Of a stretch of DNA of 64,000 nucleotides, positions 1 through 64,000 are shown in pieces. Made by a program: the position numbers and the translations under genes. The notes beneath the pieces were generated by a model that was not told where the DNA came from, did not search any database, and worked only from the letters and a program-made list of their open reading frames with translations. Within the stretch, counting starts at the first letter, position 1. Each line of letters begins with the position of its first letter. This DNA comes from Deltaproteobacteria bacterium (lineage in GTDB: Bacteria; Desulfobacterota; Desulfuromonadia; Geobacterales; Pseudopelobacteraceae), in NCBI GenBank assembly GCA_016182975.1, contig JACPFJ010000009.1, positions 1 through 64,000 on the forward strand, read 5' to 3'.

Positions 1-99
1 GGCAAGCATGGGAACGAAGATAAGATAGGGGCCTACGTGAAAAACCAAGGGCAAACCTACCAAATGATCCACGTTGATCGTCAGCTTGAGCTGTTCTGA
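1..99 (+). CDS. C-terminal end of an unidentified protein (…GKHGNEDKIGAYVKNQGQTYQMIHVDRQLELF*), truncated by window edge
   Basis: Frame +1 is open from base 1 to TGA at 97-99 and is followed by a terminator-like hairpin. Confidence 0.4.
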   Translation, partial: GKHGNEDKIGAYVKNQGQTYQMIHVDRQLELF

Positions 100-107
100 A
101 CTCCACC

Positions 108-137
108 AATACCCCGCTGCTTGCGGCGGGGTATTTT
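108..137 (+). terminator. Rho-independent terminator-like hairpin
   Basis: aataccccgc-tgcttgcg-gcggggtatt followed by T-rich tttattt. Confidence 0.7.
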
Positions 138-155
138 ATTTCGCGAGGAAATGGA

Positions 156-401
156 ATGAGTTCTTCAATCAAAGGTAAATCGGTTCATTTCGATGAACGT
201 TATCTGCATGTCGAGCTTGCCGATAAGCGAATCATATCCACACCGATGGAATGGTATCCGGAACTCGGGAACGCCTCCTTTGAACAATTGAAAAATTACC
301 ACTTCATCTGCCGTGGAACAGGCATCGAGTGGCCGGACATCGACTACCATCTCAGCATCGAATCGATGTTTGCCACCACAGAATACCGTAGGGCCGCTTA
401 G
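156..401 (+). CDS. DUF2442 domain-containing protein
   Basis: 81 aa ORF; VHFDERYLHVELADKRIISTPMEWYPELGNASFEQLKNYHFICRGTGIEWPDIDYHLSIE resembles DUF2442. Confidence 0.75.
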   Translation: MSSSIKGKSVHFDERYLHVELADKRIISTPMEWYPELGNASFEQLKNYHFICRGTGIEWPDIDYHLSIESMFATTEYRRAA

Positions 402-435
402 ACAGAGCCTTTACTGCGGCTTGGACTCGCCATGC

Positions 436-471
436 AACAGCCCCGCCTCCCAGGAGGGAAGCGGGGCTGTT
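436..471. terminator. Terminator-like hairpin
   Basis: aacagccccgc…gcggggctgtt inverted repeat downstream of the DUF2442 gene. Confidence 0.5.
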
Positions 472-563
472 CACACAAATTCTACACAGGGCATATAAAC
501 TGAAAAAATGCTTGCTTTCTCCCGCCTGCCGTGATAAAAAAAGCAAAATTTATGTTCACTAGA

Positions 564-592
564 AAGTGAGCTCGCAAGGCTCACTTTTTTTT
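564..592 (+). promoter_or_regulatory. Intrinsic-terminator hairpin in the leader of the rimP-nusA-infB operon (possible attenuator)
   Basis: aagtgagc-tcgcaag-gctcact followed by T8, 28 nt before the rimP ATG. Confidence 0.6.
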
Positions 593-619
593 GTGTTGTT
601 TTTGGGGATAACTAGAACC

Positions 620-1105
620 ATGGCACTTCACAGGGACGACATCTGCGAGCGGGTTGGCGCCATTGTCCGGCCGATACTCGAATCGCTGCGGATCGAGCTG
701 GTGGACATCGAGTTCAAGCGCGGCGGCAGGGAATCGGTGCTGCGCCTCTTCATCGACAAGGATGGGGGCGTTACCATCGACGATTGCGCCGAGGTCAGCC
801 GCGAGTTGTCGCTTGTTCTCGATGTGGAGGACTTCATCCCCGGTGAATACAATCTGGAGGTCTCCTCCCCCGGTCTCGACCGTCCGCTCAAGACCCAGGC
901 GGATTACGAGCGTTATGCTGGCCGGATGGTGAAGATCAGGACCTATGAGCCGTTCCCGGATGATGCCGGCAACAAGCGCAAGACCTTCCTCGGTACCCTC
1001 GAAGGGCTCGCCGACGGGGTTGTCAGGATGAAGCTTGCGGAGGGACAGGGCGCCGCCATTCCGCTGGATAAGATAGCCAAGGCAAACCTGGAGTTCGAGT
1101 TTTAA
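620..1105 (+). CDS. rimP: Ribosome maturation factor RimP
   Basis: [61 protein letters not shown]; operon position before nusA. Confidence 0.93.
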
Positions 1106-1133
1106 CGATAGAGGTTTTCTAAGCCTAACGAAC

Positions 1134-2327
1134 ATAAGCATCAAACACGCCATCGAGCAGATCGTCAAGGAGAAGGGGATCGACCGTCAGGTAGTCCTGG
1201 AGGCCATGGAGCAGGCGGTTCTCTCCGCGGCCAACAAGAAGTACCGCAATACCCGTGATCTTGAGGCCCGCTACAACCCGGATACCGGCGAAGTGGAACT
1301 GTTCGAGTTTGTGACCGTCGTGGACGAGGTGCAGGATTCCTACAAGGAGATCGACCTGGAAGAGGCCCGCGAGATCGACCCCGATGTGGAGGTCGGCGAT
1401 TCGCTGGGTGAAAAGCTCGATGCCAGCGGCTTCAGCCGCATTGCCGCCCAGACCGCCAAGCAGGTCATCATCCAGAAGGTGCGCGAGGCGGAACGCGAAA
1501 CAATATTCAACGAGTACAGCGACCGCCAGTGGGAGATCATCACCGGCATGGTGCGGCGTTTCGAGAAGGGCGATCTGCTGGTGGACCTGGGCAGGGCCGA
1601 GGCGGTGCTTCCCTCCAAGGAACAGATGCCCCGCGAGGTATACCGTCCCGGTGACCGCATCAGGGCCATCATCACCGAGATCCGCATGACCACCAAGGGA
1701 CCCCAGATCATCCTCTCCCGCACCCATCCCAGCATGCTGGCCAAGCTGTTCGAGGCCGAGGTTCCCGAGATCGCCGAGGGAATCGTGGAGATCAACGCCA
1801 TAGTGCGCGATCCCGGAGGTCGCGCCAAGATCGCCGTCTCTTCCAACGATTCGGATGTCGATCCGGTGGGCGCGTGCGTCGGAATGCGCGGGGCCCGCGT
1901 CCAGAACGTGGTCTCGGAGCTGCGCGGTGAAAAGATAGACATCATCCCCTGGTCGGAAGACATTGCCCGCTTTGCCTGCAACGCCCTTTCACCCGCCCAG
2001 GTTTCCAAGGTGTTCGTGGATGAGGAAAACCGCACCCTGGAGATTGTCGTGGCCGATGACCAGCTCTCCCTGGCAATCGGCAAGCGGGGCCAGAATGTCA
2101 GCCTGGCCGCCCGTCTGACAGGTTGCCGCATCGATATCAAGAGTGAATCCAAGGTGGCCGAGGCCGAACTGCAGGCCTACGCCTCCTTCGACGGCACCGG
2201 GGTGGATCAGGAGGTCGCTGAGCCCGGGGCGGAGGCGGAGGCAGACGTCGAGACGGCTGCCGAGACGGCAGTTGAAACGGCAGCTGAGACGGCAGCCGAG
2301 ACGGCTGTAGAAAAGCCGAAGGAGTAG
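1134..2327 (+). CDS. nusA: Transcription termination/antitermination factor NusA; start codon unresolved (track ORF starts at 1206)
   Basis: S1/KH protein sequence; NusA-like N-terminal helix (IKHAIEQIVKEKGIDRQVVLEAMEQAVLSAANKKY) extends in frame upstream of the ATG at 1206. Confidence 0.9.
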   Translation: MSIKHAIEQIVKEKGIDRQVVLEAMEQAVLSAANKKYRNTRDLEARYNPDTGEVELFEFVTVVDEVQDSYKEIDLEEAREIDPDVEVGDSLGEKLDASGFSRIAAQTAKQVIIQKVREAERETIFNEYSDRQWEIITGMVRRFEKGDLLVDLGRAEAVLPSKEQMPREVYRPGDRIRAIITEIRMTTKGPQIILSRTHPSMLAKLFEAEVPEIAEGIVEINAIVRDPGGRAKIAVSSNDSDVDPVGACVGMRGARVQNVVSELRGEKIDIIPWSEDIARFACNALSPAQVSKVFVDEENRTLEIVVADDQLSLAIGKRGQNVSLAARLTGCRIDIKSESKVAEAELQAYASFDGTGVDQEVAEPGAEAEADVETAAETAVETAAETAAETAVEKPKE

Positions 2328-2336
2328 CACAAGGCA

Positions 2337-2948
2337 ATGTCGCGGCCGACTCGACATGATGCGCCCAAGCGGAGTTGCCTTGGCTGTCGCGAGTCACGCG
2401 ACAAGGGGCGCCTGATCCGTTACGTCCTTTCGCCGCAGGGCGAGGTGGTGCCCGATCTTGACGCAAAACTTCCCGGCCGCGGCGCCTACACCTGCATCAG
2501 CTCCGCTTGCCTGGCCGCAGCCTGCAGGCAGCACCAGTTCAGCCGGGCCTTCAAACGCGAGGTTGCCGTACCCCCGCCCGAAGATATGGTGGCACTGGTT
2601 GGCCGTCTGATGCGGGAGCGGGTCCTGGGCTACCTCGGCCTGGCCAATCGGGCCGGCAAGGTCATCTCCGGCGGTTCGCTCGTCAGTGATGCCATGCGCA
2701 GCAACAATAAACCGGGACTGGTACTTCTGGCAACGGACACATCCGCTGCCATCGGCGAGCGAATCGAGGCGCTGGCCGGCGCCCATCGCATACCATGCCT
2801 GCGTATCATGACGAAAGATGATTTTGGCGCAATACTCGGCAAGGCGCCACGCAGCGCCGTTGCCGTGAGGCCTGGCGGGCTTGTGGCACAGCTTGCCGGC
2901 GTAATCGAACGATACAGAAACTTCCTGGGGGAGGTGCAGGTTTTATGA
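2337..2948 (+). CDS. YlxR (DUF448) and L7Ae-like (YlxQ) fusion protein
   Basis: N-terminal [19 protein letters not shown]…GRGAYTC (YlxR) and C-terminal [17 protein letters not shown]…LLATDTS (L7Ae-like). Confidence 0.85.
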
Positions 2949-5587
2949 GTAAGATACGTGTGAGCAATCTGGCTGAAAGGCTGGGGCTGGAGACCCGCGA
3001 GGTGCTGGCCCGCCTTAAGGATATCGGTGTTGATGCCAAAACGGCCACCTCTCTGGTTGAGGAGGATGTCATCAATAGGCTCAAGCCTCCTCAACCCAAG
3101 GAAAGCGGTACCGAAGAGGTCAGGGTCACCACGAACATCATCCGGCGTCGAGCCAAGGCCGCTCCCGCAGCGGAAGCCGAAGAGGCTCCCGTGGTCCTTG
3201 AAGAGCGCCGTGTGGAAGTTCCGGTGGAGGCGATTGCCCCGCCGGCGCCCGAAAAACCTGCGATCGTGGAGCCTCCGAAGGGAGGTGTGCCGGCCGAACC
3301 CGTTCCCGTCGAAAAGCCCAAGGCGCCTGCCGAGCTGGAAAAACCGACCCCCACGCAGGCCCGTATCCTTGGCCGGATGGAGATCCCCGGCGTCACCACC
3401 AGGCCGACCCGCGTGGTGCCAAGAGAGACCCCCGCCGCGCCGTCACGCCCTGCAGCACCGTCACGCCCTGCCGTGCCGCCGACACGTCCTGCCGCGCCGC
3501 GCCCGACCGAGCCCGGACAGAGGCGTCCCGCCCCTGCCGGCGCTGCTCCGGAACCGGATCGCTCCCGCATGAAGCAGGTGCAGCTTGCACCGGCCGCGCC
3601 ATCGGCGGGGGAAGAACGGCGTAAACCGGGCGGCAAGGGCCCCGGTGGGTACGCCGACACCGGCAAGGGTGTCAAGAAGGGCGCTCCTCCCGCTAAGAAG
3701 AAGGAACAACCGAGAAAGAACGAGATCATCGAAAAACGCGAAAGGGTCTTTGATCTCCCCTATAAGGGTGCCAAGAAAAAGGGGAGAGAGCGGGTACCGG
3801 AAACCAAAAAGACCGAGATCACCGTACCCAAGGCCATCAAACGGATCATCAGGATCACCGAGACGATCAGCGTTGGCGAGTTGGCCAAGCGGATGGGGAT
3901 CAAGGCCACCGACCTGATCAGGTCCCTGATGAAGATGGGCATGATGGTTACCATCAATCATCCGCTCGATTTCGACACCGCCGTTATCCTGGCCTCCGAG
4001 TACGGCTACGAGGTGGAAAACGTGGCGGTCGACCTGGACGAGATCCTCGAGTCTCTCCCGGATGCGCCGGAGACCCTGCTGAAACGGCCGCCGGTAGTGA
4101 CCATCATGGGGCACGTGGACCACGGCAAGACCTCTCTGCTGGATGCCGTCCGCGAGGCCAACGTCATCGCCGGCGAGGCAGGCGGCATTACCCAGCACAT
4201 CGGCGCCTACGATGTGGAATAGAATGGGCGCAAGATAACCTTCCTCGACACACCGGGCCACGAGGCATTCACCGCCATGCGTGCCCGCGGTGCCAAGGTG
4301 ACCGATATCGTCATCCTGGTTGTGGCTGCGGACGACGGTGTCATGCCCCAGACCCGCGAGGCCATCAACCACTCCAAGGCGGCCGGCGTGCCTATCATCG
4401 TGGCGGTCAACAAGATCGACAAGCCCGATGCCAAACCTGAACGCGTCAGGCAGGAACTGATGGAGTTCGGCCTGGTAGCCTCCGAATGGGGCGGCGACAC
4501 CACCATGGTGGAGGTGTCGGCCAAGAAGCGCCTCAACCTTGAGGATCTGCTTGAAATGGTCCTGCTCCAGGCCGATGTGATGGAGCTCAAGGCTAACCCC
4601 GATAAGCTTGCCAAGGGAACAATCGTCGAAGCCAAACTGGACAAGGGGCGTGGTCCGGTGGCCACGGTGCTGGTTCAGGAGGGCACCCTCAAGAACGGTG
4701 ACTACTGCGTGGTCGGCGTCCACTCGGGCCGTGTCAGGGCCATGCAGAACGACCGCGGCGAGAAGGTCCTGGAGGCCGGACCCTCCATGCCGGTCGAGGT
4801 GATCGGTCTCTCCGGTGTTCCCGATGCCGGTGACGTCTTTGTTGCCATGAAGGACGAGAAACAAGCCAAGGAGATCGCTACGCTGCGCCAGATCAAGCAC
4901 CGCGAGGTTGAGCTGGCCAAGCACACCAAGCTGTCGCTGGAAGACCTTTACAAGCGTATTCAGAGCGGCGAGGTCAAGGACCTCAATGTCATTGTCAAGG
5001 GTGATGTGCAGGGTTCGGTCGAGGCGGTGGGCGAATCGCTGCGTAAGCTCTCCACGGAGGCGGTGCGGCTCAACGTCATTCATTCGGCGGTCGGTGCGGT
5101 CACCGAGACCGATGTCAATCTGGCTGCCGCATCCAATGCCATCATCATCGGCTTCAACGTGCGGCCCGAGGTCAAGGCCCAGGGACTGGCCGAGAAGGAA
5201 GGGGTCGATATTCGCCTCTACAGCATCATCTACGATGCGGTCGAGGATGTGAAGAAGGCCATGGAAGGCCTGTTGGCGCCGACCCTGAAGGAAAAATACC
5301 TCGGTCGGGCGGAAATCCGCGAGGTCTTCTCGGTGCCCAAGGTCGGCAACGTGGCCGGCAGCTACGTGCAGGACGGCAAGATGTTGCGCAACGCCCAGGT
5401 GCGGCTCTTGCGCGACAACGTGGTGATCTACGAAGGGAAAATGTCATCGCTGCGCCGCTTCAAGGACGATCAGAAAGAGGTGGCCAGCGGCTACGAGTGC
5501 GGCATCGGCCTGGAGAACTACAACGACATCAAGGTCGGCGACATCATCGAGGCGTTCGAGATCGAGAAGTTCGCCACGAAGTTATAG
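2945..5587 (+). pseudogene. infB: Translation initiation factor IF-2 with an in-frame TAG at 4220-4222
   Basis: 2945-4219 and 4223-5587 are in the same frame; [12 protein letters not shown]…[36 protein letters not shown]; downstream part is full-length IF-2. Confidence 0.9.
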
Positions 5588-5590
5588 AGA

Positions 5591-5666
5591 GGGATCGGGG
5601 ACTGGAGATTGGGGACTGGTAAAAACGTTTTTTCCGATCCCCGGTCCCAAGTCCCCAGTCCCCGAG
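5591..5666. repeat. Inverted arms of tandem 7-mers (gggactg-type)
   Basis: gggatcg|gggactg|gagattg|gggactg … right-arm complement ctcgggg|actgggg|acttggg|accgggg|atcgg. Confidence 0.85.
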
Positions 5667-5672
5667 GTTCCC

Positions 5673-6044
5673 ATGCACAAACGTTCCGACAAGGTCGCCG
5701 AGACCATCCATGAAACGGTCTCCTCCATCCTCGCCAGGGGGCTGAACGATCCGCGTATCGGCTTCGTCACCATCTCCGCCGTGGAGGTGACCGACGACCT
5801 GCACCTTGCGCGCATCTTCTTCACGGTTATCGGTGACGCGGACGCCAAAAAGAACAGCGAGGCCGGACTGAACAGCGCCAAGGGGTACATCCGCAAGGAA
5901 CTGGGGCGTGTCCTGACCATGCGGCATATACCGGAAATCATCTTCAAGTACGACCATTCGCAGGATTACGGCAGCCGGATTGACTCTATCCTCAGGGAGA
6001 TCGGCACAGGGCATGACGGAGACGATTCTAAACATAGTAAATGA
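5673..6044 (+). CDS. rbfA: Ribosome-binding factor A
   Basis: HKRSDKVAETIHETVSSILARGLNDPRIGFVTISAVEVTDDLHLARIFFTV. Confidence 0.93.
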   Translation: MHKRSDKVAETIHETVSSILARGLNDPRIGFVTISAVEVTDDLHLARIFFTVIGDADAKKNSEAGLNSAKGYIRKELGRVLTMRHIPEIIFKYDHSQDYGSRIDSILREIGTGHDGDDSKHSK

Positions 6045-6972
6045 GATACGCCGAAACAACTCCTTCCTGGTAACCTCCCACGAGAGCCCGGATGGAGATG
6101 CCGTCGGCTCTTCGCTGGCGCTGGCATCGTTTCTGCGGAAGATCGGCAAGGACGTCTGCGTCCATCTGCGCGATCCGGTCCCCGAATTGTATGCCTTTCT
6201 TCCTGGCGCCGATACGGTCCAGCCCCATATTCCCGACCGCGACTTCGACGTCGCATTTGTGCTCGATATCGGCGAACTCCGTCGCGCGGGGGATGAATTC
6301 TGCCGCTTCGAGCGCAAGGGCAAGCTCGTCAACCTCGATCATCACCTCGGCTGTGAGCAGTTCGGCGCCTACAACCTGATCGATTCCTCCGCTGCCGCCA
6401 CCGGCGTGCTGGTGTACCGCATCGCCAGCATGTTCGGCTATCGCTTCGAGTTTGAAACGGCCCTCTGCCTGTATGTCTCCATCATCACCGATACCGGGTC
6501 GTTCCGCTATTCCAACGCCAACCGCGAGGCATTCACAATCGCCGGCGAAATGGTGGAATGCGGCGTGAACGCCTGGGACGTGGCCGAGCAGATCTACGAG
6601 AACCAGCCGCAAAGGCGCCTGGAACTCCTGGCCCTCGCCCTGGCCACTCTGGAAGTGAGCAAGGGTGGGCTGGCCGCCTCGCTGACCGTGACGCTCGACA
6701 TGTATGCGCGAACAGGCGCCGATGCCGAGCTGACGGACGGGTTCGTCAACTACCCCCGCTCCATCCGGGGGGTGGAGGTAGCCATCTTCTTCCGTCAGTT
6801 GGAGGAGAGGAAATACAAGGTCGGATTCCGCTCCAAGGGGAAGGTCAACGTAGCCGCGTTTGCCGCGGGCCTTGGCGGAGGCGGCCATCAAAACGCCGCC
6901 GGATGCACGCTCGACGGAACGCTCGACGAAGTGAAGAGCACCGTTTACAAGATAGTGGAAGACGTTCTTTGA
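6013..6972 (+). CDS. DHH/DHHA1 phosphoesterase (NrnA-like oligoribonuclease/pAp phosphatase)
   Basis: SHESPDGDAVGSSLAL…VNLDHHLGCEQFG…ITDTGSFRYSN…GGGGHQNAAG. Confidence 0.88.
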   Translation: MTETILNIVNEIRRNNSFLVTSHESPDGDAVGSSLALASFLRKIGKDVCVHLRDPVPELYAFLPGADTVQPHIPDRDFDVAFVLDIGELRRAGDEFCRFERKGKLVNLDHHLGCEQFGAYNLIDSSAAATGVLVYRIASMFGYRFEFETALCLYVSIITDTGSFRYSNANREAFTIAGEMVECGVNAWDVAEQIYENQPQRRLELLALALATLEVSKGGLAASLTVTLDMYARTGADAELTDGFVNYPRSIRGVEVAIFFRQLEERKYKVGFRSKGKVNVAAFAAGLGGGGHQNAAGCTLDGTLDEVKSTVYKIVEDVL

Positions 6973-7886
6973 TCAACGGTTTTGTAGTTATCGACAAACC
7001 GGCCGGCATCACCTCTCACGACGTGGTCAGCCGCGTGCGCCGGATTCTCGGCACCCGCAGGGTAGGGCACACCGGCACCCTCGACCCTTTTGCCACCGGC
7101 GTCCTGCCGGTTGCGGTCAACGAGGGGACCAAGGCGATCCCGTTTCTCGACGAGGGTTTGAAGCGCTACGAAGCGGTGCTGCGACTCGGCGTGACGACGG
7201 ATACCCTGGATACCACCGGCCGGGTGCTGCGCGAGGCGGATTTCTCATCAATAACCGGAGAGTCCCTGGAAGCGTCCCTGACCCGTTTCACCGGCGTCAT
7301 CAGCCAGATACCCCCCATGTATTCCGCGATCAAACAGGGTGGTCAACCGCTCTACAGGCTGGCACGCCAGGGACGGGAGGTCGAACGGGCTCCCAGGCAG
7401 GTTGAGATACGCTCCCTGGAGATGCTCTCCTTTGCCCCCCCTTTGGTTTCCATGCGCGTGCTATGTTCCCGCGGGACCTATGTACGTACGCTTGCGGACG
7501 ATATCGGCACTCTGCTCGGCTGCGGCGCGGCCCTGCAGGAGCTGCGCAGGACAGCCAGCGGGCCATTCGTCATTTCCGAAGCGGTCACGATCGATCAACT
7601 GGATGGCGCCGCACGGGAAGGACGTGCCGAGGCGCTCTGTCTTGCGCCCTGGTCGGCCCTGGCGCATCTGGCCGATATCCCGCTTACCGATGCCGGACTG
7701 GCCAAGGTCAGGCAAGGCCGCTCACCGGAATGGGGGGATACGAATGTCGCGCAGCCTTGCGCGTGTGATGCCCCGATGCTGGTCCGGCTTTCCCGTGAGA
7801 AAAGGCTTGTGGCCGTGGCGGAGATCGCCCCGGCTTCGGCGGCAGATCCCCGTATTGTCCTGAAGCGGGTCTTTATTTGCGACTAA
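6969..7886 (+). CDS. truB: tRNA pseudouridine(55) synthase TruB (TTG start overlapping the previous stop)
   Basis: NGFVVIDKPAGITSHDVVSRVRRILGTRRVGHTGTLDPFATGVLPV. Confidence 0.92.
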   Translation: MINGFVVIDKPAGITSHDVVSRVRRILGTRRVGHTGTLDPFATGVLPVAVNEGTKAIPFLDEGLKRYEAVLRLGVTTDTLDTTGRVLREADFSSITGESLEASLTRFTGVISQIPPMYSAIKQGGQPLYRLARQGREVERAPRQVEIRSLEMLSFAPPLVSMRVLCSRGTYVRTLADDIGTLLGCGAALQELRRTASGPFVISEAVTIDQLDGAAREGRAEALCLAPWSALAHLADIPLTDAGLAKVRQGRSPEWGDTNVAQPCACDAPMLVRLSREKRLVAVAEIAPASAADPRIVLKRVFICD

Positions 7887-8000
7887 TTGCTTTACAAATA
7901 CGATAAGTATGTGATAGTGAATACAGCTTCCAGTTGAATTAAGTATCAAGGGGTTCTCCCCATACGACAGATCAGGACCATACGAAGGGAGGTGTAGACA

Positions 8001-8267
8001 GTGCTGGCAACCGAAAAGAAGCAGGAAATCATCAATTCATTCAAGGCCCATGACAGCGACACAGGTTCTCCGGAGGTACAGATAGCCATTCTGACCGAGC
8101 GGATCACCTATCTGACCGAGCATTTCAAGATCCACAAGAAGGACCACCACAGCCGTCGCGGGCTTTTGAAGCTCGTCGGCCAGAGGAGGCGCCTTCTCGA
8201 TTACCTGAAGGGCAAAGAGCTCGACAGGTACAAGAAGGTGATCGAGCGACTCGGCATACGCAGGTAA
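8001..8267 (+). CDS. rpsO: 30S ribosomal protein S15 (GTG start)
   Basis: 88 aa; [51 protein letters not shown]. Confidence 0.97.
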
Positions 8268-8272
8268 TGGAT

Positions 8273-8307
8273 GGCAGTATACCCGCATTCAGGCGGGTAT
8301 ATTGCCG
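8273..8307 (+). terminator. Hairpin downstream of rpsO
   Basis: ggcagtatacccgc-attcag-gcgggtatattgcc. Confidence 0.6.
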
Positions 8308-8392
8308 TTTCCATTTCCCGTATGCTCGTTTTTGAAAGAGGGCTTTCCGGCCCTTTTTACTTTTGTTGGGGACGTGGGTAGAACTTCCATCT

Positions 8393-8495
8393 GAGTTAAG
8401 AGTTATGAGTTTTGAGTTTTGAGTTTTGAGTTAAAGAGCGCTTTTGATTGCTTTTGATCCTGAATCTCAAAACACAAAACTTCATAACACAAAAC
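8393..8495. repeat. Inverted arms of tandem 7-mers (gagtttt-type)
   Basis: gagttaa|gagttat|gagtttt|gagtttt|gagtttt|gagttaa and right arm ctcaaaacacaaaacttcataacacaaaact. Confidence 0.85.
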
Positions 8496-8545
8496 TGGTG
8501 GAGGCTGTAGCGACGGCCCCAACGCAACCATTAGAGGAGAAAATC

Positions 8546-10663
8546 ATGGAACAGATTGTACAGGTTGAGTTTGGTGGCCGCACCATTACCATGTCCACCG
8601 GCAAGATGGCCAAACAGGCCAGCGGCGCCGTTGTGGTCAGCTGTGGCGATACGATGGTACTCGTGACCGCCGTGGCGACGAAAGAGGCCAAGGAAGGTCA
8701 GGACTTCTTTCCCCTGACGGTCAACTACACCGAGAAGGCCTATGCCGGCGGTAAGATCCCGGGCGGCTTCTTCAAACGTGAGGCACGTCCCTCCGACCCT
8801 GAAACCCTGACGTGCCGGCTGATCGACCGCCCGATCCGGCCGCTCTTCCCCGAGAACTTTTTGAACGACACCCAGATCATGGCCACTGTCGTGTCGGCCG
8901 AGAAGGACAACGACCCCGCCATCCTTGCCATGCTGGGCGCCTCGGCCGCCCTGACCATCTCGGACGCCCCCTTTCATGGGCCGATCGCCGGGGTCAAGGT
9001 CGGGCGTGTAGACGGCACGCTGATCTGCAACCCCACGGCCGCGGAGCTTGAACAGAGCGACATGGAGATCGTGGTGGCCGCCAGCCGCGACGCCGTCATC
9101 ATGGTCGAAGGCGAGGCCAAATTCGTCTCCGAGGCCGACTTGCTGGACGCCATCTTCTTCGCCAAGGAAGCGGTGCTGCCGCTGATCGAGGCCCAGGAGG
9201 AACTGCGGCGCAAGGCCGGTGTGCCCAAGCGCGAGATCGCCCCCCCGGTCGTGGACGAGGCGCTCCTGGCGCGGGTGCGCGAGCTGGCCTACGACCGCAT
9301 CGCCGAGGCGGTAAAACTCAAGACCAAACAGGAGCGCCACAGCCAGATCGACCTGATCAAGGCCGAGACCATCGAGGCGCTCAAGGGTGAATTCGAGGGC
9401 TCTGCCAAGCAGATCAAGGCATTCCTGGGCGATTTCGAATATGAGCGCGTCCGCGCCGACGTTCTCGATACCGGCATCCGCATCGACGGCCGCAGCACGA
9501 CCACCATCCGTCCCGTCAGCACCGAGGCCGGTCTGCTCCCCCGCGCCCATGGCTCGGCGCTCTTCACCCGCGGCGAGACCCAGTCCCTGGTTGCCACCAC
9601 CCTGGGTACGTCAAGCGACGAGCAGCGCATCGACTCGCTCTACGGCGAGTCCCGCAAGCGCTTCCTGCTGCACTACAACTTCCCGCCGTTCTCCGTGGGC
9701 GAGACCAGCTTCCGCCTGGCGCCCGGCCGTCGCGAGATCGGCCACGGCATGTTGGCAGAGCGCGCCCTGTCGGCCGTCATCCCCAAGCATGATGATTTTC
9801 CCTACACGATCCGCATCGTTGCCGAGACGCTTGAGAGCAACGGTTCCTCCTCGATGGCCTCGGTCTGCGGCGGTTGCCTGTCGCTTATGGACGCCGGCGT
9901 ACCCGTATCGGCCCCTGTCGCCGGTATCGCCATGGGTCTGATCAAGGAGGGCGACAAGGTCGCCATCCTGTCCGACATCCTCGGCGACGAGGACCACCTG
10001 GGCGACATGGACTTCAAGGTGGCCGGTACCGCCGAGGGGGTCACCGCCCTGCAGATGGACATCAAGATCGGCGGCGTAACCAAGGAGATCATGCAGCAGG
10101 CCCTCAAACAGGCCCGCGATGGACGTCTGCACATCCTGGGCAAGATGGCCGAGACCCTGGCCACCCCGCGGCCCGAGATGTCGCCATTCGCTCCGCGCAT
10201 CACCACCATCTGGATCAAGACCGACCGCATCCGCGACGTGATCGGCACCGGCGGCAAGAACATCCGCAACATCACCGAGACCACCGGCGTCACCGTGGAC
10301 ATTGAGGATACCGGCCGCATCAACATCGCCAGCACCAGCAAGGAGGCCTGCGACCTGGCCATTCAGATGATCCGCGGCCTGACCGACGAGGCCGAAGAGG
10401 GCAAGCTCTACATGGGCACCGTCAGGAAGATCATGGATTTCGGCGCCTTTGTGGAGATCATGCCGGGCACCGACGGTCTGGTGCACATCTCCGAGCTCGA
10501 CACCACCAGGGTCAAGGTTGTCACCGACATCCTCCATGAGGGTGACAAGGTGCTGGTCAAGTGCATCGGCGTCGACAAGAACGGCAAGATCAAGCTTTCC
10601 CGCAAGGAGGCGCTAGGCCTCAACCTCGACGGTTCGCCGATAGAGAACAAACCGGCGGAATAG
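8546..10663 (+). CDS. pnp: Polyribonucleotide nucleotidyltransferase
   Basis: Two RNase PH domains, KH and S1; [42 protein letters not shown] gaggag before ATG 8546. Confidence 0.96.
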
Positions 10664-10689
10664 GTTCCACCGGCACACTGAAACAGACC

Positions 10690-10720
10690 GAAAGGCGAAG
10701 CGCGAGCTTCGCCTTTTTGT
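10690..10720 (+). terminator. Rho-independent terminator after pnp
   Basis: aaggcgaagc-gcga-gcttcgcctttttg. Confidence 0.8.
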
Positions 10721-10849
10721 GTATGGTGCAGCGGGGATCATTCCTGAAATGCGTTGTGGAATCGGGGCATGCATGATAATATTACAAAAATTAATCAGGA
10801 TGGATAACCCTCCATCCGCAACCAACCCTGCATATTCGGAGGAGATGAG

Positions 10850-11809
10850 ATGAAACATAGATTGTTCCGCATGTCGGTTCTGTTCGTGATCGCCCTGCTG
10901 GTGGGCATGACCTTCCAGGCCGTGAACGCCGAGGCGCGCGCCGGAGGTGGCGGCTCCGGTGGCAGCCGCGGTTCCCGCAGCTATTCCCGTCCCGCTTCAC
11001 CTCCCTCGCAGTCCAACACCTATCGGCAGGCGGCGCCCCAGCAGCAAAGGCCAGCCATGCAGTCGCCGCTCCAGTCTTCCGGCGGCGGTTTCCTGCGCAG
11101 CATGGCCGGCGGCCTGGTGGGCGGCATGCTGGGCGGCATGCTGTTCCGCAGCCTCGGCTTCGCCGGAGGCGGCGGATTGGGCGGGGGCGGCATCGGCCTG
11201 TTCGAGATCCTGCTGATCGGCGGCATCATCTACTTCATCTACCGGATGGTGAAACGGAAGCGGGAAGAGACCCCGGCGTACCAGAATGTCTCCAACATGG
11301 AGAGCTACCGCGAGCCGATACAGTATCAGCCGGAGCCGCCGGCCTATGCCGGTGGATACGACGACGTGGCGACCGGGCTGGCCCACGTCCGGCAGATGGA
11401 CCCTGCCTTCGACGAACAGCGCTTCAGCGACACGGTCATGGACATCTTCTTCAAGATCCAGGGTGCCTGGATGAACCGGGACCTGGCCCCGGTGACCGGC
11501 CTTTTAACGCAGGAGATGCGGCAGGTTTTTCAGGGGGATGTAGAACGTCTCCTGCGGGAGCGCAGGATCAACCGGCTGGAGAACATCGCCGTGCGCAAGG
11601 TGGAGATCGCCGAGGTCTGGCAGGAGGCGGGTCAGGACTACGTCACCGCCCTGATCTACGCCAACCTGCTGGACTATACCACAGACGACGCCAGCGGCCA
11701 TGTGGTCGAGGGGAGCAAGACCGAGCCGGTGAAGTTCGAGGAATACTGGACATTCACCAGACCGGTGGGTAACAACCCCTGGCGTCTCTCGGCGATCAAC
11801 CAGAAGTAG
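10850..11809 (+). CDS. Tim44-like domain membrane protein
   Basis: Signal/TM, Gly-rich linker, FFKIQGAWMNRDLAPVTGLLTQEMRQVFQ and C-terminal Tim44-like fold. Confidence 0.75.
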   Translation: MKHRLFRMSVLFVIALLVGMTFQAVNAEARAGGGGSGGSRGSRSYSRPASPPSQSNTYRQAAPQQQRPAMQSPLQSSGGGFLRSMAGGLVGGMLGGMLFRSLGFAGGGGLGGGGIGLFEILLIGGIIYFIYRMVKRKREETPAYQNVSNMESYREPIQYQPEPPAYAGGYDDVATGLAHVRQMDPAFDEQRFSDTVMDIFFKIQGAWMNRDLAPVTGLLTQEMRQVFQGDVERLLRERRINRLENIAVRKVEIAEVWQEAGQDYVTALIYANLLDYTTDDASGHVVEGSKTEPVKFEEYWTFTRPVGNNPWRLSAINQK

Positions 11810-11811
11810 TA

Positions 11812-11846
11812 TTCTAGCCGCTAGCCGCTAGTTGCTAGCAGCTGCA
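11812..11846. repeat. Tandem 7-mers (gctagcc-type)
   Basis: tctagcc|gctagcc|gctagtt|gctagca|gctgcaa. Confidence 0.75.
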
Positions 11847-11851
11847 AGACA

Positions 11852-11916
11852 GAGGCGGTCTCGGCCGCCAACTCGTCAGAGACCGCCAGCGCCTTCACGC
11901 CGGCGGTCTCTTTTTT
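11852..11916 (+). promoter_or_regulatory. Terminator hairpin with a competing upstream segment (possible attenuator)
   Basis: gaggcggtctc (11852-11862), gagaccgcc (11879-11887), ggcggtctc (11902-11910) then T6. Confidence 0.5.
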
Positions 11917-12033
11917 ATCCGGTCCGGGCCTTGAGGCCGGTGGCGCTTTCGAGCAGGCGTATTCCCTTGGTCAAGTTTGGTGGTATCCTTCTATGTACTC
12001 AAAACTTCTCGCCACACGACAAAGGCGCATGAC

Positions 12034-13353
12034 ATGCGGATTACTATGCGCATTCGTCTGACACTCACTCAGAAACTGATCATCAGTTTTGCTTTCAACG
12101 GCATCTGCATGGTCGCCGCCCTGGTGTACGCCATCTCCGGACTCGGCACCATGCGCCGCACGGCCGACGACATCGCCCGCAACGATCTGGCCGCGGCCAC
12201 GGCCGCCATTGCCATGCGGGACACCATGCTGGCCCAGGAGCGCACCGCCAGGCGGTTCCTGATCCTCAGGCTGCCCGAGTTGAGGGAAATGCACGGGCGG
12301 CAGGCCGACACGTTCCTGCGGACCATGGCCACCATTCAGCAGCACACCGATGTGGCCGGGGTCAGCGAACTGAAGGCGAGCTATGCCTCCTACGGCACTC
12401 TCACTGCACGGATGTTTGCCGGGGGGGCAGTTGACGAGGCGGCCATGAAACGCGCCGCCGAACGGGTGGAGACCGCCATTGAAAAGGTCCGCTCCGAGCA
12501 GCAGAAGGTTCTGGAGAGCAAACTCGGCGTTGCCGGGGAACGCGAGTCGCGCACCGCGGCCTGGGCGCTCGGCCTGGCCTTCTCCGGCGTCACCCTGGCG
12601 ATCGGGGTGGCGGCGCTCCTGGTCTACTCCTTCTCCTCCTCCATCGGCAAGCTGCAGCGGGCCACGCATCGCATCGCGGCCGGCGATTTCGACCATGACC
12701 CGGCCATCCCGCCGGGGGACGAGATCGGCTCCCTGTCCGAGGACTTCATGCATATGGCGCAGCGGCTCAAGGAGCTGGAGCAGATCAGCCTGGACGCCAG
12801 CCCCCTGACACGTCTGCCCGGCAACATCGCCATCGAGCGCTCCATCAACAGGCGCCTGCGCGAAGGTATCCCATTTGCCATGTGCTACCTGGATCTGGAC
12901 AACTTCAAGTCCTACAACGACCGCTACGGCTACATCAAGGCCAGCGAGCTGATCAAGCAGTCCGGCGAGCTGATCCACAACGCCGTCAGGCGCCTGAACG
13001 ACCCGGACGCCTTCGTGGGGCACATCGGCGGCGACGACTTTGTCGTCATCATCGACGCCAAACTCGCAAAAGCGGCTTGCCAGTCGATCATCCAGAACTT
13101 CGACGCCATGATCCCGGCCTACTACTCCGAAGAGGACCGCGCGGCCGGCGCCATTGATGGGGTCGACCGCTATGGCGTGCCCCGCCGTTTTCCACTGCTC
13201 TCCATATCCATCGCGGTCTTGAGTTGCCAACCGGGCAGGTACGCCAGCGCGGCCGAGATCGCCACGGCCGCGGCCGCTGTCAAGGACCGCGTCAAGGAAT
13301 CATCGGGAAGCAACTACATCATCGTCAGGGAGGCGGGCAGCGGTGAGGCGTGA
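12034..13353 (+). CDS. Membrane protein with HAMP and degenerate GGDEF-like domain
   Basis: Two TM segments; LPGNIAIERSINRRL…CYLDLDNFKSYNDRYGY…HIGGDDFVVII. Confidence 0.75.
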   Translation: MRITMRIRLTLTQKLIISFAFNGICMVAALVYAISGLGTMRRTADDIARNDLAAATAAIAMRDTMLAQERTARRFLILRLPELREMHGRQADTFLRTMATIQQHTDVAGVSELKASYASYGTLTARMFAGGAVDEAAMKRAAERVETAIEKVRSEQQKVLESKLGVAGERESRTAAWALGLAFSGVTLAIGVAALLVYSFSSSIGKLQRATHRIAAGDFDHDPAIPPGDEIGSLSEDFMHMAQRLKELEQISLDASPLTRLPGNIAIERSINRRLREGIPFAMCYLDLDNFKSYNDRYGYIKASELIKQSGELIHNAVRRLNDPDAFVGHIGGDDFVVIIDAKLAKAACQSIIQNFDAMIPAYYSEEDRAAGAIDGVDRYGVPRRFPLLSISIAVLSCQPGRYASAAEIATAAAAVKDRVKESSGSNYIIVREAGSGEA

Positions 13354-13864
13354 GCGGATCATAACCAACGTGTTGCTTGTATTGCTGCTGTTCTCCGGCG
13401 GCTGCGGCACTATCGCAGGCAAACCGTCATTAATGTTTGCGCCTCCCGAGCAGAAACGCAAGTTGGCGTCGGCGCTGGAATTCCTGCGGGCGGGGAACGA
13501 GAAGCAGGCGCGCGAGGTGCTGGAACAGGTCACTGTGGCGCCTCCCCTCGGAGGGGTGACGGACGAGGCCATCTTTCGCCTGGCGCTGCTGCACCTGGGC
13601 GACGGCGGTAAGGACGCCGCACGGTCCCGGGCGCTGCTGGAACGCCTGAAGGGCGAATTCCCCGCCAGTCCCTGGACCCATCAAGCTGCGCCGCTGATCT
13701 CGTACCTGGCCGGCGCCAAAACCCTCCGCGACAGGGATGGAAGAGAGCTGAAGGCCCTGCGCGATCTCAACCTCTCGCTCACGCGTGACAACAGGGAACT
13801 GCGACAGAGCATCGAGCGGCTGAAGAGTCTGGACCTGGAATTGGAGCGGAAGATGAGGCGCTGA
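13343..13864 (+). CDS. Small putative lipoprotein, coiled coil
   Basis: GTG start; VLLLFSGGCGTIAG lipobox-like; helical C-terminus. Confidence 0.6.
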   Translation: MRRERIITNVLLVLLLFSGGCGTIAGKPSLMFAPPEQKRKLASALEFLRAGNEKQAREVLEQVTVAPPLGGVTDEAIFRLALLHLGDGGKDAARSRALLERLKGEFPASPWTHQAAPLISYLAGAKTLRDRDGRELKALRDLNLSLTRDNRELRQSIERLKSLDLELERKMRR

Positions 13865-13873
13865 TAAACCTTC

Positions 13874-14998
13874 CTACTTTTTTTTGTCCCGTTTCTCCCC
13901 CTGCCTGTACCCCTCCAGAAATTTCCTCTTGTACTCCATGAAGCGCCCATTAGCGATCGCCTCGCGGATCTCCTCCATCATTTTCAGGTAAAAATGCACG
14001 TTGTGTATGGCCGAGAGCACCGCCGAGACCACCTCGTTGGCGGCGAAGAGGTGGTGCAGGTAGGCGCGGGTGAAATTGGTGCATGTGTAACATGAACAAC
14101 TGGGGTCTATGGGATAGAAATCGCGCTTGAAGTTCTTGTTGGTCAGCCTGATTCGGCCGCGCCGGGTGAAGAGGGTGGCGCTCCTGGCGTAGCGGGTGGG
14201 GATGACGCAGTCGAACATGTCCATGCCCCGCTCCACGCTCTCGAGGATGTCCTCCGGAAGGCCTACCCCCATCAGGTAACGCGGTTTGTTTTCCGGCAGG
14301 TGCGGCGCGGTCCACCCCACCACCCGCTTCAGCAGTTCCAGCCCTTCTCCGACGCTGACCCCGCCGATGGCGTAGCCGGGCAGATCGAGCCTGCTCATCT
14401 CCCGGGCGCACATCACCCTCAACTCCTCATAGACGCTCCCCTGTACGATCCCGAACAGCGCCTGCCCCGTGCCGCTCTGGGCCTTTTGGCACTCCATCAG
14501 CCAGCGGATGGTCTTTCGCGTGGACTGCTCTGCGTAGCCCCTGTCGCAGGGGTAGGGGATGCACTCGTCAAAGGCCATGATGATGTCGGCCCCCAGGTCC
14601 TGCTGGATGCGGATTGCCGTGGCCGGATCGAGGTAGATCTCCTCGCCGGTGATCTCGTGTTTGAAGAATACCCCCTCCTCTGTGATGCGCTTGTTGGGCA
14701 GGGAGAAGACCTGGAACCCGCCGGAATCGGTCAGGATCGGCTTGTCCCAGGCCATGAATCTGTGCAGGCCGCCGGCCTTCTTGACCAGCCCCTCGCCCGG
14801 TTGAAGATGCAGGTGGTAGGTGTTAGAGAGGATGATACGGGCGCCGGTTTCCTCGATCTGCGCCGGGGTGAGCGGCTTCATGGCGCCGTGGGTGGCCACC
14901 GGCATGAAGATCGGCGTAGGGATCTCGCCGTGCGCGGTCGTGAGTACGCCCAGCCGGGCGGCGCTCTGTTTGTCTTTCTTGAGGAGTCTGAATTCCAT
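13874..14998 (-). CDS. tgt: Queuine tRNA-ribosyltransferase
   Basis: MPVATHGAMKPLTPAQIEETGARIILSNTYHLHLQPGEGLVKKAGGLHRFM…DSGGFQVFSL…CSCYTC zinc site. Confidence 0.96.
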   Translation of the reverse strand: MEFRLLKKDKQSAARLGVLTTAHGEIPTPIFMPVATHGAMKPLTPAQIEETGARIILSNTYHLHLQPGEGLVKKAGGLHRFMAWDKPILTDSGGFQVFSLPNKRITEEGVFFKHEITGEEIYLDPATAIRIQQDLGADIIMAFDECIPYPCDRGYAEQSTRKTIRWLMECQKAQSGTGQALFGIVQGSVYEELRVMCAREMSRLDLPGYAIGGVSVGEGLELLKRVVGWTAPHLPENKPRYLMGVGLPEDILESVERGMDMFDCVIPTRYARSATLFTRRGRIRLTNKNFKRDFYPIDPSCSCYTCTNFTRAYLHHLFAANEVVSAVLSAIHNVHFYLKMMEEIREAIANGRFMEYKRKFLEGYRQGEKRDKKK

Positions 14999-15028
14999 AA
15001 TATCTCCAATTAAATATGAATTCGAAAA

Positions 15029-15060
15029 GACCTCCTGGGTTTTGAAAACCTCGGAGGGCT
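15029..15060. repeat. Palindromic repeat, copy 1 of 3
   Basis: agacctcctgggttttgaaaacctcggagggct. Confidence 0.75.
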
Positions 15061-15416
15061 GCCATGATACAACGTTACTAACAGAATGATTGATTAAATG
15101 CAATCCCGCAGCAGTGCTTTGTCCGCGGCATTTCTATTTGTATCCTGTATACGGAATTTTGTTGCAATTTGTTATAACGGCGTTTAGTATGCCCTGTCGG
15201 AAGCGCACATATAGAGCAGCAAATGCGCGGCAACAATTGTTATCGGATGCATCTATTGGAAATACACTATAAGGAGGATGGTATGCAGGTTGTCAACAGG
15301 TTACGCTGGCGCGGCCCCCCTCGGCATAGTTAGCCACCACTCTTCTCGGCTTTTCGGAACACTCCCCGCTTCATATTTATTTTGTTGTCTCACATTCTTG
15401 AAAAGGAGGGAAAGCT

Positions 15417-16082
15417 ATGCAACTATTCACGTCATCCATCGGCAGAAAGATCCTGATGGCGATCACCGGCCTGGGTATGGTCATGTTCGTCATCGTCCAT
15501 CTGCTCGGCAACTCCTCGATCTTTGCCGGTCCCGGAGGCCTCAACACGTACGCCGAGCACCTTCACAGCATGCCGTTGCCCATCATCGCCGGGTTCCGCA
15601 TCGCCATGCTGGTGTTTATCTGCGTTCACATCTGGTTCGGCATTCAACTGACCATCGAGAACCGCGGCGGCCGTCCCCAGCAGTACGCCGTCAAGGCCTG
15701 TCAAAAGGCCAGCTTCGCCAGCGAGAACATGATCTGGACCGGCGCGCTGCTGCTGCTCTTCATCGTCTACCACCTGCTGCAGTTCACCTTCAGGGTGACC
15801 CCCGAAGTGGCGGGTTTCGCCGGGCAGATGCCGGGCAATGTGTTCGGCATGGTGGTCACCAGCTTCAAGAACTTCTTTATTACCTTCATCTATGCCGGCG
15901 CCATGGTCACCCTGTTCCTGCACCTGACCCACGGTATCCAGAGCTTCTTCCAGACCATGGGGTGGAGCAACGACTGTGTGCAGCCAGGAATCACCAAGAC
16001 AGGCACGTTGGTTGCGCTGATCCTGTTCCTGGGCTATGTTGCCATCCCGCTGACAATTTTTGCCGGAATTCTGAAAGGTTAA
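15417..16082 (+). CDS. Succinate dehydrogenase/fumarate reductase cytochrome b subunit
   Basis: TM protein [32 protein letters not shown]…, followed by flavoprotein and Fe-S genes. Confidence 0.92.
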
Positions 16083-16092
16083 GGGGGTTAAC

Positions 16093-18005
16093 GTGATACT
16101 AGATGGAAAATGTCCTACCGGACCTATTGAAAAGACCTGGGACAAGCACCGCTTCGACCTGAAGCTGGTCAATCCCGCCAACAAGCGCAAATACAATGTC
16201 ATCGTGGTCGGAACCGGCCTGGCCGGCGGCGCCGCCGCCGCTTCGCTGGGTGAACTGGGTTACAACGTGCAGGCCTTCTGCTACCAGGACTCGCCCCGCC
16301 GCGCCCATTCCATCGCCGCCCAGGGCGGCATCAACGCCGCCAAGAACTATCCCAATGATGGCGACTCCATCTACCGCCTTTTCTACGATACCATCAAGGG
16401 GGGCGACTTCCGCGCCCGTGAGGCCGACGTCTGGCGTCTGGCCCAGGTCTCCAACAACATCATCGACCAGTGCGTTGCCCAGGGCGTGCCCTTTGCCCGT
16501 GACTACGCCGGCTACCTGGACAACCGCTCCTTCGGTGGCGCCCAGGTCTCCCGCACCTTTTTCGCCCGCGGCCAGACCGGTCAGCAGCTCCTCCTGGGCG
16601 CCTACTCGGCCCTGTCCCGCCAGATCAAGGCCGGCACGGTCAAGATGTACGACCGTCGCGAGATGCTCGATCTGGTGGTTGTCGACGGCGTGGCGCGCGG
16701 CATCACGGTGCGCAACCTGGTGACCGGCCAGCTTGAGAGCTACGCGGCTGACGCGGTCTGCCTCTGCACAGGCGGTTATGTCAACGTATTCTACCTCTCC
16801 ACCAATGCCATGGGCTGCTCGGTCACGGCCAACTGGAAGGCCCACAAGAAGGGCGCCTACTTCGCCAATCCCTGCTATACCCAGATCCACCCGACCTGCA
16901 TCCCCCAGGCCGGCGACTATCAGTCCAAGCTGACCCTGATGTCCGAGTCGCTGCGCAACGATGGTCGTGTCTGGGTTCCCAAGAAGAAGGAAGACTGCGG
17001 CAAGCATCCCAACGAGGTTCCGGAGGATGCCCGCGATTACTACCTGGAGCGCAAGTACCCATCCTACGGCAACCTGGCACCGCGAGACATCGCCTCCCGC
17101 GCTGCCAAGGAGCAGTGTGACGACGGTCGCGGCGTCGGCCCCGGCGGTCGCGGCGTATACCTGGATTTTGCCGACTCGATCAAGCGCCTGGGTGAGGACA
17201 CCATTCGTGAGCGTTACGGCAACCTGTTCGAGATGTACGAGAAAATCACCGACGAAAACGGCTACAAACGGCCGATGCGTATGTATCCCGCCCCGCACTA
17301 TGCCATGGGCGGCCTGTGGGTGGATTATAACCTGATGAGTAACGTCCCCGGTCTGTTCGTGCTGGGCGAGGCCAACTTCTCCGTCCACGGCGCCAACCGT
17401 CTGGGCGCTTCAGCCCTGATGCAGGGTCTGGCCGACGGCTATTTCGTCATCCCCTACACCATCGGCGGCTATCTGGCCACGGTCAAGCCGGGCCAGGTCA
17501 AGACGGACAACCCCGAGTTCAAAAAATGCGAAGAGGATGTCAAGGCCGAGCAGAACAAGCTGCTTGGCATTAACGGCAAAAAGACCGTTTTTGAGTTCAT
17601 GCGTGAGTTGGGGCACCTGATGTGGGAAAACTGCGGCATGGCCCGCACCAAGGAGTCGCTGGAGATAAACCTCAAGAAGATTCCTGCCCTGCGCGAGGAG
17701 TTCTGGAAGAATGTCAAGGTCACCGGTTCCGGCGCCGAGTTGAATCAGCAACTGGAGAATGCCGGCCGCACGGCCGACTTCCTGGAGTTCGGAGAGCTGC
17801 TCTGCCGGGACGCCCTGCACCGCAACGAGTCCTGCGGTGGTCATTTCCGCGTTGAGTATCAGGATGCGGGCGAGGCGCAGCGTGACGATGCCAACTTCTG
17901 TTACGTCGGCGCCTGGGAGTACAAGGGCCTGGAAAAAGAGCCCGAGCTGCACAAGGAGCCGTTGAAGTTCGAGAACGTACATCTGGCCGTAAGGAGCTAC
18001 AAATA

Positions 18006-18006
<1 letters not shown>
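16093..18006 (+). CDS. Succinate dehydrogenase/fumarate reductase flavoprotein subunit (GTG start)
   Basis: [23 protein letters not shown]…[18 protein letters not shown]…[20 protein letters not shown]. Confidence 0.95.
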
Positions 18007-18761
<755 letters not shown>

Positions 18762-18787
18762 CGGCAGTTTGCATGTGATGTAGTTTC

Positions 18788-18822
18788 AGGGGGAGCTAGA
18801 TAACGCTCCCCCTTTTTTTTGC
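18788..18822 (+). terminator. Rho-independent terminator
   Basis: agggggagc-tagataac-gctccccctttttttt. Confidence 0.85.
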
Positions 18823-18921
18823 TCACATTTCTTCACGATTGCGCCACACGATCTTCATCTTTTGCTGTTATACAGGTGTCCACCCGCCGCAGGCGGTAAC
18901 GCAGCACCGAAAGGAGTATGC

Positions 18922-19623
18922 ATGGGAGTGGTGATTGCCGAACATGTACGCAAGATCTACCGCGCTGGCGAGACGGAAGTGGAGGCGCTGAGGGGGGTCA
19001 GTTTCGAGATCGCAGCGGCCTCCTTCGTGTCGTTTGTCGGGCCGTCCGGCAGCGGAAAGACCACGCTCCTCAACCTGATCGGCTGCCTGGATACCCCCTC
19101 GGCCGGCCGGCTCACGGTTTGCGGCACCGACGTGTCCACACTGGGCCGCAGCGCCGGCGCCGGGTTTCGCGGCCAGGAGATCGGCTTCATCTTTCAGGAC
19201 TTCAACCTCCTGCCGGTGCTGACGGTGTATGAAAACGTGGAATACCCGCTGCTGATGGTGCGCAAGACCCCCGAGGCACAGCGGCGCGAGCGGGTGCTGC
19301 GCCTCCTGGATGCGGTGGGGATGCTGGAACAGAAGGACAAGTACCCCGACCAGATCTCCGGCGGCCAGAAGCAGCGTGTGGCCGTGGCGCGTGCCCTGGT
19401 GACCGAACCCAAGCTGGTGCTGGCGGACGAGCCGACCGCCAACCTGGATCACGCCACCGCGGCGCTGGTGATCGCCCTGATGAAGCGGATGCGCGACCAG
19501 TTCAGGACCACCTTCGTCTTTTCCACCCACGATCCGAGGATCGTCGGCGAGGCCGAGATCATCCACACCCTGGAAGACGGGGAGCTGACGGGAAGCACGT
19601 CGCAAGGGGGCGCCAATGGGTAA
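18922..19623 (+). CDS. ABC transporter ATP-binding protein (LolD/MacB-like)
   Basis: [43 protein letters not shown]. Confidence 0.92.
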
Positions 19624-20854
19624 GATCATCAAGATCGCCGTCAGGAACCTGCTGCGCTACAAACGGCGCACGCTTTTGACCGCCACCCTGGTGACACTGG
19701 GTGTGGTCTTCGTGCTGGTCTTCACCTCGATAGCCGGCTCGTTCAAGCAGATGATGATCGGCCAGATCACCGACTCGATGCTCGGGCAGATACAGGTGCA
19801 TCGCCATGGATACGTGGCGGCCATCGAGAATCTGCCGCTCAACATGAACCTCAAGCCCCAGGCCTATGGCCGGCTTGAGGAGATCATCCGGCAACAACCG
19901 GAGGTGGCGGCCTACTCGCCGCGCATCAAGTTCGGCGGCATGTTCAGCAATTTCGCCGAGACCACCAATATCCGCCTTAACGGAGTGGACCCGGCACGGG
20001 AGTTCGCCACCGTGCCGCTCCTGCCGGGGCGCATCACCAGCGGCGCCAAGGCCCTGGACAGGGGGGGGATACTGATACCGGAACTCCTGGCCAAGGGGAT
20101 GAACGTCAAGGTGGGGGATACGGTGGTGATCGTGGCCACCAATCAGAGCGGTTCGGTCAACGGCAAACAGTTCAAGGTGTCCGGCGTGCTGGAGAGCGCC
20201 ACCGGTCCCGGCGGCAGGGACGGCTATGTGCATATCGACGACGCGGCCGAACTCCTGCGCATGGAGCAGCCGGAGATCAGCGAGGTGGCCATCAAGCTGA
20301 AGGATTTCGGCCGGCTGCACAGGGTGGAGAAAAGGCTGGGCGCCGCGCTGAGCGCCGAGTTGAACCCGATGGGCAAGCCGCTCTTCGAGCTGCACACCTG
20401 GGAGAAGCTCTCCCCTTTCTTCAGCATAGCCAAGATGCTGACGCTGCTGACACTGTTCATCAAGGTGATGCTGATCGCCATAGTGCTGGTCAGCATCATG
20501 AACGTGATGGTCATGGCGGTCTACGAGCGGGTGCGCGAGATCGGCACCATCGCCGCCATCGGCACCCCGCCGGCCACGATCCGCGCCATGTTCCTGGTCG
20601 AGGGGCTCTGCCTCGGCCTGTTCGGCGCAATCGCCGGCAACGTGATCGGCACGGTCATCGTGCTGATCGTCAATGCCAGCCGCATCAGCTTCGAGTTCGG
20701 CCGCCAGAGCGGGCTGATACTCAAGGCCCAGGTTTCACCGCCCGATCTTGTTGCAGTCTCGGCCATCGTGGTGGTGGTCTCCATCCTGGCCTCGCTGCAG
20801 CCGGCCTTCAAGGCGTCGCGGATGGAGCCGATCAAGGCGCTCAGGCACGTGTAA
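19616..20854 (+). CDS. ABC transporter permease (FtsX/LolC-E type)
   Basis: N-terminal TM, large periplasmic domain, three C-terminal TM; overlaps ATPase gene. Confidence 0.9.
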   Translation: MGKIIKIAVRNLLRYKRRTLLTATLVTLGVVFVLVFTSIAGSFKQMMIGQITDSMLGQIQVHRHGYVAAIENLPLNMNLKPQAYGRLEEIIRQQPEVAAYSPRIKFGGMFSNFAETTNIRLNGVDPAREFATVPLLPGRITSGAKALDRGGILIPELLAKGMNVKVGDTVVIVATNQSGSVNGKQFKVSGVLESATGPGGRDGYVHIDDAAELLRMEQPEISEVAIKLKDFGRLHRVEKRLGAALSAELNPMGKPLFELHTWEKLSPFFSIAKMLTLLTLFIKVMLIAIVLVSIMNVMVMAVYERVREIGTIAAIGTPPATIRAMFLVEGLCLGLFGAIAGNVIGTVIVLIVNASRISFEFGRQSGLILKAQVSPPDLVAVSAIVVVVSILASLQPAFKASRMEPIKALRHV

Positions 20855-20858
20855 AGAG

Positions 20859-20938
20859 GGTTCTAGGTTCAAGGTTCTAGGTTCGAGGTAAAACCCAAAA
20901 CCTTGAACCTTGAACCTCGAACCTCGAACCTCGAACCC
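20859..20938. repeat. Inverted arms of tandem 7-mers (ggttcta/ggttcga-type)
   Basis: ggttcta|ggttcaa|ggttcta|ggttcga|ggt … aaccttgaaccttgaacctcgaacctcgaacctcgaacc. Confidence 0.9.
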
Positions 20939-20958
20939 CCATCCGACAGGAGTCATAC

Positions 20959-21687
20959 ATGAAATTCGCCATTGCCCTCGCCGCGGTGCTCCTCTACGCC
21001 CTTCCGGCCCTTGCCGTGGACGGGCAGCAGCTGCTGAAACAGATCGACCGCAACCTCAATCCGGAGAGTTACGAGTCCTACCGCAAGCTGATCAACATCG
21101 AGCCGGACGGCAGCAGGAAGGAGTTCACCCTCTACACGGTCAAGAAGGGGAGCGACAAGGTGGCCTCGCTCTTCCTGGCCCCGGCCAGCGACAAGGGGCG
21201 CACCACCCTGCGCCTGGGGGAAAACATGTGGTTGTATATCCCCAACGTGGGCAAGCCGGTGCGGATCACCTCGCTGCAGTCGGTGGTGGGGGGGGTCTTC
21301 AACAACGCCGACATCCTGCAACTGGACTACGACGCCGAGTACATGGTGGAGAAGGTCGAGGACAAGGGGGGCGAGTACCTGCTGCATCTGAAGGCCCGCA
21401 GCGGGAGCGTGGCCTACGAGCGGGTGCGGCTGTGGGCCGGCAAGGCCACGAAGATCCCCTCGAAGATCGAGTGCCTGACCGGGGCCGGCATGCTGATCAA
21501 GACCCTCTACTTCAAGGACGTCAAGGAGTTCGGCGGCGGGATTTCCCGGCCCGCCACGGTGGAGACCGACAGCCCGCTCTACAAGGGGTACAAATCGGTG
21601 ATGCTCTACGCCAAGGTCAGGAAGCGCTCCTTCAAGGACGAGGTCTTCACCCTCACCGCGATGCCGACCCTGGAGTCGTTACGCTAG
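20959..21687 (+). CDS. Outer-membrane lipoprotein-sorting (LolA-like) protein
   Basis: Signal peptide; SYESYRKLINIEPDGSRKEFTLYTVKKGSDKVASLFLAPASDKGRTTLRLGENMWLYIPNVGKPVRI. Confidence 0.8.
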   Translation: MKFAIALAAVLLYALPALAVDGQQLLKQIDRNLNPESYESYRKLINIEPDGSRKEFTLYTVKKGSDKVASLFLAPASDKGRTTLRLGENMWLYIPNVGKPVRITSLQSVVGGVFNNADILQLDYDAEYMVEKVEDKGGEYLLHLKARSGSVAYERVRLWAGKATKIPSKIECLTGAGMLIKTLYFKDVKEFGGGISRPATVETDSPLYKGYKSVMLYAKVRKRSFKDEVFTLTAMPTLESLR

Positions 21688-21710
21688 CGCCACCCCTTTC
21701 CGCCTGCCTC

Positions 21711-22988
21711 TTGGCGCTCCTGCTCGGCCTTGCCTGGCTCTCTCCGCTCCACGGCGAGGAGTACCGCTTCGACCCGGATGAGATCGAGAAGAGGCCCTAC
21801 CATCTGGGGGGGGTCGCAGAGCTCAGGCCGGCGCTCGACCTGCTCGATCGCCGTTCGGCCCAGTATCGTTTGCGTTTCTTCGACAACGGCCGGGCCGAGC
21901 TGGAGCCGGAGTACAACGCCCGCCTGCAGCTGGACGCCGGCCTGGAGCATGGGATCGCCCGGTTCTCGGCCCAGGGGGTGCTGGAGTACCAGGATACACC
22001 GCTCAAGGAGGAGGCCGTGGCGACCCTCAACGAGTGGTATCTCTCCCTCAAACCCTCCGCCTCCTTCACCCTCGCCGTGGGCAAGAAGAACCTCAGATGG
22101 GGCAAGGGATACGCCTGGAACCCGGTGGCCTTTTTCGACCGTCCCAAGAACCCGGACGACCCGGAACTGAGCCTGGAGGGGTTCTGGTTGGCCAGCGCCG
22201 ACTACGTCCGCAGCTTCGACGGCCCGCTGAAGACCGTCTCCCTTACGCCGGTGCTGCTGCCGGTGTACGAAGACCTGAACTCGGATTACGGCAGGAGTGG
22301 ACGGGTCAACATCGGCGCCAAGCTCTACGCCCTGTTCCACGATACCGACATCGACCTCCTCTTCGTTTCCCAGGGGAGCCGCGGCTGGCGCTACGGGATC
22401 GACTTCTCCCGCAACTTGGCCACCAACCTGGAGATTCACGGCGAGTTTGCCTGGCTGCGCGACGTCTCCAGGCCTCTGCTCGGGGCGGACGGCGCGGTCA
22501 GGACAGTCAGCGGCGACAGCTACTCCTGGCTTCTCGGCCTGCGCTACCTGACGGAGCGCGACACCACCTGGATCGCGGAGTATTTCCACAACGGCGCCGG
22601 CTATACCGCCGCCGAGATGGACCTCTTCTTCTCCCTGGCGGACCAGGGCTTCGCCACCCTGAGTAGCAGCGGCTCCAGGCAACAACTGCAACGGGCCGCC
22701 GCGCTCAACAGCGGCAGCTACGGCCGGCTGAACCCGATGCGCAATTACCTCTATGGCCGGGTCAGCCAGAAGGAGCCCTTCGACATACTCTACTTCGCCC
22801 CGGCGTTGACCATGATCGCGAACCTCGACGACGGCAGCCTTTCCCTGGCCCCCGAGCTGCTCTACACCGGGATCGACAACCTGGAGCTGCGCCTCAAGGG
22901 GAGCGTCGCCGCCGGCGCCGGCCACACGGAATTCGGCGAGAAGCTGAACGACGCCAGGATCGAATTACGGATCCGCTACTTTTTCTAA
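21711..22988 (+). CDS. Putative outer-membrane beta-barrel protein (start uncertain; TTG 21711 proposed)
   Basis: Signal-like LALLLGLAWLSPLHG, amphipathic strands, terminal RIELRIRYFF*. Confidence 0.65.
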   Translation: MALLLGLAWLSPLHGEEYRFDPDEIEKRPYHLGGVAELRPALDLLDRRSAQYRLRFFDNGRAELEPEYNARLQLDAGLEHGIARFSAQGVLEYQDTPLKEEAVATLNEWYLSLKPSASFTLAVGKKNLRWGKGYAWNPVAFFDRPKNPDDPELSLEGFWLASADYVRSFDGPLKTVSLTPVLLPVYEDLNSDYGRSGRVNIGAKLYALFHDTDIDLLFVSQGSRGWRYGIDFSRNLATNLEIHGEFAWLRDVSRPLLGADGAVRTVSGDSYSWLLGLRYLTERDTTWIAEYFHNGAGYTAAEMDLFFSLADQGFATLSSSGSRQQLQRAAALNSGSYGRLNPMRNYLYGRVSQKEPFDILYFAPALTMIANLDDGSLSLAPELLYTGIDNLELRLKGSVAAGAGHTEFGEKLNDARIELRIRYFF

Positions 22989-23014
22989 GCAGTCAAACTG
23001 AAAGGAGAACACCC

Positions 23015-23584
23015 ATGATCACACGCATTCTGACCCTCTCCCTGCTGGCCCTTGCGCTGGCACTGCCGGCCGCGGCGGCCGATAACCAGGCCGCAGTCGA
23101 GCAGGAGATCCTGGCGCTGGACAAGCTCTGGGGCGAGGCCGCCGCCAAGGGGGACGCGGCAGCACTGAACCGGCTCCTGGCCGACAACCTCCACCACGTC
23201 CACGCTACCGGACGGATCGAGGGAAAGGCCGACTACATCGACTCCCTGGCGAGCGGCATGCGCAGGCACGACCCGATCGTGCCGATGAAGGTGAAGGTGC
23301 GGGTCTACGGCGACACGGCTGTCAGCACCGGGCGCTTCAAGATGGTGGCCTATCGCCAGGGGATGGATAAGCCGATGGTGAACCAGGTCAACGTCTATAC
23401 CCATGTCTGGGTCAAGACCCCCCAGGGGTGGCAGCTGACGGTCCACCAGGCCACGGCCGACTCGCCCATGCCGATGGGGGGTCAGATGAAGCCCGGCATG
23501 ACGCCCGGCGGCATGGGGCACGGCGACATGGGGCACGGCGACATGGGGCACGGCGACATGGGGCACGGCGACATGGGGCACTGA
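23015..23584 (+). CDS. DUF4440/SnoaL-like exported protein with C-terminal MGHGD repeats
   Basis: Signal peptide; EQEILALDKLWGEAAAKGDAAALNRLLADNLHHVHATGRIEGKADYIDSL; tail (MGHGD)4MGH. Confidence 0.8.
   Translation: MITRILTLSLLALALALPAAAADNQAAVEQEILALDKLWGEAAAKGDAAALNRLLADNLHHVHATGRIEGKADYIDSLASGMRRHDPIVPMKVKVRVYGDTAVSTGRFKMVAYRQGMDKPMVNQVNVYTHVWVKTPQGWQLTVHQATADSPMPMGGQMKPGMTPGGMGHGDMGHGDMGHGDMGHGDMGH
23513..23581 (+). repeat. 15-bp tandem repeat inside a CDS
   Basis: atggggcacggcgac x4 plus atggggcac. Confidence 0.95.
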
Positions 23585-23672
23585 ACGTAAAGATCCTTGC
23601 CGCCTTGCGGCATGACGGCTACAATGGGGGTGCGTTCACGCGTACCCCCTTTTTGTCGAGATAACCACACCC

Positions 23673-24590
23673 ATGGACTTCAATCTCGCCCATCTCGTCT
23701 TGACACTGCGGACGGCCGATCCGGCCGACTGCCTGGCCCGGCTCTTCGGCGGCCGGGCCGCCTTCGAGGCGGCCTTCAGGGATCTGGCCTGTTGCAGGGC
23801 GGGCAGGGAATGCCGCGCCTGCGACTGCCGCTGCGATTGCCCCTATTGGCGGGTCTTCGGACAGGAGCTGGCCGTTGATCCCGAGATCGTCAGGCGCCAC
23901 CAGAAGCCGGGGGTGCCTTTCGCCTTCCGGCTGCCGCTCCCGACTGCGGCCGTAAAGAGCGACCGCTGCGAGGCGGGGCTGGTGCTGGTCGGTCCGGCCG
24001 TCGAACTGGCCCCCCTGTTCTGCCGCGCCCTCGACAGGCTCCTGGCTGACGGGGGAGGGGGGACGCGCATCGAGCTGGTCTGTTCGCAGGACTACCAGGG
24101 GAGGAGCAACCCGCTTGCCCCGGACGGCCGGGGATGGGACTGCGCCGGCCTGGTCGTCATGTCGGCCGCTGCCGTGCGGCTTCTGGGACAGTGCTACGCG
24201 GAACGGCTGAGGATCACCCTGGAGACGCCGCTGAAGCTGGTCAACTCGGGGCGGGAACTGCGCGTCTTCGATCCGTCCCTCTTCTGCCGCACAGTAATCC
24301 GGCGCGTCTCCTCCCTTGCCGCCTACTACGGCGAGGAAGGGGAGGGGGAGGAGTTTCGCCGCCTGGCCGAGCAGGCCCGCGGCGTGAGGCTCATCGCCGG
24401 AAATTTCGTCTGCGGCGCACCCTCCGGGCTCTCCGCGCGTTACGGTGGGATGAGCGGCCACGGCCTCCTGGGGGGCGGGGTAGGGGAGCTGGCGGAGCTG
24501 CTCCGGCTGGGGATGCTCTTCAACCTCGGCAAGGGGGCCGCCTTCGGCCTGGGGCGCTACCGGGTCGAGCCGGAGGGGGGCTCGACATAG
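23673..24590 (+). CDS. Cas6-like RAMP protein (CRISPR pre-crRNA endoribonuclease family), no array nearby
   Basis: C-terminal LRLGMLFNLGKGAAFGLGRYRVE G-rich RAMP-like motif; Cys cluster CCRAGRECRACDCRCDCPYW then PGVPFAFRLPLP. Confidence 0.65.
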   Translation: MDFNLAHLVLTLRTADPADCLARLFGGRAAFEAAFRDLACCRAGRECRACDCRCDCPYWRVFGQELAVDPEIVRRHQKPGVPFAFRLPLPTAAVKSDRCEAGLVLVGPAVELAPLFCRALDRLLADGGGGTRIELVCSQDYQGRSNPLAPDGRGWDCAGLVVMSAAAVRLLGQCYAERLRITLETPLKLVNSGRELRVFDPSLFCRTVIRRVSSLAAYYGEEGEGEEFRRLAEQARGVRLIAGNFVCGAPSGLSARYGGMSGHGLLGGGVGELAELLRLGMLFNLGKGAAFGLGRYRVEPEGGST

Positions 24591-24604
24591 AAGAGGCGTT
24601 TCTA

Positions 24605-24817
24605 ACGCAAGGACGCCAAGATGCAAAGGCGCAGGGAAACATCGACAGCTTTAGGGCTTTGCCTTATTATCCCCGGTTTTTTTGGTTGGTTATCTGCTAA
24701 CGGCAGTTGGCCTCAGATTTTACTCCGTTGCTCAGTTTATCCGTGTTTCGAATGCGTTTTTTTCAGATTACAAGACTTCATTACCCTTGCGACCTTGCAT
24801 CGTTGCGTCCTTGCGTT
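24605..24817. repeat. Inverted arms of tandem 8-mers (acgcaagg-type)
   Basis: acgcaagg|acgccaag|atgcaaag|gcgcaggg … cccttgcg|accttgca|tcgttgcg|tccttgcg. Confidence 0.85.
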
Positions 24818-24867
24818 AATTGATTGCCGGATTACAGTTTTGGTTATTTCAAAGATTGCGAGATGCC

Positions 24868-25557
24868 ATGCCTCTATCTAGATACCTGACGATCCTCCTG
24901 CTGCCGCTGCTCTGCGCCTGTGCCGCCCTGCAGAAGCCCCGCCTCGACTATACCCCCGGCGCGGTGGTGGAGACCCTCTCTTCGGCGGTTGCGCTCTCGG
25001 TCCATGCCACGGACCACGCTATGGCCGGGAACGGCTACCTGGTCTACCGACGTCCCGACCAGGTCCGGCTGGTTGTGCTCTCCCCCTTCGGTACGACCCT
25101 GTTCGAGCTCTTCGCCCTGGGAGAACGGATCGTGCTGGTCTATCCCTCGCAGGCCACCGCCTACAGCGGGCGCTTCGACGAGCTGCCCGACAGGGGGGGA
25201 GCGCAGGGGTGGCGACTTTTGCGCTGGGTGCTGGAGATCGATCCCCCCGCCGCGGAGCGGACAAGCGCGACCGTGGAGCGGATGGGGAGGCAGGGGTTCA
25301 TCGAGAAGGTACAATTCGAAAACGGACTGGTAACGGCCAAGAGCGCCCCGGGCGGCGAGCAGGTCTTCTATACGGACTATGCGCTGGTGAGCGGCGTGCC
25401 GCTTGCCGGCGGGATCGAGCTGCGCGACGGGCGCGACGGGCGTATCCTGCTCCGCTTCGACGAGCCGGAGGTCAACACCCCGCTCGACGATGGCGCCTTT
25501 ACACCTCGGCTCGACGGGATGACCATTCTGCCGCTCTCCGCCATCCAGGGATTGTAG
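24868..25557 (+). CDS. LolB-like outer-membrane lipoprotein
   Basis: Lipobox LLCACAA; GNGYLVYRRPDQVRLVVLSPFGTTLFELFALGERIVLVYPSQ. Confidence 0.65.
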   Translation: MPLSRYLTILLLPLLCACAALQKPRLDYTPGAVVETLSSAVALSVHATDHAMAGNGYLVYRRPDQVRLVVLSPFGTTLFELFALGERIVLVYPSQATAYSGRFDELPDRGGAQGWRLLRWVLEIDPPAAERTSATVERMGRQGFIEKVQFENGLVTAKSAPGGEQVFYTDYALVSGVPLAGGIELRDGRDGRILLRFDEPEVNTPLDDGAFTPRLDGMTILPLSAIQGL

Positions 25558-25566
25558 CACCAGGCC

Positions 25567-26325
25567 GTGGACGATCTCCTCATCCTTCTCCTTCTCTTCG
25601 CCGTTGGCCTGGTGGCCGGTTTCGTGGACGCGGTTGCCGGCGGCGGGGGGATGCTCACCCTGCCGGCCCTGCTCTACGCCGGTCTGCCGCCCCAGATGGC
25701 CATCGCTACCAACAAGCTGCAATCCACCTTTGGTTCGGGGAGCGCCATGCTCCACTTCGTGCGCTCGGGCCGGGTCAGGCTCCGGGAGTGCGCCTTCGGT
25801 GTGGCCTGCACCGCCATCGGGGCCGGGGCGGGCGCGGTTGCGGTCCAACTGGTTGATCCCGGCTTCCTGCGGCGCATCATCCCCTTTTTACTGATTTCCA
25901 TCGTCCTGTACTTCATTCTCTTCCCCAGGCTCGGCTTCGAGGAGCGCCATCCGCGGCTGGGGCGGACGCCGTTCCACCTCCTCTTCGGTCTCTCCATAGG
26001 ATTCTACGACGGCTTCTTCGGTCCGGGAACCGGCACCTTCTGGGCCACGGCCTATGTGCTGCTTTTGGGGTACAATCTGACCAATGCCACGGCCCATACC
26101 AAGGTGATGAACTTCACCAGCAACATCGTCTCGCTGCTCTTCTTCATCGCCGGCGGGGCAGTGCGTTATCCTCAAGGGCTGGTGATGGGGGCGGGGCAGT
26201 ACCTGGGGGCGAGGCTGGGGGCGCGCATGGTTGTGGCGCGCGGGGCGCATTTCATCAGGCCGGTCTTCCTGACGATGGTGGTGGCCATCTCGGCCAAGCT
26301 GCTCTGGGACGCCTTCACTCTTTAA
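25567..26325 (+). CDS. TSUP (TauE/SafE) family membrane transporter (GTG start)
   Basis: GLVAGFVDAVAGGGGMLTLPALLYAGLPPQMAIATNKLQSTFGSGSAMLHF…GFYDGFFGPGTGTFW. Confidence 0.92.
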   Translation: MDDLLILLLLFAVGLVAGFVDAVAGGGGMLTLPALLYAGLPPQMAIATNKLQSTFGSGSAMLHFVRSGRVRLRECAFGVACTAIGAGAGAVAVQLVDPGFLRRIIPFLLISIVLYFILFPRLGFEERHPRLGRTPFHLLFGLSIGFYDGFFGPGTGTFWATAYVLLLGYNLTNATAHTKVMNFTSNIVSLLFFIAGGAVRYPQGLVMGAGQYLGARLGARMVVARGAHFIRPVFLTMVVAISAKLLWDAFTL

Positions 26326-26341
26326 CAAAAATTGACAATAG

Positions 26342-26431
26342 AACGCGGATGACGCGGATTTAGCGGAGTTACGTAGATTTTAACTCTGTTTATCTGTTTT
26401 GTTTTATCCGTGTAAATCCGCTTAAATCGAC
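26342..26431. repeat. Inverted arms of tandem 9-mers (cgcggat-type)
   Basis: aacgcggat|gacgcggat|ttagcggag|ttacgtaga … atctgtttt|gttttatcc|gtgtaaatc|cgcttaaat. Confidence 0.7.
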
Positions 26432-26490
26432 CCAGAGGGCCTAAAAGATTTGAGCCGCGTTCTTTAGGCCCTTCGGGTCCATTGCTTTGA

Positions 26491-27564
26491 TTATTTCTCT
26501 TCCGTGGTCGCCAGCTTGCGGAAGGCGGAGGCCTTGATGGCGGCGTAGACCGTGCCTCCCGGCTCGATACGCAGTTCGCGGGCCGCGTCGGGGACGATCT
26601 CGGATATCAGCCGCCCCTTGCCGCACTTAAGCTCCACACCCATCTTGGTCCCGCTCTCGAACAGCGAGGCCACGGTGCATTGCAGCAGGTTGCGGGCGCT
26701 GATCGCCTCGGGATGTTTCTTGAAGAGGATGATGTCCTTGGATGAAAGCTCGAACAGGCCGCTGCCGGTATCCAGGTTCCCCGGCGACAGGAGCAGTTCC
26801 CCCCCTTCCCAGCGGTAGACGCAGAGCCTGTCGCGTTCCGTCATGCTGTTCAGCGAAAGGATGTTGATGTAGCCGACCGGGCTGCGTTCCATCAATTTCC
26901 TGGCCAGCTCTTCGGTGCCGCAGATATCCGTGATGCTCCCCCTGGAGATGACGGCGGCCGTATCGGTCATCATGCGCATCTCCACCAGCGAGTGGCTGAT
27001 GAAGATGTAGGGGATGCCGAAGCGGGCGCAGGCGGCCTTGAGATAGGAGATGATCTGGAACTTGCTGTCGTCGTCCAGGGCCGAGAGCGGTTCGTCCATC
27101 AACAAAAGACGCGGGCTGGAGAGCACCGCCCGCCCGATGGCGACTCGCTGGCGCTCGCCCCCCGAGAGATTGTTGACACCGCGCTCCAGGAGCTGTTCCA
27201 GTCCCAGGGCGGCGGCAACGGACTCCACGTTGATGCTCCGGTCGCGCGGGGGACGGCGTTTGAAGCCGTAGAGCAGGTTGCCCCTCACGCTCAGATGGGG
27301 AAAGAGGGCCGGCTGCTGAAAGACAAGGGCGATGCCGCGCTGCTCGGGGGGGAGATCGACGCTGCGGCCGGCGTCGAAGAGGGTGTCGCCGTTAAGCCGG
27401 ATAGATCCCGCGGCGGGCGTGTTGAGACCCGCCAGCAGAGCGACCAGGGTGCTCTTGCCGCTGCCGGAGGGACCGAACAGCCCGAGGTTGTCCCCCTGGA
27501 AGCCGACCTCCACGGAGAGCCTGAAATGGTCCAGCTGGTGCGTCAGCGAGAGATCGAGCCGCAT
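26491..27564 (-). CDS. modC: Molybdate ABC transporter ATP-binding protein
   Basis: GPSGSGKSTLVALLAGL, LSGGERQRVAIGRAVL, C-terminal TOBE-like region; adjacent modB, modA. Confidence 0.9.
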   Translation of the reverse strand: MRLDLSLTHQLDHFRLSVEVGFQGDNLGLFGPSGSGKSTLVALLAGLNTPAAGSIRLNGDTLFDAGRSVDLPPEQRGIALVFQQPALFPHLSVRGNLLYGFKRRPPRDRSINVESVAAALGLEQLLERGVNNLSGGERQRVAIGRAVLSSPRLLLMDEPLSALDDDSKFQIISYLKAACARFGIPYIFISHSLVEMRMMTDTAAVISRGSITDICGTEELARKLMERSPVGYINILSLNSMTERDRLCVYRWEGGELLLSPGNLDTGSGLFELSSKDIILFKKHPEAISARNLLQCTVASLFESGTKMGVELKCGKGRLISEIVPDAARELRIEPGGTVYAAIKASAFRKLATTEEK

Positions 27565-27565
27565 C

Positions 27566-28249
27566 TCAGTCCTTTCTCACCAGGCGGCGGGCGATGGTGT
27601 CGTGGAAGATGAGGATCGCCAGCGAGAGGGCCACGGAGATGCCGCAGAGCAGCAGGGCGGCCTGCCCGCCATGCGGCGACGAGGCGTAATCGTAGATCGC
27701 CAGGGGGATGGTCTGAGTGACGCCGGGGATGTTGCCCGCCACGATGATGGTGGCGCCGAATTCACCCAGGCTGCGGGCGAACATCAGCGACGAACCGGCA
27801 ATGACGCCGCGCAGCGAGAGGGGAGCGATAACGCTGATCAGCGTGTCGTGCCAGGTGGCGCCCAGGGTGCGCGAGGCCTGGATCAGGCGCAGGTCTATCG
27901 CCTCCATGCCGATCCGCATCGAGCGCACCAGCAGGGGGAAACCGACCACGGCCGAGGAGATCACGGCTGCCTTCCAGGTGAAGATCAGCCGAAACCCCAA
28001 CACCTCGAAGAGCGGGGCGAGCCAGCCGTTGGAACCGAGCAGCAGCAGGAGCAGGTAGCCGACCACCACCGGCGGCAAGGTCAGCGGCAGGTTGATGAGC
28101 CCCTCCATCACCACCTTGCCCCTGAATTCGTGGAAACAGAGGAGATAGGCGCAGAGGAAGCCGAAGGGGAGCGAGAGGAGTGTCGCCGTAGTGGCCACCT
28201 TGGCCGAGAGCAGGATGGCCTGGATGTCTGCCGGGGAGAGTGTCGTCAT
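27566..28249 (-). CDS. modB: Molybdate ABC transporter permease
   Basis: PFGFLCAYLLCFHEFRGKVVMEGLINLPLTLPPVVVGYLLLLLLG…RSLGEFGATIIVAGNIPGVTQTIPLAIY. Confidence 0.93.
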   Translation of the reverse strand: MTTLSPADIQAILLSAKVATTATLLSLPFGFLCAYLLCFHEFRGKVVMEGLINLPLTLPPVVVGYLLLLLLGSNGWLAPLFEVLGFRLIFTWKAAVISSAVVGFPLLVRSMRIGMEAIDLRLIQASRTLGATWHDTLISVIAPLSLRGVIAGSSLMFARSLGEFGATIIVAGNIPGVTQTIPLAIYDYASSPHGGQAALLLCGISVALSLAILIFHDTIARRLVRKD

Positions 28250-28252
28250 ATG

Positions 28253-28996
28253 TCAGCGTGTCGCAAAGCCATGCCTTTCGAGGATCGTCCCTGCCTGCGG
28301 AGATTGCAGGAATTTGTAGAATGCCGCGGCCTCGCCCTTCCTGCCGCCAACCGTCGTGAGCGCCATGGGATAGGTCACCCGGGGGTAAAGCCCTTGGGGT
28401 ACGGTGAAAAGTATCCGGGTATTCCTAGCCGCCTGCAGGGCATCGCTCTTGTAGACGAAGGCGCCGTCCACCTCGCCCCGCTCGGCGTACATCAGGCATT
28501 CACGCACATCGCGGGCCATGACCAGTCTCTTCTCCATCCGCCTGTCGATCCCCGCCCTTTTCATGGCCTGCATGGCGTACTCCCCGGCCGGGACGCTTCT
28601 GGGGCTGCCGATGGCGATCCGCTCCAGCCCGGGCAGGTCCTGGATGGCGGAGACCTTCAGTCCCGGTCTGCCGACGAACACCAGCTCGTTGAAGGCGAAG
28701 ATGCCAATCCACCTTTCGTCCAGCAGCCTTTTTCCCTTGAGGAAGTCTAACCACTCCGTATTGGCGGAAATGAAGATGTCGGCCGGCGCCCCGTTCTCGA
28801 TCTGCCTGGCAAGTGCGCCGGAGCCGCCGAGATTCCTGGTGATCTTAACACCGGGGGTGCGTTTCGTAAAGGCCTCCGCGATCTCGTTGATCGCCTCCCG
28901 CAGGCTGGCTGCCGCGGAGAGGTTGATCTCCCCGGCCAGGGGGGCGGAGGGAAACAGGCAGAGCAGGCAGAAGATGGCCGCCAGCGTCATTTTCAT
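28253..28996 (-). CDS. modA: Molybdate ABC transporter substrate-binding protein
   Basis: Signal peptide; LSAAASLREAINEIAEAFTKRTPGVKITRNLGGSGALARQIENGAPADIFISAN. Confidence 0.93.
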   Translation of the reverse strand: MKMTLAAIFCLLCLFPSAPLAGEINLSAAASLREAINEIAEAFTKRTPGVKITRNLGGSGALARQIENGAPADIFISANTEWLDFLKGKRLLDERWIGIFAFNELVFVGRPGLKVSAIQDLPGLERIAIGSPRSVPAGEYAMQAMKRAGIDRRMEKRLVMARDVRECLMYAERGEVDGAFVYKSDALQAARNTRILFTVPQGLYPRVTYPMALTTVGGRKGEAAAFYKFLQSPQAGTILERHGFATR

Positions 28997-29047
28997 GGTG
29001 GTTCTCCAGAAGCGGATGATTATCATGTCTAAATACTGCGAACCTTA

Positions 29048-29192
29048 CCACAGAGTCACAGAGTGCACAGAGAAATCGTTATTAATAACAAGGTATCGGA
29101 CATTGATGTAGATGACTTTGCCGTTCACCCTATTGGTGATGTGTTTTTTAAAAAAACCATGTGATTCCTCTGTGTTCTCTGTGACTCTGTGG
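29048..29192. repeat. Inverted arms of tandem 8-mers (cacagag-type)
   Basis: ccacagag|tcacagag|tgcacaga … ctctgtgt|tctctgtg|actctgtg. Confidence 0.85.
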
Positions 29193-29243
29193 TGGAAGTA
29201 CCGTTTAGATTAAACGCACGTTGACGTTTCTTCTACATAGCGC

Positions 29244-30821
29244 ATGCCGGTAAAATATACCAGCAATATACTTGATATGCCGTCCAGCATCCCGCATAAT
29301 GCCCCCATGCTGCTCATCTTCCCCCCCGTAGCCAAGCCGTGCGAGCCGCCGGCCGGTATCGCCCGTCTCGCCGCCGCGCTGCGCGGCCACGGCGTCCCCT
29401 GCCGGATGCTGGACGCCAACCTCGAAGGTCTGCTCTGGCTTCTGGAACAACCCGCTACCGCAGCCGACACCTGGAGCCGCCGGGCCGCCAGAAACCACTC
29501 CGCCAACCTGGCCGCCCTGCGCGGACCAGATATCTACCGCTCTCCCGAGCGTTATAGCCGGGCCGTCAGGGACCTGAACCGTGTCCTGGCCGTCTCAACA
29601 CCGCAAGCTGGCGCAAGCGTGGGGCTGGCGGACTACCGCCATGGGCGCCTCTCCCCTCTGCAAAGCGCCGACCTGCTTCGCGCGGCGGAGCACCCCGAGG
29701 AGAACCCTCTCCATCCCTGGTTCTCGCAGCGCCTGCCGGAGTGCCTCAACGGGGTGGCTACGGTCGGCTTCTCCCTCAACTACCTCGGCCAGGCGCTCTG
29801 CGCCTTCGCCATGATCGGTTATGTCAGACAACGCTTCCCCGGCGTCCGCATCGTCCTCGGCGGGGGGCTGGTGACCTCGTGGATGAGCCGCCCCGGCTGG
29901 CGCAACCCCTTCGGCGGCCTGGTCGATCACCTGGTGGCGGGACCGGGGGAGCCCCCCCTGCTGGCCCTCTCCGGCGTGGCAATGGCGCCGGACGGCCACT
30001 TCCCCCCGGATTACTCGTCCCTGCCGCTGCGCGACTACCTCTCCCCCGCTCCTATCCTCCCCTACAGCGCCGCCGCCGGCTGCTACTGGAACCGCTGTTC
30101 CTTCTGCCCGGAGCGGACCGAGGGGAACCTCTATACCCCGCTCCCGGTCAGGCGGGCCATGTCAGACCTGCACTCCCTGATCGCACGGACACAGCCGGCC
30201 ATGCTGCATCTGCTCGACAACGCCGTCAGCCCGGCCTTCCTGCGCGCCCTGGCGGACGACCCTCCCGGCGCCCCCTGGTACGGCTTCGCCAGGATCGGTC
30301 CGGAGCTGGCGGAGCTCGATTTCTGCCTGGCGCTCAAGCGTTCGGGATGCGTGATGCTCAAGCTCGGGCTGGAGTCGGGGGACCAGGGGGTGCTGGACAG
30401 GCTGCAAAAGGGGATCGACGTGGGCACGGCGTCGCGGGTGCTGCTGAACCTGAAAAAGGCTGGGATCGGCGTCTATCTCTACCTGCTCTTCGGCACCCCG
30501 GCCGAGACGGAGCAAGAGGCCAGGCGGACGCTGGAGTTTGTCGTCCGCCACCGGGACGCGATCGGTTTTATGAACCTGGCGCTGTTCAACATGCCGCTCG
30601 GCGGGGATGAGGCCGGCGAGTACGAGACCGGGGCGTTCTACGAGGGGGACCTCTCGCTCTACACCGCTTTCCGCCATCCGCGGGGATGGGAGCGCAAACA
30701 GGTGCGGCGCTTCCTGGAGCATGAGTTCAAGCGGGAGCCCGCTGTTGCGGCGATCCTGAAGAACGACCCCCCCATCTTCACCAGCAATCATGCGCCTTTT
30801 TTTATAGCCGCCAGTCGCTAG
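29244..30821 (+). CDS. B12-binding-type radical SAM protein
   Basis: [34 protein letters not shown] cluster; [19 protein letters not shown]. Confidence 0.8.
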
Positions 30822-30839
30822 CCGCCAGTCGCTAGCCGG
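30805..30839. repeat. Tandem 7-mers spanning a convergent gene junction
   Basis: tagccgc|cagtcgc|tagccgc|cagtcgc|tagccgg. Confidence 0.85.
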
Positions 30840-32839
30840 CGTAAAAGCGCCTCCAACCCGGCGGCGTCGCGGATGGCGGGGTGGCAGGCGCCGGCGCCGC
30901 AGACCCGCACCCCGGCGGGCTCGGGCGGATCGGGCTCCCTTCGGAAGACGCAGTTGTACAGGCAACGGCGCTTGGCGACTGTCAGCAGTTCGGACAGCTC
31001 CTGCTCTCCCAGGGCGCCGCTGAAGGTGATGACGTCCGGCTCCCGCTCCAGCATGGCCAGCGCCCGCAGCACGCCGAGGTGGGCCAGAGGTTGCTGTTCC
31101 GTCGGACCGAGGCGGGCGTCCAGGGCCTGGTGGGCGAAATCGGCCAGATCGGGGCGCTCGCAGGTGTGGCTCAGGCGAGCCAGGACTTGGAGCATCAGGG
31201 ACATGGACGAAGGGGTGACGCCGTCGTGGTCCAACGAGAACCGTGCCGGCATCTGCTCCGCATCAAGGCCGATGGTGGCGAACATGCCGTTGGCGGGGTC
31301 GCGGAAGAGCCGCAGCGCCTCCTCCGCCAGCCTGAGCGCCTCGTCGAGCCATCTCTTGTCGAGGGTGGCCTCGAACAGCTCCAGCAGGCCGAAGCCCAGG
31401 CAGGCGTAATCCTCCAGAAAGGCGGGGATGTCGGAGGCCCCGCCCAGGAAGCTGCGCAAGAGCCTCCCGTCTTTGCGGCGCAGCTTCTCCAGGATGAAGG
31501 CGGCGGCGCGGGCGGCCCGCTCGCTATACTCCGGTTTCCCGCCGACAGCACCCCCCCTGGCCAGGGCCGCGATCATCAGCCCGTTCCAGGCGGTGACGAC
31601 CTTGTTGTCCCTGAACGGCCGGACGCGGGTTTCCCGCCGTTTGAGCAGCACCAGCCTACAGCGCGCCAGCACCTCTTCAGTTCGCGCCGGGTCGAGACCC
31701 TCGCGCTCACAGAACTCCTGCAACCCCTCAGGCATGTTAAGTATGGCGTGCCCCTCGAAATTGCCGCTCGCGGTGACGTCGTAAAAGCGGCAAAACAGGG
31801 AGGCGTCGGGGCCCAGGCACTCCTCGACCTCCTGCCTGTCCCAGACGTAGAACTTCCCCTCCACCCCCTCGGTATCGGCATCCAACGCCGAGCAGAAGCC
31901 CCCCTCCGCCGAGGCGAAGTCCCGCTCCACGCAGCTGAAGATCTCTTCGGCCATCCCCAGAAAGAAGTCGTCGCCGCCGACCTGGAAGGCCTCCAGGGCC
32001 GCCAGCGCTACTTGGGCCTGGTCGTAGAGCATCTTCTCGAAGTGCGGTACGAGCCACTTCCGGTCCACGGCATAGCGGTGCAGCCCGCCCTCCAACTGGT
32101 CCCAGATGCCGCCGCTGCGGATCGAGCTCAGGGTGTGCAACGCCATTTTCAGCGCCTGGCGGTTGCCCCTATGCCCCTCTTCGATCAGCCAACTCAGGTA
32201 GATCGGCATCGGGAACTTGGGTGCGTTGCCGAAGCCGCCCAGTTCCCAGTCATAGATTCCCGCCAGTTGCTCCATTGCCTTGCGGGAGAGTTCCTCCGGC
32301 TCCACCCCCTCCCGCTGTGCCGGCCGGGAGATGTTGCCCAGCGCCTCCAGTATCCCCTTGCAGTTTTTTTCGATCATATCGGGACGCTGACGCCAGAGGG
32401 CGGCGATGTTGGCCAGAAGCTCCATGAAACCGGCCATCTCCCCGCGGCCGCGCTTGGGGAGATAGGTCATGGCCATGAAGGGGCGCCTGTCCGGGGTCAT
32501 GAAGATGTTCAAGGGCCAGCCGCCGCTGCCGGTCAGCACCTGGGAGACGGCCATGTAGAAGTCGTCGATGTCCGGCCTTTCCTCGCGATCCACCTTGATG
32601 CAGACGAAATGGCGGTTGAGCAGGGCGGCCACCTCCTCGTCGGCAAAGGATTCGTGCGCCATGACGTGGCACCAGTGGCAGGTGGCGTAGCCTATGGAGA
32701 GGAAGACCGGCAGGTTGGCGCTCCTGGCCTTTTCAAAGGCCGCATCGCCCCATTCGTACCACTCCACCGGGTTGTCGGCGTGCTGGAGCAGGTAGGGGCT
32801 GCGGGCGAATTGCAGGCGGTTCAGGCGTTGTCCGTTCAT
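30818..32839 (-). CDS. Thioredoxin domain-containing protein (DUF255/YyaL family)
   Basis: [59 protein letters not shown]. Confidence 0.95.
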
Positions 32840-33237
32840 TCGACCACCTCCAGCACCGCTTCCATCCCCTTCTCGCGGTGGCTGTCCATGAAGAGGAGCT
32901 TCTTGTCGCAGTAGATCGCGTATTTTCCCGTCTTCGTGGGCGTGAAGGCGATGCCCTGCGGGTCGCGGGAGAGCGACTCGTGGACGCTTATGCCGGCCTC
33001 GGGCGCCGCGATGACGAGATTGTGCGGCGTGAGGAACGTCTCCTTGCGCGCAACCAGCTCGACCGGCAGGTTGACCTTGACCACGATATGCCGCGGCCGG
33101 AAGAAGTAATCCCCCCCCAGGATCTCGACCCGCTGGACCCCGTCATGGGCGATGGGGACGACGAAGGGTGGCTCATCGGCAAGGGAAACGACGGTGGTTG
33201 CCGCGAGCAGCATTAGGCTCATAATCAATGCTTTCAT
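32836..33237 (-). CDS. Periplasmic cupredoxin-like protein
   Basis: Signal peptide; [27 protein letters not shown]…[22 protein letters not shown] with H/C/H/M ligand pattern. Confidence 0.7.
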
Positions 33238-33311
33238 ATGGTCACCTCCTGTACTGTCATTGTACCGCGCTTTTTCACGATTACAGATCATCGAATATAA
33301 AACGCCTTGAA

Positions 33312-33502
33312 TCACGGAGGCACGTACAAAGACTGATTATTAACGCAAAGACGCAGGGACGCGGAGAAGATCGTTTTCCGAGATGTTACCTTGCGACTTT
33401 GAGCCATTGCGCCTTTGCGTTAATGCGTTTAAGGTTATTGTGCATAACCTTTTTGGGGTCACAAAGTCCGAATATTTTCTCCGTGCCTCTGTGTCTCTGT
33501 GT
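33312..33502. repeat. Nested 8-mer inverted-repeat elements
   Basis: Outer tcacggaggcac … ctccgtgc|ctctgtgt|ctctgtgt; inner acgcaaag|acgcaggg|acgcggag … ccttgcga|ctttgagc|cattgcgc|ctttgcgt. Confidence 0.75.
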
Positions 33503-33586
33503 TGAAACGCTTTGTTAAATGCTTTGCACGGGAAATGGCGGATATGGTACTGGTCTCTGGAGAGCAATAGCGTGGGGTGGAGTTGC

Positions 33587-34039
33587 ATGCACGAGACAAC
33601 CGGTGACATCTGGGATTATCGGGATAAGGCGATCATCGCCATCACCACCAACGGCCAGGTGACCAAGGGGGGCATGGCCGTCATGGGGCGCGGTGTGGCG
33701 GCCCAGTCGGCGCGGCTGTTTCCCCACATACCCGCAACCCTCGGCCTCCTGCTGGCCGGGAAGGGGAACCACTGCCACTGCCTGGGCGACGGCATCGTCA
33801 GTTTCCCGGTGGAGCACTCCCCCTATGAACTCCCGGACCTGCGCCTGATCGAACAATCCGCCCGCGAGCTCGCCGCACTGGCCGATGAACGCGGCTGGAG
33901 CATGATCGTGGTGCCACGTCCCGGCTGCGGGGGAGGGGGGCTTTCCTGGATGGATGTGCGGCCGATTCTGGAGCGGCATTTCGATGGGAGGTTTACGGTG
34001 ATTTCCGCGCCCTGGTCAGCTTCAGCCAATTTTGCATAA
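33587..34039 (+). CDS. Macro-domain-like (ADP-ribose-binding) protein
   Basis: GDIWDYRDKAIIAITTNGQVTKGGMAVMGRGVAAQSARLFPHIPATLG…VVPRPGCGGGGLSW. Confidence 0.6.
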   Translation: MHETTGDIWDYRDKAIIAITTNGQVTKGGMAVMGRGVAAQSARLFPHIPATLGLLLAGKGNHCHCLGDGIVSFPVEHSPYELPDLRLIEQSARELAALADERGWSMIVVPRPGCGGGGLSWMDVRPILERHFDGRFTVISAPWSASANFA

Positions 34040-36049
34040 CTACTCCCCCAGCATCCTTGCAAAGAAGTCCTCCGCCATGTCGACGGCATCCCCCTTCTTT
34101 TCTCCGGTCCCGCCGGAGTTGTCGTTCAAGAGGTGCGCCGGGATCTCCGCCAGGAAGCGGCTCGGCCGGCGCTCCTCTACGGAGCCGTATTTCCTGCGCG
34201 TCAGGCAGCGGGAGATGGTCAGGCTGCGGCGCGCCCTGGTGATCCCCACGTAGCAGAGCCTGCGCTCCTCGGCGCAGCTCGGGTCCTCCTCGATGGAGCG
34301 CTTGTGCGGCAGCAGGTCCTCCTCCATACCCACCAGCCAGACATGGCTGAATTCCAGCCCCTTGCTGGAATGGAGCGACATCAGCGTGACCGCGTTCTGC
34401 CCCTGCTCCTTGCCCTCATCGGCGGGCTTGTCCTCGTCCAGCAGCGAGATCCGCTCCAGGAACGCCGCCAGGCCGTGCCGCGGGTTTTGCTCCTCGAACA
34501 GGGCCAGGGAGTTGACCACCTGTTCGATGTTCTCGATCCGTTTCCTCGCCTGGGCCGCGTCGTTCAGGGTGCGGTACAGTTCGTCCTCGATGCGCAGGCG
34601 GTTGAAAAGGGTGTTGACCTGCTCCCCCAGCCGGGCCCTTTTGTCGAAGCCGGCGATCACACCCGTCATCATGGCGTGGAAGGCGGCCACCGCCTTTTTC
34701 GATGATTCCGAGATGTCCGCGATCTCCGCCACCCTTCCCAGGGCCTCGAACAGAGGCACGTCGCGCTCCAGCGACCACTGGTTGAGACGCAGCAGGGTAT
34801 TGTCGCCGATCCCCCGGCGGGGAAAGTTGATGATCCGCAGGAGCGAGGCCTCGTCAGCGGGGTTGTCTATGACCCGCAGGTAGGCAATGGCGTCCTTGAC
34901 CTCCTTGCGTTCATAGAACTGCTGGCCGCCGATCACCACGTAGGGTATGCGCTCCAGGCGCAGCCGTTCCTCGAAGGCCCGGCTCTGGGCGTTGGAGCGG
35001 TAGAGTACGGCCAGGTCCGACCAGGAGAGCTTGCCCTTGAACTGCTCCAGCATCATCCCCTCCACCACCCTGGCGGCCTCTTCCTCTTCGTTTGCCGCCA
35101 CGATCAGGTCGATCTCCCGCCCCTGGCCGGCGGCCGTCCAGAGCGCCTTTGCCGTGCGCACCGGATTGTTTCTTATGACACTGTTGGCCGCCTCCAGGAT
35201 CGAGCCGGTGGAGCGGTAGTTCTGCTCCAGCTTGATCACCCGGCAGCCGGGGTAGTCGTGCTCGAAGTTGAGGATGTTCTGCACCTCGGCCCCGCGCCAG
35301 CCGTAGATGGACTGGTCGTCGTCGCCCACCACGCAGAGGTTGCCGTGCCTCTTCGCCAGAAGCGAGATCAGCAGGTACTGGGAGGCGTTGGTGTCCTGGT
35401 ACTCGTCCACCATGATGTAGCGGAAGCGTTCCTGCCAGTGCTCCAGGATCGCCGGGCGGGTCTGGAGCAGCCCGACCGAGAGCATGATGATGTCGTCGAA
35501 GTCGATGGCGTTGAAACCCTTGAGGAGCTCCTGGTAGCGGGGGTAGACGGCGGCGACCGCCAGTTCGACGCGGTCGGAGCCTTCCGGCTTGAATCCCTGC
35601 GGCCCTATCAGGCGGTTCTTCAGGGCGGAGATCCGCCAGAGCAGCAGGTCGGGATCGGTCTGCTTGGGGGCGATGTCGCGTTCGCGCATGGCCTGGCGCA
35701 GCACGCCGGCCTGGTCCGAGGAGGAGTAGATCGAGAAGTTGGGTTTGAACCCCAGGGCGCGAATGTCGCGCCTGAGGATGCGCACCCCCAGGGAGTGGAA
35801 GGTGGAGATCACGATCCCCTCGGCCGTCCTGCCGGCCATGGCGCTCACGCGCTCCCGCATCTCGCGGGCGGCCTTGTTGGTGAAGGTCACCGCCAGGATG
35901 TTCTCGGCCTGTACGCGCTTGTCGCGAAGGAGATGGACGATGCGGGTGGTGATGACCTGGGTCTTGCCGGAGCCGGCGCCGGCCAGGATCAGCAGGGCGC
36001 CTTCGGTATGATTGACCGCCTGCTGCTGCGGTGGGTTGAGTCGTTTCAT
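34040..36049 (-). CDS. UvrD/Rep/PcrA-type superfamily 1 DNA helicase
   Basis: MKRLNPPQQQAVNHTEGALLILAGAGSGKTQVITTRI…VDEYQDTN…VGDDDQSIYGWRGA…LMSLHSSKGLEF. Confidence 0.95.
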   Translation of the reverse strand: MKRLNPPQQQAVNHTEGALLILAGAGSGKTQVITTRIVHLLRDKRVQAENILAVTFTNKAAREMRERVSAMAGRTAEGIVISTFHSLGVRILRRDIRALGFKPNFSIYSSSDQAGVLRQAMRERDIAPKQTDPDLLLWRISALKNRLIGPQGFKPEGSDRVELAVAAVYPRYQELLKGFNAIDFDDIIMLSVGLLQTRPAILEHWQERFRYIMVDEYQDTNASQYLLISLLAKRHGNLCVVGDDDQSIYGWRGAEVQNILNFEHDYPGCRVIKLEQNYRSTGSILEAANSVIRNNPVRTAKALWTAAGQGREIDLIVAANEEEEAARVVEGMMLEQFKGKLSWSDLAVLYRSNAQSRAFEERLRLERIPYVVIGGQQFYERKEVKDAIAYLRVIDNPADEASLLRIINFPRRGIGDNTLLRLNQWSLERDVPLFEALGRVAEIADISESSKKAVAAFHAMMTGVIAGFDKRARLGEQVNTLFNRLRIEDELYRTLNDAAQARKRIENIEQVVNSLALFEEQNPRHGLAAFLERISLLDEDKPADEGKEQGQNAVTLMSLHSSKGLEFSHVWLVGMEEDLLPHKRSIEEDPSCAEERRLCYVGITRARRSLTISRCLTRRKYGSVEERRPSRFLAEIPAHLLNDNSGGTGEKKGDAVDMAEDFFARMLGE

Positions 36050-36293
36050 GTTTGATAGATGTACCACAATAGACGGCGCAGAGGCAATTTTGTTTCCATT
36101 TACCTGAATCCGTAACGTCTCCGGGCTCCTCTCGCTTAGAATGCCTAAGTCCCGGCGTTTCAGGCATGAGTTCCGGCTCTGGCGCCGTTCACCTGACACA
36201 TTCGGCATGTTTTCCGCGGGCGGCGATTGACTCCGGCATTTCGCTCGCTCCGCCCTCCAGACGTCACCGTAAACCAGCACCGGGAGATTCACC

Positions 36294-37652
36294 ATGGAAA
36301 TCATAACCTTCGTTATCGGCCTGGCAGTCGGCCTCACGGTTGCCGGGTTATTCCTGAAAAGACGCATAAGCGATGCCGTGAACATTGCGCGCAGCGAAGG
36401 GCAGGTTGAACTTGCGCTTTTGAACGAGCGCCTGACCACCGTAACGGAAGAGGCGAAGCGTCTGCGGAATGAACTGGCCGATTCGGAACGGCAGGGAGAG
36501 GCACTGCGGCGGCAGATGGAAGCAACACGTAATGAATTCACCAAGATCTCCACCACCCTGGATGCCGAGCGCAGGCAGAACGATGAAAAGCTGGCCCTGC
36601 TCAATGAGGCCCGGGAACAACTCTCCTATCAGTTCAAGGCGCTGGCCAATGAGATACTGGAGGAAAAGGCCAGGCGTTTCACCGAACAGAACCGGGCCAA
36701 TATCGGCCAACTGCTGGAACCGCTCAAGGTCAAGCTGACCGAGTTCCAGGGGAAGGTCGAAGAGGTCTACGTGCAGGAGGGGAAGGAACGCAGCGCGCTG
36801 GCGGCACAGGTGAAACACCTGATGGACCTCAACAGGCAGCTGTCCGATGACGCCCACAACCTGACCCGTGCCTTGAAGGGCTCCAGCAAGACCCAGGGCA
36901 ACTGGGGTGAGATGATTCTGGAGAAGATCCTGGAGTCATCCGGACTGCGCAAGGGACACGAGTATGACGTGCAGGAAAGCCATACCCGCGGGGATGGCAG
37001 CCGCGCCCAACCGGACGTGATCATCCATCTGCCGGAGGAGCGGCATATCGTAGTCGATGCCAAGGTGTCCCTGAATGCATACGAGGAGTATGTCAACGCG
37101 GAGGATGACGCCGGCCGCGACGCGGCGTTCAAGAGGCACCTCGAATCGGTGCGGGGCCATATCAAGGGGCTGTCGGATAGGAACTATCACGCAATCCATG
37201 GGGTAAAGTCCCTCGACTTCGTGTTGATGTTCATACCCGTGGAACCGGCCTTCATGCTGGCTGTCTCGCAGGACAACGAACTGTGGCATGATGCCTGGAA
37301 ACGGAATGTGCTGCTGGTCAGCCCCAGCACCCTGCTGTTTGTCGTCCGTACGGTTGCCCATCTGTGGCGGCAGGAGCAGCAGAACCGCAATGCGCAGGAG
37401 ATAGCCAGACGCGGGGCCGAACTGTACGACAAGCTGGTCGGTTTTGTGGAAGACCTGAAGGGTATCGGTAATCGACTCGATCAGGCACGCAGCGATTACG
37501 ATAAGGCCTACGGCAAGTTTGTGGGGGGCAGGGGCAACGTCATCCGCCAGGCCGAGATGCTGAAGGGCCTGGGGGTAAAACCGAGTAAGACCATGCCGGC
37601 GGAGATGCTGGATGCCGCAATGGAGGAACCTGCATTGCTATCCGACAATTAA
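36294..37652 (+). CDS. rmuC: DNA recombination protein RmuC
   Basis: Coiled coil then KGSSKTQGNWGEMILEKILESSGLRKGHEY…DAKVSLNAYEEY…SLDFVLMFIPVEPAF. Confidence 0.94.
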   Translation: MEIITFVIGLAVGLTVAGLFLKRRISDAVNIARSEGQVELALLNERLTTVTEEAKRLRNELADSERQGEALRRQMEATRNEFTKISTTLDAERRQNDEKLALLNEAREQLSYQFKALANEILEEKARRFTEQNRANIGQLLEPLKVKLTEFQGKVEEVYVQEGKERSALAAQVKHLMDLNRQLSDDAHNLTRALKGSSKTQGNWGEMILEKILESSGLRKGHEYDVQESHTRGDGSRAQPDVIIHLPEERHIVVDAKVSLNAYEEYVNAEDDAGRDAAFKRHLESVRGHIKGLSDRNYHAIHGVKSLDFVLMFIPVEPAFMLAVSQDNELWHDAWKRNVLLVSPSTLLFVVRTVAHLWRQEQQNRNAQEIARRGAELYDKLVGFVEDLKGIGNRLDQARSDYDKAYGKFVGGRGNVIRQAEMLKGLGVKPSKTMPAEMLDAAMEEPALLSDN

Positions 37653-37670
37653 ACCTGAAAAGCATTTGAA

Positions 37671-37804
37671 ACACGGAGCAACGGAGCAACGGAGTAAAAT
37701 CCGAGGTAAATTTATCGGGAAACCTTTCTTTGAGACTCACAGTAATGGTGATATGGGTTTCCGGTGCAATGTTTTGATTTCTCTGTTGCTCCGTTGCTCC
37801 GTGT
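37671..37804. repeat. Inverted arms of tandem 8-mers (caacggag-type)
   Basis: acacggag|caacggag|caacggag … ctctgttg|ctccgttg|ctccgtgt. Confidence 0.85.
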
Positions 37805-37897
37805 TATTCCGACTGTCGTTTTAAGGTTAAATTCGTTTCAACCCTGTTGCGGAGCCGTAATAACAATGCAATATTCAAGATGTATAAATTACCTGCC

Positions 37898-40186
37898 ATG
37901 GAGCCGACAGTGACCTCCTCTCCCGCAACGAAGAAGCAGCCCAAGAGCAAGGCGAAAAAGGCGACCGTGTCCGATCACGCCGACAAACCGGCAAAAGCGA
38001 AGTCAAAGGGGGCGCGGAAGGGCGCGGCGGAGCCGGGCGAGCCGTTGGAGTCCGGTGCACAGGCCTTTGACCTCTCCGACAGCGAGTGGTATCTCAACCG
38101 CGAGCTGACCTGGCTGGAGTTCAATCGCCGCGTGCTGCACGAGGCCGAGGACGAGCGGACGCCTCTTCTGGAGCGGCTGAAATTCATCGCCATCGTCAGC
38201 GGAAACCTGGACGAGTTCTTCATGAAGCGTATCGGCGGCCTCAAACAGCAGATCGGGGCCGGGATGCGGGAATTGACACTGGACGGGCGAACGCCGCGCC
38301 AACAGGTTAAGGAGTGCCACGCCGTCATCAAGGAGATCAATGCACACAAACGGCAGGCATTTTCCCAGGTCGCGGCCCTCCTTGAGCAGAAGGGGATCGT
38401 GATCGAACGGTATGACACGCTTACGCCGAAAGAGAGAAAACAGCTCCGCGAGCACTACTACGCCAACATCTTCCCGCTCCTGACCCCGCAGTCCATCGAC
38501 CCGGCCCATCCCTTCCCGTTCATCTCCAACCTGTCGCTCAACCTGCTGGTCACACTGCGTTACCCCCGGGCCAGGGAGAGTTCCCTGGCGAGGGTCAAGG
38601 TCCCGGTCGGCCTGGGTACCCCCCGCTTCATCCGGGTGGGGAAGGGTGACAGCTTCATTGCCCTGGAAGAGCTGATGATGAACAACCTGGACATGCTCTT
38701 CCCGGGGATGGAGATCGTCGCCTGCGAGATCTTCCGTGTCACCCGCAACGCCAACACCGAGAAGGACGAGGAACAGGCCGACGACCTGATGGCCATGATC
38801 GAGTCGGAGCTGAAGGAGCGCAAGTTCGCCCCCATAGTCAGGCTGGAGACAGGCGCCGGGATGGACGCGGTCCATCGCGGCCGGCTGGCGGCCGAGCTGG
38901 AGCTGGACGAGGAGAACGACGTCTTCGAGTTTCCCGGCATGCTGGCCATGCGCGACCTGTTCGAGCTGACCGGGCTGGACCATCCCCGGCTGCACGACCC
39001 GCCCCATTACCCCATCGACCATCCCCTGTTGCAGACGCAGCGCAACATCTTCCACATCATCAGAGACAGCGGGGCGATCCTGTTGCAGCACCCCTACGAG
39101 TCGTTCTCCACCTCGGTGGAGCGCTTTCTCAAGGAGGCGGCCGTCGATCCCAAGGTGCGCGGCATCAAGATGACCCTCTACCGCACCGGCGCCAAGAGCC
39201 GGATCATCGATGCGCTCATCCTGGCGGCCCAGAACGGCAAGCAGGTGGCGGTGGTGGTGGAGCTGAAGGCCCGCTTCGACGAGGCTGCCAACATCCAGTT
39301 GGCGGAACGGATGGAGGAGGCCGGCATCCACGTCACCTACGGCGTGGTGGGGCTCAAGACCCATTGCAAGGCGATACTGGTCGTGCGTCAGGACTATAAC
39401 GGCCTGCGGCGCTACGTGCACATCGGCACCGGCAACTACCATGCCGAGACGGCCCGCATCTACAGCGACGTGGGGCTTCTGACCTGCGACCCGATCATCG
39501 CCCAGGACGTGACCGAGCTGTTCAACTACCTGACCACCGGCTTCACGGCCAGACGCAACTACCAGAAGCTGGCGCCTGCGCCGCGCTTCCTCAAGAAGGC
39601 GCTCTTGTCGCGGATCGAGCGGGAAATGGCGGTACCGGCCGAAAAGGGGGGCGGCCTGATCCAGTTCAAGATGACCGCGCTGGAGGACGGCGACATCTGC
39701 CGCGCCCTCTACCGCGCCTCCCAGGCCGGGGTCAAGGTAGACCTCTACGTGCGCGACACCTGCCGCCTGCGCCCCGGCATCCCCGGCCTGTCGGAGAACA
39801 TCCGCGTGGTCAGCGTCGTCGGCCGTTTCCTGGAGCATTCCCGCATCTACTACTTCAAGAACGGCGGCGCCGAGGAGTATTTCATCGCCTCGGCCGATGC
39901 CATGAAGCGCAACCTGGAGGCGCGGGTGGAGGTCCTCTGCCCGGTGGAGCCGCCGGAGCTGACCAGGGAACTGCGCGAGGTCTTCGACATCCATGCGGCC
40001 GACCACTGCTCGGCTTGGGATATGCGCTCGGACGGCAGTTATCTCCAGCGCACATTCCCGGCGGAGTGCCCGGTATCAGGCAGCCACAGGATGATGATCG
40101 AGCGGATGGAGAGGCGGCTCAAGGAGGCGGTCAAGGTGAGCAAAAAGGTGAAACCGAAGGGAAAGGCCAAGAAGGTGGAGGGCTAG
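37898..40186 (+). CDS. ppk1: Polyphosphate kinase 1
   Basis: YLNRELTWLEFNRRVLHEAEDERTPLLERLKFIAIVSGNLDEFFMKRIGGLKQQ…YVHIGTGNYHAETARIYSD. Confidence 0.95.
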   Translation: MEPTVTSSPATKKQPKSKAKKATVSDHADKPAKAKSKGARKGAAEPGEPLESGAQAFDLSDSEWYLNRELTWLEFNRRVLHEAEDERTPLLERLKFIAIVSGNLDEFFMKRIGGLKQQIGAGMRELTLDGRTPRQQVKECHAVIKEINAHKRQAFSQVAALLEQKGIVIERYDTLTPKERKQLREHYYANIFPLLTPQSIDPAHPFPFISNLSLNLLVTLRYPRARESSLARVKVPVGLGTPRFIRVGKGDSFIALEELMMNNLDMLFPGMEIVACEIFRVTRNANTEKDEEQADDLMAMIESELKERKFAPIVRLETGAGMDAVHRGRLAAELELDEENDVFEFPGMLAMRDLFELTGLDHPRLHDPPHYPIDHPLLQTQRNIFHIIRDSGAILLQHPYESFSTSVERFLKEAAVDPKVRGIKMTLYRTGAKSRIIDALILAAQNGKQVAVVVELKARFDEAANIQLAERMEEAGIHVTYGVVGLKTHCKAILVVRQDYNGLRRYVHIGTGNYHAETARIYSDVGLLTCDPIIAQDVTELFNYLTTGFTARRNYQKLAPAPRFLKKALLSRIEREMAVPAEKGGGLIQFKMTALEDGDICRALYRASQAGVKVDLYVRDTCRLRPGIPGLSENIRVVSVVGRFLEHSRIYYFKNGGAEEYFIASADAMKRNLEARVEVLCPVEPPELTRELREVFDIHAADHCSAWDMRSDGSYLQRTFPAECPVSGSHRMMIERMERRLKEAVKVSKKVKPKGKAKKVEG

Positions 40187-40362
40187 CGCGAAATCCGGTG
40201 CAGGCAGAAGAGACACCCCAGGCCGCCGATGAAGACCAGGGCCAATCCCGTTTTCACCCGTATTAGCATCTCGTCGTATGAGGTCCCGGACGGGACGTCC
40301 ATGTAGAAGTAGCCCGCCAGCATGCCGGCGAAGAAGATGATGAAGAGCAGGTATTTGAGCAT
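40183..40362 (-). CDS. Small membrane protein
   Basis: MLKYLLFIIFFAGMLAGYFYMDV…TGLALVFIGGLGCLFCLHRISR; two TM segments. Confidence 0.5.
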   Translation of the reverse strand: MLKYLLFIIFFAGMLAGYFYMDVPSGTSYDEMLIRVKTGLALVFIGGLGCLFCLHRISR

Positions 40363-40366
40363 TTGG

Positions 40367-41509
40367 TCAGGTGCCGCCAAGCAGTTGAATCAACTCGTCC
40401 AGACCGGTAAAGCATATCTCCTGATCGCCGTACTGTCTGGTGTATGCGTGCTGGACATCGGACGCCACGACAAAAGAGCGCCCTTGCGGATAGAATTTTC
40501 TGAACGCCCTGATCCCATCAGCGGAAAACCCATCGGCCTGCCACTTGCATTCAATCGCCACCGGTCCGTCATCGCGCCGGGCAATGATGAAATCAACCTC
40601 TTTTCCGCGCTTATCGCGCCAATAGCCAATCTCCCGGTTCTGTAAACGCCCCTGCAGTTCGTTGAGAACAACATGCTCCCACAGCGGTCCCCGATCATCG
40701 GGCCGCAAAGAGTTCCATCCCCGGAAACAACAGACAAAGCCGGTATCAAATCCATAGACCTTGGGCGCTGCCACGATCTCGGCCGGCTTATACGTATTGA
40801 AGGGGCGCAGTACCTGGACAACAAAGGTGTTTTCCAGCACGGCAAGATAATTGGCGACTGTAGTGCGACTGATTTCGCATGGACGAGCATATTTGGTCGC
40901 CTCAAAAATTCCCCCGCTGTTGATCAGCAGCAACTCCAGAAAGCGCTGAAAAGAGTGGCGTCGCTCCAGCCGGAACAGTTCCTGAATATCCTTGGCCCAG
41001 TAACCATCGAGCCACTCCTGGAATTCCGCCTCAACAGGTACATTATCAAGAAAAAACGGGGGGAGCCCGCCATGGAGAAAACGCCGATCCATGTCCGGAA
41101 CACCGAAATCGACCATATCCTGCATCAGCATGGGCGTTAGCCAGATTTGAGTCTTTCGTCCGGCAAGGGTATCACGAAACTTGGCCGAAGCGCCCAGAGT
41201 CGAAGAGCCGGTCGCTATAATCCGGGTGGTGGAAAAATGATCGGCAGCTATTTTGAGCAGTTCCGAAGGGTTTGAAAGACGATGCACTTCATCCAGGACA
41301 ACCAGGCGGTCGGGCGCCCCCTTCAGGAAGGACTCCGGCGCCTCAAGCATGCGGCGAGTGCTGGGAAGCTCGCAGTCATAATAGGAAACATCCGGCAGAG
41401 ATCGGCAGAGAACGGTTTTCCCGGCGCGACGTACCCCGGCCAACCAGATAATCGAACGTTTCTTGAATGCCTCTGAAATTTTACCAATCCAGAATGATCT
41501 GTTCTTCAT
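40367..41509 (-). CDS. AAA-family ATPase with DUF4143
   Basis: IIWLAGVRRAGKTVLCRSLP…LVVLDEVHRLSNPSELLK…ISRTTVANYLAVLENTFVVQVLRPF…GKEVDFI. Confidence 0.9.
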   Translation of the reverse strand: MKNRSFWIGKISEAFKKRSIIWLAGVRRAGKTVLCRSLPDVSYYDCELPSTRRMLEAPESFLKGAPDRLVVLDEVHRLSNPSELLKIAADHFSTTRIIATGSSTLGASAKFRDTLAGRKTQIWLTPMLMQDMVDFGVPDMDRRFLHGGLPPFFLDNVPVEAEFQEWLDGYWAKDIQELFRLERRHSFQRFLELLLINSGGIFEATKYARPCEISRTTVANYLAVLENTFVVQVLRPFNTYKPAEIVAAPKVYGFDTGFVCCFRGWNSLRPDDRGPLWEHVVLNELQGRLQNREIGYWRDKRGKEVDFIIARRDDGPVAIECKWQADGFSADGIRAFRKFYPQGRSFVVASDVQHAYTRQYGDQEICFTGLDELIQLLGGT

Positions 41510-41587
41510 GCAGGTACTATTGCATATAGTTTAGCTAAACGCAATAGTAGTTGCAGGATGGCGGGAATGGGAACGAGATAAGATTGA

Positions 41588-41620
41588 AAACCTCCGAGGT
41601 TTTGAAAACCTTGGAGGTCT
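41588..41620. repeat. Palindromic repeat, copy 2 of 3
   Basis: aaacctccgaggttttgaaaaccttggaggtct. Confidence 0.8.
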
Positions 41621-41695
41621 GTGTCGTGATGCAGGGTGATGTGGCTGCGTCGGTCATCACGTGGGCGTATGCGCTACTGCGGCGAGCAGTGCCCA

Positions 41696-43261
41696 TCAGT
41701 ACAGCACGAATCTGAGGTCGCTCGCTGTCATGCTCACATTGTCATTGCCGTGCTGGCCCGTCGTGAAGCCGATGAAGAAGGTGCTAATATCCGAATAGTT
41801 CGTGCTGTTCAGGGGTGTGGTCCTGGTTATCGGCGCCGGCAAGGAGTTGCTGTAGTTCGTCGACAGGTTCTTGAATGCGTTTCTGTAGGCGGAATCGGAG
41901 CTCATCCATACCCTGTAGACGAAGTTCGTCGTCACGGTCGTATCGAGTTCGGCCCTCACGTAATAGGTCGTGCCGGTCGTCCAGTTGTTGATGCCGGGAG
42001 CTACGGGGGTGCACGTAGCGCTGGTGGTCGAAACGCAGGTCGATCCCGGCCCGACCCCGTCATTGCGGTCATTGACCTGGAACTGGGCGCCGAGAAGGGT
42101 GGTCCCGGGGATGCCGCTGCCGAACCCCATGAAGGCGTTCTCATCGCAGCTATCGATCGTCTGCCGGCCGAGGGCCGGCACCATGGCGAACACGAAACCG
42201 CTGCCCATGTCGTATTTGAATTGGAAATAGGCCCTCATGATCTTTCCGTTAAGAGTCAGGGGGCGCTGGAACCAGATGCAGCTCGCGGTGGTGCCGTTTT
42301 GCAGGCTGATGGCGCTGAGCGTGCCGTCAGTGACCGTCATGTTGAATTTGCCGCTGGCCGCGTCGGTATTGTTGGTGCCTTGATCGTTTGCCGTACCGCC
42401 GTTCCAGTTGTCGGCGACACCCCCGCTGGCGGGGTTTAAAGTTATGTAAGTTTCAGGGGGGGAGGCGCAGCTTGCGGATTTCAGGCTGTAGGCGCGCGTA
42501 ACGGAGTTGGGCGATGGGGCATGGCTGTCGGTCACGGTGACGGTGACCGATGAAGTGCCGCTTGCCGCGGGGGCGCCGGATATGGTCGCGCCGGAGGCTG
42601 CGAGCCCCGCGGGCAGGCCGGTTATGGAATATGAGACATAGGGTGTGACGCCGCCGTCGGCGAATATGGTCGCGGAATAGGCGTTTCCAGTGCAGGCGTT
42701 CGGCAGTTCGTTGTTGACGATGCGCAGCCGTCCGCCTGTGGGCCCGTAACAGCCGGCCTTGCTTTTCAGCTCCTCCAGCGTCACTACGCGGTACAGGTCC
42801 GATTGATCGGGAGCAAAGGCGGTTGCAGCCTTTGAACTATCGATGACCGTCCCATCCGCGGTGCTCTGAATATTGAAATCGTCCCCCCCGCTGACGAGCG
42901 CAAAGGCATTGTTCGACAGGCCGGTCGCTGTCCTGCCGCACAGGCCGCCGCTGGCGGTTGCTGTCAGGCCGGCGTCATGGATGTAGTGTATCTGTTTGCC
43001 CCAGGCGTCCATCGGGGTGGTTCCGAAGACACCGGGATAGTCTGTCGCGGTGGGAAGCCGGCCGTTCTTAACGGCCCAGGCCGTGATCATCTGGACCTCG
43101 CGTTCCAGCTCCCCCTTGGTGTCGTTGACCTTCCCCCGCACCACCATCGAGCCGTACATCTTCGCACCCGCGCCGACCAGCACCCCAATGAAGACCAGCA
43201 GGAATACAATATTGAAGAGGGCGATGCCGCGCCGGTTTCGTGTGAACGAGATGATTGACAT
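41696..43261 (-). CDS. Pseudopilin-like protein with putative Ig domain and lectin-like C-terminus
   Basis: RRGIALFNIVFLLVFIGVLVGAGAKMYGSM hydrophobic helix; YSATIFADGGVTPYVSYSITGLPAGLAASGATISGAPAASGTSSVTVTVTDS (He_PIG-like). Confidence 0.7.
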   Translation of the reverse strand: MSIISFTRNRRGIALFNIVFLLVFIGVLVGAGAKMYGSMVVRGKVNDTKGELEREVQMITAWAVKNGRLPTATDYPGVFGTTPMDAWGKQIHYIHDAGLTATASGGLCGRTATGLSNNAFALVSGGDDFNIQSTADGTVIDSSKAATAFAPDQSDLYRVVTLEELKSKAGCYGPTGGRLRIVNNELPNACTGNAYSATIFADGGVTPYVSYSITGLPAGLAASGATISGAPAASGTSSVTVTVTDSHAPSPNSVTRAYSLKSASCASPPETYITLNPASGGVADNWNGGTANDQGTNNTDAASGKFNMTVTDGTLSAISLQNGTTASCIWFQRPLTLNGKIMRAYFQFKYDMGSGFVFAMVPALGRQTIDSCDENAFMGFGSGIPGTTLLGAQFQVNDRNDGVGPGSTCVSTTSATCTPVAPGINNWTTGTTYYVRAELDTTVTTNFVYRVWMSSDSAYRNAFKNLSTNYSNSLPAPITRTTPLNSTNYSDISTFFIGFTTGQHGNDNVSMTASDLRFVLY

Positions 43262-43277
43262 GCCGGATTACCCCTGC

Positions 43278-44297
43278 TCAGTTCGGGTTCATGGTCAACA
43301 CAAACGTTTTTTGGACGCAGTTATCGCCGGGATTGGTGTTGCAGGCGGCGGTAGTTGCCGGAGAGGCTGCGCCGTCGCGGGAAAAAACGGTCAGTTGGTA
43401 CGAGCCGGTCGAGAAATTGCCGAACCCGGCCTTTTTCTGTAAAGTCAGAGTGGTTCCCTGCACAAAATTGCCTGCGGTTTCAGACGAACTCCAGCATGCT
43501 CCGGCGGCCTTGATTCCACCAGTGGGGTTTGTGTCGAATACCAAGGCTGCCCCTGGTTTGGGGGTTGACACAAACTCCACACACCATGTGTAATTACCTG
43601 TTTGGGTCCCTATGACACTGCCGGAAATGGGTACTCCGCCATCGGCCGATAAGATTGCGGAATATGGGTTGGGAGCCGCCCCGAAAGGGAGTTCATTGTT
43701 GACGATCTTCAGCGGCGCCCCCTGGCAGCCGATTTTGGTTCGCAGCTCATCCAGGGTGACCCAGCGGACGATGTCGTTGAATGTATCAGCGGTGATAGGC
43801 ATTCCGGCGGTGGTAGAAAGCGGACCTGATGTAACGGCAGCACCGCCGATTTTGGTGTCTGTAATGGCGTTATCCGCCTGACTCAATGCCAGATAGGCGA
43901 CGTTCGAGATCGTTGCGCCGGTATTGGAATCCGTAAGGGAGATGACGGTGGAGCGGCGTCCGCAGATGGTGTCCTTGGTTGCGGTGGCGGGCGCCAGGGC
44001 GTTGTCGTACAGGTAGATAAAGCCCTGGCCCCAGGCATCGTTAGGGGTCTTTGCAGCATTGGCAAAGAGCGCAGGGTTTGTCGAGGGGTTGGAGGTCGTG
44101 TCCGGCAGGCGGTTGTTCGCCGAGGCCCAACTGGTTACCGACTGCATCGCGGCGTCCAGATGGTCCCTGCTCTCCCGCACCTTGATGGCGGTGATCAGCA
44201 TCCCCACCATACCGGAGCCCACCCCTATCAGTATCCCCACGATCACCAGCACGATCGCCAGCTCGATCAGGGTGAAACCTTTATTGTCGTCGGTCAC
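43278..44297 (-). CDS. Type IV prepilin-like protein
   Basis: NKGFTLIELAIVLVIVGILIGVGSGMVGMLITA; paralogous to 41696-43261. Confidence 0.88.
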   Translation of the reverse strand: MTDDNKGFTLIELAIVLVIVGILIGVGSGMVGMLITAIKVRESRDHLDAAMQSVTSWASANNRLPDTTSNPSTNPALFANAAKTPNDAWGQGFIYLYDNALAPATATKDTICGRRSTVISLTDSNTGATISNVAYLALSQADNAITDTKIGGAAVTSGPLSTTAGMPITADTFNDIVRWVTLDELRTKIGCQGAPLKIVNNELPFGAAPNPYSAILSADGGVPISGSVIGTQTGNYTWCVEFVSTPKPGAALVFDTNPTGGIKAAGACWSSSETAGNFVQGTTLTLQKKAGFGNFSTGSYQLTVFSRDGAASPATTAACNTNPGDNCVQKTFVLTMNPN

Positions 44298-44626
44298 AGT
44301 CTGACTCCTTCCCGTCGAACGTTGAGAATGAGCGGGGTCTTCCGTGTTTGATACGTTGCATAGTCCATTGGGATGATGGAAACCAGCGTATCGTATTTTA
44401 GCGAGAGATCACCGGCAAGGCGAAGGTAACGTGCCCATTCCGAGTTGTAATCGTGGGGACTTTCGAGAAGGAGCAGCAGATCCAGATCGGAGTCATGAGA
44501 ATAATCTCCACGTGCATATGAACCGAACAGGATAATATCCTTCAATTGATCGCCATACAGGTCGTGAAGCCGGTTTTTGGCCTCGGTCACGATCCTTTCG
44601 ATTTCATCCGGCAGATGTATGGCCAT
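44294..44626 (-). CDS. Nucleotidyltransferase-domain protein (MNT-like)
   Basis: DIILFGSYARGDYSHDSDLDLLLLLES (GSxxRGxxxxxSDxDL). Confidence 0.88.
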   Translation of the reverse strand: MAIHLPDEIERIVTEAKNRLHDLYGDQLKDIILFGSYARGDYSHDSDLDLLLLLESPHDYNSEWARYLRLAGDLSLKYDTLVSIIPMDYATYQTRKTPLILNVRREGVRL

Positions 44627-44674
44627 TGCGGACCTCGATCTTTGCTCCCTCTTCTTGTTCTCGACTTTCGACTA

Positions 44675-44743
44675 TATATCACGCCGTGGGAAAAAAGTCA
44701 CTTCACTTCAGCTCATAAGTGTATATCACGCCGTGGAAAAAAC
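44675..44743. repeat. Direct repeat pair tatatcacgccgtgg(g)aaaaaa
   Basis: 44675-44696 and 44722-44743, 47 bp apart. Confidence 0.75.
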
Positions 44744-44760
44744 ACTTGCGTCTTTATATC

Positions 44761-44827
44761 CTCGTTCCAAGCACCTGCCTGGTAACGTGCCGGGCCGGCG
44801 CATTACGAAGCAGAGCTTCGTAACGAG
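44761..44827. repeat. REP-like imperfect palindrome overlapping a gene end
   Basis: ctcgttccaagc…gcttcgtaacgag outer arms with inner ttacgaag-cagag-cttcgtaa. Confidence 0.6.
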
Positions 44828-46434
44828 AAGATCGGCATCAACGGCATATCGGTGCGCACCGAGTCCCTGAGCGCCTCATATGGTATGATGCGCGCCCTGA
44901 CCTGCTCGTCTCGCGTCCGTTCGTACAGTTCCCTGTAGAACAATCTCATGGTTGTGTACAGCCGGGGGGTGTCCCCGAACTCGGCCCGCAGCTTGCTCTC
45001 CACGAAGTCGAATACCTTTTTGTGCAAGCCCCGCCGCACCAGGTCCTCCGCCAGATCCAGGTCCTGCTCAGGGACATACCGGGAACCGTCCATGGCAAGG
45101 CTGATGTTCTCCTGTCTCTTGGCGCCCGCTGTGTCACCCTTGGCGGCCAGCGCCAGCATGTAATACTGCCGCACCCTCGCAAACATGGGGGCCTTGTCGA
45201 CCGTGTCTGCCATCAGGGCCTCGTTGGTGAGCCACAATCCGTTGCGCTCCCAGGTTATGACCGCCGAAACCACGATGACCGTAATGACGGTGGCGTGGGC
45301 CGCGCGGTCGGAGATGCGCATTTGCCGGATCAGGCGGCTGCCCCGCATGACGGCGGCCATAACCCAGAACGGCAGGGCTGGATAGCAGTAACGCTCGGCG
45401 TAGGGGGTCCAGGCGACGGCGCCGTTGGTGAGCAGCAGCGCTGGAAGGATCATGCAGCAGCCGGCCAGAAAGAGTACCGCCGGCAGGTCACGGCGCAGGG
45501 CGCACCACATGCAGCCAAGAACAACCCCGATGCCCACGGCGAGATACCAGGGGCTTATGGCGGTAATGGTAAAACTGAGCGGCAGCGGCAGGAGGAACTT
45601 TTTCAGATAAAAGCCGAAGGCGGAGAGCATGTCGGCCAGGATTGCGCCGGGTGAATCCACAATCAGTCCGAGCGCCTTATCTATGCGGTTGTCGTCGGCG
45701 GTAAAAGCCTGCTTCCGCAACAGGAAAACGCCCAGCAGAAAGGCCAGGGTTGCCGCGGCTCCCCATGCCGCCCGCCGCAGAAAACGGCCTGCCTGTCGGG
45801 ACGGATTCGTTGCGCCGGCAGGGGAGTGGGCGCCTTCCCGGCGGTCGGAGAGCAGCCAGGCGGCGGCCAGCGGAAAGGCCAGCGCGGTCTCCTTGGCAAG
45901 GACACCCGGAATCAGGGCCACTGCCGCCACGGCAAGATAGCGGCTTCTGCCGGTCTCGCGGCAGCGCTGCACGGCCAGGGTCGAAAGAAGAACGAATACC
46001 GTCGCCAGCAGGTCGGTGCGGCCGGATATCCAGGCAACCGATTCGTTGACCAGAGGGTGGAAAGCAAACAGCAGGGCGGCGGCAAGGGGGGCATACCCCT
46101 TGCGCATGTCATCCGGCAGGATGCGGATCGACATAACATACAGCAGCAGCACGTTTGCCAGGTGGAACAGGATGTTGACCAGGTGCAGCATGGAGGGGCG
46201 CAGGGACCAGAGCAGACTCTCGATCCAGAAGGAAAGTCCGGTCATGGGGCGGTAATAGACCCCGGCTCCGCCGCCGGGAAAGAATAAGCCGCCCAGATCG
46301 AACCGTTCGGATTCGAGCATGCCCTTGAGTAGGACCATGTCGTCCACCACCGAGATCTCGGCCAGCATTAGGCGGTGGAAGATGGCCGCGACCACGCAGA
46401 CGAGCAGGGTTATGTGTAAGAAATGGCGTCTCAT
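44803..46434 (-). CDS. Polytopic membrane protein, GT-C glycosyltransferase-like
   Basis: VDDMVLLKG…YYRPMTGLSFWIESLLW…HLVNILFHLANVLLLY…FAFHPLVNESVAWISGRTDLLATVF. Confidence 0.7.
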   Translation of the reverse strand: MRRHFLHITLLVCVVAAIFHRLMLAEISVVDDMVLLKGMLESERFDLGGLFFPGGGAGVYYRPMTGLSFWIESLLWSLRPSMLHLVNILFHLANVLLLYVMSIRILPDDMRKGYAPLAAALLFAFHPLVNESVAWISGRTDLLATVFVLLSTLAVQRCRETGRSRYLAVAAVALIPGVLAKETALAFPLAAAWLLSDRREGAHSPAGATNPSRQAGRFLRRAAWGAAATLAFLLGVFLLRKQAFTADDNRIDKALGLIVDSPGAILADMLSAFGFYLKKFLLPLPLSFTITAISPWYLAVGIGVVLGCMWCALRRDLPAVLFLAGCCMILPALLLTNGAVAWTPYAERYCYPALPFWVMAAVMRGSRLIRQMRISDRAAHATVITVIVVSAVITWERNGLWLTNEALMADTVDKAPMFARVRQYYMLALAAKGDTAGAKRQENISLAMDGSRYVPEQDLDLAEDLVRRGLHKKVFDFVESKLRAEFGDTPRLYTTMRLFYRELYERTRDEQVRARIIPYEALRDSVRTDMPLMPIFSLRSSAS

Positions 46435-46547
46435 TTCAAGATGTCATGGTGTGAGAGACATGATGTTCACGTCTTCTGGCGCGCGGATGAAAAAAGGGGC
46501 GGATGGCCGCCCCGATTTCCAGATTAAGGATTGATGAGTTCGGAAGG

Positions 46548-47003
46548 CTATTTGAGTCTTATCAACAAATTAGTGCTGGATTCTTGCACATCTCCCGACG
46601 TGAGTGTACCGTCGTCGTATTTGTTGTCATAATCCCCCCTCTCGGTAGCTGTCAGGTTGGTGACCTGAAGGCTGCCGGCGGTGGTTATCGAATAAGCTAC
46701 TTGCGGCGACGTTTTTACATTGGAATTCGTGTTGACATCGATACCTACGTTTGCCTGCGTCAGGCTGCCGATGGCGGTCGGCCTTGTACCCTTTTTGTCG
46801 TAATAGGTGTAGTATGCTGCGCGGATGGTGTCGATTTCACTCTTGAACTTCTTCTCGTCGGCGTTTGCGATCAAGTCGCCCCCCTTGACTATCGCGCCGA
46901 TGATGATGCCGATGATCACCAGGACGATCGCCATCTCGATCAGGGTGAAGCCTTTGTTGTTGCCGAGCCTGGCCGTAAAGGCCGTGTTCCTTGCTGAGTC
47001 CAT
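46548..47003 (-). CDS. Major-pilin-like prepilin of the MSHA-type system
   Basis: NNKGFTLIEMAIVLVIIGIIIGAIVKGGDLIANADEKKFKSEIDTIRAAYYTYYDKKG. Confidence 0.88.
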   Translation of the reverse strand: MDSARNTAFTARLGNNKGFTLIEMAIVLVIIGIIIGAIVKGGDLIANADEKKFKSEIDTIRAAYYTYYDKKGTRPTAIGSLTQANVGIDVNTNSNVKTSPQVAYSITTAGSLQVTNLTATERGDYDNKYDDGTLTSGDVQESSTNLLIRLK

Positions 47004-47134
47004 GATTTTGCTCTCCTTTTGTTTGTGATCCAGTGTTTGGATCTTGTTAATTAACCAAAATGTATAACGTTATTTTATCATTTCGATACCAAGGCAGTAA
47101 AGAATTAAATGCGGTGGAGGAAAAAAATTTGCTC

Positions 47135-48268
47135 TTACTCTTCCAGCCGCGCAAGCCTCTCTTTCACCTCCCTCTTCAATGTGGGACTCACGTCCGGCAT
47201 CGCCACTATCCGCCGGTATACGCTCAGCGCCTCGTACCTGTTTCCCTTGTGCTCGTAAACTCTCCCCATGCCGTGCAGGGCCTGGGAGTCGCCCGCCGCC
47301 GCCAGCCTGCGGTATGTCGCCAGGGCGTCGTCAAGCCTGCCGATCCTTTCCTGGAGGATGCCGAGATTTATGGCCAGTCCCCTGTTGCCGGGATCGGCAG
47401 CATAGGCCGTCGAAAAAAGGCGCAGTGCATCCTGAATGTTACCCGTTGCCGAACAGGCGATGGCGGCGTTGATCATTGCCGGAACGTAGTCCGGCTTCCG
47501 CTCCAGGGCCCTCCTGGCCTCACGCGCCCCCTCGTCGAACATCCCGAGGTTGTTGAGAGCCGCGGCCAGGTTGTTCATTATCCTGTAGTTGCCCGGGTCG
47601 ATCTTAAGGGCCTTCTGATAGCTGACAAGGGCCGACCTCCAATCGCCGGAGATTTCTGACGCGCGCGCCGTATAGAGCAGGGCGCCCCTTGCGGCCGTGT
47701 CGATCCTTGGCGCCTGGATGGTCTCCGCGCGGGGTCCCGCCGATACGTCCGGCCTTGCAGGAGCGCCCTTTTGCGCGTGGTGGATCCTCAGTCCCTTCGG
47801 TGATACCGCTTGGACGGCCGCTTGCCGCTGCCTCGGCTGTCCCGCTTTCATCCCCTTGTGCCCTTTGCCTTCCCTTTGTGCGGGCAGCGGCGCGGGCACC
47901 GGCTCCAGAGTCGCGAGGACCTTGTCCTGGCGAGCGGCCATTGAGGGAGGCGCCTGGGCGGCAGGCGCCTGCTGCTGGTCCGGTTGAGGCGGCGTGCCGT
48001 CCCATGGAGGGAGGGGGATCTTAACCGGTTGGGAAGGCAGGGGCTGTTTCTTCTGCCGGAGAGAGGTCAGACGCCCCAACTGCGATGTCATTATAATCCC
48101 GATGGCAACGGCCGTCACGGACGCCAGGGCTACGACAACGTATCGATTTTTTAGGCCGCGTCCTTTAGGTAATTTGAACTGCGCCCGGGCGAGGGTAGGG
48201 GAGATGCCCTTGCCGCCGTGTGGCTCGCCACGTTTTATCTTCGAAAGCAGATCAGCCAGAAGGCTCAT
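47135..48268 (-). CDS. TPR protein, MshN-like
   Basis: N-terminal TM; WRSALVSYQKALKIDPGNYRIMNNLAAALNNLGMFDEGAREARRALERKPDY. Confidence 0.75.
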   Translation of the reverse strand: MSLLADLLSKIKRGEPHGGKGISPTLARAQFKLPKGRGLKNRYVVVALASVTAVAIGIIMTSQLGRLTSLRQKKQPLPSQPVKIPLPPWDGTPPQPDQQQAPAAQAPPSMAARQDKVLATLEPVPAPLPAQREGKGHKGMKAGQPRQRQAAVQAVSPKGLRIHHAQKGAPARPDVSAGPRAETIQAPRIDTAARGALLYTARASEISGDWRSALVSYQKALKIDPGNYRIMNNLAAALNNLGMFDEGAREARRALERKPDYVPAMINAAIACSATGNIQDALRLFSTAYAADPGNRGLAINLGILQERIGRLDDALATYRRLAAAGDSQALHGMGRVYEHKGNRYEALSVYRRIVAMPDVSPTLKREVKERLARLEE

Positions 48269-48344
48269 TTGGGGTACCGGGTGGTTGTAATAGATATGGT
48301 CCGTTGTGGTGTGTCGAATTCAACGTTGTCAGATTATCACCGTA

Positions 48345-48451
48345 ACCCCATCCCCACCCTGACCCTCCCCTTGAAGGGGAGGGGATTATAAGCTCCTCCC
48401 CTTTAGGCCCCAGTGGGTCCTTCAAGGGGGAGGTCGGGAGGGGGATGGGGG
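48345..48451. repeat. Long inverted repeat, C-rich/G-rich arms
   Basis: accccatccccaccctgaccctccccttgaag … cttcaagggggaggtcgggagggggatggggg. Confidence 0.8.
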
Positions 48452-48460
48452 AGCGTCAAT

Positions 48461-48664
48461 TCAATGCATCAGGCCCAGGTCGGTGCTGCCGTTTGTGTTG
48501 CGATTGACCGCGGCCGGGTTCAGGCTCGACTCCACGCGGGCGATCCCCAGCAGGAGCTGCGGACTGACGCCGTAAGCCCTGCCAGCCTCCTCGAAACAGA
48601 ACGGGAGCGCGGGAGAGGGGAGCAGCAGCGCTGCAAGCGCAATGACGACTGAGACTCTTATCAT
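48461..48664 (-). pseudogene. Truncated lytic transglycosylase (SLT) protein
   Basis: Signal peptide, FCFEEAGRAYGVSPQLLLGIARVESSLNPAAVNRNTNGSTDLGLMH* ends mid-domain. Confidence 0.75.
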
Positions 48665-48727
48665 AAATTGGAGTAATTATAAACCTATACTTTCTGACAT
48701 TTTCTGACAGTAACCAACTGCTGGCGG

Positions 48728-50422
48728 CTATTTCAGGCTGGGGTGGTAGTAGATTGCCGCCGACTCCTTGTACAGGTGGAACAGGGTCTGGGGATCGGGC
48801 TGTCCGGTGGTTTTCAGCCCCTTTGAGCCCTGAAACGACCTGAGGGCATTCACGGTATTCGTATCGAACATCCCGCTCTTTCCGGCACTCACACCCACCT
48901 GGGCGAGAAGATTCTGAAGGGCGGCCGTTTCGTGTGTCTTGGCGCCGTTCGCGATGCGTGACGGGATCTTCTTGTGGTTCTTCCAGAGGACGTACGCCCT
49001 TCCGTGCCACACGCTTTCCAGTTCCTCCCGCGTGAGCTGTTTCTTGCCGGCAAGCCCCGACGGTATCAGATACCCGCCGTTATTGACCCCGATCAGGGCG
49101 GTGTAGGCCTCCTTGCCGTTTTTGATCGGATCGATCTGCAGGATGGCGGGATATCCGAGTTCGAGAAGTCCGTCCAGGGTGCCGTAGAATTGGATCAATT
49201 CCATGCCGCGTCTTGCGGACATATCGGCAAGATATTGCCAGACGTCGGGGCCGCGTTTCGCGAGCCTGACGATCTGCGGGAAATCCCATGCCGCCGCCAT
49301 GACGTTGAACGAATCCAGGGCGGTCTTATGGGTGTCGGCTCCGGCGATCTCCCTGGAGACGGCCGCCGTAAAGGAGCTGTCCGGCACTGGAGCTGAGGCT
49401 TTCGCCGTGGTCTGATTTGCAAGCCTGGCCGAGGAGACCTGGGCTGCCACCGGTGTGGCCGCTGCTGTCTGAACGGCGGCCGCTTTCGGGGTGTCCTGCG
49501 TGCCGAGCGTGAAATAGAGTCCCCATCCGGCCACGGCGAAAAGGAGCACTCCGGTAGCAATGGCGGCAACCCTGCGCGTGGGAGGTTTCCCGGATGCGGA
49601 CACGGTGGAGGCCGTCGCCATGACATCCTTGGCCCCCTGTCGCACATGCCGCTCCGAGACCTCGCGGCTCTCTTCCAGGAAGGCGGCCATCAGTCCCCGC
49701 GAGGCGAGGAGGTTGATGGTCCGGGGAATGCCGCCTGAAAGTTCAAAGATGAGGGACCTTGCCTTGTCGTTGTACAAAAGCGAGCTGTTTCCCCCCCTGA
49801 TCAGCCTGGTGTTGATGTAGTCCGCGGTCTCCTGCGCGGACAGGGGTTCGAGCTGGACCCGGACCGTTATCCGCTGGTTGAGCTGCCTGAGAGATTGCGT
49901 GCCAAGCTTGGTCCTGAGTTCGGGCTGGCCGATGAGGATGATCTGGAGCAGCTTTTCCTTTTCCGTCTCCAGGTTGGAGAGGAGCCTGAGCTCCTCCAGG
50001 GTGGTGTCCGGCAGCTCCTGGGCCTCGTCCACTATTATGGCCACCCGCCTGCCGATTTGCGCGTTGTGGAGGAGGAAGTCGCGGAACGCCTTGAGCATAT
50101 CGTTCTTGCTGCTGCTCTGGAGCGGTATCTTGAAGTCCTCCAGGATCGCCAGGAAAAACTCCTCCGGCGAGAGCCGGGGGGTCATGATAAGGGCGATCTC
50201 GGCCCTGTCTTTCCACTTTTCCACGAAGATCCTCAGGATGGTGGTCTTGCCGGTGCCTGGCTCTCCGGTCAGTATGCAGAATCCCTCCTTCTCCTTCACG
50301 CAGTATTCCAGGGATAACAGTGCGGTGGCATGCTCCGGGGAGTTGTAAAAGTAGGCGGTATCCGGCGTAAGGCGGAACGGGTCGTCGTTGAGGTCGAAAA
50401 ACGAGAGATAATTCTGGGTCAT
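48728..50422 (-). CDS. ExeA/MshM-like AAA ATPase with C-terminal peptidoglycan-binding domain
   Basis: FFDLNDDPFRLTPDTAYFYNSPEHATALLSLEYCV…GEPGTGKTTILR…IIVDEAQELPDTTLEELRLLSNLE. Confidence 0.88.
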   Translation of the reverse strand: MTQNYLSFFDLNDDPFRLTPDTAYFYNSPEHATALLSLEYCVKEKEGFCILTGEPGTGKTTILRIFVEKWKDRAEIALIMTPRLSPEEFFLAILEDFKIPLQSSSKNDMLKAFRDFLLHNAQIGRRVAIIVDEAQELPDTTLEELRLLSNLETEKEKLLQIILIGQPELRTKLGTQSLRQLNQRITVRVQLEPLSAQETADYINTRLIRGGNSSLLYNDKARSLIFELSGGIPRTINLLASRGLMAAFLEESREVSERHVRQGAKDVMATASTVSASGKPPTRRVAAIATGVLLFAVAGWGLYFTLGTQDTPKAAAVQTAAATPVAAQVSSARLANQTTAKASAPVPDSSFTAAVSREIAGADTHKTALDSFNVMAAAWDFPQIVRLAKRGPDVWQYLADMSARRGMELIQFYGTLDGLLELGYPAILQIDPIKNGKEAYTALIGVNNGGYLIPSGLAGKKQLTREELESVWHGRAYVLWKNHKKIPSRIANGAKTHETAALQNLLAQVGVSAGKSGMFDTNTVNALRSFQGSKGLKTTGQPDPQTLFHLYKESAAIYYHPSLK

Positions 50423-50439
50423 TGCCGTGAAGCCTCCTG

Positions 50440-51654
50440 CTACTTCCCCATTTTGGAGACGAGATCGTAAATCGGGAGCATGAGCCCCATGATGATGACG
50501 GCGAAGAGCCCGCCGATCACTATCATGACCAGCGGCTCGATGACCTTGCCCAGGGTGTCGGTGGCGTCGTCCAGTTTTTTCGTATAATGTTTCGCCAGGA
50601 ATTCCAGCTGGTTGTCGAGCGTGCCGCTGGTCTCGCCGATGCTGATCATCCGTATCACCAGGGTTGGGAATATGTTACGTTCCTTGAGGGATTCGGAGAT
50701 CAGGTTGCCGAAGAGGATGTTCTCCTTGACCTTGTTCAACTGGACGCTGAAGTATTCGTTCCCCAGAGAAGGTATGATCAGGTCGAAGATCCTGTCGATG
50801 GTCATCCCGGCCACGACCAGTATCCTGAACTGCTCCGCGAACACCGCCACCAGCTTATTGTACACGATCAGCTTGAAGATGGGCATCCTTATCAAGGCCA
50901 GGTCGCGCAGGTATCTGGCCCTGGGATGCTTGCCCATCAGATAACCGCCCAGGGGGAGGAGGAGAAGCGAGAGGAGGAAAAGCTTCCAGTGCGCCTGGAA
51001 CAACTTGCTTACGGTGATGAGAAAGATGGTGAGCGGGGGGAGCTTGACCCCCATGCTCTTCATGGTCACGGTCAGTTTGGGGAGCACGAAGGCGAGCCAG
51101 AAGACCAGCGCCGACAGGGTGGTGGTGATGGCGAAGGCCGGGTACATCAGGGCCTTCTTGATGGCGCTCGCCAGGTTCTGCATCCGAAGCAGGTGCTCGG
51201 CGGCCTCCTGCAGGCTCTCGTCGAAGCGCCCTGTCTGTTCCCCCACCGTGACCAGCCTCCTCATGATGTCCGGAAACAGCGCCCCCTGGGCCTCCAGCGC
51301 CGCGGAAACGGTGCTTCCGCGCTCCACCTGCTGCTTTATGTCCTGAAGGGCGGATCTGAATGCCTTGTTGTCGGTGGAGGAGATGATGTCCTCCAGGCAG
51401 GTGAGTATCGGCATGCCCGCTTTCAGCATCACCGCCAGGTTCTGGGCGAATTCGATGACCTCGGTCCGGCTGACGCGGAACGACTGGAAGTACTTGCGGA
51501 AACGGGCCATGTAATCGGTCGTCTCGCGGATGGAGACGATGTAGAGCCCCTTGGCGCTGACGTCCCTGGAAGCCGTTTCGGCGCTCTCCGATTCCAGGGT
51601 CCCCTTGATCACCTGGCCGGCGGCGTCTATGGCGCTGTAGACATAGAAACTCAT
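50440..51654 (-). CDS. Type II secretion/type IV pilus inner-membrane platform protein (GspF/MshG-like)
   Basis: FYVYSAIDAAGQVIKGTLESESAETASRDVSAKGLYIVSIRE; GspF domains. Confidence 0.9.
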   Translation of the reverse strand: MSFYVYSAIDAAGQVIKGTLESESAETASRDVSAKGLYIVSIRETTDYMARFRKYFQSFRVSRTEVIEFAQNLAVMLKAGMPILTCLEDIISSTDNKAFRSALQDIKQQVERGSTVSAALEAQGALFPDIMRRLVTVGEQTGRFDESLQEAAEHLLRMQNLASAIKKALMYPAFAITTTLSALVFWLAFVLPKLTVTMKSMGVKLPPLTIFLITVSKLFQAHWKLFLLSLLLLPLGGYLMGKHPRARYLRDLALIRMPIFKLIVYNKLVAVFAEQFRILVVAGMTIDRIFDLIIPSLGNEYFSVQLNKVKENILFGNLISESLKERNIFPTLVIRMISIGETSGTLDNQLEFLAKHYTKKLDDATDTLGKVIEPLVMIVIGGLFAVIIMGLMLPIYDLVSKMGK

Positions 51655-53303
51655 CCCGCGACCCTTTGGACCTCATGGATGGTGGTCTGGCCGGCGGCTA
51701 CCTTCTTCAGTCCGTCCACGTACAGGGGCACCATCCCCCCACGCAGCGCGGCCTGAAAGATGGCTCCGGTGGAGGCGCCGGCGTAGATCAACTCTTTGAT
51801 CTCGCTGCTTATGATCATGACCTCGGCGATCGATGTCCGGCCGCTGTAGCCGCTGCTGCCGCACCTGTCGCAGCCGGCGCCGCGAAAGAGCCGTGCGACG
51901 TCCATGCCCGCCTTCTTGAAGAGCGCCTTTTCCGCCTCATCCGCTGCGTACTCCTCCTTGCAGTGCTGGCATATCCGGCGCGCCAGGCGTTGCGCCATGA
52001 CGGCCATAAGGGACGATGAGAGGAGCAGCTTGTCCATCCCCAGGTCCAGAAGGCGCGGGATGGAGGTGACCGCATCGTTGGTGTGCAGGGTGGAGATTAC
52101 CAGGTGGCCGGTTATGGAGGCGCGGATGGCGATCTGGGCCGTTTCACCGTCGCGGATCTCGCCCAGGAGCATGACGTCCGGGTCCTGCCGCATGAAGGTC
52201 CTGGCGGACGAGGCAAAGGTATAGCCGGCCTTCTCGTTGACCTCGGTCTGGCGGACGAAGTTCAGGCGGTATTCGACCGGGTCCTCGACTGTGATCACGT
52301 TTCTCTCCAGCAGGTCGATCTCCCTGAGGCAGGAGTAGAGCGTGGTGGTCTTGCCGCTGCCGGTCGGTCCGGTTACGAGGATGATGCCGTGAGATTTGGC
52401 GAAGAGGCGCCGCAGGGTGTTGACGACTCCTGCGTTCAGCCCCAGGGTGGAGATGTGCATCAGGGCGCCGCTCGTGGAGAGGACCCTGATCACGATGTTC
52501 TCGCCGTAGATCGAGGGAACAGTGGATATGCGCAGGTCGTACTTCTTGTTGAGGAATTCCAGGGTGTATGAGCCGTCCTGGGGAAGCCTCTGCTCGGCGA
52601 TGTCCAGGTGGGCCATGATCTTGATGCGCGACGCCAGCGTCGACTGGATCAGCCGCGGGATGCAGTGGCCGTAGGTGAGGACCCCGTCGATGCGGTAAAA
52701 TACGTGCAGCACCTCCTTGGAAGGGGTGAAGTGGATGTCGGTGGCCTGTCTGCGGATGCCGTCCATGAGGAGCAGGTCGGTCAGCTCGGGGACGATGGCG
52801 GCCGGTACGGCCCCGCCGCTCTTGAGGCCGGAGGTCAATTCTTCCAGCCTCTGTTGCACCGGGTGCTCCACGAAGTAGTAGGCGCTCTCGATGATGTCTC
52901 CGTAGGCGTCCTGGTCCACGAGATAGACCTTGGGGGGCTTGCCGGTCAGGTGGCGCACGGTGTCCACCGCGACGATGTTGCTCGGGTTCGTGACCCCTAT
53001 GGAGAGGATGCCGTCCCTGATCTCCAGGGGAATATAGCCGCTCTTGCGGGCGGTATCCTTGGGGACCAGCCTAAGGGCCTCGTCGGAGATGGTGAAACCG
53101 CGCAGGTCGAGGTATTCCAGGCCGAACTGCTCGGAAATGGTCCGGGCGAACTCCGGCGCGGTCACGAATCCGAGGGAGATCAGGGTGTCACCCAGTATGG
53201 CGCCGGTTACACGCTGCTGGATCAGGGCGATGTTGAGCTGCTTCTTTGTCAGCAGTCCCTTCGAGATGAGCAGGTCGCCTATGCGTACCGGTGCTTGTGC
53301 CAT
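51651..53303 (-). CDS. GspE/PulE/MshE-type assembly ATPase
   Basis: GDLLISKGLLTKKQLNIALIQQ; VTGPTGSGKTTTLYSCL; TVEDPVEY; LRQDPDVMLLGEIRDGETAQIA. Confidence 0.95.
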   Translation of the reverse strand: MAQAPVRIGDLLISKGLLTKKQLNIALIQQRVTGAILGDTLISLGFVTAPEFARTISEQFGLEYLDLRGFTISDEALRLVPKDTARKSGYIPLEIRDGILSIGVTNPSNIVAVDTVRHLTGKPPKVYLVDQDAYGDIIESAYYFVEHPVQQRLEELTSGLKSGGAVPAAIVPELTDLLLMDGIRRQATDIHFTPSKEVLHVFYRIDGVLTYGHCIPRLIQSTLASRIKIMAHLDIAEQRLPQDGSYTLEFLNKKYDLRISTVPSIYGENIVIRVLSTSGALMHISTLGLNAGVVNTLRRLFAKSHGIILVTGPTGSGKTTTLYSCLREIDLLERNVITVEDPVEYRLNFVRQTEVNEKAGYTFASSARTFMRQDPDVMLLGEIRDGETAQIAIRASITGHLVISTLHTNDAVTSIPRLLDLGMDKLLLSSSLMAVMAQRLARRICQHCKEEYAADEAEKALFKKAGMDVARLFRGAGCDRCGSSGYSGRTSIAEVMIISSEIKELIYAGASTGAIFQAALRGGMVPLYVDGLKKVAAGQTTIHEVQRVAG

Positions 53304-53316
53304 TGCGTGTTACCTT

Positions 53317-55059
53317 TCATTCATTGCTGACGATATGGGGGCGCAGGAGCAGCACCAGCTCGGACCTCGACTCTGCGTTGTTTGTCCGGGTGAAGAGCCT
53401 GCCCAGGTACGGTATGTCCCCGATGAACGGTATCTTCTCCTCATTGGAGGTCTCCTTCTTGGAGATCAGGCCGCCGATTATGACCATCTGGCCGTCGCGC
53501 ATCTTGACCGTGGTCGTCATCTCCCTGAGGTCCACGGTTGGAACGGATATGACGGTCTGATTGCCGGCCGACCCGACGGTCTTTTCCTGCAGGGTCACCA
53601 GATCGGAGGTGATCGGGGTGATGTTTATGGATATATCCCCTGTCTCCGAGACATAGGGGACGATGCCGATGATCATGCCGGAGAGGATGCTGCTGGTCTC
53701 CACGCTGAAGGTGGTGACCGGCGTGCTCCCGGCGGCGGCCGTGGTGCTGGAGGTGATCCTGGAGATGAAGCTGGTGTTCCTGCCGACCGTCAGGATGGAG
53801 GCATGCCCGTTCATGACGTTAATCTTCGGGTTGGAGAGGGTTTTGACGTCCCCCTGGGTCTTCAGGGCGGTCAGCAGGGCCTGGAAGTCGGCCCGCCTTA
53901 TCCCGACCTGGAACCTGGACGTGTTGGCGGCCGCCTCGGTGGCGGTGTTAAAGTCGCGGGTGGCGATGTTGAGGGCGCCGAAACCGGTGTTTACCGGACC
54001 TCCCAGCGCCTTGACGTTATTCAGAAAGGACCAGTCGATGCCGAAGTTCAGCCCCTCGTTGAGCTGGACCTCGATGATCCTGGCCTCGATCATCACCTGC
54101 CTGTTGAGCACCTTTCTGACGTTCTCGATGTAGCGCTCCACCTTCTCCATTCCCTTGCGGGTGGCGGTAACCACGATGGTGCCGGTAAGCCTGTTGACGA
54201 TGATGCTCTGCTGCGGCTGGCTCTCGCCGGACGCGCTGGCCCCTCCCGCCCGATCAATGACGGTGAGATCGCTCGCGGCGCCCTCCCTGGCGGATTGAGA
54301 GGGTGTTCCCCGGCTGGGCTGCTTCTCCTGGGGCCGGGCTCCGGAGTCTGCCGTCCTGCCCGTTCTCCCGCCCTGGGCATCCTTCTTTCCCATTAGCCCC
54401 TCAAGGGATTTTTCCAGGGATTCCCAGAAGTCGTGCGCCTTTGTGTCCGCCTTGCTCCCCGATGTTATGGTCCCTTTGACGTTGCTGCTCCCGCCTCCCG
54501 CCGTCATGGCCCCACCGAGGATGTCCCCCCCCACGTCCATGTTGTAGCTGTTGACCAGGGCGGGGTGTCCCAGCTCGAACACCCTGGTGCCTACGGATTC
54601 CACCTTGAGGACGTTGCCCTGGATGGTGTAGAAGCAGTCCACGGTGGAGAAGACGGTCTTCAGGGCATCCTCCGCGGAGGCGTTGCGCAGCGACAGGGTC
54701 ACGGGCTGATCGAGGGGGACGTCCCTGTCGATCAGCAGATTCAGCCCGCTGGCATCGGCCAGCACGTGGAGGACATCGCCCAGGGAGCTGTTCCTGACCA
54801 CGATGTTGACCATCTTGGTCTTGAGCGGCACGATCTCTTCGGTGACAGGGACGAAATCAGGGGGTGTAACCTCGCGAGGCAATGGCGGGGAGTCCGGCTT
54901 CCATCCGGGTGCGCGGGTCATGCCCTCATTAATGAGGGGCTTGTCGGACCTGATGGCATCCGGACGTGCCGAGCAGGCGGTCACGGAAACCACGGCCGTA
55001 AGCACGGCAAGCCGGGCCACGCATCTCAATGCTGTTATCGTCAATCGATGTTTAGCCAT
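53317..55059 (-). CDS. Secretin, MshL-like
   Basis: Lipobox VVSVTACSA; VNIVVRNSSLGDVLHVLADASGLNLLIDRDV; secretin domain VPFIGDIPYLGRLFTRTNNAESRSELVLLLRPHIV. Confidence 0.93.
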   Translation of the reverse strand: MAKHRLTITALRCVARLAVLTAVVSVTACSARPDAIRSDKPLINEGMTRAPGWKPDSPPLPREVTPPDFVPVTEEIVPLKTKMVNIVVRNSSLGDVLHVLADASGLNLLIDRDVPLDQPVTLSLRNASAEDALKTVFSTVDCFYTIQGNVLKVESVGTRVFELGHPALVNSYNMDVGGDILGGAMTAGGGSSNVKGTITSGSKADTKAHDFWESLEKSLEGLMGKKDAQGGRTGRTADSGARPQEKQPSRGTPSQSAREGAASDLTVIDRAGGASASGESQPQQSIIVNRLTGTIVVTATRKGMEKVERYIENVRKVLNRQVMIEARIIEVQLNEGLNFGIDWSFLNNVKALGGPVNTGFGALNIATRDFNTATEAAANTSRFQVGIRRADFQALLTALKTQGDVKTLSNPKINVMNGHASILTVGRNTSFISRITSSTTAAAGSTPVTTFSVETSSILSGMIIGIVPYVSETGDISINITPITSDLVTLQEKTVGSAGNQTVISVPTVDLREMTTTVKMRDGQMVIIGGLISKKETSNEEKIPFIGDIPYLGRLFTRTNNAESRSELVLLLRPHIVSNE

Positions 55060-55535
55060 ATGTCCCTTCCGTCGGTTCTGACCAGAACCCTTGCCTTCTC
55101 TATTTTTACTATCCTGACTGCGCCGAGGGAGGCCCCTTCGCGGAGCACGTGTCCGTCGATGATGGCCATCCTGGCATGGCTGTCGCTGTAGATCATGGAT
55201 ACGGTGGGCAGCTGTCCCGCCGAAGCGTTCCGCTCCTTCGGCAGCGCCGCCGCTTTCGGGGAGGGGATCGGGCCGGGGGGGAAGCCCGTGCCGCCATTCG
55301 CCGTACCCTGGGCCTTTTTTGCCGCCGGAGGCCTTACCGGACACTCCAGCCCCGCATAAACGGGCTGGGACCCCGGCTCGGACACCGCAACGGGCTGAGC
55401 CGAGAAGTTTATCAGCTCCTTCTCTGCGGCTGTCACGCCGGCAGCGGGCATTTTCCAGAACAGGAGCGCTGCAGGTGCGCAGAGCCCTATAAACGGCGCC
55501 AGGAGCATTGCCGCGATGGTCTTGTCTATGGTCAT
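55041..55535 (-). CDS. MshK/PilP-like pilus protein
   Basis: N-terminal TM; C-terminal ARMAIIDGHVLREGASLGAVRIVKIEKARVLVRTDGRDIWLNID. Confidence 0.65.
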   Translation of the reverse strand: MTIDKTIAAMLLAPFIGLCAPAALLFWKMPAAGVTAAEKELINFSAQPVAVSEPGSQPVYAGLECPVRPPAAKKAQGTANGGTGFPPGPIPSPKAAALPKERNASAGQLPTVSMIYSDSHARMAIIDGHVLREGASLGAVRIVKIEKARVLVRTDGRDIWLNID

Positions 55536-56086
55536 GGCAGGCCCCTGTCGAGGGAGAGGACCTTACCGACGACGGTGAATGCCACAACCCCCCTTCCATT
55601 CACCTCCGCCTGCGAGACGGTGATCGAGTCTACCGGGGTAAAGGGGAAGACGGTCTGTTGCAGGTAGCATACGGCGTTGATAAAGTTGCTGTAGCTGGTG
55701 TTTGTGAACTTGAGGGTATACTGAAGCGACGCATCTCCGCCCTTTTTCTCCATCGCCGTGATGGAAATGTCATCCGGTTTGAGTCGCGACTGAATGTCAT
55801 CGATCCTTCCGTAGATGAGCCTCTCCGACGAGCTCTTTTCCACTCCCTGCCCAAGCTGTGTCCTGAGCGTTTCCAGTGAATGTTTCCGGTTCAGGATGGC
55901 CTGTCGCACCCGCGCAAGTCCATCCTTGGCGCGTACAAGCTCCTTGTGCGTCTTTTCCAGTTTCCGCCGCTCCCTTTCCTGGGCGGCGCATGCCGTGCTC
56001 AGGACAATAAACAGCGCGGCCCCTATCCAGAAACGTCTCTTCAACGGTTTGATCGCGTTTTCATACCTGTTGGTCACGAGGTTCAT
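55532..56086 (-). CDS. MshJ/PilO-like pilus protein
   Basis: N-terminal TM then coiled coil, position between MshI- and MshK-like genes. Confidence 0.65.
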   Translation of the reverse strand: MNLVTNRYENAIKPLKRRFWIGAALFIVLSTACAAQERERRKLEKTHKELVRAKDGLARVRQAILNRKHSLETLRTQLGQGVEKSSSERLIYGRIDDIQSRLKPDDISITAMEKKGGDASLQYTLKFTNTSYSNFINAVCYLQQTVFPFTPVDSITVSQAEVNGRGVVAFTVVGKVLSLDRGLP

Positions 56087-57558
56087 GAGCCTTGCCGGGC
56101 GGCGCCGCTGTAGCGGGCCTCTATGCTGAAGGTTTTTTGCTTGACGTCGACGCTGCCGGAGGTCACTGAGTAACCGGGGATCTTTCTCACCCGCTCCTGC
56201 ACCCCTTCATAGATGGCCTGGGTTTCACCGTAGCTGGAGGAGGCAATGTCCCCCTCGATGCGTACGCCGATGAAACCCTCCCCTTTCTGGAGGGATAGCC
56301 CCCTGATGGAATACTCCTTTGAACCGGCAAGGGTCAGGGAGGCCAGGGCGGTCCCGTGGTTAACCGTGGTGCTGAACTTGTTGAGATACTCAATCGGGCG
56401 GCTGAGGGCCTTGGTCTCGTCATCCAGTTTCCTGAATGCCGCCATCTCCTCCCCGGACTTGCCCAGTTGTGTCCGCGAAACGGCGATCCCGGCCTTCAGA
56501 TCGGACAGCGCCATCCGTTCCGTCAGGATGACCCCGGCCAGGAACAGTGCGAGGGTGATCATGACAATGGTTGCGGCGGCGAGGAGCCTCTTGTTTCTCG
56601 TGAAAGCGACGTAGTCCGACGGCAGGATGTCGCCGTCGGCGGGGGAGTCGGCGTAGTGCAGGGCCGCGGCGAGCGGCGCGAGGTAATCCCGGACAATATC
56701 GTGCGGAAGTCCCGCCAGTGCGGGGGGTAATGCGCTCCTGTGCGGCAGTGTCAAATGAGTGGCCGGTTCCGCCGCATGCCCGTGCGGATCGAGTATCACC
56801 GCTTCGGACGGCCTCACGCGGAGGGACTGAAAGCAATAGTCGACGGTCATGTTGATATTCTGGCTGTCAGCGGGAAGGAGAGCCGCATCTGTAGAGGGGA
56901 TTTTGCGGATGAATTCCAGTTCCGTGTTTTCGCTCAAAAGGATGAGTTTCTCCCCCGAAAGGGGAGCGATGAAGATGCGCGCCCTGGCGGGGTCATCGGC
57001 GCATGTCGAGGCGGCCAGCCTGAAAATGGGGTATGGTGCGGCGTAAAGGCGGGAGATCACCTTGCCATGCCGGCTGAACATGGATATGAAATTGGAAAGG
57101 GAGTCGTCCTCATAGCTGAACGCGGCGATCTTGTTGTAAAGAACGCCGTCGATAGTCGTCTCGGCGACAGTGCGGTAAAAGAGGGTGAAGGCGGTCAGTT
57201 CCGGATGGCTCTTCAGTACCTCGGCCCTGACCAGGTTGTCGTAGAATTTGCCGGCCGCCGGGGGCAGGTGGACGATATCCTGATGAAAAAGCGAAGGGTT
57301 GCAGCAGACGATGCAGGTATTCTCCCGGCACGCTGCGAGATAGCCGTCCAGCTCTTCGTGATTAAATGTCCAGGCGCCGTTGACCGTAACCCCGTTGTCG
57401 GAGATATCCGCCTTCACCGCTTGCACAATTGTTCCATCGAGGTAAAATGAAAATATGTTACTCAATTTATCCCCATTCAGATTTATTATGCTTTTCGGTT
57501 TTAAATGCAAGAACTTAAATAACGCCGATTTATACCATGAAATTACGCTTTGAACCAC
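56083..57558 (-). CDS. MshI/PilN-like pilus assembly protein (GTG start proposed)
   Basis: PilM-like cytoplasmic part, single TM (AATIVMITLALFLAGVIL), PilN-like C-terminus. Confidence 0.65.
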   Translation of the reverse strand: MVQSVISWYKSALFKFLHLKPKSIINLNGDKLSNIFSFYLDGTIVQAVKADISDNGVTVNGAWTFNHEELDGYLAACRENTCIVCCNPSLFHQDIVHLPPAAGKFYDNLVRAEVLKSHPELTAFTLFYRTVAETTIDGVLYNKIAAFSYEDDSLSNFISMFSRHGKVISRLYAAPYPIFRLAASTCADDPARARIFIAPLSGEKLILLSENTELEFIRKIPSTDAALLPADSQNINMTVDYCFQSLRVRPSEAVILDPHGHAAEPATHLTLPHRSALPPALAGLPHDIVRDYLAPLAAALHYADSPADGDILPSDYVAFTRNKRLLAAATIVMITLALFLAGVILTERMALSDLKAGIAVSRTQLGKSGEEMAAFRKLDDETKALSRPIEYLNKFSTTVNHGTALASLTLAGSKEYSIRGLSLQKGEGFIGVRIEGDIASSSYGETQAIYEGVQERVRKIPGYSVTSGSVDVKQKTFSIEARYSGAARQGS

Positions 57559-57708
57559 CTGTTTTTCAGCGGCATGGCCGCCGGAATCGTGCTGCATTGG
57601 TTGACTCCAGCGAAAAGGAGGTTCCCCATGATCAGGAAAAGGAATTGCACTGCTGACAAGGCTTTGGATCAGGATCTCGAAAAAGGAAGAGTGGCGGTGT
57701 TGGCCAGC

Positions 57709-57742
57709 AGACCTCCGAGGTTTCCAAAACCCAGGAGGTCTC
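57709..57742. repeat. Palindromic repeat, copy 3 of 3
   Basis: agacctccgaggtttccaaaacccaggaggtct. Confidence 0.75.
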
Positions 57743-57835
57743 GATTTGCGGGGCTGTAGATTGCGGCTAAGGTTGAGACAATGCTTGATAACGTGCTGAA
57801 TGAACTGCAATTGTGAGTAAAAAACAGGGGGCGGC

Positions 57836-58264
57836 TTAAGCAAGCGCCTTCTTCATCTCCAGAATATTCCCGCCCTTTATCTTTCTGTATTCCACGGAAT
57901 CCATCAGAGACCTGATTATAAAAATGCCGCGCCCCTTGTCGTCGAGCTTGGCAGGATCAAAGCAGGGATCGGGAATCGCGGTGATGTCGAAACCCTGGCC
58001 GCTATCATAGACCTTGATAGAGATCTCCTTGTCGGAGATGCTGATGCGGATCTCCACCTCCTTGTCGGGATCGGCGGCATTGGCGTGCCTGATGGCGTTG
58101 ACCATGGCCTCGGTAAGCACCACGTTGAGATGATGGGCGAGCGCCTCCCGGTCACCCTTGAAATGGTCAAGCTCCCGCGCCATGTCCTCTCCGATCTTGC
58201 CGATCAGGCACAGGTAGCGGGTCTGGTTGGGCACCTTTATATCCAGTTTGATAGTGTTCTTCAT
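57836..58264 (-). CDS. RsbW/SpoIIAB-like anti-sigma (HATPase) serine kinase
   Basis: VVLTEAMVNAIRHANAADPDKEVEIRISISDKEISIKVYDSGQGFD…GRGIFIIRSLMDSVEY. Confidence 0.92.
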   Translation of the reverse strand: MKNTIKLDIKVPNQTRYLCLIGKIGEDMARELDHFKGDREALAHHLNVVLTEAMVNAIRHANAADPDKEVEIRISISDKEISIKVYDSGQGFDITAIPDPCFDPAKLDDKGRGIFIIRSLMDSVEYRKIKGGNILEMKKALA

Positions 58265-58293
58265 GGTTCCCTCGCACGGTGGGAATGGTAGGC

Positions 58294-58629
58294 TTACATA
58301 CTCTCCAGGGCCTCGTCCACCGTCTGGAAGATGTCAAACACGCGGTGCAGCCGGGTAAGCTCGAACATGGATTTGACCTGGGTCTGGAGCCCGCAGAGTT
58401 TGAGGCTTCCCTGGCGCGTGGAGGCGTTCTTGAAGCCGGATACCAGTACCCCCAGGCCCGAGCTGTCGATGAAACGCACCTCTTTCAGGTCTATCAGGAT
58501 ATACTTTGTCCCCTCTTCGAAGAGCCGGTTCATTTCGGTTTTCAGCTCTTCGGAATTGTGCGCGTCAAGGCGTTCCTCCCGTACGAAGATAACCATCAGG
58601 TTGCCGTTTGCTTCAGTTTTCAGGTTCAT
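58294..58629 (-). CDS. STAS-domain anti-sigma factor antagonist
   Basis: YILIDLKEVRFIDSSGLGVLVSGFKNASTRQGSLKLCGLQTQVKSMFELTRLHRVFDIF. Confidence 0.93.
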   Translation of the reverse strand: MNLKTEANGNLMVIFVREERLDAHNSEELKTEMNRLFEEGTKYILIDLKEVRFIDSSGLGVLVSGFKNASTRQGSLKLCGLQTQVKSMFELTRLHRVFDIFQTVDEALESM

Positions 58630-58646
58630 GGCTGCATCCTTTCTGT

Positions 58647-61600
58647 TTAATGTATTTTAAGCACCACAAGTGAAACATCGTCCTGCAAGGTCTCCATGCC
58701 GATAAAATCGGACACCGCCTGATAAAACGCATTCATGATGCCGTTGACCGGCAGATGATGCACGCTGTCGAGTATGGCGCAGATACGTTCGTTTCCGAAC
58801 ATCTCTCCTTCCGGGTTAGTGGCCTCGGTCAGCCCGTCCGTATAGAATAGCACCACGTCGCCCTTTAGCAACTCGACCCCCCGCTCCTCGAACACGACGG
58901 ACCTTTTCACGCCGATGATGAGCCCTTCCGCATCCAGCTCGATGCAAGAGAGTTCGTTGTTCCGCCTGATGACGGGGTGATTGTGCCCGGCATTGGCAAA
59001 AGAGAGCCGGCCGGTTGCCGAATTGTACCTCGCGTAGAACATGGTGATGAACAGCTCGGCGCGGGTCAGGTCTTCGTAGAGCTGGTTGTTGAGGGTCTGC
59101 AGGATGGTGCTGGCATTGAGGGCCGAATTGGCCTGGGCGCGCAAGAGGGTGCGCACCTCGGCCATGATCAGGGCGGCCCCGACGCTGTGACCGGATACAT
59201 CGGCAATCAGCAGGTCCACGACGTGCTCGTCGTACTGGAAGAAATCGTAGTAGTCTCCTCCCACGTGGGCGGCCGGGATGCAACGTCCCCCCATCTCGAC
59301 CCCGAGCAACTCCGGCGCGGTGTCCGGCAGAAGCGAGACCTGTATCTGCTGGGCGATCTCCATGTCCCGCATCATGCGGGCATGCAGTAATTGGGCCTGT
59401 ATCTTCTGGGAGCGCTCCCGCTCCTTGGCCTCGATCTCGCGGACAATGGTGACGGCCTGGGCAAGCTGTCCGGTCAGGCTGGAGAGCAGGCCGGTGAACT
59501 CCTCGGTGAAGAGCCCGGCGATGGACTTGGAAAAGACCGACATGATGCCGAGGGACTGTTCCCCTTCGCGAAGGATCGGGATGTGGGCGCAGGAGACGAT
59601 CCCCTCGGCAATGGTCCGTTCCAGCGAGACGGTGCCGGCGGCCAGCCTGGCGTCATTGACAAAATGGGCCTTGCGGTCCAAAAGCGCCATGTCGCAGTAG
59701 GGCCTGCTCTCCGTGAACCAGTGCTTCGGGTTGATCGGACGGCGATTGTTCCCCTGATAACTCCTGATCGTGAGGACGTCATCCTCGGCGCGCAGCTGGA
59801 TGATGGCGGCATCCAGCTTGAATTCCTTGAGCAGGAGGTTCAGCAGGTCATCCATGATGATCTGCAGATCGAGGGTACGGTTGATGATCTCGGACGCCTT
59901 CAGGCGGACGAAGAGCGCCTCGCGGCTTTGATCCAGGGAGGTCCTGACGTTGCTGAAGATATCGTAGACCGATTCCATCCGTGAGCCCATGTCGGAGAGG
60001 AAGCTGTCCACGATGGCCCCGGCCGCGGCAGCGCCGACCGAGCCGGCCAGGTTCTTTTCGGTGAAGCGTTTCAGGTTTGGCAGCTCGAACTCGGATACGT
60101 TGCCGCTGGCGTCGATCTCGCGGTCGCCGATATAGGCGAAGATCGCCCGGTGCGCCTCCGCCTCGCCGATGAACTTGGCCATCAGGTTGACGAACTGCGT
60201 GATGGTGACCGGCTTGGAGAGGCGCTTTGTCTCGGCGTGGCGGTAGCCCTGCTCCAGGTCGAACGTGCCGAAAAATTTGCGGAGTTGGTCATGTTCGCGC
60301 TCGTCCTGCCTGAGCAGGATCGAGCAGACGATGTAGCCGCCAATGTTGAAGAGCATGCTCCAGAACAGCGAGTGGCTCCAGAGGTCCATGCCGGTGAGGC
60401 CGAACAGCTCGGTCGGCCTGAGCAGACCGATGCCGAACGGTCCTGTCGACAGCAGGTCGGCGCTGATCCAGCCGGAGCGGCTGAAGGAGGGGAGCAGCAG
60501 CGTGTAGAACCAGGTCAGGAAGCCGAGCAGGATGCCGGTGATGGCGCCGGCCTTGTTGCCGCGCCGCCAGTAAAGCCCCCCCAGCATGGCCGGCAGGAAC
60601 TGCGCGGCCGCCGTGAAGGAGATCATCCCCGTGTTGACCAGCATGAATGATTCGCCCACGATGCGGTAATAAAAATAACCCATGAAGACCACCAGGAAGA
60701 TACCCAGCCGTTTGAGGTTGATCAGCAGGTACGGAAACCAGGCCTGGGGGGTGAAGCGGACGATGATCGGCATGAAGATGTGGTTGAGCAGCATGGTGGA
60801 GATCGCCACCGATTCCACCATCACCATGCCGGCGGCGGCCGAGAGCCCGCCAAGGAAGGCCAGCAAGGCAATGCCGTCGTGACCGGTGATCAGGGGGATA
60901 CTGATGACGAAGAAGTCGGCGCCGGTCTGGCTGCCGGTGGTGAGAATGCCCCCGATGGCGATCGGCATGACGAACAGGTTGATCAGAAACAGGTAGATAG
61001 GAAGGAGCCACATGGCCTTGGTGATGTGCCGCTCGTCCGAGTTTTCTATCACCATGACGTGGAACTGCCGCGGCAGCATCATGATCGCCCCCATGGACAT
61101 GAACAGCATGGTGAAGGTTGGGGTATTGCCCGGTTGATCAAGGGTGAACAGGCGGGTGAAAAGCTCTGGTCGCAGGGTGCGGAAGCGGGTGAATATATCT
61201 TCGAAACCGTCGAAGAGTTGGTAGGTCACGAACAGGCCGACCCCCAGCAGGCTCACCAGCTTGACTATCGATTCGAACGCCACGGCGGCAATCAGCCCCT
61301 CGTGGCGTTCCGACGAGACCAGCCTGCGGGCGCCGAACATGACGCCGAACAGGGACAGGATCAGCGCCAGCAGCAGACCGGTGGGCAGGGTCGTTTCCGT
61401 GCCGCCGTGCGGGATGGGGATTCCTTCGGCCCCATAGCCGCTGATCAGGTAAAAGCTGGTCGAGACCGCCTTAATCTGCACGGCGATATAGGGCATGATG
61501 CCGAGTACGGCGATGATGGTCACCAGCGCGCCCACCCAGATGGACTTGCCGTAGCGCAGGCTGATGAAGTCGGCTATGGAGGTGATGTTGTTCTCCCTGC

Positions 61601-61883
61601 TGATCCGGACGATGCGGCGCAGCAGGAAGAACCAGGAGAAGGCGGTCAGGGAAGGGCCGAGGTAGATCATCAGGAAGTCGAGGCCGATGGTGGCCGCCCT
61701 GCCGACACTGCCATAGAAGGTCCAGGTGGTGCAGTAGACCGCTATGGAGAGGGTATAGACATAGGGATTGGCGATGATGCTGCGGCCGGCATCCTTACGG
61801 CGGTGAGCGTACCAGGCGATCAGGAAGATCAGCAGGGTGTAGATGAGTGATATGAGTGCCGCTGGGATGAGGCCGTTTTTCAC
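58647..61883 (-). CDS. SLC5-type transporter domain fused to STAC-like linker, GAF-like region and SpoIIE/PP2C phosphatase
   Basis: About 13 TM symporter-like N-terminus (ITSIADFISLRYGKS; FMSMGAIMMLPRQFHVMVIEN); HVGGDYYDFFQYDEHVVDLLIADVSGHSVGAALIMAEVRTLLR; GDVVLFYTDGLTEA. Confidence 0.9.
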   Translation of the reverse strand: MKNGLIPAALISLIYTLLIFLIAWYAHRRKDAGRSIIANPYVYTLSIAVYCTTWTFYGSVGRAATIGLDFLMIYLGPSLTAFSWFFLLRRIVRISRENNITSIADFISLRYGKSIWVGALVTIIAVLGIMPYIAVQIKAVSTSFYLISGYGAEGIPIPHGGTETTLPTGLLLALILSLFGVMFGARRLVSSERHEGLIAAVAFESIVKLVSLLGVGLFVTYQLFDGFEDIFTRFRTLRPELFTRLFTLDQPGNTPTFTMLFMSMGAIMMLPRQFHVMVIENSDERHITKAMWLLPIYLFLINLFVMPIAIGGILTTGSQTGADFFVISIPLITGHDGIALLAFLGGLSAAAGMVMVESVAISTMLLNHIFMPIIVRFTPQAWFPYLLINLKRLGIFLVVFMGYFYYRIVGESFMLVNTGMISFTAAAQFLPAMLGGLYWRRGNKAGAITGILLGFLTWFYTLLLPSFSRSGWISADLLSTGPFGIGLLRPTELFGLTGMDLWSHSLFWSMLFNIGGYIVCSILLRQDEREHDQLRKFFGTFDLEQGYRHAETKRLSKPVTITQFVNLMAKFIGEAEAHRAIFAYIGDREIDASGNVSEFELPNLKRFTEKNLAGSVGAAAAGAIVDSFLSDMGSRMESVYDIFSNVRTSLDQSREALFVRLKASEIINRTLDLQIIMDDLLNLLLKEFKLDAAIIQLRAEDDVLTIRSYQGNNRRPINPKHWFTESRPYCDMALLDRKAHFVNDARLAAGTVSLERTIAEGIVSCAHIPILREGEQSLGIMSVFSKSIAGLFTEEFTGLLSSLTGQLAQAVTIVREIEAKERERSQKIQAQLLHARMMRDMEIAQQIQVSLLPDTAPELLGVEMGGRCIPAAHVGGDYYDFFQYDEHVVDLLIADVSGHSVGAALIMAEVRTLLRAQANSALNASTILQTLNNQLYEDLTRAELFITMFYARYNSATGRLSFANAGHNHPVIRRNNELSCIELDAEGLIIGVKRSVVFEERGVELLKGDVVLFYTDGLTEATNPEGEMFGNERICAILDSVHHLPVNGIMNAFYQAVSDFIGMETLQDDVSLVVLKIH

Positions 61884-62134
61884 TGCTGATGCGTCTCCTG
61901 ATTCTTGTCGTCGTTATGGCCTACGGCGAGGGTGAACAGGTAGATGACGAAGATGGAGACCGCCCAGCCTATGAAGAGGTAGAGAAACATGAGCGGGAAA
62001 CCGAAGATGGTGCTGGGTTTGTTGAATATGTGCATGAAGGGGAAGTTCATCATGATGATGCCCATGATGAAAAAGATGACCCATGATTCCGGCAATTGGA
62101 GCCGGTGCAGGAGGCGGCGCAGATGCTTCGGCAT
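61880..62134 (-). CDS. Small two-TM membrane protein coupled to the SLC5 gene
   Basis: MPKHLRRLLHRLQLPESWVIFFIMGIIMMNFPFMHIFNKPSTIFGFPLMFLYLFIGWAVSIFVIYLF; 4-bp overlap. Confidence 0.75.
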   Translation of the reverse strand: MPKHLRRLLHRLQLPESWVIFFIMGIIMMNFPFMHIFNKPSTIFGFPLMFLYLFIGWAVSIFVIYLFTLAVGHNDDKNQETHQQ

Positions 62135-62135
62135 G

Positions 62136-63695
62136 TCAGGAGAGCCTCCCGTAGATCTGGTTGGTGAGGGATGCGGGCGAACCGGCGGCAATAAGGGTGA
62201 TGAGCAACCCTTCTTCTTCGCCGGGGGGCTCGAACGCCTGCCGTTGTTGGTCCAGCAGTTCCACTCGTCCGTCGGACACCGAGCGCCCCGACGCGCTGCG
62301 CTCCGTCAGTCTGCGGCGATTCTCGGCGTCGCCGCAGGTCACACGCAGGATAACGAATGCCGCCGAGCAGCGCTCCGCCAGGGTGGCACAGCGGGAGCGG
62401 TCTGCCCGACGCATGAAACTGGCGTCGAGGAGCACGGAACGCCCCGAGGCGAGTTCCGCCTCTGCCAGACGGATCAGTTCGGCGTAGACGGCGTCGCTGG
62501 TCCGGCGGTCATAGAGCCCTGCGGCATAGGCCTCGGGGACCGGCGTACCCGGCTGGAGGCCGGCCAGGCGCTTGCGGACGGCATCGGAACTGAAACCGGC
62601 TATCCCCAACTCGAAGCAGAGCTGCTCGGCGAGCGTGCTCTTTCCGCACCCCATCACCCCGCAGGTGATGAAGAGGGTCGGACGCAGCCCGCGGCGCTCG
62701 ATGTAACCGCGCGCCAGCCTGAAGTATCTGGTGGCCCTCTCCGCGGCGCGCTCACGTTCATGCCGTTCAATGCCGTGGTCGTTCAGGCGGAAACTCTCCA
62801 CCTTACCCCGCACGACGGCGCGATAGATCTTGTAGAAATCGATCAGGGCGGTCATGCCGGAATCGCCGGATGCCGCCAGGTAGGCAGCGATCACCTCCCC
62901 GGCCAGGTCATGGCGTCCATGGTAATCCAGATCCATCAGCAGAAAGGCCACATCTGCCGCGGTATCGCAACAGCGAAAGCGTTCGTTGAACTCGATACAG
63001 TCGAAGATACACACCCTGTCTGCGAGCATGCAGATGTTCTCCAGGTGGATGTCGCCATCGCATTCGCGGATAAACCCTTCATCGACCCTGCGGCTGAAAA
63101 GCTCCGCGTTTTCCTCGGCGAACGAGGAGACCCACTCCCTGATCCGTTCGCGCTCCCCGGCGGGGAGGGTCGTGTCTTCGAAGGGGATCATCTGCTCCAG
63201 GTTTTCCAGCCAGTTGAACATGATCCGGTCAAGATGCCCGTATTCTGAGATGGCGGGAGAGGTGGGAGCGGCCTGGTGAAAAGCGGCTATGACACGGGCC
63301 ACCTCGCGCATGTCGGCGACCGATATCTCGTTGCTTTTCACCATGCGGTCCAGCATCCGCTCCGCAGGCATGCGTTTCATCCGGACGGCGAAGTCGATAA
63401 TCGGGCCGTCTCCGAAAAAGGCGGCGCCACCCGGGGTCTCGCGCAGTTCCACGACACCTTCGTAGATATCCGGGCAGAGCCGGCGGTTGAGCCTGACCTC
63501 CTCGTTGCAGTAAAAACGGCGGCGGTCGATGGTGGAAAAGTTGAGAAAGCCGAAATCGACCGCTTTTTTGACCTTGTAGGCGTGGCTGTCTGTCAGGAAT
63601 ATCCATGAGACATGGGTCTGCAGCATTTCCACGTAGTGCGTGGGCTCCGGATAAGCCTCTGGTTTCAATAACGATTTTAATATCGTCCGTATCAT
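62136..63695 (-). CDS. APH-like kinase domain fused to P-loop kinase (AAA_33-like) domain
   Basis: ECDGDIHLENICMLADRVCIFDCIEFNERFRCCDTAADVAFLLMDLDYHG; FITCGVMGCGKSTLAEQL. Confidence 0.85.
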   Translation of the reverse strand: MIRTILKSLLKPEAYPEPTHYVEMLQTHVSWIFLTDSHAYKVKKAVDFGFLNFSTIDRRRFYCNEEVRLNRRLCPDIYEGVVELRETPGGAAFFGDGPIIDFAVRMKRMPAERMLDRMVKSNEISVADMREVARVIAAFHQAAPTSPAISEYGHLDRIMFNWLENLEQMIPFEDTTLPAGERERIREWVSSFAEENAELFSRRVDEGFIRECDGDIHLENICMLADRVCIFDCIEFNERFRCCDTAADVAFLLMDLDYHGRHDLAGEVIAAYLAASGDSGMTALIDFYKIYRAVVRGKVESFRLNDHGIERHERERAAERATRYFRLARGYIERRGLRPTLFITCGVMGCGKSTLAEQLCFELGIAGFSSDAVRKRLAGLQPGTPVPEAYAAGLYDRRTSDAVYAELIRLAEAELASGRSVLLDASFMRRADRSRCATLAERCSAAFVILRVTCGDAENRRRLTERSASGRSVSDGRVELLDQQRQAFEPPGEEEGLLITLIAAGSPASLTNQIYGRLS

Positions 63696-63850
63696 GGCGG
63701 CGCCTCGTCCTACAATCGGAAGAGTAACACCAAACCAGCCCATCCGCAAGCTCTTGGGCATCGTGATAATCTTCGTGATAATCGTTTGACGCGGTACGTG
63801 TTTCATGGTAGCGTTTATTACATTTTTTCCATGAAACGGATTCTCTTGCG

Positions 63851-64000
63851 ATGCCATTATTTCTGCTGGTACTTCTCTGCGCCACGATGCTCTCCTCCTG
63901 TGCCACCACCGACGGGGCCGTCACCTCCGAGGCCGTGTCGGCCCCCGCTGTCCACGACAACCGTGCCCGCGCCCTGTATCTGTACTCCCGCGCCCGTCTG
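63851..64000 (+). CDS. N-terminus of a putative lipoprotein, truncated by window edge
   Basis: MPLFLLVLLCATMLSSCATTDGAVTSEAV; lipobox-like SSC. Confidence 0.6.
   Translation, partial: MPLFLLVLLCATMLSSCATTDGAVTSEAVSAPAVHDNRARALYLYSRARL

Follow-up and report, generated by a model that had tools for sequence, protein, structure and literature searches.

A CbrA-like SLC5-STAC-GAF sensor with a PP2C phosphatase output, encoded beside a STAS/RsbW-like pair in Geobacter-like bacteria

CbrA/CbrB (with CbrX) of Pseudomonas, CrbS/MxtR and RpuS are built from a 13-TM SLC5 domain, a STAC domain, a cytosolic sensor domain and an output domain, and the outputs described for STAC proteins are histidine kinases or GGDEF domains (PMC5715377). 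The cbrX gene lies directly ahead of cbrA and is translationally coupled to it (PMC6591292); in 10ED, the CbrXA SLC5-STAC structure, CbrX is bound to the SLC5 domain of CbrA, and a role in dimerization has been proposed for it (preprint PMC13022988). A PP2C phosphatase domain behind a helical linker, with a linked STAS protein and kinase, is the hallmark of Bacillus RsbU/RsbP/SpoIIE with RsbV-RsbW and of chlamydial RsbU-RsbV-RsbW, none of which has a transporter domain. The Bacillus systems have SigB or SigF as partner, whereas chlamydial RsbU, also a membrane sensor and proposed to be metabolite-responsive, works without SigB. A SMART search reported in a 2021 review turned up some SSS proteins of actinobacteria that also contain GAF, PP2C_SIG and HATPase_c domains (PMC7918813).

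The protein analyzed here, encoded in a 64,000-nt stretch of DNA (the window), resembles the CbrA group in its 13-TM SLC5 domain, STAC domain and cytosolic sensor domain, and, for CbrA itself, in the overlapping gene for a small two-TM protein just upstream and in keeping the Na2-site lysine and most pocket aromatics. It differs from that group in having GAF in place of PAS and a PP2C phosphatase in place of a DHp-CA histidine kinase, and where a response regulator would be expected its partner genes encode a STAS protein and an RsbW-like kinase. With the Streptomyces and Actinospica SSS-GAF-PP2C_SIG(-HATPase_c) proteins it shares a symporter-family domain, GAF and PP2C_SIG; those proteins, however, are described as having HATPase_c in the same chain, and STAC, an operon or partner genes do not form part of their description (PMC7918813). 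The literature searched holds no description of the fusion or its operon in Geobacter-like bacteria, and no paper that links Geobacter with SpoIIE and anti-sigma factors.

Five genes, all on the minus strand (as are all window coordinates given below), probably form a single operon. In the order, its first gene encodes an AAA_33-type P-loop kinase (62136..63695; Pfam AAA_33 1.3e-26); the reading frame is open from 63857, and the start kept in relatives lies near 63695, giving ~520 aa. One base separates its TGA stop from the ATG of the gene for the small two-TM hairpin protein (84 aa, 61880..62134), which shares the sequence GTGA, a 4-bp overlap, with the chimera gene (58647..61883). The chimera starts with GTG and runs for 1,078 aa with no internal stop; behind it lie the genes for the STAS protein (58294..58629) and the RsbW-like kinase (57836..58264). 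The initial annotation had placed SLC5, STAC, GAF and PP2C in one continuous protein, with an overlapping small membrane protein gene ahead and STAS and RsbW-like genes behind. The single 1,078-codon frame, the GTGA overlap, and the coordinates and Pfam matches of the two partners bear this out. Its four-gene extent also stands, except that the operon probably has one more gene at its upstream end; this fifth gene and the parallel to CbrX had been overlooked. Pfam matches for SpoIIE, GAF, STAS and HATPase_c_2 are well over their cut-offs. A gene-boundary or assembly artefact that separates transporter from phosphatase is next to inconceivable: the query is matched in 95 of 97 relatives, most with the full-length fusion in one frame at ~50–84% identity across the order, and dozens of independent genomes, some of them single contigs, carry this one-frame fusion.

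Downstream of the operon and on the same strand, positions 50440–57600 of the window hold secretin, T2SSE/MshEN ATPase and T2SSF genes, a cluster for either type II secretion or an MSHA-like type IV pilus; its first gene probably begins later than the listed TTG ORF. In most relatives this cluster is not kept 3' of the operon.

The SLC5 (LeuT-fold) domain comprises residues 8–520 (60324..61862). Because the Pfam SSF model gave no match and NCBIfam Na_symport_lg matched this part weakly, the assignment is based on comparison with the PDB, in which a phmmer sequence search matched residues 8–468 of the 13-TM domain to the CbrA cryo-EM chain (10ed_A, 1e-75). An AlphaFold model of this part (mean pLDDT of our models 76 and 74, moderate confidence) adopts a LeuT-type fold and matches the structures of SGLT, NIS and CHT1. 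Lys208, nearly invariant in 29 orthologues, aligns with CbrA Lys196, which sits in the Na2 site and fits proton-driven, sodium-independent transport (PMC13022988). CbrA pocket residues Tyr51, Trp55, Phe71, Tyr75 and Phe406 correspond to Tyr50, Trp54, Phe70, Tyr74 and Phe423 of the chimera, all invariant or nearly so in the same orthologues; Ser53 and Ala56 of CbrA are replaced by Thr52 and Thr55. These residues would fit a Na+-independent carrier, or a carrier-like receptor, perhaps for an amino acid, and by analogy to CbrA the domain is probably H+-coupled or Na+-independent. Two neighbours conserved across the order and divergent from the operon (L113:6852-10201) encode a TPR protein and a peptide-type solute-binding protein (SBP_bac_5); these dipeptide-type ABC/TPR neighbours are possibly a weak hint at peptide- or amino-acid-related ligands.

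The small protein matches CbrX in position, gene overlap and size. The CbrX chain in the PDB showed no sequence match to it up to E 10, so we call it CbrX-like by position and topology only; Pfam returned a weak DUF3311 match for 2 of 25 small proteins. The family has two TM segments and an invariant core of G25, P32, F37, P47, W57 and I61, and its genes immediately precede the sensor genes, whether these end in a phosphatase or in a kinase, with homologues ahead of 72/72 operon-type chimeras and of 63/68 non-PP2C SLC5-STAC genes examined.

The STAC domain (residues ~551–631, 59991..60233) was placed by profile alignment: a profile of 41 relatives aligns with the CbrA SLC5-STAC chain over CbrA residues 13–592 at E 4e-102. 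We rely on this profile because the best 50 Foldseek matches included neither 10ED nor an isolated STAC structure. AlphaFold predicts, with moderate confidence, the four helices at 561–572, 574–585, 601–616 and 618–629. In the region of the STAC motif LGPx(x)A (PMC4834066), G573 and A577 are invariant, and Pro is replaced by Glu in the chimera. The GAF domain follows at residues 671–811 (59451..59873; Pfam GAF_2 1.8e-11; 2qyb 4e-51). Fold comparison gave 56% identity to 2qyb, a structure of the GAF region from a putative Geobacter sulfurreducens PCA membrane protein; from this match, G. sulfurreducens very probably has the same protein. A continuous 58-residue helix (794–851, 59331..59504) connects GAF to PP2C in the AlphaFold model and is placed like the coiled-coil linker of RsbU, which dimerizes and activates the phosphatase domains and has relatives serving many sensor domains (PMC12143880).

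The C-terminal part is a SpoIIE-type PP2C phosphatase domain (Pfam residues 886–1077, 58653..59228; SpoIIE 3.3e-51). Its fold in the AlphaFold model matches the RssB, SiaA and SpoIIE phosphatases, and the acidic metal ligands D877, D895, D1016, D1068 and D1069 are invariant in the 29-orthologue alignment. The chimera lacks HisKA/HATPase_c and has SpoIIE at that place; it is thus built like a CbrA-type kinase but is not one. The architecture first proposed, a CbrA-like SLC5-STAC sensor with an RsbU/SpoIIE-type phosphatase output, is therefore recovered by Pfam for GAF and PP2C and by PDB and profile comparison with CbrA for SLC5 and STAC.

The partner gene products have the expected motifs of an antagonist/kinase pair. 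The single-domain STAS protein, RsbV/SpoIIAA-like (Pfam STAS 3.9e-23; TIGR00377 2.2e-24, above cut-off), has a DSSG motif at 55–58 with Ser56 as the candidate phosphosite. The RsbW/SpoIIAB-like kinase (Pfam HATPase_c_2 2e-25) has an N box at 52–61, a G1 box at 87–93 and a G2 box at 111–117, and its best NCBIfam matches, SpoIIAB and RsbW, are under the equivalog cut-offs. In the first set of orthologous loci read (L001 and L004-L032, 30 in total), every locus has the small gene, the fusion and both partner genes. Across 81 fusion rows, which include some places counted from two collections, STAS and kinase stand beside the fusion in 72, all with the small gene; in 62 of these 72 rows with partners the AAA_33 gene lies directly upstream of the small gene (order).

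Censuses of whole genomes tie the phosphatase to this pair. In the single-contig genome of Geobacter sp. AOG1 (G064), a SpoIIE domain, a STAS domain and a strong HATPase_c_2 gene each occur just once, every time in this operon; in a second relative (G086) the fusion contains the only SpoIIE domain of the genome, and in several complete relatives the operon kinase is the only strong HATPase_c_2 gene. The fusion is missing from nine near-complete genomes (G016, G036, G038, G046, G050, G053, G055, G059 and G071), which also have no orthologue of the operon STAS or kinase, with only distant matches of up to ~40% identity; because eight of the nine come from one genus, the independent loss events are few. 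One relative, G084, has lost SLC5-STAC-GAF together with the small gene (L168:2548-5782) and keeps, adjacent and in order, the AAA_33-type gene, PP2C alone (267 aa), STAS and the RsbW-like kinase. The linker helix thus marks where the sensor and switch halves of the system come apart, and the switch can run on another input, since G084 keeps it without the transporter. Taken with the censuses and the co-loss, this natural deletion is strong evidence that the phosphatase belongs with the operon STAS/kinase pair; together, census, co-loss and gene linkage point indirectly to the operon STAS protein as the highly likely, predicted substrate. Some relatives carry further SpoIIE or HATPase_c_2 genes, so that cross-talk is possible.

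The fusion also occurs in two further families of the class (f5 and f6), where the AAA_33 gene was not seen upstream of the chimera at the loci read (L150-L152). Within a sample of 247 phylum genomes, every full-length match belongs to the class; in the other genomes the match stops at about residue 830 or before it, and the shorter matches examined outside the class are SLC5-STAC-GAF or SLC5-STAC histidine kinases, as are two betaproteobacterial relatives scanned (SLC5-STAC kinases). A plasmid search outside the class returned no record covering 80% of the query, and its SLC5-STAC matches, where annotated, are mostly kinases. The restriction to the class holds for what was covered: the sampled phylum genomes, a genome scan based on patterns, and plasmids. 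One plasmid match (NC_020548.1, Azoarcus sp. KH32C) is annotated as an EAL domain protein, which suggests yet another output on the SLC5-STAC sensor.

The SLC5-STAC-GAF histidine kinases of the same phylum share the first 830 residues of the chimera at ~40–47% identity and have a homologous small upstream gene, but they end in HisKA-HATPase_c, sometimes with receiver domains, and lack a linked STAS/RsbW-like pair. In a midpoint-rooted tree of the SLC5-STAC part, all phosphatase fusions form one clade (100/99), sister to these GAF-kinases (97/88). Because the fusions form a single clade beside the GAF-kinases, the sequences indicate that a phosphatase most likely replaced the kinase once, near the base of the class. 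Fusions lacking linked STAS and kinase genes arose twice as paralogues, and some share a genome with an operon-type fusion. The window's own genome has such a second SLC5-STAC-GAF-PP2C fusion, 50% identical and partnerless (G000:C38:119881-123066; L002, L132), between a MobA-like nucleotidyltransferase gene and a YqeC-like gene (from translations); a PAS-sigma54 activator is encoded nearby, as it is near a related paralogue (L126). The members of another partnerless paralogue clade (L127, L128 and L051, ~60% identical) are adjoined by a divergent gene with a Mcp40H-20-type sensor domain (Pfam for L128), possibly a second input for these fusions. Two SLC5-STAC-GAF kinase genes (L129:7721-14820 and L131:3855-11096) adjoin genes for a DUF294 nucleotidyltransferase and a HAMP-PAS-exonuclease.

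Architecture, homologies, linkage, single origin and co-inheritance of the three signalling proteins come from sequence, structure comparison and comparative genomics. On these grounds we favour, as the probable reading, a CbrA-type transceptor with a PP2C output directed at the partner-switching pair of its own operon. In this model, the state of STAC and of the long signalling helix would be set by GAF together with SLC5, against which the CbrX-like protein would pack. By analogy to RsbU, ordering of helix 794–851 would align or dimerize the PP2C domains, which would then dephosphorylate the operon STAS protein at Ser56. Dephosphorylated STAS would capture the RsbW-like kinase so that the kinase's bound target is released; with the phosphatase idle, the kinase would rephosphorylate STAS and re-capture the target. 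Family knowledge and comparative evidence suggest the steps from phosphatase through STAS to kinase, and we infer those from ligand to helix.

The ligand or transport state of SLC5 is, by analogy, a rather likely input, and the GAF domain may be the main sensor. It is doubtful, in our view, that GAF is the real sensor of a cytosolic ligand while SLC5 is a retained anchor, or an independent transporter that only tunes the phosphatase. Such an arrangement would recall CbrA, in which SLC5 does no more than modulate the kinase, and whose activities in vitro did not change significantly with histidine (PMC7096432); CbrA lacking SLC5 still signals, and its SLC5 domain can be swapped for that of CrbS with target expression kept (PMC7096432, PMC5715377). 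GAF is also conserved, with a mean column identity of 0.70 and 31 invariant columns. Conservation of SLC5 (0.78, 127 invariant columns) and STAC (0.81, 36 invariant columns), however, does not fall below that of GAF and PP2C; it extends to the pocket residues and Lys208, for which a plain membrane anchor would have no use, and G084 lost GAF along with SLC5-STAC. A different picture makes the STAS/kinase pair a hub for several phosphatases, the fusion being just one of them. Five relatives (G004, G020, G062, G069 and G082) have two to nine SpoIIE matches against one strong HATPase_c_2 gene, and the paralogous fusions without partners of their own would fit such a hub. In Bacillus, RsbU and RsbP converge on RsbV. 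Against this, the fusion suffices in G064 and G086, since no other SpoIIE domain exists there, and the operon STAS is the only STAS in G064; we regard a hub of this kind as unlikely.

The initial annotation had noted that no sigma factor gene lies alongside, and the neighbouring genes read likewise include none, whether within the operon or next to it. In two relatives checked, G064 and G086 (the window's own genome is only 66% complete), no sigma factor reached the SigBFG cut-off; their sigma factors are RpoD, an RpoS/RpoD-like one, RpoH, FliA or ECF types. With no SigB/F/G-type sigma factor in these two genomes, we expect the target to be a sigma factor other than SigB or a different protein altogether. 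The downstream neighbours, which include hydrogenase genes, lgt and others, vary among relatives and were rejected as targets. That the target is a sigma factor we consider an even chance. Somewhat short of that stands a switch in which the kinase holds no sigma factor and acts on another protein, or in which free STAS is the effector, as for Vibrio fischeri SypA. The lack of a sigma gene beside the operon and of a SigB/F/G-type factor in G064 and G086 fits this view, and STAS-only proteins with non-canonical outputs are known (PMC8256260). On the other side, the kinase is closest to the RsbW/SpoIIAB models, though under their cut-offs, and the chlamydial Rsb system, in which RsbU is metabolite-responsive in the current model, controls the housekeeping sigma factor without SigB (PMC8256260). 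By analogy, the chlamydial system is the nearest working precedent for the operon. A more specific version of the transceptor model, in which occupancy or turnover of an H+-coupled SLC5 domain would directly gate PP2C through a CbrX-type dimer interface and STAC, set the phosphorylation of STAS and thereby release a non-SigB target (for example an RpoS-like or housekeeping sigma factor), is tentative and, taken as a whole, rather improbable; if true, the operon would be the main nutrient-controlled partner switch of Geobacter-like bacteria.

A nutrient-type sensor thus appears to have been rewired to a different molecular switch in Geobacter-like bacteria, and the SLC5-STAC sensor would be a module that evolution moved from histidine kinases to PP2C phosphatases. 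An output swap of this kind has been predicted for coiled-coil-linked sensors (PMC12143880); for an SLC5-STAC sensor, a change from kinase to phosphatase was not described in the literature searched. The CbrX idea would extend beyond Pseudomonas, and Geobacter-like bacteria, important for metal reduction and current production, would gain a candidate nutrient-controlled switch. Strains with one PP2C, one STAS protein and one such kinase may offer a clean setting for the question, also posed by CbrA, of how a transporter domain speaks to a signalling domain.
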